A stretch of DNA of 41,165 nucleotides from Clostridia bacterium. Its GTDB lineage: Bacteria > Bacillota > Clostridia > UBA1381 > UBA9506. The position numbers and the translations under genes were made by a program. This document shows, piece after piece, positions 1-41,165 of the stretch. Positions within the stretch are counted from its first letter, which is position 1, and every line of letters starts with the position of its first letter. The notes beneath the pieces are model-generated. The model ran no database searches. It had not been told where the DNA came from and worked only from the letters and a program-made list of their open reading frames with translations. Location: positions 1-41,165 of the forward strand of contig JAFQWH010000046.1 of NCBI GenBank assembly GCA_017407515.1, given 5' to 3'.

Positions 1-1
1 A

Positions 2-154
2 GAGGCAATCAAAAGCTATCAGCTTTTAAAGGCCGACGGCATAATTTATTGCGAAACCGAAGGGGAACCGCCCGCAGAGGCTGCTGCTTTGTTCCAGGTT
101 GTTCGTGATAAAAAATACGGCAGAGCCAGAGTTCTGCTTTTGAAAGAGTTGTAG
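2..154 (+). CDS. rsmD: RsmD-like 16S rRNA methyltransferase, C-terminal fragment
   Basis: An open frame enters from the left edge and ends at a TAG at 152-154, giving about 50 C-terminal residues ending in RARVLLLKEL. RsmD methylates guanine 966 of 16S rRNA. The visible part lacks the SAM-binding and NPPY motifs, so the call rests on a tail that fits RsmD (a KYGRA.V-type ending) and on position: rsmD directly followed by coaD is a very common bacterial pair, and here only 3 bases separate the stop from the coaD start. The rest of the gene is outside the window. The TAG stop matters because it shows that amber codons terminate in this genome. Confidence 0.62.
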   Translation, partial: EAIKSYQLLKADGIIYCETEGEPPAEAAALFQVVRDKKYGRARVLLLKEL

Positions 155-157
155 CAT

Positions 158-643
158 ATGAGCATTGCAATATACCCCGGCAGTTTTGATCCTGTCACCT
201 GTGGCCATTTAGACATTATCCGCCGCAGCAGCAAAATGTTCGACACCGTGATTGTCGCCGTTTTAAACAATTCAGCTAAAAAACCCCTGTTCTCCCTTAC
301 GGAACGGGTGGCATTGATTGAAAAATGTACGGCTGACATTCCCAACTGCAAAGCCATGTGTTTTGACGGTCTTTTGGTAGATTTCGCCGAGCAGCAAGGT
401 GCAACGGCAATCATTAAAGGTCTTAGGACCATTTCCGACTTTGAGTACGAATATCAAATGGCACAATTAAATAAAAATTTAAATTCTAACATCGAAACCT
501 TATTTATGGTAACCAATGCAAATTATTCTTACATCAGCTCCAGCGTTGTAAAGGAAATTGCTTCCTTAGGCGGCGATTTTACAAGCTTGGTTCCCGATGA
601 GATTTATGAAAATGTTAGACAAAAGATTGAAAAGGGGCGATAA
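158..643 (+). CDS. coaD: Phosphopantetheine adenylyltransferase
   Basis: CoaD transfers AMP from ATP to 4'-phosphopantetheine to give dephospho-CoA, the penultimate step of CoA synthesis, in the cytoplasm. At 161 residues it has the usual length. The nucleotidyltransferase signature GSFDPVTCGHLDII lies at residues 8-21, with the GHxD histidine at 17. The C-terminal ISSSVVKEIA segment, also conserved in the family, follows at about 129-138. The ATG at 158 lies 3 bases after the preceding stop, and the next gene starts 2 bases after its TAA, so it sits in the middle of a transcription unit. Family knowledge and sequence agree; I see nothing unusual. Confidence 0.96.
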   Translation: MSIAIYPGSFDPVTCGHLDIIRRSSKMFDTVIVAVLNNSAKKPLFSLTERVALIEKCTADIPNCKAMCFDGLLVDFAEQQGATAIIKGLRTISDFEYEYQMAQLNKNLNSNIETLFMVTNANYSYISSSVVKEIASLGGDFTSLVPDEIYENVRQKIEKGR

Positions 644-645
644 TA

Positions 646-1086
646 ATGGAACTTTTAGAAATCATTGAGGCGTTGGAAGATAAAATCGAACATAGCTTCA
701 CAATTCCTTTTGTTGGTCGCGGTATCGTTGATAAGGACGCACTCTTAGACCTTCTGCAGGAAGCAAGAATTAAGTATCCTGAAGAAATGAAGCAGGCAAA
801 ATGGGTAAAAGATGAGCGTTCCCGTATCATTGCTGATGCTCAGAAAGAAGCTGCTGCCATCATCAAGAGTGCAGAAGAAAAAGTTGTCAGCATGGTAAAC
901 GAACATGAAGTTACTAAGCAGGCTTATGAAAATGCAAACCAGATCGTTGAAAGTGCTCAGGATCATGCACGCGAAATTAGACTGGGTGCAAACCAGTATG
1001 CTGATGGTGTTCTCCACACAATTGAAGAAACTTTGATTTCAGCAGTTGAAACCGTTCGTGAAAACAGAAAAGATTTAAAGAAATAA
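646..1086 (+). CDS. Coiled-coil protein of the F/V-ATPase subunit-like type, function unknown
   Basis: A 146-residue soluble protein. The first 40 residues contain FVGRGIVDKDALLDLLQE. Residues about 55-140 are a long charged, alanine- and glutamate-rich helix (KEAAAIIKSAEEKV, ANQIVESAQDHAREIRLGANQYAD) of the kind that automatic pipelines label V-type ATPase subunit or DivIVA-like. Clostridial genomes often carry such a protein directly after coaD. No transmembrane segment or catalytic motif is visible. It is probably a scaffolding or cell-division-linked coiled-coil protein, but that is inference from shape. It is translated from the same unit as coaD (2-base gap) and followed by a strong terminator. 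Confidence 0.75.
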   Translation: MELLEIIEALEDKIEHSFTIPFVGRGIVDKDALLDLLQEARIKYPEEMKQAKWVKDERSRIIADAQKEAAAIIKSAEEKVVSMVNEHEVTKQAYENANQIVESAQDHAREIRLGANQYADGVLHTIEETLISAVETVRENRKDLKK

Positions 1087-1100
1087 GCTAACGCTACATA

Positions 1101-1140
1101 AAACCCCCAAAGGAAAATTCCTTTGGGGGTTTTTATTTTT
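1101..1140. terminator. Bidirectional intrinsic terminator
   Basis: A perfect 12-bp stem, CCCCCAAAGGAA (1104-1115) with TTCCTTTGGGGG (1118-1129), is followed by T-rich sequence on the plus strand. It is preceded by A residues that would give a short T run on the minus strand. It ends the coaD unit and probably also the convergent rdgB unit. Confidence 0.9.
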
Positions 1141-1720
1141 ATAATTTCGTAAGTAAATCAGAAAGTGCACGTTTTCTGTGGCTAATCTGATTTTTTTGCT
1201 CATGAGTCAGAACGCCGAAGCTTTTCCCAAAATCCTCAGAGAAAAACACAGGGTCATATCCAAACCCACCGCTGCCAGCACGTTCAAACAAAATCTGTCC
1301 GCTACAGCTACCTACGCCGTACAGTTCTTCGCCCTCAGCCGTAATCAGGCAAACAACACTCTGAAACTGTGCACCACGGCTTTCTTCCGGCACGTCTTGC
1401 AGGGCAGACAAAAGCTTATCAACGTTTTCATCGTCCGTAGCGTTGTCCCCGGCGTAGCGGGCAGAATAGACACCCGGTGCACCGCCTAAGGCATCAACGC
1501 ACAAACCGGAATCATCAGCCAAAACCGCGTGTTCCGTCAGCTTTTTAAGTTCTCTTGCCTTAATGGCCGCATTTTCTTTAAAGGTGGTGCCGGTTTCTTC
1601 AGCATCAAAGTCGATGCCGGCTTCCTTTGCACCTATAACACGAAAATCCGCTAAAATTGATTTAATTTCCGCCAGTTTTCCGGCATTACCCGTAGCAACC
1701 AGCAAAATTTTCTCTGGCAT
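1139..1720 (-). CDS. rdgB: XTP/dITP pyrophosphatase (RdgB/HAM1)
   Basis: This housecleaning enzyme hydrolyses non-canonical purine triphosphates (XTP, dITP, ITP) to monophosphates and pyrophosphate, keeping them out of DNA and RNA. The 193 residues match the family length. The N-terminal ATGNAGKLAEI motif (about residues 9-19) is the nucleotide-binding signature, ADDSGLCVDALGGAPGVYSA (about 67-86) is the conserved central block, and GSGGFGYDPVF is the C-terminal one. A GGAGG lies just before the ATG at 1720. The gene lies 21 bases after the end of the interrupted nucleotidyltransferase gene and is probably co-transcribed with it. Confidence 0.95.
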   Translation of the reverse strand: MPEKILLVATGNAGKLAEIKSILADFRVIGAKEAGIDFDAEETGTTFKENAAIKARELKKLTEHAVLADDSGLCVDALGGAPGVYSARYAGDNATDDENVDKLLSALQDVPEESRGAQFQSVVCLITAEGEELYGVGSCSGQILFERAGSGGFGYDPVFFSEDFGKSFGVLTHEQKNQISHRKRALSDLLTKL

Positions 1721-1741
1721 ACCGTACCTCCGTAAAGCTTG

Positions 1742-2632
1742 TTAAATACCCTGGTATTTTCCCTCAGCCACAAAGCGAGCCATAGCCTCTTTTACCATTT
1801 CCTTATCCTCACGGTAGGTAACACCGTACCATTTTTCCGGTGTAGAAAGCACCCGAACCTTCTTTTCGCCGCTTTGAATTAAACCATCTACAACGCTGGG
1901 CAGGAAAAATTCACTTTTTTCCTCCGTCAGTCTTTTTTGACAGAAGTTGTTAAACCCTTCCTCCAAATAGTTAAAAATTGAAGTATCAAAACCCCAAAGA
2001 TTCATGGAAACAATGGTGTCCTCCGGCAGAGAAATCCAAGTTTCGCCGTCTTCTGTATACTGTGAATTCTGAATTTTTGTACGTTCGGTAATATTTTTTA
2101 AATACCCGTTCTCCGCTTCACAAACACCGCGGGCAACGGTTCCGTTCTCCGTCAGAGTGTTCTTGAGCAGAAAAGCAACCATGGAATAATCCGGGCTTCC
2201 TGATTTTAAATGCTCTGCTATGGTTTGATATGCAAAGGAGCCGTAGTAGTCATCAGCATTGATAACCGCAAAGGGGGTTTTAATTAAGTCTTTGGCACAT
2301 AAGATTGCGTGGCCTGTACCCCAAGGCTTTACTCTGCCCTCCGGAACAGAAAATCCCTCCGGCAGCTTGTCAAGCTCCTGAAAAGCATAGTCAACATCAA
2401 TCATCTATTCAATCCGCTTGCCAATAACCTGACGGAAATCCTTTTCAATTTCCTTTTTAATTATAAAAACAATTTTATCAAAGCCTGCTTTTTTTGCATC
2501 AAACACAGAATAATCAATAATTATTTCCCCGTTTGGACCAACAGGCTCAATTTGCTTTAATCCACCAAAACGGCTACCCATTCCGGCTGCCATAACTGCT
2601 AATGTGATTTTGTTCTTCTCCATGTACGCCAT
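1742..2632 (-). pseudogene. Sugar-nucleotide-type nucleotidyltransferase interrupted by an in-frame TAG
   Basis: Two frames abut exactly in the same reading frame: residues 1-75 (2632-2405) end at a TAG at 2407-2405, and the next codon is ATG (2404) opening a 220-residue frame. Together they make a complete protein of about 296 residues of the NTP_transferase family that activates sugars with a nucleoside triphosphate. The first part holds the signature AAGMGSRFGGLKQIEPVGPN (residues about 15-34). The second holds VPEGRVKPWGTGHAI and FAVINADDYYGS. Relatives read straight through with no gap at this position, usually with lysine at the stop site (recalled, not searched). No Shine-Dalgarno sequence precedes the inner ATG. 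Either a fresh nonsense mutation, a sequencing error, or stop readthrough. Confidence 0.8.
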
Positions 2633-2762
2633 CTCCTGTCATTTTAGATTGTTTTATCTATTTATACATTATACACGAAACCGTTATAAAATGCAAATCC
2701 CCTACTCCGGATTACAAAAATTTTTCACGAAAAAACCGACACATTTTTCTCTTTTTCGAGTC

Positions 2763-2791
2763 TTGACATCACCGTGTAATTGTATTAAAAT
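2763..2791 (+). promoter_or_regulatory. Sigma-A type promoter of carD
   Basis: TTGACA at 2763-2768, a 17-base spacer and TAAAAT at 2786-2791. It lies about 43 bases upstream of the preferred carD start, in the divergent gap with the nucleotidyltransferase gene. Confidence 0.85.
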
Positions 2792-2833
2792 AGAAGTAAC
2801 GGTTAATCCATTCAAAAATGGAGGTCTGTGGCG

Positions 2834-3328
2834 ATGCAGTATCAAATTGGCTCAAAAGTTGTATATCCAATGCACGGTGCAGGTGTAATTGAAGCAATTG
2901 AAGAACGGGAAATTATGGGAAAAAAACAAAATTATTATATTATGCGGATTCCCATCGGTGACATGAGCGTTATGGTTCCCATGGAAACTGCGGAGGAAAT
3001 CGGCCTGCGTGATGTCATTGACGAAAGCACTGCTGATCGTGTTTTGGAAGATTTTAAAAATTGCCAGGTTGATATGGATTCTAACTGGAACAAGCGTTAC
3101 CGTGAAAATATGACCAGAATTAAGAGCGGTAACATTTCCGACGTAGTCTATGTTGTAAAGAATTTAATGCATCGTGATAAACTGCGTGGTCTTTCCACAG
3201 GCGAACGGAAAATGCTGTCTAACGCAAAACAGATTTTAGTCAGCGAACTGGTTGTTGCCAAATCCTGCACGCAACAAAAAATTGAAAGAATAATGGAAAC
3301 TATTATAGAAGCGGAATTAGCCCAATAA
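2834..3328 (+). CDS. CarD/CdnL-family transcription regulator
   Basis: CarD-like proteins bind the RNA polymerase beta subunit through an N-terminal Tudor-like domain and stabilise open promoter complexes. The N-terminus QYQIGSKVVYPMHGAGVI and the following EIMGKKQNYYIMRIPIGDM.VMVP are the classic CarD_N/TRCF-RID pattern. The remaining residues, about 70-164, form the helical C-terminal domain. I take the ATG at 2834 (164 residues) because GGAGG at 2820-2824 is 9 bases before it, whereas a GTG at 2828 is only 3 bases away. It has its own strong promoter and is followed after 48 bases by zapA. It could be a global regulator of growth or rRNA transcription. Confidence 0.9.
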   Translation: MQYQIGSKVVYPMHGAGVIEAIEEREIMGKKQNYYIMRIPIGDMSVMVPMETAEEIGLRDVIDESTADRVLEDFKNCQVDMDSNWNKRYRENMTRIKSGNISDVVYVVKNLMHRDKLRGLSTGERKMLSNAKQILVSELVVAKSCTQQKIERIMETIIEAELAQ

Positions 3329-3376
3329 ATCGTCGTAACCGCTTGGTCTGCCACCGCAGACAGAGGGGAGGCTATT

Positions 3377-3679
3377 ATGTCTGACAAAAATAAATTAGTG
3401 GTTAAAATCAGTGGCAGAGAATATACCTTGTCTTCCTCTGAATCCAGGGAATATATGCTGAGCCTTGCTGATTTGGTTGACAAAAAAATGCAACAGGTAA
3501 CCTGCTCTGACCCCACGCTCAGCACGGCTAATGCCGCCGTTTTAACTGCCGTTAATCTAGCAGATGACTGCATTCGTTTAAAGAAAAACGAACAAGCATT
3601 ATCTCAAAGTATTTTAGCATACACAGAAAAAATCAGAGCGTTAGAAGAAGAGCTTGCAAAACTGAAAAGACGGTATTAA
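3377..3679 (+). CDS. zapA: Cell division protein ZapA
   Basis: ZapA binds and cross-links FtsZ protofilaments at the division ring. The protein has 100 residues, the usual size. The N-terminal KNKLVVKISGREYTLSSSES is the ZapA beta-hairpin domain, and the region from about residue 70 is a coiled coil (IRALEEELAKLKRRY at the end) used for dimer and tetramer formation. A GGGGAGG lies 9 bases upstream of the ATG at 3377. The gene follows carD with a 48-base gap and no visible promoter, so it is probably in the same transcript. Confidence 0.87.
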   Translation: MSDKNKLVVKISGREYTLSSSESREYMLSLADLVDKKMQQVTCSDPTLSTANAAVLTAVNLADDCIRLKKNEQALSQSILAYTEKIRALEEELAKLKRRY

Positions 3680-3724
3680 AAACACATCTGCTGCACTGTT
3701 TGCTGCAGTGTGTTTTTCTTTTTA
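3679..3724 (+). terminator. Probable terminator after zapA
   Basis: Imperfect hairpin with AACACA and CTGCA on the left and TGCAG and TGTGTT on the right, followed by TTTTTCTTTTT. The stem has an internal asymmetry, so confidence is moderate. Confidence 0.6.
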
Positions 3725-3849
3725 AACAACCAAACGAATGTAATTTTATAAAAACTTGGTTTTTTAATGAAAATGTTACTTTTTTTTAATGGTTATGTAG
3801 TATGATAAAAGTAAGAGAAAGTACAAACTCTTGCAAGGGAGGAATTTCT

Positions 3850-4755
3850 ATGACAAAAAGACTGTTACTGGCTTGTCTCGCCGCCATTTTGTTTCTAACC
3901 GCCTGCGGCAATTCAACAAAGCCTCAGAAAAAAGTTGTAATATATTTCGCTAATGCTTCCGGTACCGATTTAGCCGCCGTTGATTTAGACGTAAATAAAA
4001 AATCAGCTGAAGAGCTCCCCCGTTACGTAATCGAAAAACTGCTGGAAGGTCCTACCGACTCCAAAATGTCCCGGGCTATTCCTTCAGAAACCAAACTGTT
4101 ATCTGTAACAACAGAGAACGCCCTTGTTAAGGTTGATTTCTCAAAAGAATTTTATCACGAAGAAGGCATTTACGATATATTGGCCATTGCCTCTGTCGTA
4201 AAATCACTCTGCTCTATTAACGGTGTTGAACAGGTTCTGATTACCGTTGAAGGAGAGCCTTTTGTAACCACCGGCGGCAAAGAGCTTGGCATATTAAAAG
4301 AAGGGGACATTGTGTTTGATGCCGACGCACTGGCTCAGGACGAAGAAGACGTTACTCTGTATTTTTCAGACTTAAACGCCGAATATCTTGTGCCGGAAAT
4401 TCGCCGGGTTAAAGTTCGCCGTGGTGAAGCACTGGAAAAACTGGTGGTGCAGGAGCTGATTGCCGGCCCGAAAACAAATCAGGCAGGCCGCACAGTGCCT
4501 CAGGAAACTAAGATTCGTTCAATCGAAATTAAAGATAACGTTTGCTTTGTCAATCTTTCCTCAGAGTTTGTAAGTAAAAATATGGTAGGTTCAACAGCTG
4601 AACGACTGATTATTTACTCCATCGTAAACTCCCTAACAGAGCTTTCCGGCATCGATAAGGTTCAGTTCCTAATTGAGGGCGAAAAGAGAGATGTTTACCA
4701 GCATATGTTCTTTAACGAGCCCTTCTCCAGAGATGTGAGTATGATACAAAAATAA
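3850..4755 (+). CDS. Lipoprotein with two GerM (GerMN) domains
   Basis: GerM-domain proteins act in spore formation and germination in Bacillus and occur widely in Clostridia as exported lipoproteins. I choose the ATG at 3850 (301 residues) because AGGGAGG precedes it by 7 bases. It then begins with a clear lipoprotein signal ending in LFLTAC, cysteine 19. Two tandem GerMN copies are visible: residues about 30-150 (VVIYFAN...AVDLDV..., VKVDFSKEFY) and about 170-295 (VTLYFSDLNAEYLVPEIRRV, CFVNLSSEFV). Each contains the conserved VI.KLLEGP / ELIAGP block. It is probably anchored outside the cytoplasmic membrane. It stands alone, ended by a strong terminator. Confidence 0.85.
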   Translation: MTKRLLLACLAAILFLTACGNSTKPQKKVVIYFANASGTDLAAVDLDVNKKSAEELPRYVIEKLLEGPTDSKMSRAIPSETKLLSVTTENALVKVDFSKEFYHEEGIYDILAIASVVKSLCSINGVEQVLITVEGEPFVTTGGKELGILKEGDIVFDADALAQDEEDVTLYFSDLNAEYLVPEIRRVKVRRGEALEKLVVQELIAGPKTNQAGRTVPQETKIRSIEIKDNVCFVNLSSEFVSKNMVGSTAERLIIYSIVNSLTELSGIDKVQFLIEGEKRDVYQHMFFNEPFSRDVSMIQK

Positions 4756-4795
4756 AAAAAGAGACGGCGTAGCCGTCTCTTTTTTATTTTAATTT
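4754..4795. terminator. Bidirectional intrinsic terminator
   Basis: Perfect 8-bp stem GAGACGGC (4761-4768) with GCCGTCTC (4772-4779), A-rich on the left and TTTTTTATTTT on the right. It serves the GerM gene and the convergent Cys-rich gene, whose stop lies inside the T run. Confidence 0.9.
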
Positions 4796-5646
4796 CCGCA
4801 GCAGCCGTTACGGAAGTCTGACAGATTTTCAAACTTGCAATCGTCCTTTTCCGGTGGGAAAAATTCATCAAAGGGGAATTCAATCTGTTCAAACAGGTCG
4901 CAGGGGCTGTCTTCACTTGACGCCACACACTCTTTCTGGGGCACGCAGAAATCATAAGCAGGAATTAACAACTGCACACTTCTTTCAATTTTTACAATAG
5001 AGAAAAGACCAATGGAAACAAAAACACGTTTTTTGTCGCCACCCAGCACTAAAGCATCGTCAAACACGTTGCAAACACATTGGGGGATTCTGGAAAAATC
5101 CAGTTCCTCACAACAGCAGCAAAGCTTATCGTTTATGTCAACCACTTTCGCTGCCAGGCACAGGGGGTCTACAACTTCAACAACCGCCTTGGGCATATTG
5201 GTTTTCTGCCAGAGCTGCTCATCGAAGCTATCGTAGCTGTAACGGGATTCAAACACCTTAGCAGAACCCTCAGAACCAAACAGAATTACCTTTTTGTCAA
5301 AGCTTGCAAGACCTTCTACTTTACAGGGTTTGCCCACGCCGGTAAAGACGTCTAAGGTAATTTTAAAGAAGAATTTTAAATCAACTGTAAAGTAGCCGCG
5401 GTTAAAAGGAACAGGCTCAACGTCCGTAAATACCCAGATTATCTCAGACTTTCTGCACTTAACGTTAACTGCTCTGTCAATAATCTCCTGGCCCTGAGCT
5501 GTAAAATAAACACGAGCATCTTCAATACAGTCTTTATCTTTGCAGGAATCATAAATTTTATCGGTATGTATGCAAACTGCTTCTTTTGGGTCATTGCAGT
5601 TTCTCTCGTAAGGGGTACGCAGTTTTTCATTCATATCAATTTCCAT
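4789..5646 (-). CDS. Conserved cysteine-rich clostridial protein of unknown function
   Basis: A 285-residue soluble protein with about 23 cysteines. The N-terminus has a motif I recognise from uncharacterised clostridial proteins, KIYDSCKDKDCIEDARVYFT (about residues 30-49). A beta-rich middle part follows (ASFDKKVILFGSEGSAKVF), then a CCCC cluster (about 174-177), and it ends in NGCCGN. No signal peptide or membrane helix is seen. Its neighbour is a sipL-like sporulation gene on the same strand, so a spore coat or other sporulation role is possible, but that is inference. The ATG at 5646 has AGAAAGG almost touching it; the ATG at 5634 is better spaced and is a possible alternative start. A predicted pseudoknot sits just upstream. 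Confidence 0.75.
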   Translation of the reverse strand: MEIDMNEKLRTPYERNCNDPKEAVCIHTDKIYDSCKDKDCIEDARVYFTAQGQEIIDRAVNVKCRKSEIIWVFTDVEPVPFNRGYFTVDLKFFFKITLDVFTGVGKPCKVEGLASFDKKVILFGSEGSAKVFESRYSYDSFDEQLWQKTNMPKAVVEVVDPLCLAAKVVDINDKLCCCCEELDFSRIPQCVCNVFDDALVLGGDKKRVFVSIGLFSIVKIERSVQLLIPAYDFCVPQKECVASSEDSPCDLFEQIEFPFDEFFPPEKDDCKFENLSDFRNGCCGN

Positions 5647-5727
5647 GCCTTTCTGCCCACAAATATTCTAATACGCTGTTTCTTATCTGTGGGCGGATAA
5701 GGCGTATTGCTGTAGGAAACCTACGGC
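5647..5727 (-). promoter_or_regulatory. Candidate pseudoknot RNA element in the leader of the Cys-rich gene
   Basis: Read on the minus strand, three helices can form. P1: AAUACGC (5708-5702) with GCGUAUU (5676-5670), 7 bp. P2: CUUAUC (5701-5696) with GAUAAG (5687-5682), 6 bp, stacked on P1 with an AAACA bulge. The 8-base P2 loop, CGCCCACA (5695-5688), can pair through 7 bases with UGUGGGC (5661-5655), making a pseudoknot that ends directly before AGAAAGGC-AUG. A short hairpin (5727-5709) precedes it. It resembles a translational switch in layout but matches no riboswitch consensus I can recall. Confidence 0.55.
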
Positions 5728-5795
5728 TTCCCTCTCTATCAACATCATATGCATGTGCATAACTAAATGCCACACTTTTTCGATATGTTACAAGA

Positions 5796-5826
5796 TAACG
5801 GGACGCAGATCTCTGCGTCCCGCTTT
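5796..5826. terminator. Strong hairpin after sipL-like gene, probable terminator
   Basis: A 10-bp GC-rich stem CGGGACGCAG (5799-5808) with CTGCGTCCCG (5813-5822) starts 20 bases beyond the sipL-like stop. On the minus strand it lacks a good T run (TTATCTTG follows); on the plus strand CTTTTGTTCTTT follows. It may act weakly for the minus-strand gene or as an mRNA 3' stabiliser. Confidence 0.5.
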
Positions 5827-5841
5827 TGTTCTTTATTGTTT

Positions 5842-7398
5842 CTAGCCTCTGGGAATCAGTAGCTTTTGACCGGCAAGCAATTTGTCATGATCCATCTGAT
5901 TGAGCCCCATAATTTTCTCCTGGTCAATCCGGTAGAACTTCGCAATGTCCCAAAGTGTATCTCCCTTTTGAGCAAAATAAATAACCAAGCCTCTGTCAGC
6001 TACTGCTTCTGCCTCTTCTTCATGAATTTCACAACCGCCAATCAAGTCAAAGGCTGTCTTTTTGACTACACGAGTATAAAACTCCAGCATGCAACGAAGT
6101 TCAATTTCTGAGGCAGCATTTAACGTAAAGCTAATGTTCTGGTCTGTTATGCCACATTCGCAGAAAACACTCTCATTAGCACCGTCTGCCGGAACGCTGT
6201 GCTCAAAATCGTATTCTCTAACCAGGCTGTACATGGGGTCATCTCCCTCCGCACTGCCATAAAGCACAAACACAATCAGCTTACCGCGAATTACAAGCTT
6301 TTCGTCAACAATTAAAAGCTCCTGCACCTTTGGCTTGCAATCTAAGCTGTAAACCAAAGCAGCAGAGGGTGCTTCCTTAGGAACAGAAAGAATTTCTTTT
6401 AAATTTAGATGACTGACACCCTCGCATAACAGCTCATCTATCTGCACACAGCTTCGGCTGACATCAGTACGGCCTGACAGACTGTAACAATCATCAATAA
6501 CGTCAAGCTCTCTTGTTTTAGTTGCTAAAATTTCAGCTCGGAGTACAACGTCTAACGAAATCGCTCTGGGGTCCCCGTTTACATCTTCATGAAGAGTGTA
6601 AAAAACGTCTTTCACACTGTATGACACATTACACAAACAGCCATCATCAAGGCCCGGAAGCTCAGCCATTTCTCCGAAGGGAAGTTCGTGTTCAACGGAC
6701 TGAATCCCATGTTCTGCATCTACGCTGTTATACAGGGTATGAATCAACAGTGAGCCTTTCAACAACATCTTACCGGACATAATTTTGCAATCGCCCTTTA
6801 ATGCCTTGGCCGTAACCTGAATCAGTTCATCAGCATCGGGTTTTGCCGCCGGAATCTCTAAAAGCTCTGTAATCACCAATTCTTTTTCCGTATCAGCCAC
6901 CACCTGATAAGCACTGAGTGTTTTGGTGCGAACCTTTAAGGGGCAATCTCCCTCAGTTCCGGTTAAAAGTGATATATCTCGGCGGCTGTAGCTTCTCACG
7001 CCAACAGAAACCACAACTTTCATATTCAGTTTACGAGAGTTAATCAGTGAAAACTCGATATGCTCCGTTGCTGTTTTAAGACTAAACTCCAAGCCCTCTT
7101 CCTGAGAAAGTTCTAGCGTGTCCTTAAATTCAAGCTTGGTTTCAATGTGCTTCGGTGCACAGTCCTCTCCATCGGGGATATATAAAATCTTAACCGAAGC
7201 ACTGCCGGAAAAACTGAGCTTTCCGTCAACATAATTCTGATTGGTAACCACGGCGGTTGCCTCTGTCAGCAAAATTTCTTTAATATCCGGCTTAATATCG
7301 GGAACAATTACATCGCCCTCAACTAAAAGTGTTGCCGTTTGGTTGGCAACCAGTTCGCTGACACTAAGTGTTTCCTTTTGAAAATCTATCTGCATCAT
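5842..7398 (-). CDS. sipL: SipL-like spore morphogenesis protein, DUF3794 repeats plus LysM
   Basis: In Clostridioides difficile SipL binds the ATPase SpoIVA through its LysM domain and is needed to assemble the coat around the forespore. This protein has 518 residues from the ATG at 7398, chosen because AAGGAGG lies 5 bases upstream; an upstream in-frame start has no such site. Three DUF3794-type blocks are visible: about residues 20-115 (VEGDVIVPDIKPDIKEILLT), 165-265 (ISLLTG...LLKGSLLIHTLYN) and 325-415 (LLIVDEKLVIRGKLIVFVLY). A C-terminal LysM domain, GDTLWDIAKFYRID to KLLIPRG, covers about 472-518. No signal peptide, consistent with mother-cell cytoplasm. It ends with TAG. Paralogous DUF3794 proteins exist, so the exact SipL assignment is likely, not certain. 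Confidence 0.8.
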   Translation of the reverse strand: MMQIDFQKETLSVSELVANQTATLLVEGDVIVPDIKPDIKEILLTEATAVVTNQNYVDGKLSFSGSASVKILYIPDGEDCAPKHIETKLEFKDTLELSQEEGLEFSLKTATEHIEFSLINSRKLNMKVVVSVGVRSYSRRDISLLTGTEGDCPLKVRTKTLSAYQVVADTEKELVITELLEIPAAKPDADELIQVTAKALKGDCKIMSGKMLLKGSLLIHTLYNSVDAEHGIQSVEHELPFGEMAELPGLDDGCLCNVSYSVKDVFYTLHEDVNGDPRAISLDVVLRAEILATKTRELDVIDDCYSLSGRTDVSRSCVQIDELLCEGVSHLNLKEILSVPKEAPSAALVYSLDCKPKVQELLIVDEKLVIRGKLIVFVLYGSAEGDDPMYSLVREYDFEHSVPADGANESVFCECGITDQNISFTLNAASEIELRCMLEFYTRVVKKTAFDLIGGCEIHEEEAEAVADRGLVIYFAQKGDTLWDIAKFYRIDQEKIMGLNQMDHDKLLAGQKLLIPRG

Positions 7399-7451
7399 CT
7401 GCTCCTCCTTCATTCTTTCCTCTTGCTTCAATCTATTCACCCCACGCCCCG

Positions 7452-7473
7452 TTTATGCCACTCTTCGCATAAA
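7452..7473. promoter_or_regulatory. Palindrome between divergent sipL-like and 7529 genes
   Basis: TTTATGC (7452-7458) and GCATAAA (7467-7473) form a perfect 7-bp inverted repeat with an 8-base centre, in the 130-base divergent gap. It could be an operator or a leader hairpin; nothing identifies the binding protein. Confidence 0.4.
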
Positions 7474-7528
7474 AAACCGTTTTCGAGCCAAAATAGTAAG
7501 GAAATTTCTATAAAGCGGGAGTGTTCCT

Positions 7529-8053
7529 ATGGTCACCATAGCAATTACCGAGGCAGACAGCACTATTTCCGACCTGTTGAAAACCACACTGGCATCTAAA
7601 GGACAACGCCTGAGCCGAAGCACCAAAAACACAGATGCGGACTATTTGCTTTTGCCAAAGGATACACATAAAAACTGTGACATTCTTCTTTTGCATGAAC
7701 CAAGACCCTCCCAGAAAACGCAGGCTGATTACATTACTATTTTAAATGCCGATGCAAACAATGCCACTTTGCCTTATGAAACATCTCTTGTCATAACCTA
7801 CGGTTTAAATCCTCTGGCAACCGTAACTGCTTCCAGCCTGCCGCCGGATTCGGAACAAACCCACTTTCTCTGCTGTTTACAGCGTTCCATTGTCACCCTC
7901 AAGGGAAAAGTGATTGAACCTCAGGAATTCCCCGTGGTTCTGCCAAAAGCCATAACGGATATTCCGGCTGCTATGGGCTTTGTCTCTTTGGGGTTAACTC
8001 TTTCTTTTGCCCCTGAAGATTTTCGTACTTGCTTTTTGCCGTTTATGCTTTGA
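7529..8053 (+). CDS. Small uncharacterised protein with degenerate Mur-ligase-like pattern
   Basis: A 174-residue protein that I cannot assign to a named family. Three segments fall in the order seen in Mur ligases: IAITEADSTISDLLKTTLAS at residues 4-23, where ligases have a GTNGKT-type P-loop; VITYGLNPLATVTASSL at about 88-104; and VVLPKAITDIPAAMGFVSLG at about 134-153, where ligases have a conserved P...HN..NALAA block. The glycine-rich GxxGKT nucleotide loop is absent (EADST instead), and the central catalytic part is missing. It is therefore unlikely to bind ATP as a ligase does. GGGAG lies 8 bases before the ATG at 7529. It is divergent from the sipL-like gene. Confidence 0.55.
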   Translation: MVTIAITEADSTISDLLKTTLASKGQRLSRSTKNTDADYLLLPKDTHKNCDILLLHEPRPSQKTQADYITILNADANNATLPYETSLVITYGLNPLATVTASSLPPDSEQTHFLCCLQRSIVTLKGKVIEPQEFPVVLPKAITDIPAAMGFVSLGLTLSFAPEDFRTCFLPFML

Positions 8054-8126
8054 AAGACAGGATTTCAGGCTCCGTTTTTACCATGATTTTGTTGTGAAAA
8101 AAATGTCAATTTATTTAATTTAACTA

Positions 8127-8155
8127 TTGATTTTGCCTGGCACTTTTGATACAAT
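8127..8155 (+). promoter_or_regulatory. Sigma-A type promoter of fba
   Basis: TTGATT at 8127-8132, 17-base spacer, TACAAT at 8150-8155. It lies 32 bases before the fba start codon, leaving a leader of roughly 25 bases. Confidence 0.8.
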
Positions 8156-8187
8156 AGATATGATAAAAATTTAAGGAGTTGAACCAA

Positions 8188-9123
8188 ATGGCATTAGTAA
8201 CAAGTAAGGAAATGTTCCAGAAGGCATACGACGGCGGCTATGCTATCGGTGCTTTTAACGTAAACAACATGGAAATCATTCAGGGTATTACTGAAGCAGC
8301 TAAAGAAGTTAGTGCTCCCCTGATTCTGCAGGTTTCCGCAGGTGCAAGAAAATACGCTAACCACACTTACCTGGTAAAACTGGTTGAGGCAGCTTTAATT
8401 GAAACTGACCTGCCCATCTGTCTGCACCTTGACCATGGTGACAGCTTTGAACTGTGTAAGTCTTGTATCGACGGTGGTTTTACCTCCGTTATGATCGACG
8501 GTTCTCACCACTCTTTTGAAGACAACATCGAACTGACCAAGAAGGTTGTTGAATACGCTCACGAACGCGGCGTTGTTGTTGAAGGTGAATTAGGCCGTTT
8601 AGCAGGTATTGAAGATGACGTTAACGTTTCTGACGAAGATGCTTCTTATACCCGTCCTTCTGAAGTTGAAGAGTTCGTTACCCGTACCGGTGTTGACTCT
8701 TTGGCTATCGCTATCGGTACAAGCCACGGTGCTTACAAATTCAAGCCCGGTCAGAAACCCCAGCTGCGTTTCGACATCTTAAAAGAAGTTGAAAAACGTC
8801 TGCCTAACTTCCCCATCGTTCTGCACGGTGCAAGCAGCGTTATCCCCGAATTTGTTGACATGATCAACGCTAACGGCGGTAACATGCCTGATGCAATCGG
8901 TATCCCTGAAGATATGCTACGTGAAGCCGCAAAATCTGCAGTATGTAAGATCAACATCGACTCTGACCTGCGTCTGGCTATGACCGGTTCTATCCGTAAG
9001 TACATGGCTGAAAATCCTGCACACTTTGACCCCAGACAGTATCTGTCTCCGGCTCGTGCAGCTATCAAAGAGCTGGTTAAGAACAAGCTGATCAACGTTT
9101 TAGGTTGCGACGGCAAAGCGTGA
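8188..9123 (+). CDS. fba: Class II fructose-1,6-bisphosphate aldolase
   Basis: This zinc enzyme interconverts fructose 1,6-bisphosphate with dihydroxyacetone phosphate and glyceraldehyde 3-phosphate in glycolysis and gluconeogenesis. It has 311 residues from the ATG at 8188, with AAGGAG at 8173-8178; an earlier in-frame TTG at 8179 overlaps that site and is rejected. Visible signatures are the LHLDHGD metal/catalytic block, GELGRLAGIEDDV, the AIGTSHGAYKF block with its zinc-binding histidine, LHGASSV and KINIDSDLR. Codon use is strongly biased to GTT, CTG and GAA, as in highly expressed genes. It has its own promoter and terminator. Confidence 0.96.
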   Translation: MALVTSKEMFQKAYDGGYAIGAFNVNNMEIIQGITEAAKEVSAPLILQVSAGARKYANHTYLVKLVEAALIETDLPICLHLDHGDSFELCKSCIDGGFTSVMIDGSHHSFEDNIELTKKVVEYAHERGVVVEGELGRLAGIEDDVNVSDEDASYTRPSEVEEFVTRTGVDSLAIAIGTSHGAYKFKPGQKPQLRFDILKEVEKRLPNFPIVLHGASSVIPEFVDMINANGGNMPDAIGIPEDMLREAAKSAVCKINIDSDLRLAMTGSIRKYMAENPAHFDPRQYLSPARAAIKELVKNKLINVLGCDGKA

Positions 9124-9149
9124 GTCTGACCCATTGCTGCTAAAAAAGT

Positions 9150-9190
9150 ACATATGCGGGCGATGCACAGTCGCCCGCTTTATTTTTCTT
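9150..9190 (+). terminator. Terminator of fba
   Basis: GCGGGCGA (9156-9163) pairs with TCGCCCGC (9171-9178) around a 7-base loop, followed by TTTATTTTTCTT. It lies between fba and the transporter start. Confidence 0.88.
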
Positions 9191-9205
9191 AAAGGAGGTT
9201 TTTCC

Positions 9206-10570
9206 TTGAAACAAGAAAGAGAACAGTTCGGTTCCCGCTTGGGTTTTATTTTACTTTCCGCAGGTTGTGCCATAGGTCTTGGTAATGTCTGGCGGTTTCC
9301 CTATATTGCCGGAGAATACGGCGGTGCCGCTTTCATCTTAATTTATCTATTGTTTTTACTGATTTTCGGTATTCCTATTATGACTGTTGAGTTTGCCGTT
9401 GGTCGTGGCAGCGGAAAAAGCATCGCTAAATCCTTTAACGAGTTAGAACCCGAAGGCACCAAATGGCACTGGTACAGTCCCATTGCTATCGCCGGGAACT
9501 ACCTACTCATGATGTTTTATACCGTTATTACCGGCTGGATGTTTATTTACTTTATAAAAATGCTCGCCGGTGACTTTGTAGGCAATTCCGCTCAGCAAAT
9601 TTCTGAGCAGTTTACGGCTATGGCCGGGAATCCCGGACTTCTAATCGGGTTTATGGTTCTGTCTGTCGTAATCGGTTTTGGTATTTGCTCACTTGGTCTA
9701 AAGGGCGGCGTTGAAAAAATCTCGAAAGTCATGATGCTGGCACTGCTTGCCATTATTGTTATCTTAGCGATCCGGGTGGTAATGCTCCCCGGTGCTTCCG
9801 AGGGACTTCGGTATTACCTCGTCCCCGACTTTGGAAAAATGGCAGAAAAAGGTATTGGCGAAGTCATTATGGCGGCCATGGGACAGGCATTTTTTACTCT
9901 TTCCATCGGCATGGGCTCTATGGCTGTATTTGGAAGCTATATCAGCAAAAAACGTCGGCTTATGGGCGAAAGCATCACCATCGCAATTTTAGATACCTTT
10001 GTTGCTATTATGGCAGGCCTCATCGTCATTCCCGCCTGCTTTGCCTTCGGGATTCAGCCCGACGCAGGACCGAGCCTAATTTTTGAGACTCTGCCAAACG
10101 TTTTTAATGCTATGGCAGGCGGCAGATTCTGGGGTACTTGTTTCTTCTTATTTATGATTTTCGCCGCTATGTCAACTTTGATTGCTGTGTTTGAAAACAT
10201 TATTTCTTACAGCATGGACCGTTGGGGCATGAGCCGCAGAAAAGCCTGCCTGTTAAACTGCATCCTGGTGATTCTGCTGTCTGTTCCCTGTGCATTGGGT
10301 TTTAATCTTTTATCCGGTTTTGAGCCGTTGGGAAGCGGTACAACGGTTTTAGATTTAGAAGACTTTATCGTCAGCAATAACATTCTGCCCCTAGGCTCTT
10401 TGGTTTACGTTCTGTTTGCCACAAGCAAAAAGTACGGCTGGGGCTGGAACAACTTTTTAGAGGAAGCCAATACAGGAAAAGGCACAAAATTCCCTAAATG
10501 GCTGAAGGTATATGTAAAATACATTCTGCCCCTTATTATACTGTTTCTTTGGATACAGAGTTATCTGTAA
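9206..10570 (+). CDS. Sodium-dependent transporter, neurotransmitter:sodium symporter (NSS) family
   Basis: NSS proteins (LeuT, MhsT type) take up amino acids or related amines using the sodium gradient. The start is the TTG at 9206, 7 bases after AAAGGAGG; the frame is open further upstream, but that part covers the fba terminator. The product has 454 residues. GFILLSAGCAIGLGNVWRFP at about residues 13-32 is the NSS TM1 signature with the unwound substrate and sodium site. About eleven hydrophobic segments follow, matching bacterial NSS members that lack TM12. Substrate cannot be read from the sequence. An SSS-family transporter follows after 21 bases, so both are probably in one transcript. 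Confidence 0.9.
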   Translation: MKQEREQFGSRLGFILLSAGCAIGLGNVWRFPYIAGEYGGAAFILIYLLFLLIFGIPIMTVEFAVGRGSGKSIAKSFNELEPEGTKWHWYSPIAIAGNYLLMMFYTVITGWMFIYFIKMLAGDFVGNSAQQISEQFTAMAGNPGLLIGFMVLSVVIGFGICSLGLKGGVEKISKVMMLALLAIIVILAIRVVMLPGASEGLRYYLVPDFGKMAEKGIGEVIMAAMGQAFFTLSIGMGSMAVFGSYISKKRRLMGESITIAILDTFVAIMAGLIVIPACFAFGIQPDAGPSLIFETLPNVFNAMAGGRFWGTCFFLFMIFAAMSTLIAVFENIISYSMDRWGMSRRKACLLNCILVILLSVPCALGFNLLSGFEPLGSGTTVLDLEDFIVSNNILPLGSLVYVLFATSKKYGWGWNNFLEEANTGKGTKFPKWLKVYVKYILPLIILFLWIQSYL

Positions 10571-10591
10571 ACTATAAAAAGGAGAACTTAG

Positions 10592-11959
10592 ATGACTATA
10601 CAACATATGATTGGTCTTACTGTAACGCTGGTTGCCATTGTTGCCCTCAGTATCTACTCCGGCAAGGCAGTTAAAAAAAATAAAGAAGCAAATTCCTGGA
10701 TTGTTGCCGGGGTTATTATGGGCACGTTAGTGGGTGGTTCTTCAACAGTTGGAACAGCTCAGCTCGCTTATAACTACGGTATGAGTGCCTGGTGGTGGAC
10801 TTTAGGTGCCGGCATCGCCTGCCTTATTTTGGCAGTGATGTACGTAAAACCCCTGCGGAAAAGCGGGTCTAGCACCCTTCTTTCTATTATCAGTACCGAG
10901 TATGGTACAAAAACCGGGTTTTTGGCATCGGTTCTGTCCTCCTTGGGAAGTTTTATTAACATCATCTCCCAGCTAATTGCGGCAACCGCAATCATTGCCG
11001 TGGTGTTCCCAAAGCTTTCGTTAGCCCTGTCTCTTTTTATTTCTGCAATTTTTATGACCCTGTATATCATTTTCGGAGGCACAAAAGGCAGCGGCATGGT
11101 GGGTATTTTAAAAATGGTGCTTTTATATGTCGCAATGATGGCATGCGGCATCATGGTCTTATGTTTTTCCGGTGGTTTTTCCGGTTTTTTAGGAATTGTA
11201 GAACGTATTGAAAATCCCGAAAACGTTCCCTTTTTCAGTTTGTTTGCCCGAGGCATCGGTACAGATTTAGGTGCTTGTTTTTCTCTGATTGTGGGCGTTA
11301 TCGCCACCCAGAGCTATGCCCAGGGAATTTTCGCTGCTAAAAGCACCAAGGAGGCCAAAAAAGGTGCACTCCTCAGTGCCCTGCTGGTCCCCCCCGTGGG
11401 TATCGGCGGTATCTTAGTAGGGCTTTATATGCGTAGCGTTCACCCGGGTATTGTGGCAAAAACAGCACTGACAATGTTTGTTACGGAATATATGCCGCCT
11501 CTCTTTTCCGGTGTGGTACTGGCTACACTGTTCATTGCCGTTTTAGGAACCGGTGCAGGACTTGCCTTGGGGATTGCAACCGTTCTGAGAAACGATGTAA
11601 TTCCTACCCTGACCCGCAAAAATCCCGGCGGCGTTACCACGGAAAGAATTCTCATTGTGGCAATTTTGTTTTCTGCTTGTCTTTTGTCCATGGGACCCTT
11701 GGGCGATACCATTTTAAACTTTGCTTTTATGTCCATGGGGCTTCGGGGTGCCACGATTTTTGTGCCCCTTTGTTGTGCCTTTTGGTATTCCGGCAAAGTC
11801 GACCGGCGGTATGCTTTTTCAGCCATCATCTTAGGCCCCGTACTGGTTTTAATCTTTGGGGTATGGAAGGTACTACCCTTTGACCCGCTGTTTATCGGAA
11901 TTTTTGCTTCCTGCATAATTTCCTTAGCCGGTATCCGAAAAACACCGCAACATACATAA
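10592..11959 (+). CDS. Sodium:solute symporter (SSS) family transporter
   Basis: A 455-residue membrane protein with about 12-13 hydrophobic segments. The N-terminal SIYSGKAVKKNKEANSWIVAG, then LVGGSSTVGTAQLAYNYGMS and AWWWTLGAG, follow the SSS pattern (PutP, PanF, SglT type), with the broken TM1 region carrying the sodium site. Family members import sugars, amino acids, pantothenate or organic acids; the substrate is not readable here. An AAGGAGA site precedes the ATG at 10592, and it lies 21 bases behind the NSS gene. Two unrelated sodium-coupled carriers in one unit suggests joint uptake of related compounds, which is inference. Confidence 0.88.
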   Translation: MTIQHMIGLTVTLVAIVALSIYSGKAVKKNKEANSWIVAGVIMGTLVGGSSTVGTAQLAYNYGMSAWWWTLGAGIACLILAVMYVKPLRKSGSSTLLSIISTEYGTKTGFLASVLSSLGSFINIISQLIAATAIIAVVFPKLSLALSLFISAIFMTLYIIFGGTKGSGMVGILKMVLLYVAMMACGIMVLCFSGGFSGFLGIVERIENPENVPFFSLFARGIGTDLGACFSLIVGVIATQSYAQGIFAAKSTKEAKKGALLSALLVPPVGIGGILVGLYMRSVHPGIVAKTALTMFVTEYMPPLFSGVVLATLFIAVLGTGAGLALGIATVLRNDVIPTLTRKNPGGVTTERILIVAILFSACLLSMGPLGDTILNFAFMSMGLRGATIFVPLCCAFWYSGKVDRRYAFSAIILGPVLVLIFGVWKVLPFDPLFIGIFASCIISLAGIRKTPQHT

Positions 11960-11961
11960 AC

Positions 11962-11998
11962 AAAAAAAGAAGCAGTCGCATGACTGCTTCTTTTTTTA
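11962..11998. terminator. Bidirectional intrinsic terminator
   Basis: Perfect 9-bp stem GAAGCAGTC (11969-11977) with GACTGCTTC (11982-11990), seven A on the left and seven T on the right. It ends the SSS gene and the convergent subtilase gene. Confidence 0.93.
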
Positions 11999-13333
11999 CT
12001 ATCTGCGGCTTGCTCCCAACGGTTGCACAACAGAAAGGTTTTTCCACGCCATAAAACAAGGCTTGCCACTTTGACAGGTGTTTTCATAGGTAAAGGTCTT
12101 CCCCGCCTTGATGGTTTCTGTTTGAACCCTTGGGGCAGACAGGAGATTGTCTTCACCGTCGTAGCAAGCAAAAATACACGAAACCACCACATCACTCTGC
12201 GAGTTATTATAAAAGACTGCATCAGTTCTTGACCCATTCTGCAAAATGGGTGAAATATAAATGGTTTCCCCCTCCATCAGCTCTTTGACTGCCGCCTCGC
12301 AATCAAGTAGCCCATAACCGTAATAATTGTCCCGACCGGTAGCTCCTAAATCCGTTGCTGTGTTTTGAAGCAGGGCTTTAAACTCTGCTGTTGTCATGTC
12401 CGGATTCATAGACCTTGCAATAGCCGCCAACGCGGTTACATGCGGTGCCGCAAAGGAGGTGCCGGAATCTCCGGTATATCCCTCTATCGCTGTGCTGACA
12501 ACACCCGCACCGGGTGCTACCACAAAAACGCTTTCATTGTACTGAGAAAAGAAGCAATGAGAATTGCTTTGGTCAACTGCACCAACACCAACAGCGTCTG
12601 TGCAAGCAGCAGGATAGTGCAAAAGAGTATCTCCGTCATTTCCTACAGCCGCAACCACTAAAGTGCCTAAGCTAGAGGCATTGCTGACATATTGATTCAT
12701 AGTGGCAATAACTTCTGCCCTCTCTGCCTCGGACAGTTCCTCAAGTTCCCTGCCAAAACCGAAGCTCATGTTAATAACATCAACATCACAGGTGACAACC
12801 GCATCGTAAATCGCCGCCAAAATGTATTGTAGATCTGTCGTGCTACCCTCAAAACACTTTAAGGGCAGAATCTTGCACTGGTCTGCACCGGCAGCAATAA
12901 TACCGCTGACAAAAGTTCCATGTCCTGCGTGATCTGTAACATCACTGGAATTTGCTATGTAATTATACCCCGGCAGAACCCGACCCTCTAAAACGCCGAT
13001 TTCCTGTATGCCGGAGTCTATCACAGCCACCGTAACACCGTTGCCCCGACAACCGATGCTTTGAGGAAACGCGACCTTAATCGCTTCCTGATTCCAGGCG
13101 GTCTCATAAAGCGTTACCGGAAGATTGGGGATATATTTTGTCACAACGCCGGCTTCCAAACATTCTTGAAGTTCTGTTTCACCCATGGTATAAAACCCGT
13201 CGCCCTGGGTTTTTATTTCCGCTGAAAACGTTTGAATAGAATCGTCAAGCCAAACCAGGTAACTTTCTTCCGCGTAAGCGTTTATGCCCAAAAGCATCAA
13301 AAAAACAAAACTGAAAAATAAGATTTTTTTCAC
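11999..13333 (-). CDS. Secreted subtilisin-like serine protease (S8 family)
   Basis: The start is a GTG at 13333, preceded by GAGGTG; it gives 444 residues beginning with a clear signal peptide, KKILFFSFVFLMLLGINAYA, so the enzyme is exported. The catalytic triad is complete: Asp106 in VAVIDSGI, His138 in DHAGHGT, Ser293 in GTSFAAPHV. The oxyanion Asn232 in AAVGNDGD is also present. Residues 22-90 look like a short propeptide. A C-terminal beta-type domain of about 100 residues ends the protein. It is the last gene of a close-packed unit, 10 bases after glycerate kinase, with no obvious functional link to those enzymes. The stop is TAG. Confidence 0.92.
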   Translation of the reverse strand: MKKILFFSFVFLMLLGINAYAEESYLVWLDDSIQTFSAEIKTQGDGFYTMGETELQECLEAGVVTKYIPNLPVTLYETAWNQEAIKVAFPQSIGCRGNGVTVAVIDSGIQEIGVLEGRVLPGYNYIANSSDVTDHAGHGTFVSGIIAAGADQCKILPLKCFEGSTTDLQYILAAIYDAVVTCDVDVINMSFGFGRELEELSEAERAEVIATMNQYVSNASSLGTLVVAAVGNDGDTLLHYPAACTDAVGVGAVDQSNSHCFFSQYNESVFVVAPGAGVVSTAIEGYTGDSGTSFAAPHVTALAAIARSMNPDMTTAEFKALLQNTATDLGATGRDNYYGYGLLDCEAAVKELMEGETIYISPILQNGSRTDAVFYNNSQSDVVVSCIFACYDGEDNLLSAPRVQTETIKAGKTFTYENTCQSGKPCFMAWKNLSVVQPLGASRR

Positions 13334-13343
13334 AAAAATCACC

Positions 13344-14483
13344 TCAATATTGTGTAAGATGAATGATTCTGAAAATCTGCTCCGTGGTATCTGCCATGTT
13401 GCGATAGGCATTTTCTGTATCCATCGCTTCTTCTAAAGAACACACCCGCCGCAGGACAGGGAAAAAGGCATCAATTCCGTGTTGGTTGCAAACTCCTGCA
13501 TCTTCTGTTACCGCACCGGCCAGACCAATGACGGGAATCCCGTATTTCTTTGCTATGGCCGCAACGCCGGAGGGGGCTTTGCCCATAACTGTCTGAGAAT
13601 CCAGCCGGCCCTCACCGGTCAGGACAAAATCAGCACCTTTAACGTAGCTTTCCAAGCGGGTTTCTTCCAGAACCAGGTCAATCCCCGGCTGTAAGCGGCC
13701 ACCCAAAAAGGTTAAAAAGGCAAACCCCAGCCCGCCTGCCGCACCGGCACCGGGCGTATCCGGATTTGCTGCCGGGTTAACTGTTTTTGAAAGGGTTGCA
13801 TAATCCGCAAGCCAACGGTCCATATCTTCAATCATCTGCTTTGTTGCACCCTTTTGAGGTCCGAAAACGCTGCTGCAGCCGTTTTTACCGCATAAGGGAT
13901 TAACCACATCGCAGGCAATGTAAAACTCACATTCAGAAAGAATCGGCAAGGCATTTTCGCCGGTCATTGAAACAAGCTCTGAAAGTCCCTTTGCCCCCGG
14001 TGCTACCGGTTCCCCTTTTTCGTTCAGCAGATCAAACCCCAAAGCCTGAAGCATTCCAACGCCACCGTCATTGGTAGCACTGCCGCCAATTCCGATAATA
14101 AAGCGACGACAACCTTTTTTCGCAGCATCAGCAATCATTTCTCCAACGCCGTAAGTGGTTGTCAAAAGAGGGTTTCTGTCTGCCTCCGGCACCAGGGTGA
14201 TACCGCTTGCCGCTGACATTTCCATAATGGCAGTGTTGTCCCCTACGACACCGTAAACCGCCGTAGTAGGCTCTCCTAAAGGCCCTGTCACAACAACCCT
14301 CTCAGGTCTTGCACCCATACCCTCGATTAAAGCATCTACCGTCCCCTCACCGCCATCGGCAATCGGCCGAATGATAACCTCTGCCTCAGGGTACACCCGA
14401 CGGATTCCCTCGCCTGCCGCCTTGCCTGCCTCCATAGAGGAAAGGCTGCCTTTAAATGAATCAATCGCAATTACAACTTTCAA
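13344..14483 (-). CDS. Glycerate kinase (GlxK/GarK type)
   Basis: This enzyme phosphorylates D-glycerate with ATP to 2- or 3-phosphoglycerate, feeding serine, glyoxylate or sugar-acid breakdown into glycolysis. It has 379 residues, the family length. MKVVIAIDSFKGSLSSMEAG at the start, PIADGGEGTVDAL (about 41-53), GIGGSATNDGGVGMLQALGF (about 121-140) and GEGRLDSQTVMGKAP (about 288-302) are the conserved blocks. The start is TTG at 14483, with GAGGTGA partly overlapping the stop of the upstream gene; the gap to that gene is 9 bases. No glycerate-producing genes are adjacent. Confidence 0.93.
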   Translation of the reverse strand: MKVVIAIDSFKGSLSSMEAGKAAGEGIRRVYPEAEVIIRPIADGGEGTVDALIEGMGARPERVVVTGPLGEPTTAVYGVVGDNTAIMEMSAASGITLVPEADRNPLLTTTYGVGEMIADAAKKGCRRFIIGIGGSATNDGGVGMLQALGFDLLNEKGEPVAPGAKGLSELVSMTGENALPILSECEFYIACDVVNPLCGKNGCSSVFGPQKGATKQMIEDMDRWLADYATLSKTVNPAANPDTPGAGAAGGLGFAFLTFLGGRLQPGIDLVLEETRLESYVKGADFVLTGEGRLDSQTVMGKAPSGVAAIAKKYGIPVIGLAGAVTEDAGVCNQHGIDAFFPVLRRVCSLEEAMDTENAYRNMADTTEQIFRIIHLTQY

Positions 14484-14492
14484 ACTATCACC

Positions 14493-15302
14493 TCAAACAT
14501 TCGTCATTACATCGTCTGTTTTGTATAGTGCTTCATCTAAGGGCAGGTTATTATCTAATAGCTCTCTGCCCCCGCTATTGCGGTAAATCAGCTCCACTAC
14601 TGCTTTCATGGTTCTTGCACGGCACAGCTGAGCCGGAGCGTTCCCAATCTGGCCGTCTAAAACAGCACCGTGATACCTGAACGCCGATTCAAATTTCCCG
14701 AAATTTTCTGAAACATCGGGAATGGTTTCTTCATCAAACCAGTAAAGCTGCCTTTGTTCTTTCCTGCCGTCTTGGTGGATAACGGTTCTTTCCACCATGG
14801 TTTCCGTCAGCCGGTTCGGAACGCAAAGCATCTCCTCAACACAGTGGATAAAGGTGCTTTTCTCATGGCCTACGCCAATTAACAGCACATAGCCGTCCTC
14901 ATCATACAGCTTGCCCAGGCACCCTTTCGGGCTGGTAGGGCTTTGAGCAGTACTTTCATCTTTTGCAAAGGCTTCCGCTTTCTTCCTGTCACCAAACACC
15001 GCCATAGAGTGAGTCGGGTGCAGGGTTCGCAAAGCCTCCGGGTGCTTTGCCGCAAGTCTTGGAAAAACGCCCAGGCAGCTTTCCGCTTTGCGTAAGTCAT
15101 AAACTTCGCTGTCCCAGGTGTGAGTGGGTATGCAAAGGAGTCCCCCCCGGTCCGTAAAAAACTCAATCAACGCAGAAAGCAAAGTCTCTCCTCCACCGTC
15201 TATATCACCGACAGCACGCAGAGAGGTATGCACCATAACAATTCTGCCCTTTGCCATATGAAACTTTTCTAACTGCTTTAAAAGCTCTGTTTTTGAAATC
15301 AT
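14493..15302 (-). CDS. AAC(3)/YokD-family N-acetyltransferase
   Basis: A 269-residue protein of the aminoglycoside 3-N-acetyltransferase fold, unrelated to GNAT enzymes. VMVHTSLRAVGDIDGGGETL (about residues 23-42) and TLHPTHSMAVFG (about 92-103) are family hallmarks; GYVLLIGVGHEKSTFIHCVE (about 136-155) carries the conserved CoA/substrate region. Most chromosomal members such as YokD have unknown natural substrates, so this should not be read as a resistance gene. It overlaps the GtrA gene by 4 bases (ATGA) and is followed 9 bases later by glycerate kinase, so it lies within an operon. Confidence 0.87.
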   Translation of the reverse strand: MISKTELLKQLEKFHMAKGRIVMVHTSLRAVGDIDGGGETLLSALIEFFTDRGGLLCIPTHTWDSEVYDLRKAESCLGVFPRLAAKHPEALRTLHPTHSMAVFGDRKKAEAFAKDESTAQSPTSPKGCLGKLYDEDGYVLLIGVGHEKSTFIHCVEEMLCVPNRLTETMVERTVIHQDGRKEQRQLYWFDEETIPDVSENFGKFESAFRYHGAVLDGQIGNAPAQLCRARTMKAVVELIYRNSGGRELLDNNLPLDEALYKTDDVMTNV

Positions 15303-15727
15303 AACAGGGTTTGTCCTTCTTGCTTGCTCTTTGTCGTCAAAGTGTCTTCCTGGTTTTTATAAACGAAAAACTTACAGAACAAAAACTCTAACACAAAGTT
15401 AGAAAGCATCGTCGTAATTAAAATAACGTAATCGTTAATGCCGGCTGTTTCCGCTAAATGCCCCAACCAGGTAGAAAGGGGCGTAAAAACCGCGTAAAAC
15501 CCGAACAGTTTTGCCATGGCAACAGGAACATTAGCCGCAGATTTAAAGGTATACCGCCGGTTAAAGGTAAAGTTCCAAAGAATGGATAACACCAAAGAGA
15601 CTAAATATGCCGGCCAGTACCGCCAACGAAAAAGCTCATTAAACAACGTAAAAGAGCCTATCTGAATAACGCCGGCAGAGATGGAAAACAGTGTAAATTT
15701 AATGATCTGTAATATCGGTTTTTTCAT
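15299..15727 (-). CDS. GtrA family membrane protein
   Basis: A 142-residue protein with four hydrophobic segments: about residues 10-30, 38-56, 72-92 and 104-122. The pattern LSILWNFTFNRRYTFKSA between segments 2 and 3 is the GtrA signature. GtrA-like proteins are thought to move polyprenyl-linked sugars or otherwise help in cell-surface polysaccharide synthesis. The start ATG at 15727 lies 29 bases inside the end of the upstream oxidoreductase gene, with GAGG 6 bases upstream, and its stop overlaps the AAC(3)-like start by 4 bases. Translational coupling is likely. Confidence 0.87.
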   Translation of the reverse strand: MKKPILQIIKFTLFSISAGVIQIGSFTLFNELFRWRYWPAYLVSLVLSILWNFTFNRRYTFKSAANVPVAMAKLFGFYAVFTPLSTWLGHLAETAGINDYVILITTMLSNFVLEFLFCKFFVYKNQEDTLTTKSKQEGQTLL

Positions 15728-16973
15728 AGGTTTCCTCGCTTACATTATTTTCTGACAGTCCCTGAATATAACGGTGCATGGTTTCTGCAACCACTTTGCT
15801 GTGTGCTACTGCCTCTACAACTGTTCGTGCACCGTTTACAACGTCACCTGAGGCGAAAATGCCCGGGCGGCTCGTGTTACCGAATTGGTCCGCCGCCAGA
15901 AGACCTTGTTTGCTTAAGACAAGGCCCTTGGTTGAAGAAACAATCACGTTTCTCGGGCCCTGACTGATAGCGATAATCACGGAATCAGAGGGATAAAACG
16001 TATCGCTCCCCGCAATTTCTTCATAGGTTCCGTCTTCCTTTTCCTGAACCTGACGAAACATAACCCCGTCATCTAAAATTTCAATGGGTTTTAAGTTATA
16101 TTCAAAATGAACACCGTCTAATTGTGCATAGCTGAACTCGTAATGGCTGGCAGCAACCTTGCTTTCAATAGAAAAACACGTTACCCTCCGGCAGCCGTTA
16201 CGAACTGCGGTTCTTGCAACGTCCATTGCCGCGTTGCCGGCACCGATAATAGTAACCTTCTCCCCAAGGTTATACACGCTGGGGTTGTTCAGGTAATTGA
16301 TTGCAAAATGCACATTCCCAAGGGTTTCACCCTTAATATGCAAGGCATTCGGCCGCCATACACCGGTTCCGATAAAGATTGCCTTATAACCGTCACGAAA
16401 CAAATCATCAATGCTGATTGCGTCACCCACCCGAATATTGGGACGGATTTTAATACCCTTTAAATCCAGGTGACGGTAGCGAAGGTCATCTAAAACGCTT
16501 TTCGGTAAACGAAACTCCGGAATCCCGTACCGCAGCACACCGCCGATTTTATCTTTGCTTTCAAATATTGTTACTTGGTAACCGTATCGTGCAAGGATAA
16601 TGGCAATGGTAAGTCCGGCAGGTCCCGAACCGACAATGGCTACCCTGTGCCCGTTAGATTCTGCCGGCCCTTTGACCATTTTCGGTGCATAAGCATCGGA
16701 AATATAATTCTCTATGGCAGAAAAGTGTACCGGGGAACCTTTTTTCCCAAGGACACAGTTGCCCTCGCACTGGGTTTCGTGATTACATACAAGACTGCAA
16801 ATGGTGGTAAGGGGATTATTTTCAAAAAGCATTCTTCCTGCTTCATCAAGCTTATTTTCTTTTAAAAGACGTATAACCTGAGGAATTGGCGTACTGATGG
16901 GACATCCTTTTTGACAGGATGGATTTTTACATTCAAGGCAACGGTTTGCCTCATCTAAAATATGAAGTGCCAC
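15699..16973 (-). CDS. GltD-like NAD(P)-dependent FAD oxidoreductase
   Basis: A 424-residue protein of the glutamate synthase small subunit/NfnB/SudA group. These enzymes pass electrons between NAD(P)H, FAD and N-terminal iron-sulfur clusters. Cysteines for clusters are in CLECKNPSCQKGCP (about 13-26) and CSLVCNHETQCEGNC (about 58-72). The FAD fold GSGPAGLTIAIILARYGYQV is at about 113-132 and the NAD(P) fold GAGNAAMDVARTAVRNG at about 244-260. A DVVNGARTVVEAVAHSK block lies near the end. No glutamate synthase large subunit gene is adjacent, so the partner and acceptor are unknown. The start is a GTG at 16973 with AAGGAA 7 bases before it. First gene of a five-gene unit. Confidence 0.88.
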   Translation of the reverse strand: MALHILDEANRCLECKNPSCQKGCPISTPIPQVIRLLKENKLDEAGRMLFENNPLTTICSLVCNHETQCEGNCVLGKKGSPVHFSAIENYISDAYAPKMVKGPAESNGHRVAIVGSGPAGLTIAIILARYGYQVTIFESKDKIGGVLRYGIPEFRLPKSVLDDLRYRHLDLKGIKIRPNIRVGDAISIDDLFRDGYKAIFIGTGVWRPNALHIKGETLGNVHFAINYLNNPSVYNLGEKVTIIGAGNAAMDVARTAVRNGCRRVTCFSIESKVAASHYEFSYAQLDGVHFEYNLKPIEILDDGVMFRQVQEKEDGTYEEIAGSDTFYPSDSVIIAISQGPRNVIVSSTKGLVLSKQGLLAADQFGNTSRPGIFASGDVVNGARTVVEAVAHSKVVAETMHRYIQGLSENNVSEETYEKTDITDH

Positions 16974-17046
16974 TATTTTGTTCCTTTCCTAAAAAACATT
17001 TTTACTTCTAAAGCCAACTTAATTCGTCAAACTAAGGGGACTTTCA

Positions 17047-17067
17047 GGAATTATTTTATATAATTCC
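17047..17067. promoter_or_regulatory. 21-bp palindrome at the oxidoreductase promoter
   Basis: GGAATTAT (17047-17054) and ATAATTCC (17060-17067) form a perfect 8-bp inverted repeat around TTTAT, immediately downstream of the -10 element. Placement over the expected transcription start suggests a repressor operator. The AT-rich form recalls Fur/PerR-type boxes, but this is only a resemblance. Confidence 0.55.
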
Positions 17068-17077
17068 GTATATACCA

Positions 17078-17106
17078 ATTATACCACAAAAATATAATCT
17101 ATACAA
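17078..17106 (-). promoter_or_regulatory. Sigma-A type promoter of the five-gene unit 16973-11999
   Basis: On the minus strand TTGTAT (17106-17101), 17-base spacer, TATAAT (17083-17078). It is the only convincing promoter for the oxidoreductase, GtrA, AAC(3)-like, glycerate kinase and subtilase genes, which overlap or lie within 10 bases of one another. Confidence 0.8.
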
Positions 17107-17119
17107 CATATATCTTACT

Positions 17120-17172
17120 GCCAAATTTGTAAAAAAAAGGAGACTTCGGCAAAATGAATGATTTTGCCAAAG
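17120..17172 (-). terminator. Terminator of the O-acylation cassette
   Basis: GGCAAAAT and ATTTTGCC form an 8-bp stem around GAATG near 17139-17160, extended by a few pairs on each side. On the minus strand it is followed by eight T. It ends the DHHW-protein transcript. Confidence 0.8.
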
Positions 17173-17179
17173 CCTCGCT

Positions 17180-18274
17180 TTACCGCATTGCCATACTGTT
17201 ATTGAGTAAGGTCGTGCTGTATAAAAACAGAACGTCCTGGTCAGAAAACGTAAGGAAAGCACCTAAAAAGCTACTTTGTACATACCGAATGTCAACAACT
17301 GTTATCTTGCTGTATCCCGGCACCAAAAGGGGCACTAAGCTACTGCCGTAGGAATCCCGGAAAACAACTAATTCTTTATCTGTTGCGGCATTGGGGTTTT
17401 GAATTTCAATGAGTGCCGAGGTGCCTGAAAGAAACATTTCGTAAGGGTCTTTCCCGTAGGCTTTTTCCATGTTGTACATCTCGCCCGGAACTGCCTTCCC
17501 CGTATCAAAATACCGGACTTTGCAGGCAGAGAGAACATCACTCGTCAGATACTGAATGGTATCCGGCTTAAAAGGCAGAGCCGACTGCCCCAGATACACG
17601 CCCCGAAAAGGATTATCAAGGGTCTTAACGGTGTACTTACTTGCAACGTCAGTACCCATGCTTTTTCCGATGTGCCACGCCACATCACCAATTTTTTCCT
17701 GCTTCCAATGAGAATCGGTTCTGTAATAATCGTCCAGGGACAAAAGCGGCAGAATATCAATATATTCCATGTAGTCCATACGATTCTTAAAGTCGTTGAT
17801 GAAGGCATCATAATCAATGGAGAGATACCCGTTTTTCTCCGCCAGAAAATAGTTTTTATCGGGCACTAAGGACAGGTACACCTTAGCGTTCGTATCTTTC
17901 ATGTAGGTTTCATACAGGAAATTAAATTTTTCTTCTGCATAATCCACCATCTGGGGATTTACAGGATATTCAATTTTAGAAAGATGCCCATCTGCTGTAA
18001 ACAAGCCGTTGTTATCTTTTTTCCCAAAAAGGTACGTAGCAACCGTTGCCTTAAGACCTCTGAAGCTGTCCCGTTTCGGAAACTGGTCCACAGTGTACAG
18101 TTCAAACTGTTTTTGGAATGCCCCTGTTGCTACGGTTTCAACGGAAAGCTGAGGCTTTTCTGCCAGCAGCCGCCGTTCGCTTTCTGAAAAAGCCGTCGGC
18201 GGTTTTAGCCAGCAACAAAGGGAAACTGCACCTAAAAATAAAGCAAAAACAAAGGTTGAAATAATATGTTTCAT
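17180..18274 (-). CDS. DHHW/AlgX-like SGNH-type protein, O-acetylation partner
   Basis: A 364-residue protein with an N-terminal signal anchor (residues about 4-24), placing the rest outside the membrane. DDYYRTDSHWKQEKIG (about 186-201) is the DxHW motif and VFRDSYGSSLVPLL (about 307-320) holds the likely nucleophilic serine of the SGNH/AlgX/DltD superfamily. Such proteins work with MBOAT transporters to add acetyl or other acyl groups to extracellular polysaccharides or teichoic acids. The MBOAT gene ends 10 bases upstream. The polymer being modified cannot be told from sequence. Confidence 0.87.
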   Translation of the reverse strand: MKHIISTFVFALFLGAVSLCCWLKPPTAFSESERRLLAEKPQLSVETVATGAFQKQFELYTVDQFPKRDSFRGLKATVATYLFGKKDNNGLFTADGHLSKIEYPVNPQMVDYAEEKFNFLYETYMKDTNAKVYLSLVPDKNYFLAEKNGYLSIDYDAFINDFKNRMDYMEYIDILPLLSLDDYYRTDSHWKQEKIGDVAWHIGKSMGTDVASKYTVKTLDNPFRGVYLGQSALPFKPDTIQYLTSDVLSACKVRYFDTGKAVPGEMYNMEKAYGKDPYEMFLSGTSALIEIQNPNAATDKELVVFRDSYGSSLVPLLVPGYSKITVVDIRYVQSSFLGAFLTFSDQDVLFLYSTTLLNNSMAMR

Positions 18275-18284
18275 AGTTCACCTC

Positions 18285-19685
18285 TTAAAAACGGAAGTAT
18301 AAGAAGGGGTTAAAGGAGCCGTCTGCCAAATAGCCCGTTGCAACCAAAAGGAGTGCAACCAAAACCAGCATTTCAGCCAAAAAGACTACCGTGGAATCCT
18401 TGAACCTGCTGTCAAGCCGTTCCTTTAAGAGTTTGGGAATCGGCGTTGCACCCAGTGCGGCTATTAAAAGGACAATTCCGTAGTTTTTAAGATGGTAGAT
18501 GCACTCAGCACTCACTGCGGGCACCCCATTTGCTCCAAACATACCACCCACATAAGAAACTGCCTGGCCGAGGTTTCCTGCCGCAAAAATCATAAAGCTG
18601 ACGGCAGCAAAAAACAGTACATAGATGTGGCTGAGAACCCTGTGTTTTTCCAGCTTTTTTAAATAGAAGAACTTCTCGAAGGTCAGCAGAACGCCAAAAT
18701 ATAATCCCCAGATAATAAAGTTCCATTCCGCCCCGTGCCAGAAGCCCGTTAAGAGCCATACAACGAAAATGTTAAACAGTTGTCTTGTGCGTCCCAGGCG
18801 GTTTCCCCCAAGGGGAATATACACATAGTCCCTAAACCAGGTACCCAGGGAGATATGCCATCTACGCCAGAATTCCGTAATGCTTTTTGAAATAAACGGA
18901 TAGTTAAAGTTCTCCAAAAGCTCAAAGCCGAAAATTTTGCCCAGGCCGATTGCCATATCGCTGTATCCCGAGAAATCATAATAAATCTGGAGCATATAGG
19001 CAACGGCATAGAGCCAGTAGTATAAAACAGAAAGCTCGGCTGACTGGGTAAACACCTGGCAAAGCTCACCTAAGGTATTGGCAATCAGAATTTTCTTGGC
19101 AAGCCCTAAAATAAACCGCCGACAACCGGCTGAGGCTTTTTCAAAGCTATGGGTTCTGGAAACAAGCTGTTTTTCTACGTCCTGATACCGCACAATAGGT
19201 CCGGCAATCAGCTGAGGGAACAGAGCCACATAGGTAGCCAAATGAATGGGGTTTTTCTGGGCTTTTACCGTACCCCGGTACACGTCTACGGTATAGCTTA
19301 AAATCTGGAAGGTGTAAAAACTGATACCAATCGGCAATGCCAGCCTTAAAAAAGGAACAGAAAAGCCGGTTAAGGCATTAAAATTCTGTATGAAAAAGTC
19401 AGCATATTTAAAATATGCAAGACCGGCAAGGCTAACGAGAACGGACAGCACTAAAAACACCTTGGATAAGCCCTTGCCGGAAAACCGTTCAATCAGCAAA
19501 CCGAAAACATAGCCCGAAAGGATTGTTACAACCATTAAAAAAACATATTTGGGTTCTCCCCAACCGTAAAAAAACAGGCTGGACAGTAACAGCACCGGAT
19601 TTTTCAGCACTTTCGGTGCTAAAAAATACAGAATTAAAACCACCGGTAAAAAATAATATAAAAAAGGAATACTGGAAAAAATCAT
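18285..19685 (-). CDS. MBOAT O-acyltransferase (AlgI/DltB/PatA family)
   Basis: This membrane-bound O-acyltransferase passes an acyl group, usually acetyl, across the membrane for modification of surface polymers. The 466 residues include about ten hydrophobic segments. The family blocks FYTFQILSYTVDVYRG, IYYDFSGYSDMAIGLGKIFG, ISLGTWFRDYVYIPLGGNR and WLLTGFWHGAEWNFIIWG are all present; the histidine of FWHG is the catalytic residue by family knowledge. It sits between a lipoprotein gene and the DHHW protein gene on the same strand, the standard arrangement of clostridial polysaccharide acetylation cassettes. Confidence 0.94.
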   Translation of the reverse strand: MIFSSIPFLYYFLPVVLILYFLAPKVLKNPVLLLSSLFFYGWGEPKYVFLMVVTILSGYVFGLLIERFSGKGLSKVFLVLSVLVSLAGLAYFKYADFFIQNFNALTGFSVPFLRLALPIGISFYTFQILSYTVDVYRGTVKAQKNPIHLATYVALFPQLIAGPIVRYQDVEKQLVSRTHSFEKASAGCRRFILGLAKKILIANTLGELCQVFTQSAELSVLYYWLYAVAYMLQIYYDFSGYSDMAIGLGKIFGFELLENFNYPFISKSITEFWRRWHISLGTWFRDYVYIPLGGNRLGRTRQLFNIFVVWLLTGFWHGAEWNFIIWGLYFGVLLTFEKFFYLKKLEKHRVLSHIYVLFFAAVSFMIFAAGNLGQAVSYVGGMFGANGVPAVSAECIYHLKNYGIVLLIAALGATPIPKLLKERLDSRFKDSTVVFLAEMLVLVALLLVATGYLADGSFNPFLYFRF

Positions 19686-19711
19686 GTCCTTGCTCTCCTT
19701 AAAAAATCCAT

Positions 19712-19745
19712 AATAAAACGGACACTTGCTGTGTCCGTTTTAAAG
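19712..19745 (-). terminator. Hairpin between lipoprotein and MBOAT genes
   Basis: A perfect 11-bp stem AAAACGGACAC (19715-19725) with GTGTCCGTTTT (19731-19741). The downstream minus-strand sequence is only moderately T-rich (TTTTATTATGG), so it may attenuate rather than stop transcription into the MBOAT gene. Confidence 0.65.
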
Positions 19746-19751
19746 CGAATT

Positions 19752-20426
19752 TTATCCTTCTAAACTGGTGGGACACATAACAAAAAACACCTTATTACCC
19801 ACGCTGCCGGTAACCATTTCCTCAGCCTCAACGCAAACGTTCCATCTGCGGTTTGCGTTCTTTTCCAAGGTCGCAATAAAAGCGGGCACATCAGCCGCAT
19901 TATCAAGTTCAAAAACATAGCCGATAAAGGCAATAGAACCAATCATAGGCATAAAGACCGCACCGGATTTAAAACCACGAATTTCTGCATTGTCAAAACC
20001 GGAAAGCAGGCCTTCCTCAACTTCCATAGCACCGCCCATAAACTGAATTGCAGGGTTTTCCAACAGTGCATTGGCTAAGGACAGAGTATCCATACTTGCC
20101 TTGGTCTTAAAATCTGCCAGCAGGGTTTTACCTAAGGTTGAAGCAACAGGTGCAGGTGTCGGGGTAGGTGCAGGTGTTTGCTCCGGTTTTGCTTCCGGCG
20201 TTGCACTAGGCTTCTGTTCAGGCTTTTTGTCTTCTGCAGTTTCATCATTTTTCTCAGCTTCGCCGGCAGATTCTCCATCTGCTTCACCGACTGTAACTGT
20301 TTCTTCCTGTTTCTGACCTGTCTCGGTACCACCGGACTCTGAAACACCTGTGTCTGCTGCCTTATTACACGCAGCAAGGCTTAAAAGTAATACGATTGCT
20401 AAAGATAATGCAATAATTTTTTTCAT
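19752..20426 (-). CDS. Lipoprotein with acidic and proline-rich linker, possibly DUF4358-like
   Basis: A 224-residue protein starting with a lipoprotein signal, MKKIIALSLAIVLLLSLAAC, cysteine 20. Residues about 21-95 are low complexity: a Glu/Gly/Thr-rich stretch and then a PTPTPAP linker. Residues about 96-224 are a compact domain with GAVFMPMIGSIAFIGYVFEL, LEKNANRRWNVC and NKVFFVMCP. I recall similar small domains (DUF4358-like) beside MBOAT genes in Clostridia, but could not check this. It is likely an extracytoplasmic accessory of the O-acylation cassette. AAAAAGGAG lies before the ATG at 20426. Confidence 0.7.
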   Translation of the reverse strand: MKKIIALSLAIVLLLSLAACNKAADTGVSESGGTETGQKQEETVTVGEADGESAGEAEKNDETAEDKKPEQKPSATPEAKPEQTPAPTPTPAPVASTLGKTLLADFKTKASMDTLSLANALLENPAIQFMGGAMEVEEGLLSGFDNAEIRGFKSGAVFMPMIGSIAFIGYVFELDNAADVPAFIATLEKNANRRWNVCVEAEEMVTGSVGNKVFFVMCPTSLEG

Positions 20427-20523
20427 AAAAATTTTCTCCTTTTTATGTATTTCATTAGTTATACGTACAAAGTTTCAAAAAAGTTTCATCTTTTTTAAAC
20501 TTTTATATTTTTATTTCATAACA

Positions 20524-20552
20524 AGTATAGCATAAAAAAATAAAAAAGACAA
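20524..20552 (-). promoter_or_regulatory. Sigma-A type promoter of the lipoprotein/MBOAT/DHHW unit
   Basis: Minus strand TTGTCT (20552-20547), 17-base spacer, TATACT (20529-20524). The -35 lies inside the terminator stem of the upstream phosphoribosyltransferase gene. Downstream, TGAAACTT occurs twice with an 11-base period (20488-20481 and 20477-20470), a possible binding site. Confidence 0.65.
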
Positions 20553-20577
20553 TGCAAGCGGCATTGTCTTTTTTAAT
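20540..20577. terminator. Intrinsic terminator of the purine salvage unit
   Basis: GACAATGC (20548-20555) and GCATTGTC (20561-20568) form an 8-bp stem, with A run on the left and TTTTTT on the right. On the minus strand it ends the phosphoribosyltransferase gene. Confidence 0.88.
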
Positions 20578-20586
20578 TCTGTTATA

Positions 20587-21147
20587 TTATTTGATAGGAT
20601 TTCCCTCACCGTCAAAAAGCGGCAGGGGTGCAAGGTATGTAATGTCTTTTCTGGCAATGGCATCGCCCTCTGCCAGAACGGTCATTCTGCCTACGATGTT
20701 ACCGCCCACCTGATTGATGAGGGTTTCAAGAGCCGCCAAAGATTCGCCGGTGCTGATAACGTCATCAACAATCAGAACACGCTTGCCCCGCATTGCTTCC
20801 GCTTCTGCCGAACCGATGCACAGGGTTTGCACATGGTCGGTGGTAATGGAATCCACCTGGGTGCTGATAACATTCTTCATATAGAGCTTAGGTCCTTTTC
20901 TGGCAACAATGTAATAATTATTGCCGGACTGTCTCGCCATTTCGTATAAAAGGGGAATTCCCTTTGACTCGGCGGTAATCAAAACATCGTACGCCGGTGC
21001 TACTTTAAGCAACGCCTCCGCACATTTTTTTGTCAGCTCTACATCGCCGAACATAATAAAAGCGGCAATATATAAATTTTCATTGAGAGGGCATAAGGGA
21101 AGGTCTCTCTTAACGCCCGCAATTTCAATGGTATAATTCTTTTCCAT
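20587..21147 (-). CDS. Purine-type phosphoribosyltransferase
   Basis: A 186-residue type I phosphoribosyltransferase, the class that joins a purine base to PRPP. The PRPP-binding motif VLIVDDVISTGESLAAL lies at about residues 124-140, and LITAESKGIPLLYEMARQSG (about 56-75) and YIVARKGPKLY (about 79-89) resemble adenine and xanthine PRTases. The exact base is uncertain; the neighbour is a purine permease, 41 bases upstream in the same unit, which supports a salvage role. AAAGGAG lies 11 bases before the ATG at 21147. Confidence 0.85.
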   Translation of the reverse strand: MEKNYTIEIAGVKRDLPLCPLNENLYIAAFIMFGDVELTKKCAEALLKVAPAYDVLITAESKGIPLLYEMARQSGNNYYIVARKGPKLYMKNVISTQVDSITTDHVQTLCIGSAEAEAMRGKRVLIVDDVISTGESLAALETLINQVGGNIVGRMTVLAEGDAIARKDITYLAPLPLFDGEGNPIK

Positions 21148-21188
21148 TTGGCAAATGACTCCTTTAAAACATAACTACTCAGTATACC

Positions 21189-22544
21189 TTATGCAAGGCC
21201 CATAACTTTTAATACGATAAAGGCAACAAACAGAGCAACAGAAATCCACATAACACCGCTGACTTCTTTAATTTTGCCCATGAGAACCTTTAAGATTACC
21301 CAAGACAGCATACCGAACATAATACCGTTTGCAATTGAATAGGTCAGAGGCATCATAACGATTGCCAAGAACGCACCGATAATGTCAGCAGCGTCGCCTT
21401 CAAAGTCAACCTTTTTAACGGAAGACAGCATTAAAAGACCAACATAGAGCATAGCAGGTGTTGTTGCAAAGCTGGGAATTGCTGTAAATACAGGTGCTAA
21501 TACTAAAGAGATTAAGAACAGGATAGCTGTTACAACAGAAGCAAGACCTGTTTTACCACCGGCAGCAACACCGGCACTGGATTCAACATAGCTTGTTACG
21601 GTAGAAGTACCTAGGCAGGCACCAACAGTAGTACCGATAGCATCTGCCATTAAGGCACCGCCTGCTTTGGGAAGTTTACCTTCCTTATCAAGCAGATTGC
21701 CTTTTTCAGCCACACCAATTAAAGTACCTACGGTGTCAAAAATATCAGTATATAAGAATGTGAAGACAACCAAAGCAAAGGAAGCTGCATTCTTAGCAAT
21801 AAAGCCAAAATCAAATTCAAAGAACAGCGGAGCTGCAAAAGAATCCATGTTAAAGCTGGGAATTACAGAGAAAATACCGGCTTCAACGTTAGGAACATAC
21901 CAGCCAATCAGTTCAGCACCAATACCCAGTACCCAGGTAATTAAGATACCTAAAAGGATACCGCCGGGCACTTTATAGTGCTGCAGAACGCCGATAATTA
22001 AAAGACCAACCAAAGCAAGAACAACACCGGGAGCTGCCAAGTTGCCCAAAGCAACGGTAGTTGCAGGGTCAGCCACAACAATTTTTGCATTTAAAAGAGC
22101 AATGATGGTAATAAACAAACCGATACCGGCTGTAATACCAAATTTTAAGTTGTTGGGGATTTTGTTAACTAAAGCTTCACGGAATTTAAACAGAGAAAGA
22201 ATCATAAATATGATACCTTCAATTAAAATTGCCGTTAAAGCTACCTGGTAGGAATAGCCCATGGTGCCGCAAACTGTAAACGCAAAGAATGCATTCAGAC
22301 CCATACCGGAAGCAAGTGCTACGGGGTAGTTTGCAAAAAACGCCATACACAGTGTTGCAATAGCAGCAGAGATTGCTGTTGCAGAGAACGCTGCCCCTAC
22401 GGGGATACCTGCCGCAGATAAATAATTCGGATTAACAGCCAGGATATAAGCCATCGCTAAGAACGTGGTAATACCGGCAATAATCTCGGTGCGGACACTG
22501 CTTCCCCTCTCTTTGATTTTGAAAAGTTTTTCCAATGTTTGCAT
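21189..22544 (-). CDS. NCS2 (AzgA-type) purine permease
   Basis: A 451-residue permease with about 13-14 hydrophobic segments, related to B. subtilis PbuG/PbuO and fungal AzgA, which import adenine, guanine and hypoxanthine. GITTFLAMAYILAVNPNYLS, ALASGMGLNAFFAFTVCG, GLFITIIALLNA and GTSTVTSYVESSAGVAAGGKTGL are typical blocks. I choose the ATG at 22544 because GAAAGGAGA lies 7 bases before it. It is the first gene of the purine uptake and salvage pair and has a structured 5' leader. Confidence 0.92.
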   Translation of the reverse strand: MQTLEKLFKIKERGSSVRTEIIAGITTFLAMAYILAVNPNYLSAAGIPVGAAFSATAISAAIATLCMAFFANYPVALASGMGLNAFFAFTVCGTMGYSYQVALTAILIEGIIFMILSLFKFREALVNKIPNNLKFGITAGIGLFITIIALLNAKIVVADPATTVALGNLAAPGVVLALVGLLIIGVLQHYKVPGGILLGILITWVLGIGAELIGWYVPNVEAGIFSVIPSFNMDSFAAPLFFEFDFGFIAKNAASFALVVFTFLYTDIFDTVGTLIGVAEKGNLLDKEGKLPKAGGALMADAIGTTVGACLGTSTVTSYVESSAGVAAGGKTGLASVVTAILFLISLVLAPVFTAIPSFATTPAMLYVGLLMLSSVKKVDFEGDAADIIGAFLAIVMMPLTYSIANGIMFGMLSWVILKVLMGKIKEVSGVMWISVALFVAFIVLKVMGLA

Positions 22545-22569
22545 AATGAAATCTCCTTTCAAGATTTAT

Positions 22570-22619
22570 GTTGTCATTGTACCGCATGAGTAAAAGTATT
22601 TGCGGTCAACGATTACAAC
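22570..22619 (-). promoter_or_regulatory. Structured leader hairpin of the NCS2 permease mRNA
   Basis: On the minus strand three helices stack into one long hairpin: GUUGU (22619-22615) with ACAAC (22574-22570), CGUUG (22611-22607) with CAAUG (22579-22575), and ACCGCA (22606-22601) with UGCGGU (22586-22581), around a 14-base loop. One pair is G.U on this strand but would be A.C on the other, which supports the minus-strand RNA as the functional one. It does not match the purine riboswitch core. Confidence 0.5.
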
Positions 22620-22653
22620 CTATAATTTTACCGGGAGCAAAATCTATATATTG

Positions 22654-22683
22654 ATTATATCATATATTACCAGATAAAAACAA
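22654..22683 (-). promoter_or_regulatory. Probable promoter of the NCS2 permease
   Basis: Minus strand TTGTTT (22683-22678), 18-base spacer, TATAAT (22659-22654). It leaves a 5' leader of about 105 bases before the start at 22544. Confidence 0.65.
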
Positions 22684-22711
22684 CATTTTTTTAAATTTTT
22701 ATGCATTTTTC

Positions 22712-22762
22712 CGTAAAAAAAGACTTTGGCAAAGCATCTTGCTCTGTCAAAGTCTTTTTTAT
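22712..22762 (-). terminator. Terminator of the glp-like gene cluster
   Basis: AAAGACTTTG near 22720 and CAAAGTCTTT near 22750 form the stem, with further partial pairing inside, A run on the left and TTTTTT on the right. On the minus strand it lies just after the PHP gene stop. Confidence 0.8.
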
Positions 22763-22774
22763 ACAACCTGGCAA

Positions 22775-23788
22775 TTAAAATTCCAGCTCATCTCTGAAAA
22801 ATCCTCTTGTGTCAGCTGCCCGTCCGTATTCATCAACAACTGATACACGAACAAATTTTGCCCGATCGTCAATCTCAAAATCGGCAGAAGTAATAGTCTC
22901 GCCAATGGGGGCAAACTTCCTTTTCGGTGCTTTGCTGCCGGTAAAGACCATAATACGCTCTACTTCTGAGCACTCAATATGAATTTTATTACCCTCCATA
23001 GAAACCTCGTAAAGCAGAGGGCCCATAGAAGAATACATTTCTCCGGTTTCCATGGCAGAAATCACGCCGTCATAGGTAAAGCTTTCCGGCATAATCATGG
23101 TAAAGCCGCCAAATGAATCAAACGCCAAAGAATTCTCCGGCTCTGTGTTGTGGTTATCATCTGCACTGTGGCAGAAGATTCTTTTGCCGGCAAGGAGCAT
23201 TTTATCATATAAGGCTCCGTTATACTCTAGATGGCCTAAAAGGTAGCTGCTGTAATTGCACATTTCTACGCTAAAGAAGCCCTCATAAGAAAGAATTGCC
23301 GCCTCCTCTTCCATAGACCACCAGGGGTGGTTATAAGCAACCAAATACCCGTTTTCCTTTGCAGTTCTAACAAACTCGTTGACGTATTCCGTCGTCAAAT
23401 CTCTTGTTTTCTGAGAACCTACTTTGATTAGCTTTTCTTTTTGCTCTTCGGTAATATATTTACAGAAATTTGAGTTATAGCAGACAATGGCTACATTTTC
23501 AGGGTCACGGGCAAACAAGTTAAGATGTACTTCTTTTCCGTAGCGGTCATATTTGCTGGCACCGCCCGGACGGATGTACGCCTCATACCCGGTAATGGTA
23601 AGAAAATCCTCATCGTTTAAGTACGAATGATTGCCCGGCACTTCGTGGTCTGTGATGGAAAGAATCGAATACCCGTTTGCCTTGTACATAGCTTTTAATT
23701 CCTCGGGTGTTTTCTTACCGTCAGAAATCACGGTGTGGGAATGCAGGTTTGCCTTATACTGCTTTTTATGTGGTGAAATTAAATACAT
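22775..23788 (-). CDS. PHP-domain phosphoesterase-like protein
   Basis: A 337-residue protein of the polymerase-and-histidinol-phosphatase (PHP) superfamily. Metal-binding signatures are ANLHSHTVISDG (about residues 14-25), SITDHE (about 44-49), YNHPWW (about 153-158) and CHSADDNHN (about 207-215). These form a trinuclear metal site that typically cleaves phosphoester bonds. The C-terminal 80 residues look beta-rich. The substrate is unknown. It is the last gene of the GlpR-GlpA-like cluster, 12 bases after the M81 gene, so it may act on a phosphorylated intermediate of that pathway; this is inference. Confidence 0.87.
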   Translation of the reverse strand: MYLISPHKKQYKANLHSHTVISDGKKTPEELKAMYKANGYSILSITDHEVPGNHSYLNDEDFLTITGYEAYIRPGGASKYDRYGKEVHLNLFARDPENVAIVCYNSNFCKYITEEQKEKLIKVGSQKTRDLTTEYVNEFVRTAKENGYLVAYNHPWWSMEEEAAILSYEGFFSVEMCNYSSYLLGHLEYNGALYDKMLLAGKRIFCHSADDNHNTEPENSLAFDSFGGFTMIMPESFTYDGVISAMETGEMYSSMGPLLYEVSMEGNKIHIECSEVERIMVFTGSKAPKRKFAPIGETITSADFEIDDRAKFVRVSVVDEYGRAADTRGFFRDELEF

Positions 23789-23800
23789 TTTATTTGCTCC

Positions 23801-25303
23801 TTATCTGTAACACTTTGGCTCTGTAATATCCTGCTCCGTAATCGCCTCAAAGGGATACAGAGGCACAGGGCGGTTTTTAAAGGGTAAGTCTTTCAGAACT
23901 GTCCCCGCTGCACCCGGGGTAGATGTGTTGCATATCTCCTCAGAAACAGGCTCATACCCTGCTCTAAAAGACGTGCACGCTTTAATATTGACCAGTTGCT
24001 GTGCTAAGGGGTCAATACCAAACCCTCTGTAAAAATTCAAATCACCGTTCGCCTGAGCGTTGGCAGATACGTGAATCAAAAGCTTACCCACTTCCAAAAC
24101 TGCCGTTTTACCGATTCGGCAGATGTTTCCCTTCGCCTGAGGGCCGAACCGCTCAAAACTACCTTCATGCAAGCTTTTAATCTTTGCATTTTTTACAAGC
24201 ACCGGTTTTGAAAGCTCCAGGGCAAGGGTTGCCCCAAGGGTAAAGTCAGCCACCGCACCAACCCCAAGGCTGAACGCCTTTTCCGCAGCCGGGGCATCTT
24301 TTACGTCTACTGCCGCTTTCAGCACATTTTGATATGGTAGCAGTGCCTCAATCACCGCCGCACTGTCTCCACAAGCACCGGCATTGCTTGAATCAGCCGA
24401 ATCCACCAGAACAATCGGCTTGCCACTTTTGTTTGCAAGGGCTTTTTGAATCACTTCCTCTATTGTTAGTAAAGCCTGTCCCTGCAGTTCTTTTCTGATG
24501 CTGAACTCTTCCAGAGCTAAATCGGTTGCTACGGTTTTCGCTCTTTCTTCATCATCTGCTATGACCAAAACGCTGGATGCAACATCCGGGCTGTCAAGCC
24601 AGGGCTGTACCTGAAAAATTGAGAAATCAAAAATTGTGCCTTCTTTTTTCAATAGAAAGCCTTTTTCCATCAATGTTTTCAAATTGCCGGCAGTCGTGGT
24701 ATAGCCATGGGCAGGTGCAATAACGGGCAGACTTACCCGTGCCATTTTCAGATTTTTCCCACCCATTTTGGCACAAAGAACTTCTGCCGCACGCTTTCCC
24801 GTTTCATAAAGGTCTATGTGAGGATAGGCCTGAAAACCGGATATGAAGTCAGCGTTTTTCGCCATTTTTTCCGTCACCTTGGCGTGAAGGTCGCAAGATG
24901 CCGAAATAACAACGTCTTCACCCACCAGATTTCTGATAGCCTCTAATATGTCGCCACAAACATCATCAGATTGATTTGATAAAGTTGCACCGTGCAATTC
25001 AACCAATACCCCGTCAAGCTTCCCTGCTTTTTTAATATCAGCAAGGGTTTCGCCCATAAAGCTTTCATAAACAGCGGCATCAATGGAACCTCCGCTGCCG
25101 GCATTTAAATAACTGCCGCATAGAGGGGTGATACCGTACGTACTCAGCCCTTCAACCATACCGAAAATTGTATATCCGGCGTCTTTACCGAGGGTTATCA
25201 GTTCATCGCCTCGCAGGCGTCTGAAAGACTCGTAAGTCGCCAAAACCGGATTAAAGGAATTGGACTCCTGATGCAAACCGCACAAAAAAACTTTTTTATT
25301 CAT
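23801..25303 (-). CDS. M81 family metallopeptidase-like protein (MlrC)
   Basis: A 500-residue protein of the microcystinase C family. FLCGLHQESNSFNPVLATYE (about residues 6-25), VLVELHGATLSNQSDD (about 99-114), SCDLHAKVTEKMAKNADFIS (about 134-153) and QAYPHIDLYETG (about 157-168) hold the zinc-ligand residues. The C-terminal MlrC domain includes LVDSADSSNAGACGDS (about 297-312). MlrC of Sphingomonas cleaves linearised microcystin, but most homologues have no known substrate. It lies 11 bases downstream of the DUF1667 gene and 12 upstream of the PHP gene. Confidence 0.9.
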   Translation of the reverse strand: MNKKVFLCGLHQESNSFNPVLATYESFRRLRGDELITLGKDAGYTIFGMVEGLSTYGITPLCGSYLNAGSGGSIDAAVYESFMGETLADIKKAGKLDGVLVELHGATLSNQSDDVCGDILEAIRNLVGEDVVISASCDLHAKVTEKMAKNADFISGFQAYPHIDLYETGKRAAEVLCAKMGGKNLKMARVSLPVIAPAHGYTTTAGNLKTLMEKGFLLKKEGTIFDFSIFQVQPWLDSPDVASSVLVIADDEERAKTVATDLALEEFSIRKELQGQALLTIEEVIQKALANKSGKPIVLVDSADSSNAGACGDSAAVIEALLPYQNVLKAAVDVKDAPAAEKAFSLGVGAVADFTLGATLALELSKPVLVKNAKIKSLHEGSFERFGPQAKGNICRIGKTAVLEVGKLLIHVSANAQANGDLNFYRGFGIDPLAQQLVNIKACTSFRAGYEPVSEEICNTSTPGAAGTVLKDLPFKNRPVPLYPFEAITEQDITEPKCYR

Positions 25304-25314
25304 AATCCGCCTCT

Positions 25315-25671
25315 TTATTGCATCGTTTTGGTTGCGACAATATCAATACCTGTGCCGCAGATGTTTTCCACAATTACGTCATACTGGCTCACGGGAGCTT
25401 TCACGGATACTTCTTTAATAACTGCCATGCAGTCCAGGATTTTCTCTTTAGGTAGAGGACGGCTTGAGCGAACGGGCAGAAGGTCACTATCTCTACCCTC
25501 AATTTTAACGGTGGTTGTTAAAATCCGCACGTGACTTGTAAATTCCGCCGTGGCATATTCCTGCCCTCTTTTGCAGCCAAAACCCGTAATGGAAGTAACA
25601 GCTCCTGCCTCTCCTTCCACGGTAACGGTACACCCCTTAGGGCAGATAGTACAAATAATATCTTTCTTCAT
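25315..25671 (-). CDS. DUF1667 protein, small Cys-containing partner of the FAD oxidoreductases
   Basis: A 118-residue protein. CTICPKGCTV at residues 7-16 and a third cysteine near residue 33 (GFGCKRG) suggest an iron-sulfur or other metal site. DUF1667 proteins are commonly encoded after a GlpA-like dehydrogenase and an FAD/NAD oxidoreductase in anaerobes and are thought to be the third part of an anaerobic glycerol-3-phosphate dehydrogenase. Its AAAGGAGG ribosome binding site overlaps the stop of the oxidoreductase gene, with only 4 bases between the genes, which indicates coupled expression. Confidence 0.9.
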   Translation of the reverse strand: MKKDIICTICPKGCTVTVEGEAGAVTSITGFGCKRGQEYATAEFTSHVRILTTTVKIEGRDSDLLPVRSSRPLPKEKILDCMAVIKEVSVKAPVSQYDVIVENICGTGIDIVATKTMQ

Positions 25672-25675
25672 GGCT

Positions 25676-26935
25676 TTAGTCCTCCTTTATAACCTCAACG
25701 GTTAAGTCACCGGTAATTTTTCCCGTATTTACGGTAATATGGTTCATTTCACCGGGATTAACCTTAATTTCCTTTTTCTGTGCAATCACTTCATCGCCAC
25801 ATTTTGCAACAAGCTTTGCACCCATCTCAGGCATCAGCACGCGGAAATAGAGATCAACAGTTTCTGCTTCCTTTGATAAGGAAATTGTATGAGGACAAAT
25901 ATACCGCACGTTTCTGCCGGTTTTGCAGGTAACCGTCTTGGTTTCTGCCGGAATGTTACCCATAGCGTAGCGAGCCGCAAATTTTCCTGCGGTTTCGCTT
26001 TCCGAGCTGACGTTATCCACCAGGTCATTCACATGAACCACGTTACCGCAGGCAAAAACACCTTCGCTGGAAGTCTGCATATGCTGGTTCACAATCGGAC
26101 CGTTTGTAACGGGAGAAATTGCGATAGATGCTTTCTTGGAAAGCTCGTTTTCAGGAATCAGGCCTACGGAGAACAGAACAGTATCACAGGGAACAAATTC
26201 TTCCTGCTCCAAAATAGGCTTTTTGTTTTCGTCAACCGGTGCTACATACACGCCGGTCACACGTTCGTTACCCTCAATTTTCGTAATGGTATGGGCAAGC
26301 TTTAAAGGAATCCCGAAATCGTCTAAGCACTGCACACGGTTACGGGTTAAGCCTGCTAAATAGTCCATCAGTTCAACCACCATGACAACCTCTGCACCCT
26401 CTAAGGTCATGCGGCGTGCCATAATCATACCGATGTCGCCGGAGCCTAAAATAACAACTTTTTTGCCCACCATAATGTTCTGGCGGTTTACTAAGCGTTG
26501 TGCAGACCCTGCCGTATAAAGGCCGGCAGGACGGGTACCGGGGACTACAATGCCGGCACGGGTTCTTTCCCGACAACCCATAGCCAGCACAATACTGCCG
26601 CAAGTTACACAAACCATACCGTACTCACCGCTGGTGCAGATAACCTGCTTTGCCTCTGTGTTCACTTCTAAAACCATAGAATTTAAAAGATATTCAACGC
26701 CAAGTGCGTCGGCTTTTTCGGTAAACCGGCTGTAATACTCAGGGCCGGTCAGTTCTTCTTTAAATCTTGTCAAGCCAAAGCCCGGGTGAATACACTGCTG
26801 CAAAATACCGCCTAAGGCGTTATCACGTTCAATAATAAGGACCTTTTCTGCTCCCTCTTCCTTTGCTGAGACAGCAGCAGCAAGGCCGGCAGGACCGCCA
26901 CCCACAACAACTACATCATATTTCATATTATACAT
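25676..26935 (-). CDS. NAD(P)/FAD-dependent oxidoreductase, glycerol-3-phosphate dehydrogenase complex type
   Basis: A 419-residue class II pyridine-nucleotide oxidoreductase. The FAD dinucleotide fold VVVGGGPAGLAAAVSAKEEG is at about residues 9-28, the second nucleotide fold VVILGSGDIGMIMARRMTLE at about 155-174, and the FAD-closing block GVFACGNVVHVNDLVDNVS at about 292-310. The C-terminal 90 residues (about 330-419) are beta-rich. No redox disulfide of the thioredoxin reductase type is evident. Homologues are encoded with GlpA-like and DUF1667 proteins and are thought to move electrons from the dehydrogenase to NAD or another carrier. GGAGG precedes the ATG at 26935. Confidence 0.9.
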   Translation of the reverse strand: MYNMKYDVVVVGGGPAGLAAAVSAKEEGAEKVLIIERDNALGGILQQCIHPGFGLTRFKEELTGPEYYSRFTEKADALGVEYLLNSMVLEVNTEAKQVICTSGEYGMVCVTCGSIVLAMGCRERTRAGIVVPGTRPAGLYTAGSAQRLVNRQNIMVGKKVVILGSGDIGMIMARRMTLEGAEVVMVVELMDYLAGLTRNRVQCLDDFGIPLKLAHTITKIEGNERVTGVYVAPVDENKKPILEQEEFVPCDTVLFSVGLIPENELSKKASIAISPVTNGPIVNQHMQTSSEGVFACGNVVHVNDLVDNVSSESETAGKFAARYAMGNIPAETKTVTCKTGRNVRYICPHTISLSKEAETVDLYFRVLMPEMGAKLVAKCGDEVIAQKKEIKVNPGEMNHITVNTGKITGDLTVEVIKED

Positions 26936-26950
26936 AACGTTTCCTCCTCC

Positions 26951-28390
26951 TTAGCCGCGGCTTCTGCCCGTTACCATATAGGAACCGGGGTTGTGCTTGT
27001 TGATTTTTTCCGGAGAAACTTTCAGCTCACGAGCTAAAATCTCAATCACCTTAGGACCGCAGAAACCGCCCTGACAACGGCCCATACCGGCACGAACACG
27101 GCGTTTGACAGCGTCAACGCTTTTAGCACCTAAGGGACGGTGAATTGCCTGCAGAATTTCTGCCTCGGTAATGGTCTCACAGCGGCAAACCACATTGCCG
27201 TATAAAGGATTTTCACGAATTAAAGCGTCCTGCACTTCAAGAGGCTGCTCGCTAAACTTAATAATACCTTTTCTTTCTTTAATAAAGTTCTCTTTCAGTA
27301 CAAAGTCAGCACCGTGCATCAGCATCTGCTGCACCACGTATTTACCCATGGCAACAGACAGGGTAAGACCTGTGGAACGAACGCCGGATAAGTTAATATA
27401 CCCCGCCAGGTCATCATACATATCAAAATGCAGTCCCTCGGGATTGCGGTTCGGACGAAGACCGCAGTACTGGGTAATGGTATCACGAAGGTTAACGCCC
27501 GGAACTAAGTTTCTGACGTCTTTTGCAATGCTCTCTAACCCTTCCGCTGTCGTAGACTTATCCACCTTAGACTCCTGGTCATCTGCCGTGGGGCCAACCA
27601 ACATATTGCCGTGAATGGTGGGGCACATAAGCTTACCCTTTGTAATTTTGGTGGGAATAGGCAGTACAATATGCTCAACCTGGCAGGAAGTGTTCTTATC
27701 TAATATGTAGAACTGGCCTTTTCTTGCAACAACCTTATAGTCAGCTTTGCCTACCATAGCGGCAATTTCGTCACAGTAAAGACCGGCACTGTTGATAACA
27801 TACTTTGTTTCAATTTCGCCCTTTTCTGTTACAACGCTCTTGATTTTTCCGTTTTCGGTTTTAATGTCTGTAACTTTTGCACCCAGCAGAAATTCCACGC
27901 CGTTTGCGTTGGCATTTTCCGCCATAGCCTGCACCAGAATAAAGGGGTCAATAATACTTTCTCTGGGAATGTATAAACCGCCTTTAACTTCGGGGTTTAA
28001 ATTGGGCTCCATAGCAAGCAGCTCTGCCCCGGATTTATATTCAACATCATAAACATGGTTTTTAAATGCTTTTTCTTTAATAGCTGGCAGCTGTAAAAAC
28101 TGTTCCTCGGTAAAAGCCGGCAAAATAGCACCGATTCTTTTAAAAGGCACGTCTAAATCCTTTACAATTTCATCGTACATAGGGTTTGCCGCAACCACCA
28201 GCTGGGACTCCAAGGTCCCCGGAGATGCGTCATACCCTGTATGGATAATCGCACTGTTAGATTTAGAGGCATCGCCGCCTACATCTTCATTTTTATCGAC
28301 AACGGTGACGTTTACCTGATACTTAGAAAGCTCTCTTGCTATGGCACAACCCACAGCTCCGGCACCGATGACAACAACATCTGTTTTCAT
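26951..28390 (-). CDS. glpA: GlpA-like FAD-dependent dehydrogenase with BFD-type iron-sulfur domain
   Basis: A 479-residue protein with a DAO-type FAD fold at the N-terminus (VVVIGAGAVGCAIARELSKY, residues about 4-23) and a C-terminal Fer2_BFD-like domain. That domain has CRCETITEAEI and GRCQGGFCGP, giving four cysteines for a [2Fe-2S] cluster. This is the architecture of anaerobic glycerol-3-phosphate dehydrogenase A, which oxidises sn-glycerol 3-phosphate to dihydroxyacetone phosphate. The sequence also fits related L-2-hydroxyacid oxidases (LhgO-like), so the substrate is probable only. No glpK or glpF is visible nearby. AAGGAGG precedes the ATG; first gene after its promoter. Confidence 0.86.
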   Translation of the reverse strand: MKTDVVVIGAGAVGCAIARELSKYQVNVTVVDKNEDVGGDASKSNSAIIHTGYDASPGTLESQLVVAANPMYDEIVKDLDVPFKRIGAILPAFTEEQFLQLPAIKEKAFKNHVYDVEYKSGAELLAMEPNLNPEVKGGLYIPRESIIDPFILVQAMAENANANGVEFLLGAKVTDIKTENGKIKSVVTEKGEIETKYVINSAGLYCDEIAAMVGKADYKVVARKGQFYILDKNTSCQVEHIVLPIPTKITKGKLMCPTIHGNMLVGPTADDQESKVDKSTTAEGLESIAKDVRNLVPGVNLRDTITQYCGLRPNRNPEGLHFDMYDDLAGYINLSGVRSTGLTLSVAMGKYVVQQMLMHGADFVLKENFIKERKGIIKFSEQPLEVQDALIRENPLYGNVVCRCETITEAEILQAIHRPLGAKSVDAVKRRVRAGMGRCQGGFCGPKVIEILARELKVSPEKINKHNPGSYMVTGRSRG

Positions 28391-28432
28391 AGTTTTAAAA
28401 ACCTCCTTAAGAATTAAAGCATTCCAAAAATT

Positions 28433-28461
28433 ATTTTACTACACTCACAAAACATTGTCAA
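28433..28461 (-). promoter_or_regulatory. Sigma-A type promoter of the glpA-like cluster
   Basis: Minus strand TTGACA (28461-28456), 17-base spacer, TAAAAT (28438-28433), near consensus, about 43 bases before the glpA-like start. It should drive the five genes down to the PHP gene. Confidence 0.88.
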
Positions 28462-28482
28462 GATGTTTCCAGAATATTGTCA
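28451..28482 (-). promoter_or_regulatory. Direct repeats overlapping the glpA-like promoter, candidate operator
   Basis: TGACAATATT (28482-28473) and TGACAATGTT (28460-28451) match at 9 of 10 positions and are offset by 22 bases, about two helical turns. The second copy covers the -35. This would suit a DeoR-family repressor such as the GlpR-like protein encoded next door. Confidence 0.5.
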
Positions 28483-28495
28483 TAAGATATGCAAA

Positions 28496-28538
28496 AAGGT
28501 TGTTCCTTTACAGCCATAAAGCAACAACCTCTTTGAAT
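28496..28538 (-). terminator. Terminator of the GlpR-like gene
   Basis: AGGTTGTT and AACAACCT pair, with CTTTA and TAAAG extending the stem inward. On the minus strand the stem is followed by TTTTT. It separates the regulator transcript from the glpA-like promoter. Confidence 0.82.
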
Positions 28539-28563
28539 CAATTTTTATAAGAAAGATAACATT

Positions 28564-29322
28564 CTACCTCTTTGCAACAATGACCTGAATACCCTTTTTC
28601 TCCAGTTTCTTTAACAAATCCTTCGGGGCTTTATCGTCGGTAACCAAAACGTCAATCTCTTCCAGGGGGCAAACCTTACACATAGCACGAACACCGAACT
28701 TTTCAAAATCCGCCAACACAATGACCTTACCGGCGTTAGCGATAACACGGGCTCTGAGACCGGCTTCGTCTGCAACAAAATCCGAAATCCCGTCTTCTGT
28801 AACACCTGCCGCACCGATAATGGCTTTATCAATATTAAAATGAGCCAAATTCTCTTCTGCAAGAGAACCCGACAGAGAAAGCTCCCCCTTGCGGACCTTG
28901 CCGCCGGTTAAGATAACCTCGCAGTTCTTTTCCGACAGGGTAACGGCTGTTCTGATGGCATTGGTAAAAGCGTTGATTCTCTTATTCTTATCCAGCTTTT
29001 TAGCGACCATCTGCACCGTTGTTCCCAGGTCAAAAAAGACAATGTCGCTATCTTCAATTAACCCCTCAGCCGCTCCGGCAATCAGTTGTTTTTCCTCACC
29101 GTTTTTTTCCTCACGGCTGGTATACACCGGTTCTTCTCTGACAACCTCTTTGCGAACAGCACCGCCATATACTCGGTCTAAAATGCCTTTTTGCTCTAAA
29201 TACGCAAGGTCACGGCGAACGGTTTCAATAGAAATGCCAAATTGCTCCATGAGCTCAGCGTTGGTTACCGTTTTCTGTTTTTCCAGCATCTCTGCAATCT
29301 GACTTCTTCTCTTCTGATTCAT
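28564..29322 (-). CDS. glpR: DeoR/GlpR-family transcriptional regulator
   Basis: A 252-residue protein from the ATG at 29322 (AAAGG about 9 bases upstream; a GTG three codons earlier is possible). The N-terminal helix-turn-helix, ELMEQFGISIETVRRDLAYL (about residues 21-40), and RVYGGAV (about 51-57) are the DeoR signature. The remaining two thirds form the DeoRC sugar-phosphate sensor domain, with FFDLGTTVQMVAK and ILTGGKV. Members usually repress a neighbouring catabolic operon until a phosphorylated sugar or polyol binds. The adjacent glpA-like cluster is the obvious target. The stop is TAG. Confidence 0.92.
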   Translation of the reverse strand: MNQKRRSQIAEMLEKQKTVTNAELMEQFGISIETVRRDLAYLEQKGILDRVYGGAVRKEVVREEPVYTSREEKNGEEKQLIAGAAEGLIEDSDIVFFDLGTTVQMVAKKLDKNKRINAFTNAIRTAVTLSEKNCEVILTGGKVRKGELSLSGSLAEENLAHFNIDKAIIGAAGVTEDGISDFVADEAGLRARVIANAGKVIVLADFEKFGVRAMCKVCPLEEIDVLVTDDKAPKDLLKKLEKKGIQVIVAKR

Positions 29323-29393
29323 ATCGTTCACCCTTTGACCGATTATTTGTATCGTAACGGATTAACACACCACCATATATTCCGTCTGTGTCA

Positions 29394-29422
29394 ATTATAA
29401 CACTGTTTTTTTCAAAAATCAA
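29394..29422 (-). promoter_or_regulatory. Promoter of the GlpR-like gene
   Basis: Minus strand TTGATT (29422-29417), 17-base spacer, TATAAT (29399-29394), about 70 bases before the start codon. Confidence 0.82.
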
Positions 29423-29459
29423 TAGAGCACCTAAATTCAAAATGCTTCTGTTAAATATA

Positions 29460-29499
29460 AAAACTAAAATGGCGGCACTCTATAAAGAGTACCGCCACA
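29460..29499 (-). terminator. Terminator of the small-protein unit
   Basis: TGGCGGCACTC (29470-29480) pairs with GAGTACCGCCA (29487-29497) around TATAAA; on the minus strand TTTTAGTTTTT follows. Confidence 0.9.
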
Positions 29500-29504
29500 A
29501 ATTC

Positions 29505-29738
29505 TTAATTGTTGTTTCCGGAGGCTTGTTTCAGTCTTGTCTTAGCTTCTTCCACAGTTTCGCCCTCCCGGGTTAAATATCTGTCAACAAAAGCGTCTTC
29601 AATCTTCGTATACCCTTCTACAACGGCTTCTTCTACCTTTTTGTAGCCGCTGACAACCGTCTCCTCAATTTTCTTATAGCCGGCCACTGCCCCTTCTGCA
29701 ATTTTTTCATTAGCCTTAGCGATTTTCGTTTTTGCCAT
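29505..29738 (-). CDS. Small amphipathic protein with YKKIEE repeats
   Basis: A 77-residue protein of unknown function. It contains a roughly 11-residue repeat, visible as VAGYKKIEETV, VSGYKKVEEAV and VEGYTKIEDAF (about residues 18-50), then DRYLTREGETVEEAKTRLKQ. The period suggests a long amphipathic helix that could lie on a membrane or self-associate. I recall similar small proteins in gut Firmicutes without known role. The gene starts 23 bases inside the end of the upstream membrane-protein gene, with GAAAGG before the ATG, and is the last of three co-directional genes. Confidence 0.72.
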   Translation of the reverse strand: MAKTKIAKANEKIAEGAVAGYKKIEETVVSGYKKVEEAVVEGYTKIEDAFVDRYLTREGETVEEAKTRLKQASGNNN

Positions 29739-30360
29739 TTTTTGTATCCTTTCGCATTAAATTTAAACCTAAAACAATGATAACCAAACAAACGCCACTA
29801 CCTGTCAAAACGTTAAAAAGACGAATATCTGCCGGAGCCATACCCTCAAAGGACGTAAGCATAGACCGTTGCAGGGAGAAAACAGACACCACCGCATCTG
29901 CAAGGGAAATATTCCGTACTGTGGTCAAAAGCGGCGAACCGTCTTGTTTACTTTTACAAAGCTTTATAATTGCAAAAACAATTTTCGTAAAGGTATAGGT
30001 TGCAATGGTAATCATAACAACCTCGTGAAATTTTGTCCCAATATCCTGTTTCACCGTAAGAAAAACCGTACCTGTTAAAATGATGGATAAAAACAGGAAC
30101 ATCAGCCCCGAAAAGCGTTTGATAAAAATTTCATTCTGCCGATTCCGTCTTCTGTTCTTTTTCTCATAGAGCACAACTGCAAAACGCATAATGCTCAAAA
30201 TAATGTAATAAGCGGCAACGGTTAAAAACCACCAGGAATGGCTCAGTATTCCAAGAACAGCATTGCCCAGACCGTAAGTTATGTTAAAAACCAAGGAAAG
30301 AAAAGCCATCAATAATACCTTTTGCCGCTTACTGAGGCTTTTGATAGCGTCCAGCATCAT
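29716..30360 (-). CDS. Uncharacterised multi-pass membrane protein
   Basis: A 214-residue protein with about five or six hydrophobic segments (residues about 15-37, 42-64, 86-105, 114-136, and 185-203) and basic loops (EKKNRRRNRQNE). No family motif is recognised. The first ATG overlaps the stop of the upstream small membrane protein gene by 4 bases (ATGA), so translation is probably coupled. Together with its neighbours it belongs to a unit facing a TetR-type regulator gene. Confidence 0.75.
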   Translation of the reverse strand: MMLDAIKSLSKRQKVLLMAFLSLVFNITYGLGNAVLGILSHSWWFLTVAAYYIILSIMRFAVVLYEKKNRRRNRQNEIFIKRFSGLMFLFLSIILTGTVFLTVKQDIGTKFHEVVMITIATYTFTKIVFAIIKLCKSKQDGSPLLTTVRNISLADAVVSVFSLQRSMLTSFEGMAPADIRLFNVLTGSGVCLVIIVLGLNLMRKDTKNGKNENR

Positions 30361-30728
30361 GGCTTAATGCCTTTAATAATCGGAATCAGAGAAATCAGCA
30401 GCAGAATACCAACCAATCCAACTAAGGTGCCAACAATAAAGTTTTCCCAAACCAGGCATAAACACATACCGGCACCGAGGATTAGGGCACCGATGATACC
30501 CAGCAGGGTCCGTGCTACAATTTTTCCGTTTAACCGAATCGGTGCTTTATGCTCCATCTTTCTCCAGATAAACAGTGTTACCAATCCTAACAAGAGACCA
30601 ATCGCACCAAAGGCAATGCCGGTTCCAAAAGCATTCCATTCCGGCAAAAGAGCCATACACATACCCAGTGCAAACAACACGCCGGATACGGTTCCTAACA
30701 TTAACGCTACAAAACTGCTTTTCTTCAT
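30357..30728 (-). CDS. Small membrane protein of unknown function
   Basis: A 123-residue protein from the ATG at 30728, chosen because GGAGG lies 9 bases upstream; an earlier start in the frame lacks a site. Four hydrophobic stretches are visible (about residues 6-24, 32-50, 69-90 and 96-118), with a KMEHKAPIRLNGK loop. It is the first gene of a three-gene unit divergent from a TetR-family gene and is likely under its control. I recognise no named family. Confidence 0.75.
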   Translation of the reverse strand: MKKSSFVALMLGTVSGVLFALGMCMALLPEWNAFGTGIAFGAIGLLLGLVTLFIWRKMEHKAPIRLNGKIVARTLLGIIGALILGAGMCLCLVWENFIVGTLVGLVGILLLISLIPIIKGIKP

Positions 30729-30762
30729 AACAAAATACCTCCAAAATAAAATCTGCATTAAA

Positions 30763-30844
30763 CCAACACTTGTTTTTTTAATACAAGTATAGTATAATCT
30801 ACGTATCTTGGAAAAACAACCATCAATTTCGCAACAAGTGTTGG
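30763..30844. promoter_or_regulatory. Divergent promoters with shared inverted-repeat operators
   Basis: A perfect 12-bp inverted repeat, CCAACACTTGTT (30763-30774) and AACAAGTGTTGG (30833-30844), brackets both promoters. A third ACAAGT at 30783-30788 makes ACTTGT-N9-ACAAGT. Plus strand: TTGTTT (30771), 16-base spacer, TATAAT (30793-30798) for the TetR gene. Minus strand: TTGTTT, 17-base spacer, TATACT for the membrane-protein unit, on the same core. This layout fits TetR autorepression. Confidence 0.65.
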
Positions 30845-30865
30845 AATAATAAAAGGGGTGTCCTC

Positions 30866-31372
30866 ATGAACATAAAAAACAACAAGCGAAAACGGGAATC
30901 TATTGAAAAGATAGAAAAAGCTTTTATCCAACTGTTACAGGACAGAGAGGTTAAAGACATTTCCGTAACGGATCTCTGCAAGCTGACAGGGCTCAACCGC
31001 AGCACCTTTTACGCTAACTTTTTAGATGTTTACGACTTAGCAGACAAAGTCCGCGAAAACCTGGAAAACGATTTTACTGCACAGTTTAGTGAAATGGATA
31101 ATCAAAGTGCCGCTACCATGTTCCGGCATATTTACGAAAATCAACTGTTTTATAAAAGCTATTTCAAGCTCGGCTACGACGAAAAACATCAAGTCTCTGT
31201 GTTTGATTCCGAACGTGCCAAGCAAGACTTTGACGGGAAACATATAAACTACCACATAGAATTTTTCCGGAATGGGCTAAACGCTATCATAAAAATGTGG
31301 CTCGCAGGCGGTTGTAAAGAAAGCCCGGAGGAAATGGCAGAAATTTTAAAAGCTGAATACAGAGGCCGGTAG
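30866..31372 (+). CDS. TetR/AcrR-family transcriptional regulator
   Basis: A 168-residue regulator. The N-terminal domain IEKAFIQLLQDREVKDISVT and DLCKLTGLNRSTFYANFLDVYDL (about residues 14-56) is the TetR helix-turn-helix. The C-terminal part, about 100 residues, is of the short DhaS-like kind that binds an unknown ligand. AAGGGGTG precedes the ATG at 30866. It is transcribed away from the three-gene membrane-protein unit, with shared operator-like repeats between, and convergent with the MATE gene. The stop is TAG. Confidence 0.9.
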   Translation: MNIKNNKRKRESIEKIEKAFIQLLQDREVKDISVTDLCKLTGLNRSTFYANFLDVYDLADKVRENLENDFTAQFSEMDNQSAATMFRHIYENQLFYKSYFKLGYDEKHQVSVFDSERAKQDFDGKHINYHIEFFRNGLNAIIKMWLAGGCKESPEEMAEILKAEYRGR

Positions 31373-31373
31373 A

Positions 31374-31402
31374 CAAAAAACACCCGTAAGGGTGTTTTTT
31401 TG
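31374..31402. terminator. Bidirectional terminator between TetR and MATE genes
   Basis: CACCC-GTAA-GGGTG (31381-31394) flanked by an A run and TTTTTTT. It is short but textbook in form. A near-identical hairpin follows the four-helix-bundle gene. Confidence 0.88.
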
Positions 31403-31420
31403 TGCAGGAAATTATAATAT

Positions 31421-32788
31421 TTAGTTATGGCTCAGTTCATGTTTTTTCTTGTGTTTTTTATACACATAAATAAACATAAGAAAATGTAAAACCGAAGTAC
31501 CTGCCCAGGACAGCGGGTAACATAGAAACAGGGACTCAAAGGTGCCAATGGCTTGGAAGGCAGTTAAAATCCAAAGAATACGAATACCGCAGACACCAAC
31601 AATAGAAGTCAACATATTGATAAAGGACGCCCCCATGCCACGAAGTGCACCGCTTAAAACATTCATGAACCCAAGTATGCCGTAAGAATATCCTTGAATA
31701 CTAAACTTTCGCAGACCCATTTCTATAACAGCCGAGTCACCGGGTGCATACAGGCTGATTAAAAATTCGCCGCAGAAAAACGTAATGGCACTCTGTATAG
31801 CCCAAACGGCTAAAACATAAGTCATACAGACATAAATAGTCTTTTTAATGCGTTCAAATTTCTTAGCACCAAAGTTCTGACTGGTAAAGACAATCGCTGC
31901 CTGGTATAGGCTGTTGGCCATAGCATTATAAAAGTCCGTTATACTAGAGGAGGTTGAAGCTCCTGCAATAGCCGCCGAACCAAAGCTGTTTACGCTCGAC
32001 TGAACCAAGATGTTAGAAACAGAATACACAGCACTTTGAACACCTGAGGGTAACCCATACTGCAAAAGTTTTAAAAAGGGTTCCTTGTAAATCCGTAATT
32101 TTCGCAGAGAGAGCCTCGTTTCGTCAGTCTCTGTGTGGAGAATATATAGCATTGCAACAGCTGTGAAAATCTGAGACATCACCGTTGCCGCCGCAACACC
32201 GCTGGCTTTCATGTGAAAAACGCAAACGAAGAACAAATTCAGCAAAACGTTAATAATCCCCGAAACTGTCACAATATAAAGGGCCCGCTTCGTGTCCCCC
32301 TTTGCACGCAGGATAGCGGCACCGAAGTTATAGACTAAGGAAGGAATAAAGCCAATAGAAACCACCCGCAGGTAAACAGATGCTTCCGGCATAACGTTTT
32401 CCGGTACGTCAATCATATGCAGAAGTTCTTTGGTAAACAAAAGGCAAATGACAGTAACAATAAATCCACCAAAAATCGCAACCGCAATAGAGGTATGCGT
32501 TGCCTTTCCTATGCCGTCATGATCTTTCGCCCCAATGGCCTGACCGAGCACAATGGTTGCCCCGGCAGATAAACCTAAAATGAAATTCAAAAACAAATTT
32601 ACCAAAACGGTACAGGTGCCAACACCGGCCAATGCCTGTTGCCCTGCAAACCGACCGACAATAATGACATCTGCCGCACTATATAGCTGTTGCAGAAAAG
32701 CCGTCAACATATAAAGTGCCGCAAATTTTAATATTTTACCCCAAAGAGGACCGTTGACCATATCAACGCTATTCATTCCGGTTGCCAT
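31421..32788 (-). CDS. MATE family efflux transporter
   Basis: A 455-residue, twelve-segment membrane protein of the MATE (NorM/DinF) group, which exports drugs or metabolites using sodium or proton gradients. GPLWGKILKFAALYMLTAFL at about residues 13-32, VGRFAGQQALAGVGTCTVLV (about 45-64) and GLSAGATIVLGQAIGAKD are typical. A second half with QNFGAKKFERIKK repeats the pattern. Substrate is unknown. GGTGAG precedes the ATG at 32788. It is flanked by its own terminators and appears monocistronic. Confidence 0.93.
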   Translation of the reverse strand: MATGMNSVDMVNGPLWGKILKFAALYMLTAFLQQLYSAADVIIVGRFAGQQALAGVGTCTVLVNLFLNFILGLSAGATIVLGQAIGAKDHDGIGKATHTSIAVAIFGGFIVTVICLLFTKELLHMIDVPENVMPEASVYLRVVSIGFIPSLVYNFGAAILRAKGDTKRALYIVTVSGIINVLLNLFFVCVFHMKASGVAAATVMSQIFTAVAMLYILHTETDETRLSLRKLRIYKEPFLKLLQYGLPSGVQSAVYSVSNILVQSSVNSFGSAAIAGASTSSSITDFYNAMANSLYQAAIVFTSQNFGAKKFERIKKTIYVCMTYVLAVWAIQSAITFFCGEFLISLYAPGDSAVIEMGLRKFSIQGYSYGILGFMNVLSGALRGMGASFINMLTSIVGVCGIRILWILTAFQAIGTFESLFLCYPLSWAGTSVLHFLMFIYVYKKHKKKHELSHN

Positions 32789-32842
32789 ATTCTCACCCTA
32801 TCTATAATATTGTACAGCAAACAAATTTCACTTTTCTGGCAC

Positions 32843-32880
32843 GAAAAAAATCCTATGGCAAGATGTTTGCCATAGGAGAC
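32843..32880 (-). terminator. Terminator of the 189-residue membrane protein gene
   Basis: TCCTATGGCAA (32851-32861) pairs perfectly with TTGCCATAGGA (32867-32877); the minus strand continues with seven T. Confidence 0.92.
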
Positions 32881-32886
32881 ATGTCA

Positions 32887-33456
32887 TTATGCAGCAATTA
32901 CAAAAGCCTTTTTCTCTTTTGAAAAAAGCACCATATGAGCAATAGAAGCAACTATAAATACAAGGAGAGCTAACCAGCCTACCAAGAAAACGTAGAACGG
33001 GATTGAAATAATCATGGCAATAATGTCAAATACTTTCTTTTTCAAAAACGCACCCAGCAAAGAAAACAAACCGATAATTATGCCATACACAACTAAAACA
33101 GCACGAACAATTTTAAGCATATCAACTGCTTCACTGTCTATATCAAAATCTTCAAGCTTACTGCCTGTATCTATCAATCCGTTAAGTGACGGACTTGTAA
33201 CCATCTTCTTTAACTTTTTATAACCAACGCCTGTTTCGTTTTCAAATTCTTCAATTTCCTCGTCAGATACATCTTCAAATTCTTCAAGATATCGATCCAT
33301 AGAAGCCTGTATTTCATCCATTTTTGTTTCACCCATTACCATGCCAAAAATGGGAATTTTAAAGAAAGAACCGTTTATAACACTAAACACGCTAATGACC
33401 GTAATAAGAACACAAATTATTCCCACAATAAACGATGCTGAATATTTTTTACTCAT
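32887..33456 (-). CDS. Uncharacterised membrane protein with acidic extracytoplasmic loop
   Basis: A 189-residue protein from the ATG at 33456 (AAAGGAGAG upstream). There is one hydrophobic segment near the N-terminus (about residues 8-28), a charged region of about 80 residues rich in Glu and Asp (EEFEDVSDEEIEEFENETG), and two or three hydrophobic segments at about 115-180. No family motif is recognised. It stands alone between the MATE gene and the four-helix-bundle region. Confidence 0.72.
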   Translation of the reverse strand: MSKKYSASFIVGIICVLITVISVFSVINGSFFKIPIFGMVMGETKMDEIQASMDRYLEEFEDVSDEEIEEFENETGVGYKKLKKMVTSPSLNGLIDTGSKLEDFDIDSEAVDMLKIVRAVLVVYGIIIGLFSLLGAFLKKKVFDIIAMIISIPFYVFLVGWLALLVFIVASIAHMVLFSKEKKAFVIAA

Positions 33457-33536
33457 AATAATCTCTCCTTTATACTTTTCTACAATTATATCACTTTTTT
33501 TAAAAAAGTCAATTCTTATCGACCTTGTTTGGGCTG

Positions 33537-33616
33537 AAAAGTTGGTGCAAAGCAACTTTTTTACGACAAAGCAAGTTCTCGGTACCGGACTAAAAACCCT
33601 CTCCGGGTTTTAGTCC
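33537..33616. repeat. Two hairpins upstream of the 33456 gene
   Basis: AAAAGTTG (33537-33544) pairs with CAACTTTT (33553-33560). GGACTAAAAACCC (33587-33599) pairs with GGGTTTTAGTCC (33605-33616) with one bulge. They fill the space between two minus-strand genes together with the next terminator. Neither is a clear terminator for a known gene; they may be leader structures or part of a repeat cluster. Confidence 0.5.
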
Positions 33617-33629
33617 CCCCATTTAAAAA

Positions 33630-33673
33630 CACCAAAGAAAAAAACACCCTAACGGGTGCCTGTTTCTTTGGAA
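33630..33673 (-). terminator. Terminator of the four-helix-bundle gene
   Basis: Inner stem CACCC-TAAC-GGGTG (33645-33658), nested in an outer stem CCAAAGAAA (33632-33640) with TTTCTTTGG (33663-33671). On the minus strand the inner stem is followed by TTTTTTT. Confidence 0.85.
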
Positions 33674-33696
33674 GAGCCAAATGGTTTAGATGCTAT

Positions 33697-34041
33697 TCAA
33701 TTATTGTTCCTTTTTGCAGTATTGATTGATGAAATAAGAATTTTCTTTAGTTCAACACAATTCTCCAAAATCGTCTTATCATAATAATATCCGCTTTCTA
33801 TAAGAAGTTCAATCCAGTACTCGCTTTCAGAACATTCTTTTAGTGATATTTGAAGTTTAGCAATGAAATCGTTTTTACCGTGTCCGTAAAACGCTTCCCT
33901 GATGTTCGCACCAATACTTGTTCCACTACGGATAAGCTGATTTGTAAGTACACTTTCTCTTTTTTCGCTTTTTACTTTATTACAAACTTTAATTATATCT
34001 AATGCAAACTGTTTAGATTTCACAAGTAACGGACTATCCAT
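33697..34041 (-). CDS. Four-helix-bundle protein (23S rRNA intervening-sequence protein family)
   Basis: A 114-residue protein starting at the ATG at 34041, preceded by AAAAGGAG. The signature LTNQLIRSGTSIGANIREAFYGHGKNDFIAKLQISLKEC spans about residues 34-72; the protein is all-helical. The family (TIGR02436/S23) was first seen in intervening sequences of 23S rRNA genes and is related in fold to Avd, the accessory protein of diversity-generating retroelements. Its function outside those settings is unknown. Here no reverse transcriptase and no rRNA are nearby. The gene is surrounded by inverted and direct repeats and lies downstream of a tRNA, suggesting a small mobile or horizontally moved cassette. 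Confidence 0.88.
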   Translation of the reverse strand: MDSPLLVKSKQFALDIIKVCNKVKSEKRESVLTNQLIRSGTSIGANIREAFYGHGKNDFIAKLQISLKECSESEYWIELLIESGYYYDKTILENCVELKKILISSINTAKRNNN

Positions 34042-34062
34042 AATAAATCTACTCCTTTTTAA

Positions 34063-34190
34063 ACAAACTCGCACAGACGAGTTTGTCCCTTACCTCTTCC
34101 TTATTCACTATTACTTATTACTTTCCAAAAATCGACAAGTGTTTTTAAGGAAAAGTGAAGAGTGAAGAGGTAATAAGTAAAATCGACAAG
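34063..34190. repeat. Cluster of inverted and direct repeats between the four-helix-bundle gene and the tRNA
   Basis: ACAAACTCG (34063-34071) is inverted at 34078-34086. TTACCTCTTC (34090-34099) is inverted at 34164-34173. TTACTTATTA (34111-34120) is inverted at 34171-34180. AAAATCGACAAG occurs directly at 34128-34139 and 34179-34190 (period 51), and inverted at 34203-34214. The GAAGAG/AATAAG composition differs from surrounding genes and resembles repeat tracts that I associate with four-helix-bundle genes. Confidence 0.65.
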
Positions 34191-34214
34191 ATTCTGTCGA
34201 ACCTTGTCGATTTT
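34179..34214 (-). terminator. Terminator of the tRNA gene
   Basis: AAAATCGACAAG (34179-34190) pairs with CTTGTCGATTTT (34203-34214). On the minus strand it follows directly after the tRNA 3' end and runs into TTTTACTT. Its left arm is duplicated 51 bases further on. Confidence 0.75.
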
Positions 34215-34291
34215 TGGTGGGCCTTCAGGGACTCGAACCCCGGACCGACCGGTTATGAGCCGGTTGCTCTAACCAACTGAGCTAAAAGCCC
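34215..34291 (-). tRNA. tRNA with CAU anticodon (elongator Met or Ile2)
   Basis: The minus strand folds into a standard cloverleaf: acceptor GGGCTTT with AAGGCCC, D arm AGCTCAGTTGGTTAGAGC, anticodon loop CTCATAA in an ACCGG/CCGGT stem, T loop GGTTCGAGTCC, discriminator A and an encoded CCA. Anticodon CAU is shared by elongator methionine, initiator and lysidine-modified Ile2 tRNAs. The paired first acceptor base pair (G1-C72) argues against initiator. I cannot separate Met from Ile2 reliably; the acceptor and loop resemble both clostridial types. Confidence 0.93.
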
Positions 34292-34308
34292 TTAAATTTT
34301 ACCTAATT

Positions 34309-34337
34309 ATTGTACCAAAACCGAAACAAAATGTCAA
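34309..34337 (-). promoter_or_regulatory. Promoter of the tRNA gene
   Basis: Minus strand TTGACA (34337-34332), 17-base spacer, TACAAT (34314-34309), 18 bases before the tRNA. Confidence 0.88.
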
Positions 34338-34384
34338 TAGTTTTTTACAGGTGTCACCAAACATCGAAAAATGTGAAAAAAAGA

Positions 34385-34413
34385 TTGACAACAAAAACAA
34401 TCCATGATACTAT
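34385..34413 (+). promoter_or_regulatory. Promoter of the lysine riboswitch/asd-dapA-dapB transcript
   Basis: TTGACA at 34385-34390, 17-base spacer, TACTAT at 34408-34413. An overlapping TATAAT at 34411 has a 20-base spacer and is less likely. Confidence 0.8.
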
Positions 34414-34420
34414 AATATAG

Positions 34421-34676
34421 TAGGTAGAGGTGCGTTTTTTAATCAGTATCTGCGGCAAAGAATGCGGAAATTTGCTTGATGTCACAGAGAAAGGGAAGAA
34501 ACGCCGAAGGTTATGCGGTTCCGCCCGCATGTTCCTGGGGGTACGGTTAAGAGCCGCATCACTGTCATCCGCTTTTTCGGATGGAGAGCTATCGTTGCTT
34601 TTTAGCATATGTATGTATCTTTATATATTTGTATGCAGAAGCCAAACTCTCCATACGTTGGAGGTTTGGCTTTTTT
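34421..34676 (+). promoter_or_regulatory. Lysine riboswitch (L-box) with terminator
   Basis: The L-box blocks occur in order: GGTAGAGGTGCG (34423-34434), CAGTA, GCCGAAGG near 34504-34511, ACTGTCATC near 34561 and ATGGAGAGCTATCG (34581-34594), with GGTAG/CTATC closing P1. An intrinsic terminator follows: GCCAAAC/GTTTGGC with an inner CTCCA/TGGAG stem and TTTTTT (34640-34676). CTCTCCAT (34647-34654) in its left arm is exactly complementary to ATGGAGAG (34581-34588). This gives an antiterminator when lysine is absent and P1 is open. Lysine binding should switch the operon off. Confidence 0.93.
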
Positions 34677-34747
34677 ACTGTTTGTTAATCAAAAAAATTA
34701 TAAATAAATTGCATGCCGCTTTGGCATCAGAAACGGAGTTGGAAAAC

Positions 34748-35761
34748 ATGAAAAAATACAACATTGCGGTGGTAGGTGCTACCGGTATGGTAGGCAGAAC
34801 CTTTTTAAAGGTTTTAGAAGAAATTAACCTGCCTGTTGAAAATTACTACTTAATGGCATCAGCCCGTTCCGCCGGCAAAACCATTCAATTCATGGGTAAA
34901 GATTATGTCATCGAAGAACTGACCGAGCAGTCTTTTGATAAGGATATTGACATTGCACTGTTCTCTGCCGGTGGCAGCACCAGCGAAAAGTTTTCTCCCA
35001 TTGCAGCTTCTAAAGGTGTTGTCGTAATTGATAACTCCAGTGCATGGCGAATGGACCCCAAGGTGCCCTTAGTTGTACCCGAAGTTAACCCGGAAGATAT
35101 TAAATGGCACAACGGCATTATTGCTAACCCCAACTGCTCTACCATTCAGGCAATGGTTGCTCTGCGTCCTCTGCAGTTGGCTTACGGTATCCGTCGTATT
35201 ATCTACTCAACCTATCAGGCAGTTTCCGGTGCCGGCATGGGTGGATATTCTGACCTTGAAAACGGCATTAAGGGTGAAGCTCCCAAGAAGTTTAACCACC
35301 CGATTTTCAACAACTGTCTGCCTCAGATTGATGTCTTCTTAGACAACGGCTACACCAAAGAAGAAATGAAAATGGTGAACGAAACCAAGAAAATTTTAGG
35401 TGACGATTCTCTGCGTATTACCGCAACCACCGTTCGTGTACCTGTTTTTGACTGTCACAGTGAATCTATCAACGTTGAACTTGCCAAGGAATTTGACCTT
35501 GATGAACTGAAACAGGTATTAGCTGATGCTCCCGGCCTTGTTCTGCAGGATGACCCTGCAAATGCAGTTTACCCCATGGCTATTACTGCTAAGGGCAAGA
35601 ACGAAACCTTTGTCGGTAGAATCCGTCGTGACGAAAGTATCGAAAACGGTGTAAACCTCTGGGTTGTTGCTGATAACATCAGAAAAGGTGCAGCAACCAA
35701 CGCTGTTCAGATTGCACAGAAATTGATTGAAATGTGGGAAAGCGGCGAAATTACCCGCTAA
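34748..35761 (+). CDS. asd: Aspartate-semialdehyde dehydrogenase
   Basis: Asd reduces aspartyl-4-phosphate with NADPH to aspartate semialdehyde, the branch point for lysine/diaminopimelate, threonine and methionine. It has 337 residues from the ATG at 34748, with GGAG 9 bases upstream. The frame is open further left, but that part is the riboswitch and is not coding. The NADP fold VVGATGMVGRTFL is at about residues 8-20, and the catalytic cysteine is Cys130 in NPNCSTIQ. A later HSESINVEL block supplies a substrate-site residue. First gene of the lysine-regulated operon; dapA begins 19 bases after its stop. Confidence 0.96.
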   Translation: MKKYNIAVVGATGMVGRTFLKVLEEINLPVENYYLMASARSAGKTIQFMGKDYVIEELTEQSFDKDIDIALFSAGGSTSEKFSPIAASKGVVVIDNSSAWRMDPKVPLVVPEVNPEDIKWHNGIIANPNCSTIQAMVALRPLQLAYGIRRIIYSTYQAVSGAGMGGYSDLENGIKGEAPKKFNHPIFNNCLPQIDVFLDNGYTKEEMKMVNETKKILGDDSLRITATTVRVPVFDCHSESINVELAKEFDLDELKQVLADAPGLVLQDDPANAVYPMAITAKGKNETFVGRIRRDESIENGVNLWVVADNIRKGAATNAVQIAQKLIEMWESGEITR

Positions 35762-35780
35762 ACCTGAAAGGAAGATAGCT

Positions 35781-36665
35781 ATGAGTAAGAAAACAATTTT
35801 TACAGGCTCCGGCGTTGCCCTGGTTACACCTTTTAATGAAAACGGCGTGGATTACGAGGCTCTGGGCAAGCTGATCGACTTCCAGATAGAAAACGAAACT
35901 GACGCCATTATTATCTGCGGCACTACCGGTGAAGCTTCTACCATGCCGGACAGCGAGCATCTTTCCGTAATTGAATTTGCTGTTAAACGTGTAGCCGGCA
36001 GAATTCCGGTGATTGCAGGAACCGGCAGTAACGACACAGCTCACGGTATTGAGCTTGCAAAAGATGCAGAAAAACTGGGCGTAGACGGTCTGCTTCTGGT
36101 AACGCCGTACTACAACAAAGCAACTCAGAAAGGTCTAATTCTGCATTATAACGCTATCGCAAACGCTGTAAAGATTCCGATCATTCTCTACAACGTTCCC
36201 AGCCGTACTGGCTTAAAGATTGATATTGCAACAGCAAAAGAGCTTGCAAAAACCGAAAATATCGTCGGCTTTAAGGAAGCCAGCGGTGATATGTCTTACG
36301 CCGTGCAGCTAGCGGCTGAATGTCCTGAACTGACCATCTACTCCGGTAACGATGACTTAAACGTTCCCCTGATGAGCATTGGCGGTAAAGGTTGCATCTC
36401 AGTACTCGCAAACGTTATGCCGAAAGAAACCCATGACATGTGTGCTAAATACTTAGCTGGCGATACTGAGGGTGCCCTGAAACTGCAGCTTGAGCTTTTA
36501 GATTTAATCAAGGCTCTGTTTATTGAAGTGAACCCCATTCCCGCTAAAACAGCCCTTAATTTAATGGGTATGAATGCAGGCAGCCTGCGTCTGCCTCTTT
36601 GCGATATGACAGAAGGTAACCTGGAAACCTTAAAGAAGGTTCTTAAAAAACACAACTTGATTTAA
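35781..36665 (+). CDS. dapA: 4-hydroxy-tetrahydrodipicolinate synthase
   Basis: DapA condenses pyruvate with aspartate semialdehyde, the first committed step to diaminopimelate and lysine. It has 294 residues from the ATG at 35781, with AAAGGAAG upstream; the frame continues back into asd, but no site supports that. Thr/Tyr motifs are present: GTTGEAST (about residues 47-54), the catalytic Tyr137 in ILYNVPSRTG and the Schiff-base Lys165 in GFKEASGD. It lies between asd and dapB and is controlled by the same riboswitch. Confidence 0.97.
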   Translation: MSKKTIFTGSGVALVTPFNENGVDYEALGKLIDFQIENETDAIIICGTTGEASTMPDSEHLSVIEFAVKRVAGRIPVIAGTGSNDTAHGIELAKDAEKLGVDGLLLVTPYYNKATQKGLILHYNAIANAVKIPIILYNVPSRTGLKIDIATAKELAKTENIVGFKEASGDMSYAVQLAAECPELTIYSGNDDLNVPLMSIGGKGCISVLANVMPKETHDMCAKYLAGDTEGALKLQLELLDLIKALFIEVNPIPAKTALNLMGMNAGSLRLPLCDMTEGNLETLKKVLKKHNLI

Positions 36666-36688
36666 TCCTCTAAAAGGGGTGATTACCT

Positions 36689-37444
36689 ATGACAAAGATT
36701 TTACTCTGCGGTGCAAACGGCAGAATGGGAAAGGCCATTACCCGTTTAGTCTCTGAAACCGACAAGGCAGAAATCATCTGCGGTGTAGACTTAAATACCG
36801 AAAGTACAGCTGGTTTTCCTGTATATGCTGACTTTCAGTCTGTTTTAGAGACTCCCGATGTAATTATTGATTTTTCCAATCCCGCAAATTTTGAAAACTT
36901 AATGAATTACGCCGAAAGCAAAAAAATTCCCGTTGTAGTTGCCACTACAGGTCTTAACAAAGAGCAAAAGGAACGCCTGACAAAAGCTTCTGAAAACATT
37001 CCTGTGTTCTTCTCTGCAAATATGTCCTTAGGCGTTAACCTGATTTGCGAGCTGGCTAAAAAAGCCACCGCCTTTTTGGGTGACAGTTTTGACATTGAAA
37101 TTGTGGAACGGCATCATAACCAGAAGCTGGACGCTCCTAGCGGCACGGCACTTGCCATTGCAGATGCCATTAACGAGGAATTAGACGGTGCCGGTCACTA
37201 TGTATACGACCGTCACAGTGTCCGTAAAAAGCGTGATAAAAACGAGATTGGTATTCACGCCATTCGCGGCGGCACCATCGTTGGCGAACATACAGTTATC
37301 TTTGCCGGCGAAAATGAAGTGATTGAACTGCACCACAGTGCAACTTCCCGTGAGGTGTTCGCTTCCGGTGCTGTAAAAGCTGCTGTCTTTATGGCAGGCA
37401 AACCCGCAGGCTTTTATAACATGAAGAGCTTAATTGACGGATAA
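36689..37444 (+). CDS. dapB: 4-hydroxy-tetrahydrodipicolinate reductase
   Basis: DapB reduces the DapA product with NAD(P)H to tetrahydrodipicolinate. It has 251 residues, the usual length. The nucleotide-binding LLCGANGRMGKAITRLV is at residues about 5-21, VATTGLN at about 89-95, and the catalytic block ERHHNQKLDAPSGTALAIAD (about 138-157) contains the conserved His and Lys. AAAAGGGG precedes the ATG at 36689, 23 bases after dapA. It is followed by a strong terminator. No dapL, dapF or lysA lies in the window. Confidence 0.96.
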   Translation: MTKILLCGANGRMGKAITRLVSETDKAEIICGVDLNTESTAGFPVYADFQSVLETPDVIIDFSNPANFENLMNYAESKKIPVVVATTGLNKEQKERLTKASENIPVFFSANMSLGVNLICELAKKATAFLGDSFDIEIVERHHNQKLDAPSGTALAIADAINEELDGAGHYVYDRHSVRKKRDKNEIGIHAIRGGTIVGEHTVIFAGENEVIELHHSATSREVFASGAVKAAVFMAGKPAGFYNMKSLIDG

Positions 37445-37449
37445 ATTAT

Positions 37450-37495
37450 AAATAAAAAAAAGAGCTGAACGGTTTTCGTTCAGCTCTTTTTTATT
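37450..37495. terminator. Bidirectional terminator after dapB
   Basis: Stem GAGCTGAACG with CGTTCAGCTC around TTTT, preceded by eight A and followed by TTTTTTATTG. It also covers the end of the convergent GNAT gene. Confidence 0.92.
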
Positions 37496-38027
37496 GTTTT
37501 TCAAAAAATTCTTCTCGTGTCATGCTGTAACACACATCGTCAACCACTCTGCCGTCATATAAAAGCCTTGCCTGAGGGATAATGCCTCCAAAAGTAAAGC
37601 CCAGTTTTTCAATCACCCGCTTTGACCGCATATTAAAGCTGAAGTGATACACGCTGATTAAATCCAGATTCATTTCTGTAAACCCGTAGCGAATTAACGC
37701 TGATGCCGCCTCGGGGATATAGCCTTTGCCCCAGTAATTTTCATCTAACACATAGCCCAGCATTCTCGCTTTGGGGTTCATTCTTTTGTGGTCATGGTGC
37801 AACCCGCAAGAGCCGATAAGCTTACCGCTATCCTTTTCAACAATTGCCCAAACCTCATCGTTTGCCATAAAGTCAGCTAAAACCCGTTTAGAATCCTCAA
37901 TGGTTTCATGGGGCTTCCAGCCGGCATTAAAGCCAAGCTTAGGATTTTTTGAATAGGCGTCCATCGCCTCTAAATCGTCCTCTGTAAATCTGCGGAGAAA
38001 CAGACGCTCCGCTTCAATTCGTTCCAT
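37491..38027 (-). CDS. GNAT family N-acetyltransferase, RimJ/RimL type
   Basis: A 178-residue protein from the ATG at 38027, chosen because AAAAAGGAG lies just upstream; the longer frame reaches into the Nif3-type gene. ERIEAERLFLRRFTEDDLEA at residues 2-21 is the usual start of Acetyltransf_3 proteins, and RMLGYVLDENYWGKGYIPEA (about 96-115) is the acetyl-CoA-binding motif A. A VIEKLGFTFGGII block ends the fold. Members acetylate ribosomal protein N-termini or small amines; the substrate here is unknown. It lies 13 bases after the Nif3-family gene, likely in the same unit. Confidence 0.9.
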   Translation of the reverse strand: MERIEAERLFLRRFTEDDLEAMDAYSKNPKLGFNAGWKPHETIEDSKRVLADFMANDEVWAIVEKDSGKLIGSCGLHHDHKRMNPKARMLGYVLDENYWGKGYIPEAASALIRYGFTEMNLDLISVYHFSFNMRSKRVIEKLGFTFGGIIPQARLLYDGRVVDDVCYSMTREEFFEKQ

Positions 38028-38040
38028 TGGTTTCTCCTTT

Positions 38041-38826
38041 TTAAAAGCTCTTCCAGGGGCTTTTTTCGTTATTTGCGATGATAACCTTGAGTGCATCGCC
38101 AAAAGCCACTTCCAGCCGCTTTTTCATCAAATTACAAAAACCTACCTCAGCATCATAATGGTCAATCTGAATGAGGCTTATATTGTTTTCAACAGCAAAA
38201 CGGGCATGATGATGTTTAAAATCACCAGATATATATACCTGTGCACCCAGGGCATAAGCATCATATAACATATCCCCACCGCCGCCATTACAAACAGCTA
38301 CAGTTTCTACTACACTGTCTCTGTTCCCCACATAACGGATTTCATTGTCAGGGGAAAAAGCCTTTTTGCCTCTTGCAAGAAGTTCTGCTAAGGTGCACGG
38401 TTTTTCCAGCCTGCCGATTCTGCCAATGCCATCTGCTGTGCCGGCAAAGGAAGTTCGCTCTGAAAAGGTCCCAAAGCTATCTAAAAATGCATCACACAGA
38501 CCGCCCTCTGCAGAATCAAAGTTCGTATGCATAGCAAAAAGACCGATACCCTTTTGTAAAAGTCTGCGAATGGTCCGCTGACCACCCTCTTCTTCCGTCA
38601 ATTTGTTCACCGGCCGAAACATTATGGGGTGATGGGTCAAAATAAGCTGTGCACCTGCTTTTTCTGCCTCGCAAACGGTGTTTTCATCAGCATCAAGTGC
38701 CAGAATCAAGGTGTCAATTTCTTCTGCGTCGCCCTCAACCAACAGGCCTACATTATCATAGTCTTCCGCCAAAGCCTTGGGGGCAACGGATTCAAAAAAC
38801 GCAAATAATTCTTGTAATGCTACCAT
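38041..38826 (-). CDS. Nif3-like dinuclear metal center protein (YqfO/YbgI family)
   Basis: A 261-residue protein from the ATG at 38826, which overlaps the trmK stop by 7 bases and has AAAGGAG 8 bases upstream. NVGLLVEGD (about residues 24-32), LTHHPIMFRP (about 62-71), AMHTNFDSAEGG (about 97-108) and IQIDHYDAE near the C-terminus supply the metal-binding histidines and acidic residues of the family. Its biochemical role is still debated; a GTP cyclohydrolase-like activity has been proposed for some members. The trmK-nif3 pair is widely conserved in Firmicutes, as seen here. Confidence 0.93.
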   Translation of the reverse strand: MVALQELFAFFESVAPKALAEDYDNVGLLVEGDAEEIDTLILALDADENTVCEAEKAGAQLILTHHPIMFRPVNKLTEEEGGQRTIRRLLQKGIGLFAMHTNFDSAEGGLCDAFLDSFGTFSERTSFAGTADGIGRIGRLEKPCTLAELLARGKKAFSPDNEIRYVGNRDSVVETVAVCNGGGGDMLYDAYALGAQVYISGDFKHHHARFAVENNISLIQIDHYDAEVGFCNLMKKRLEVAFGDALKVIIANNEKSPWKSF

Positions 38827-39521
38827 GCGGCACACTCCTTTTGTAATCCTTCCAGGGATTCTATTAAAAGAGAATATTGTTTTTCTTTTTCTTTTGTGTC
38901 TTCTCTGTCTGATTTTAACAGTCCGTTCCGTGCGGTGGAATACTTATGCAACAAATTGTCAATTAAAGCAGGCACCAAGGGGTCACGGTTTTTCATCAGA
39001 CATTCTCCAACCTGGTAATACACCGGGTCAGAAACTTTCATCGTGCCGCGGCGTACAGTCATAACCGTGTAAACCTTTTCTTCCTCTTTTGCCAAAACCT
39101 CGTGGCAAATCTGATAGCCCTTTTCCTCCAGATATTGTCTGAGTTCTGCTGCCGCAGTCATAGGCTGGAGAACGTAGCAGCTAAGCTCAAAGGGTGCCGC
39201 CTCTAAAATCTCAGCAATTAAAAGTCCGCCCATACCGGCAATCACCGCCGTATCTGCCTCGCCTTCTGAAAGCTCTGAAAGCCCATCTGACAAACGGGTT
39301 TTAATTTTGTCCTCTAACCCATACCGGACAATATTTTCTTCGGCTCGCTTTAAAGGCCCCGGCCGTAAATCCATGGCCAGGGCACTTTCAATCTTATTGT
39401 TTAAGCATAAATAAATAGGAATGTAGCCGTGGTCTGTACCCACGTCAGCAAGAACCGCCCCCTGAGGAACACTTTCGCTGATGGCAAAAAGCCGCGGTGT
39501 CATAACAGTTTCTATGTTCAT
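38820..39521 (-). CDS. trmK: tRNA (adenine-N1)-methyltransferase TrmK
   Basis: TrmK methylates adenine 22 of tRNA with SAM. It has 233 residues, the usual size. The SAM-binding signature VLADVGTDHGYIPIYLCLN is at about residues 22-40, followed by the AMDLRPGPL block and the VIAGMGGLLIAEIL block (about 93-106). The C-terminal 80 residues are a coiled helical domain, as in B. subtilis YqfN. Its ATG overlaps the acyl-CoA synthetase stop by 4 bases (ATGA) and its TAG overlaps the next start, so the three genes are tightly coupled. Confidence 0.94.
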   Translation of the reverse strand: MNIETVMTPRLFAISESVPQGAVLADVGTDHGYIPIYLCLNNKIESALAMDLRPGPLKRAEENIVRYGLEDKIKTRLSDGLSELSEGEADTAVIAGMGGLLIAEILEAAPFELSCYVLQPMTAAAELRQYLEEKGYQICHEVLAKEEEKVYTVMTVRRGTMKVSDPVYYQVGECLMKNRDPLVPALIDNLLHKYSTARNGLLKSDREDTKEKEKQYSLLIESLEGLQKECAAW

Positions 39522-41165
39522 GCTTCGCTACTCTTTCTGATTTCTGCACGTTTAATCTTGCCGCCCAGAGTCTTAGGCAGTTCGTCTACAAATTCAACGA
39601 TTCTGGGGTACTTATAAGGTGCCGTAACGTGCTTAACATGGTTCTGCAGTTCTTTTACCAGTTCGTCTGACGGAGTGTAACCCTTTGCCAGCACAACCGT
39701 TGCCTTAACTACCTGACCGCGAACCGGGTCGGGTGCTGCAGTAATGGCACATTCTACAACGGAGGGGTGCTCGAGGAGTGCACTTTCAACCTCAAAGGGA
39801 CCAATGCGGTAGCCGGAGCATTTGATAACGTCATCATTTCTGCCCACGAACCAGTAATAGCCCTTAGAGTCACGCCAAGCCATATCACGGAGGTCATAGT
39901 TACCGCTACCTAAGTTTTCCTCAGTCAGCTTTTCGTCACGATAATAACCGGTGAAAAGACCAACCGGCGGATTTTTATCAATGCCCATAATAACAATGCT
40001 ACCCTCGTCGCCGTCTTCACAAACCTTACCGTCAGCGTCTAAAAGATGAATGTTATAAAGGGGCGAGGGTTTGCCCATAGAACCGGGCTGTGGCTCAAAC
40101 CAGGGGAAGTTTGCAATGAGAACAGAACCCTCTGTCTGACCAAAGCCTTCGCAAAGCTTTAAGCCGGTTAAGTCATACCACTTTTTAAACACCTCAGGGT
40201 TTAAGGGTTCCCCTGCAATACAACAATGCTTGATGCAGGACAGGTCAAACTTTGTCACGTCCTCCTGGAGCATAAACCGGAACATTGTGGGCGGTGCACA
40301 GAAGGTGGTAACCTTATATTCAGTAATTTTCTTTAACAGATTCAGGGGCACAAACTTGTCCATATCATAAGCAAAAATAACAGCACCGCAAATCCACTGG
40401 CCGTAAATTTTTCCCCAGCCGAATTTCGCCCAGCCGGAATCGGACACACTCATGTGAAGCTTATCTTCCTGAACGCACTGCCAGTATTTTGCCGTAACAA
40501 TATGACCTAAAGGATAAGAGAAGTTATGGCGAACCATTTTGGGCATACCGGTTGTGCCGGAGGTAAAATACACCAGCATTGTATCGTCCCAACGGGTTGC
40601 CTCCTCGCCGGTAGGACGGGGAAAGTCTTCACTCTGATTCTGGATACCCTCAGCAAAATCCAGCCAGCCCTCTTTTTTAGTGCCCACTAAAATCTTATGC
40701 TTCAGGGTTTCCGCCTCAGGCTGTGCCAGTTCTGCCTGCTCGATAACAAAGGGGTCATCTACGCAAACAATAGCAGAAATACCTGCCGCATTAGCACGGT
40801 AGGCAATGTCTTTTTTTGTCAACTGCAAAGAGCCGGGGATTAAAATAGCACCCAGCTTATGCAGAGCGGTTGCACATACCCAGTACTCCCAACGGCGACG
40901 CAGCACCAAAAGGACAACATCGCCTTTTTTAATTCCAAGGCTTTTAAAATAGTTAGCAGTTTTGTTTGAAAGACGCTTGATGTCAGAAAAAGTCAGCTTC
41001 TTTTCTTCGTCATGGTCATTACACCAAACAAGTGCTATCTTGTTTTCGTCCTGCTCTGCCCAGGCATCTACAATATCGAAGCCGAAGTTAAAATCCTCCG
41101 GAACGTTGACAGTATAATTTTCTTTAAAATCTTCATAAGAATCAAATTCAATTCTCGGTAAAAAA
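39518..41165 (-). CDS. AMP-binding acyl-CoA synthetase (MACS type), 5' end cut off by the window
   Basis: The frame is open from the right edge (41164) to the TGA at 39518, about 548 residues, with the true start outside the window. It activates a carboxylic acid to an acyl-AMP and then an acyl-CoA. FTSGTTGMPKMV is the P-loop-like motif, FGQTEGS the A5 motif, YDLRDMAWRDSKGYYWFVGR the A7-A8 region and LGGKIKRAEIR the C-terminal catalytic lysine motif. The block SDSGWAKFGWGKIYG resembles medium-chain acyl-CoA synthetases more than acetyl-CoA synthetase. The chain length of the substrate is not readable. It overlaps trmK by 4 bases. Confidence 0.9.
   Translation of the reverse strand, partial: FLPRIEFDSYEDFKENYTVNVPEDFNFGFDIVDAWAEQDENKIALVWCNDHDEEKKLTFSDIKRLSNKTANYFKSLGIKKGDVVLLVLRRRWEYWVCATALHKLGAILIPGSLQLTKKDIAYRANAAGISAIVCVDDPFVIEQAELAQPEAETLKHKILVGTKKEGWLDFAEGIQNQSEDFPRPTGEEATRWDDTMLVYFTSGTTGMPKMVRHNFSYPLGHIVTAKYWQCVQEDKLHMSVSDSGWAKFGWGKIYGQWICGAVIFAYDMDKFVPLNLLKKITEYKVTTFCAPPTMFRFMLQEDVTKFDLSCIKHCCIAGEPLNPEVFKKWYDLTGLKLCEGFGQTEGSVLIANFPWFEPQPGSMGKPSPLYNIHLLDADGKVCEDGDEGSIVIMGIDKNPPVGLFTGYYRDEKLTEENLGSGNYDLRDMAWRDSKGYYWFVGRNDDVIKCSGYRIGPFEVESALLEHPSVVECAITAAPDPVRGQVVKATVVLAKGYTPSDELVKELQNHVKHVTAPYKYPRIVEFVDELPKTLGGKIKRAEIRKSSEA

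Follow-up and report, generated by a model that had tools for sequence, protein, structure and literature searches.

A pseudoknot abutting its own Shine-Dalgarno sequence belongs to a dispersed, probably mobile RNA-structured element placed before start codons in Clostridia

The window analyzed here is the whole 41,165-nt stretch of a Clostridia bacterium contig (JAFQWH010000046.1, assembly GCA_017407515.1), whose minus strand encodes an uncharacterised Cys-rich protein with a SipL/SPOCS-LysM gene (5842-7440, minus) and a Germane lipoprotein gene (3802-4755, plus) as neighbours. The Cys-rich protein (CIHTDKIYDSCKDKDC...), which matched no entry in Pfam, NCBIfam or PDB, is kept in most relatives and is a candidate spore-coat protein. 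Its leader and coding region comprise the following features:

4789-5634, minus strand: host gene, uncharacterised Cys-rich protein (homologues in 55 of the 61 genomes searched)
5632-5634, minus strand: probable true start codon, MNEKLR... (homologue starts)
5648-5654, minus strand: element-supplied Shine-Dalgarno (SD) sequence AGAAAGG (complementary to the 16S 3'-terminal CCUUUCU, B. subtilis mapping)
5655-5661, minus strand: pseudoknot 3' strand TGTGGGC, abutting the SD (window sequence and covariation)
5670-5676, minus strand: P1 3' strand GCGTATT (window sequence)
5682-5687, minus strand: P2 3' strand GATAAG (window sequence and covariation)
5688-5694, minus strand: pseudoknot 5' strand GCCCACA, in the P2 loop (window sequence and covariation)
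5696-5701, minus strand: P2 5' strand CTTATC (window sequence and covariation)
5702-5708, minus strand: P1 5' strand AATACGC (window sequence; the P1/P2 stem covaries)
5715-5732, minus strand: short hairpin GGGAAGCCGTAGGTTTCC near the presumed transcript 5' end (window sequence, homologous leaders)
5743-5751, minus strand: -10-like box CATATGATG of a presumed sporulation-type (sigma-K/E-like) promoter (homologous-leader comparison)

The three helices of 7, 6 and 7 bp that the preliminary description proposed between 5708 and 5655 of the minus strand are all present in the window sequence. The loop of the inner hairpin indeed pairs with a strand ending at AGAAAGG, but the start codon is probably not the one proposed just after it, at 5646; rather, the ATG at 5634-5632 sits 13 nt past AGAAAGG, and homologues start at the same methionine (MNEK...). 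The earlier ATG of two congeners (G006 and G008) begins a reading frame of no more than 4 codons, which overlaps the real start. With a covariance model derived from 93 instances, one of them being the window copy, this copy scored 59.9 bits (E 2.8e-14 in its own genome), and the helices covary, which bears out the earlier judgment that the pseudoknot exceeds chance. The plain minimum-energy fold of the leader is another long hairpin that masks AGAAAGG (-38.8 kcal/mol, z -4.2), since nested folding cannot represent pseudoknots.

Upstream, the -10-like box is kept as CATAnnATA before homologues of the Cys-rich gene, and from its consensus we take it to be sigma-K/E-like. All ten congeneric leaders of this gene share the sporulation-type -10 region. 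The additional upstream hairpin, described initially with an A.C mismatch, is probably a 5'-terminal hairpin common to Cys-rich leaders across the order, with or without the knot. Throughout the order, these leaders show a short, sequence-variable hairpin a few bases past the -10 box (for example GAGAC..GTTCTC, AGAG..CTCT or GGG..CCC), whether the element is present or absent, and it is possibly a 5' mRNA-stabilising hairpin of the sporulation transcript.

The pseudoknot itself was found in three of the ten congeneric leaders (the window, G006 and G008), the other seven being ordinary SD leaders. The three knots have GCCCAY/TGTGGGC in common and stems that differ and are fully paired. Homologous leaders lacking the complementary segments, which had been named as grounds for refutation, thus exist for the Cys-rich gene, while the motif stands as an independent repeated element. 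Neither a leader specific to this gene nor thiol or metal sensing on its behalf is upheld, given that seven congeners lack the knot and that the element precedes dozens of functionally unrelated genes elsewhere; a riboswitch dedicated to the Cys-rich gene was dropped on the same grounds.

Indeed, of 41 related genomes, 16 contain the pattern GCCCAY-N-TGTGGGCAGAAAGG, and the reversed control pattern matched none. Scanning of genome contigs retrieved 94 stretches with the motif, nearly all from Clostridia, including the culturable Ructibacterium gallinarum DSM 107454, with a few chance matches elsewhere, and the covariance model R1, built after aligning the instances, matched 52 of the 61 genomes of the order and 48 of 391 sampled across the class, in a patchy distribution. 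The search patterns behind many of the instances required AGAAAGG; the orthologous leaders described below were found without such patterns. The window genome holds at least five copies, located before the Cys-rich gene, an S1-domain gene (L212), a gene on contig C64 (L213), and iorA-like (L353) and iorB-like (L362) genes. One genome, G047, carries about 78 copies at E<=1e-4 in 2.5 Mb (its full match list contains antisense shadows), versus about 5 in the sister species G055. The preliminary description named several small-riboswitch consensus forms that the structure does not fit, and it corresponds to no known RNA family: an Rfam 15 covariance search of the window and 17 element loci at the families' gathering cut-offs returned nothing over the element, and a permissive scan of eight loci gave sub-threshold, chance-level matches only.

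The position of the copies is regular. Among 182 distinct instances with knot and stem, 178 are followed on the same strand by the start of an ORF (>=40 codons) 7-18 nt past AGAAAGG, most commonly at 14 nt, as compared with 194 of 1180 random positions (16%). The four exceptions are two chance matches outside Clostridia, the first of a tandem pair and a decayed copy. In one locus (L155, about 5954-6223, minus strand), two tandem copies lie 154 bp apart before a single gene. The genes downstream include pgk, pfkA, guaA, a Clp ATPase, purC, cmk, fusA, gyrB, dnaN and murA, as well as ssb, efp, frr, pth, a carboxylase, an aconitase-family protein, feoB and pta; no ligand-related pathway shared among them was found.

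Comparison of orthologues revealed that a full copy is about 160 nt long and occupies, in sense orientation, the gap that separates the start codon of a gene from its native SD. In 5'-to-3' order, its parts and what follows are a palindromic hairpin (H1), domain A, helix P0, the P1/P2 stem with its pseudoknotting loop, AGAAAGG, some 14 nt and the start codon. H1 shows compensatory changes (AACGTGA/TCACGTT, AGTGTGA/TCACACT, ACGCAA/TTGCGT), and covariation in domain A (GUGCG/CGCAC, CGCCG/CGGCG and CGCUC/GAGCG around a 3' AU bulge) is seen by inspection alone; on the long forms, RNAalifold favours the SD-masking hairpin or yields H1 alone. An SD-like motif directly precedes H1 in 51 of 58 long copies, against 12% at random. 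In G047/G055 orthologue pairs, the same native SD remains on the left of the insert and the start codon on its right, as in taacggaggtat[element]ATGGGACAG compared with taacggaggaattactATGGGAATG; one such pair, 98.7% identical in amino acids, retains the native CGGAGG on the left and ATG on the right. Occupied and empty sites were likewise evident among the Cys-rich, S1, nuoE and asd leaders of the window's genus. Long copies at unrelated genes in four genera of one family (g1, g3, g4 and g6) are 77-92% identical to one another, and a long copy from another family is 76-81% identical to these. Near-identical copies thus stand at unrelated loci, as expected of a mobile dispersed repeat. Together, the flanking SD and start codon, the orthologue pairs and the near-identity of long copies indicate recent insertion between SD and start codon. 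Confinement to start codons may be due either to targeting or to strong selection among the copies that survived.

With regard to asd, the window's own gene follows, at about 34718 and with an ordinary SD, a lysine riboswitch at 34417-34599 (plus strand, 97.8 bits); the asd orthologue of two congeners (G002 and G004) carries the pseudoknot element.

Several copies of G047 deviate from the common plan. The H1 loop of six (L231, L235, L236, L241, L260 and L265) holds a further structured domain of ~70 nt (AAGAACCCGACCCGCC...GGCGGGTACCCCGGAACCTTGTTGTTT), of which the shorter H1 form may be a deletion derivative. In another six (L220, L221, L223, L226, L245 and L246), the outer pairs of H1 differ from copy to copy and yet match between the two arms, a pattern such as copying of the palindrome from flanking sequence, or its correction through template switching, would leave. 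The copies before the start codons at L282, L283 and L285 are very short and comprise just the terminal 35-75 nt of the element, with TTTGTGGGCAGAAAGGCTATGG; at L282, an unrelated perfect hairpin directly follows an SD-like motif. LINE-like 5' truncation was considered for the 5'-truncated L282 and L283 and set aside, as later decay explains most of it and G047 has no reverse transcriptase match. H1 was also discarded as an upstream ORF (SD plus GTG), because other genomes have GCG in the hairpin, or GTG directly followed by TGA, with the hairpin kept by compensation.

The search for a mobilising partner gave no consistent candidate across copy-rich genomes. RVT_1 (reverse transcriptase) had no match in G047, G012, G019, G035 and G024 and did match in G014, G055, G088 and G120, whereas Y1 transposase is absent from the copy-rich G014, G088 and G120 and present in G047, all of them incomplete MAGs; both enzymes were therefore rejected. 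Carriage by phages or plasmids was rejected as well, no copy being found in the viral contigs, phages and plasmids searched, and a resemblance to group II introns (GTGTG/GTGAA ends) was dropped because the element is too short. Inspection for MITE features disclosed a palindrome at the left end only, with no right-end partner or duplication seen at junctions that are not base-exact, G047 and G055 being too diverged for that resolution.

Older copies have lost much of this architecture. P0 stands out in recent copies (25 of 53 at p<=0.05) and is missing from old short ones (1 of 32); in the window copy, TTTCC at 5719-5715 could, instead of joining the short hairpin, pair with GGAAA at 5644-5640 as a trace of P0 (p about 0.08 versus shuffles). 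Short copies are devoid of H1 and domain A, and retain the knot and AGAAAGG with compensatory changes. That these persist as the rest decays identifies the knot with its SD as the part maintained at host genes, and H1, domain A and P0 probably serve the element itself. Judged by these sequence comparisons, the window copy is an old, trimmed remnant of the dispersed repeat, reduced to the pseudoknot and AGAAAGG.

Covariation was scored on 102 distinct rows aligned to P0 and P2, not to the knot. The combined P0, P1/P2 and knot structure was paired in 79.3% of cells, compared with 36-48% when slid by 1-3 columns, and none of 500 shuffles reached its covariation score. The knot was then evaluated in 32 leaders of iorA, the S1-domain gene, iorB, nuoE, asd and the Cys-rich gene in the window's genus; only AGAAAG-containing leaders were kept, so that this set speaks to covariation of the knot and not to the frequency of AGAAAG without it. 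The six bases abutting AGAAAG take eleven sequences (GTGGGC, ACGGAC, GCAGGC, GCGGGC, TCGGGC, GTGAGC, ATGGGC, GTTGGC, GCAGAC, GCGGAC and GTGGAC), and the hairpin loop carries the knot partner in all 32 leaders, one of them imperfectly (L212, where the script chose another partner). The median pairing score of 16 was reached by 3.5% of cross-pairings between types and 0.8% of shuffles. The loop therefore pairs with the 3' strand and the two change in a compensatory manner, as in an H-type pseudoknot. No invariant unpaired nucleotides of the kind expected in an aptamer were found among these 32 leaders, where loops, junctions, stems and knot vary while pairing and AGAAAG stay. Orthologues without the knot have GGAG-type SDs in place.

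Insertion pushes the native SD ~150 nt away, which leaves AGAAAGG as the only SD at usable distance, and translation of the host gene would rely on it. The 16S tail of B. subtilis has been mapped as 5'-CCUCCUUUCU-3' (PMC5732282). Its final seven bases, used here by analogy, form the complement of AGAAAGG. This register needs some three more bases of spacing than GGAGG does, and the observed 10-14 nt are in line. In nested folds without the knot, AGAAAGG is masked (mean unpaired probability 0.21; mostly paired in 135 of 156 leaders). When the knot strands are held, the mean rises from 0.21 to 0.51, and that of the window copy from 0.16 to 0.79, so the knot plausibly keeps the SD open; it would do so by locking away strands that otherwise form the long masking hairpin. 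Given the gapless junction between knot and AGAAAGG, and the complementarity of AGAAAGG to the 16S tail, it may be speculated that coaxial stacking of that tail's 3' end on the knot strengthens 30S binding. The element would be a general translation-initiation module and not a sensor for one pathway. Pairing of P0 with the SD-AUG spacer in recent copies would hinder initiation and counts against this mechanism.

On the sequence evidence, we consider it likely that this is a mobile structured element of Clostridia that exchanges one ribosome-binding site for another and whose pseudoknot keeps the incoming SD accessible to the 30S subunit. We put forward only tentatively a more detailed scheme, in which the SD-to-start gap would be targeted, the host SD replaced by one flush with the knot that pairs with the extreme 16S 3' end and lets the tail stack, and copies later domesticated as translation signals in essential genes.

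Other explanations have to be weighed against this one. The bistable fold would also suit a global regulator (an RNA-binding protein, a ribosomal factor, temperature or Mg2+) acting on all copies as a regulon, and it is favored by long maintenance of the element, in the window's genus, at genes such as iorA/iorB and the one with the S1 domain. The random assortment of genes, the lineage-specific gain and the lack of an invariant protein-binding sequence other than AGAAAGG nevertheless make such a regulon unlikely. Were the element a ligand-binding translational riboswitch, the knot (SD free) and the long hairpin (SD masked) would be two states selected by a metabolite or ion. This is improbable: although two mutually exclusive folds, one SD-masking, and a compact pseudoknot beside the SD recall known small riboswitches, the downstream genes have no common pathway, copy number differs between sister species as described, and many P2 variants lose their anti-SD potential. 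Furthermore, the stem, loop and knot sequences of orthologues change freely with only pairing and AGAAAG kept, which leaves no invariant binding pocket. The riboswitch-like layout noted at the outset thus survives as a pseudoknot beside the SD, and ligand sensing is unlikely for want of related genes and an invariant core.

A purely selfish DNA repeat of the MITE or REP type, folding back for single-stranded DNA transposition and surviving at start codons while lost elsewhere, would explain the palindromic left end, high copy number and patchy distribution. Even so, we give it a slim chance, because nearly all instances (178 of 182) lie in sense orientation right before a start codon, compensatory changes have preserved knot and SD well beyond the decay of the other parts, and several copy-rich genomes lack Y1 transposase. 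Hardly credible is the separate evolution of each 5' leader, with likeness due to convergence on a good ribosome-binding site; the short copies are very diverged in sequence, as this would predict, but share an exact architecture (P1/P2, knot and AGAAAGG with zero gap), and near-identical long copies stand at unrelated genes in different genera.

We found no description of such an element in Rfam or the open-access literature searched. As in preQ1 and SAM-II riboswitches, a compact 5' UTR pseudoknot lies by the SD and an alternative fold masks it; unlike in these, the SD lies beyond the knot, whose formation leaves it exposed, and there is neither a shared pathway nor an invariant aptamer core, with dozens of copies per genome and no Rfam match. 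The bcr1 repeats of the Bacillus cereus group and BOX, RUP and SPRITE of Streptococcus pneumoniae are short non-coding stem-loop repeats with many intergenic copies. The present element resembles them in being a short, non-coding, dispersed stem-loop repeat and differs in its location between SD and start codon, always in sense, in its own SD at fixed spacing, and in having a pseudoknot and a core kept by compensatory evolution after the rest decays. A palindromic end, lack of coding capacity and multiple copies are shared with REP and IS200/IS605-type (Y1 transposase) derivatives, from which the ~160-nt multi-helix RNA-like fold, gene-fixed orientation and the absence of Y1 from several copy-rich genomes set it apart. 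MRSC-65-2, a mobile or repeat candidate of a structured-RNA survey, is a single long stem sometimes near transposase genes (PMC11109978); it too shows covarying structure and reaches dozens of copies in a genome, but is, as described, not a multi-domain pseudoknot at start codons. Structured repeats and pseudoknot leaders are thus known kinds, while no match was found for a repeat that, at many genes, puts a pseudoknot-abutting SD in place of the original.

If the proposed reading holds, mobile DNA would have a new way to rewire translation genome-wide without contributing a promoter or a protein, and essential genes such as gyrB, dnaN, fusA and murA would have been left dependent on a repeat with its own SD. 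It makes testable whether initiation benefits from coaxial stacking between the knot and the 16S 3' end, what favours retention of AGAAAGG over AGGAGG, and by what means such an element finds start codons. Sister species offer natural before-and-after pairs of one gene with the element present or absent, and the family may serve as a source of compact ribosome-binding-site parts.
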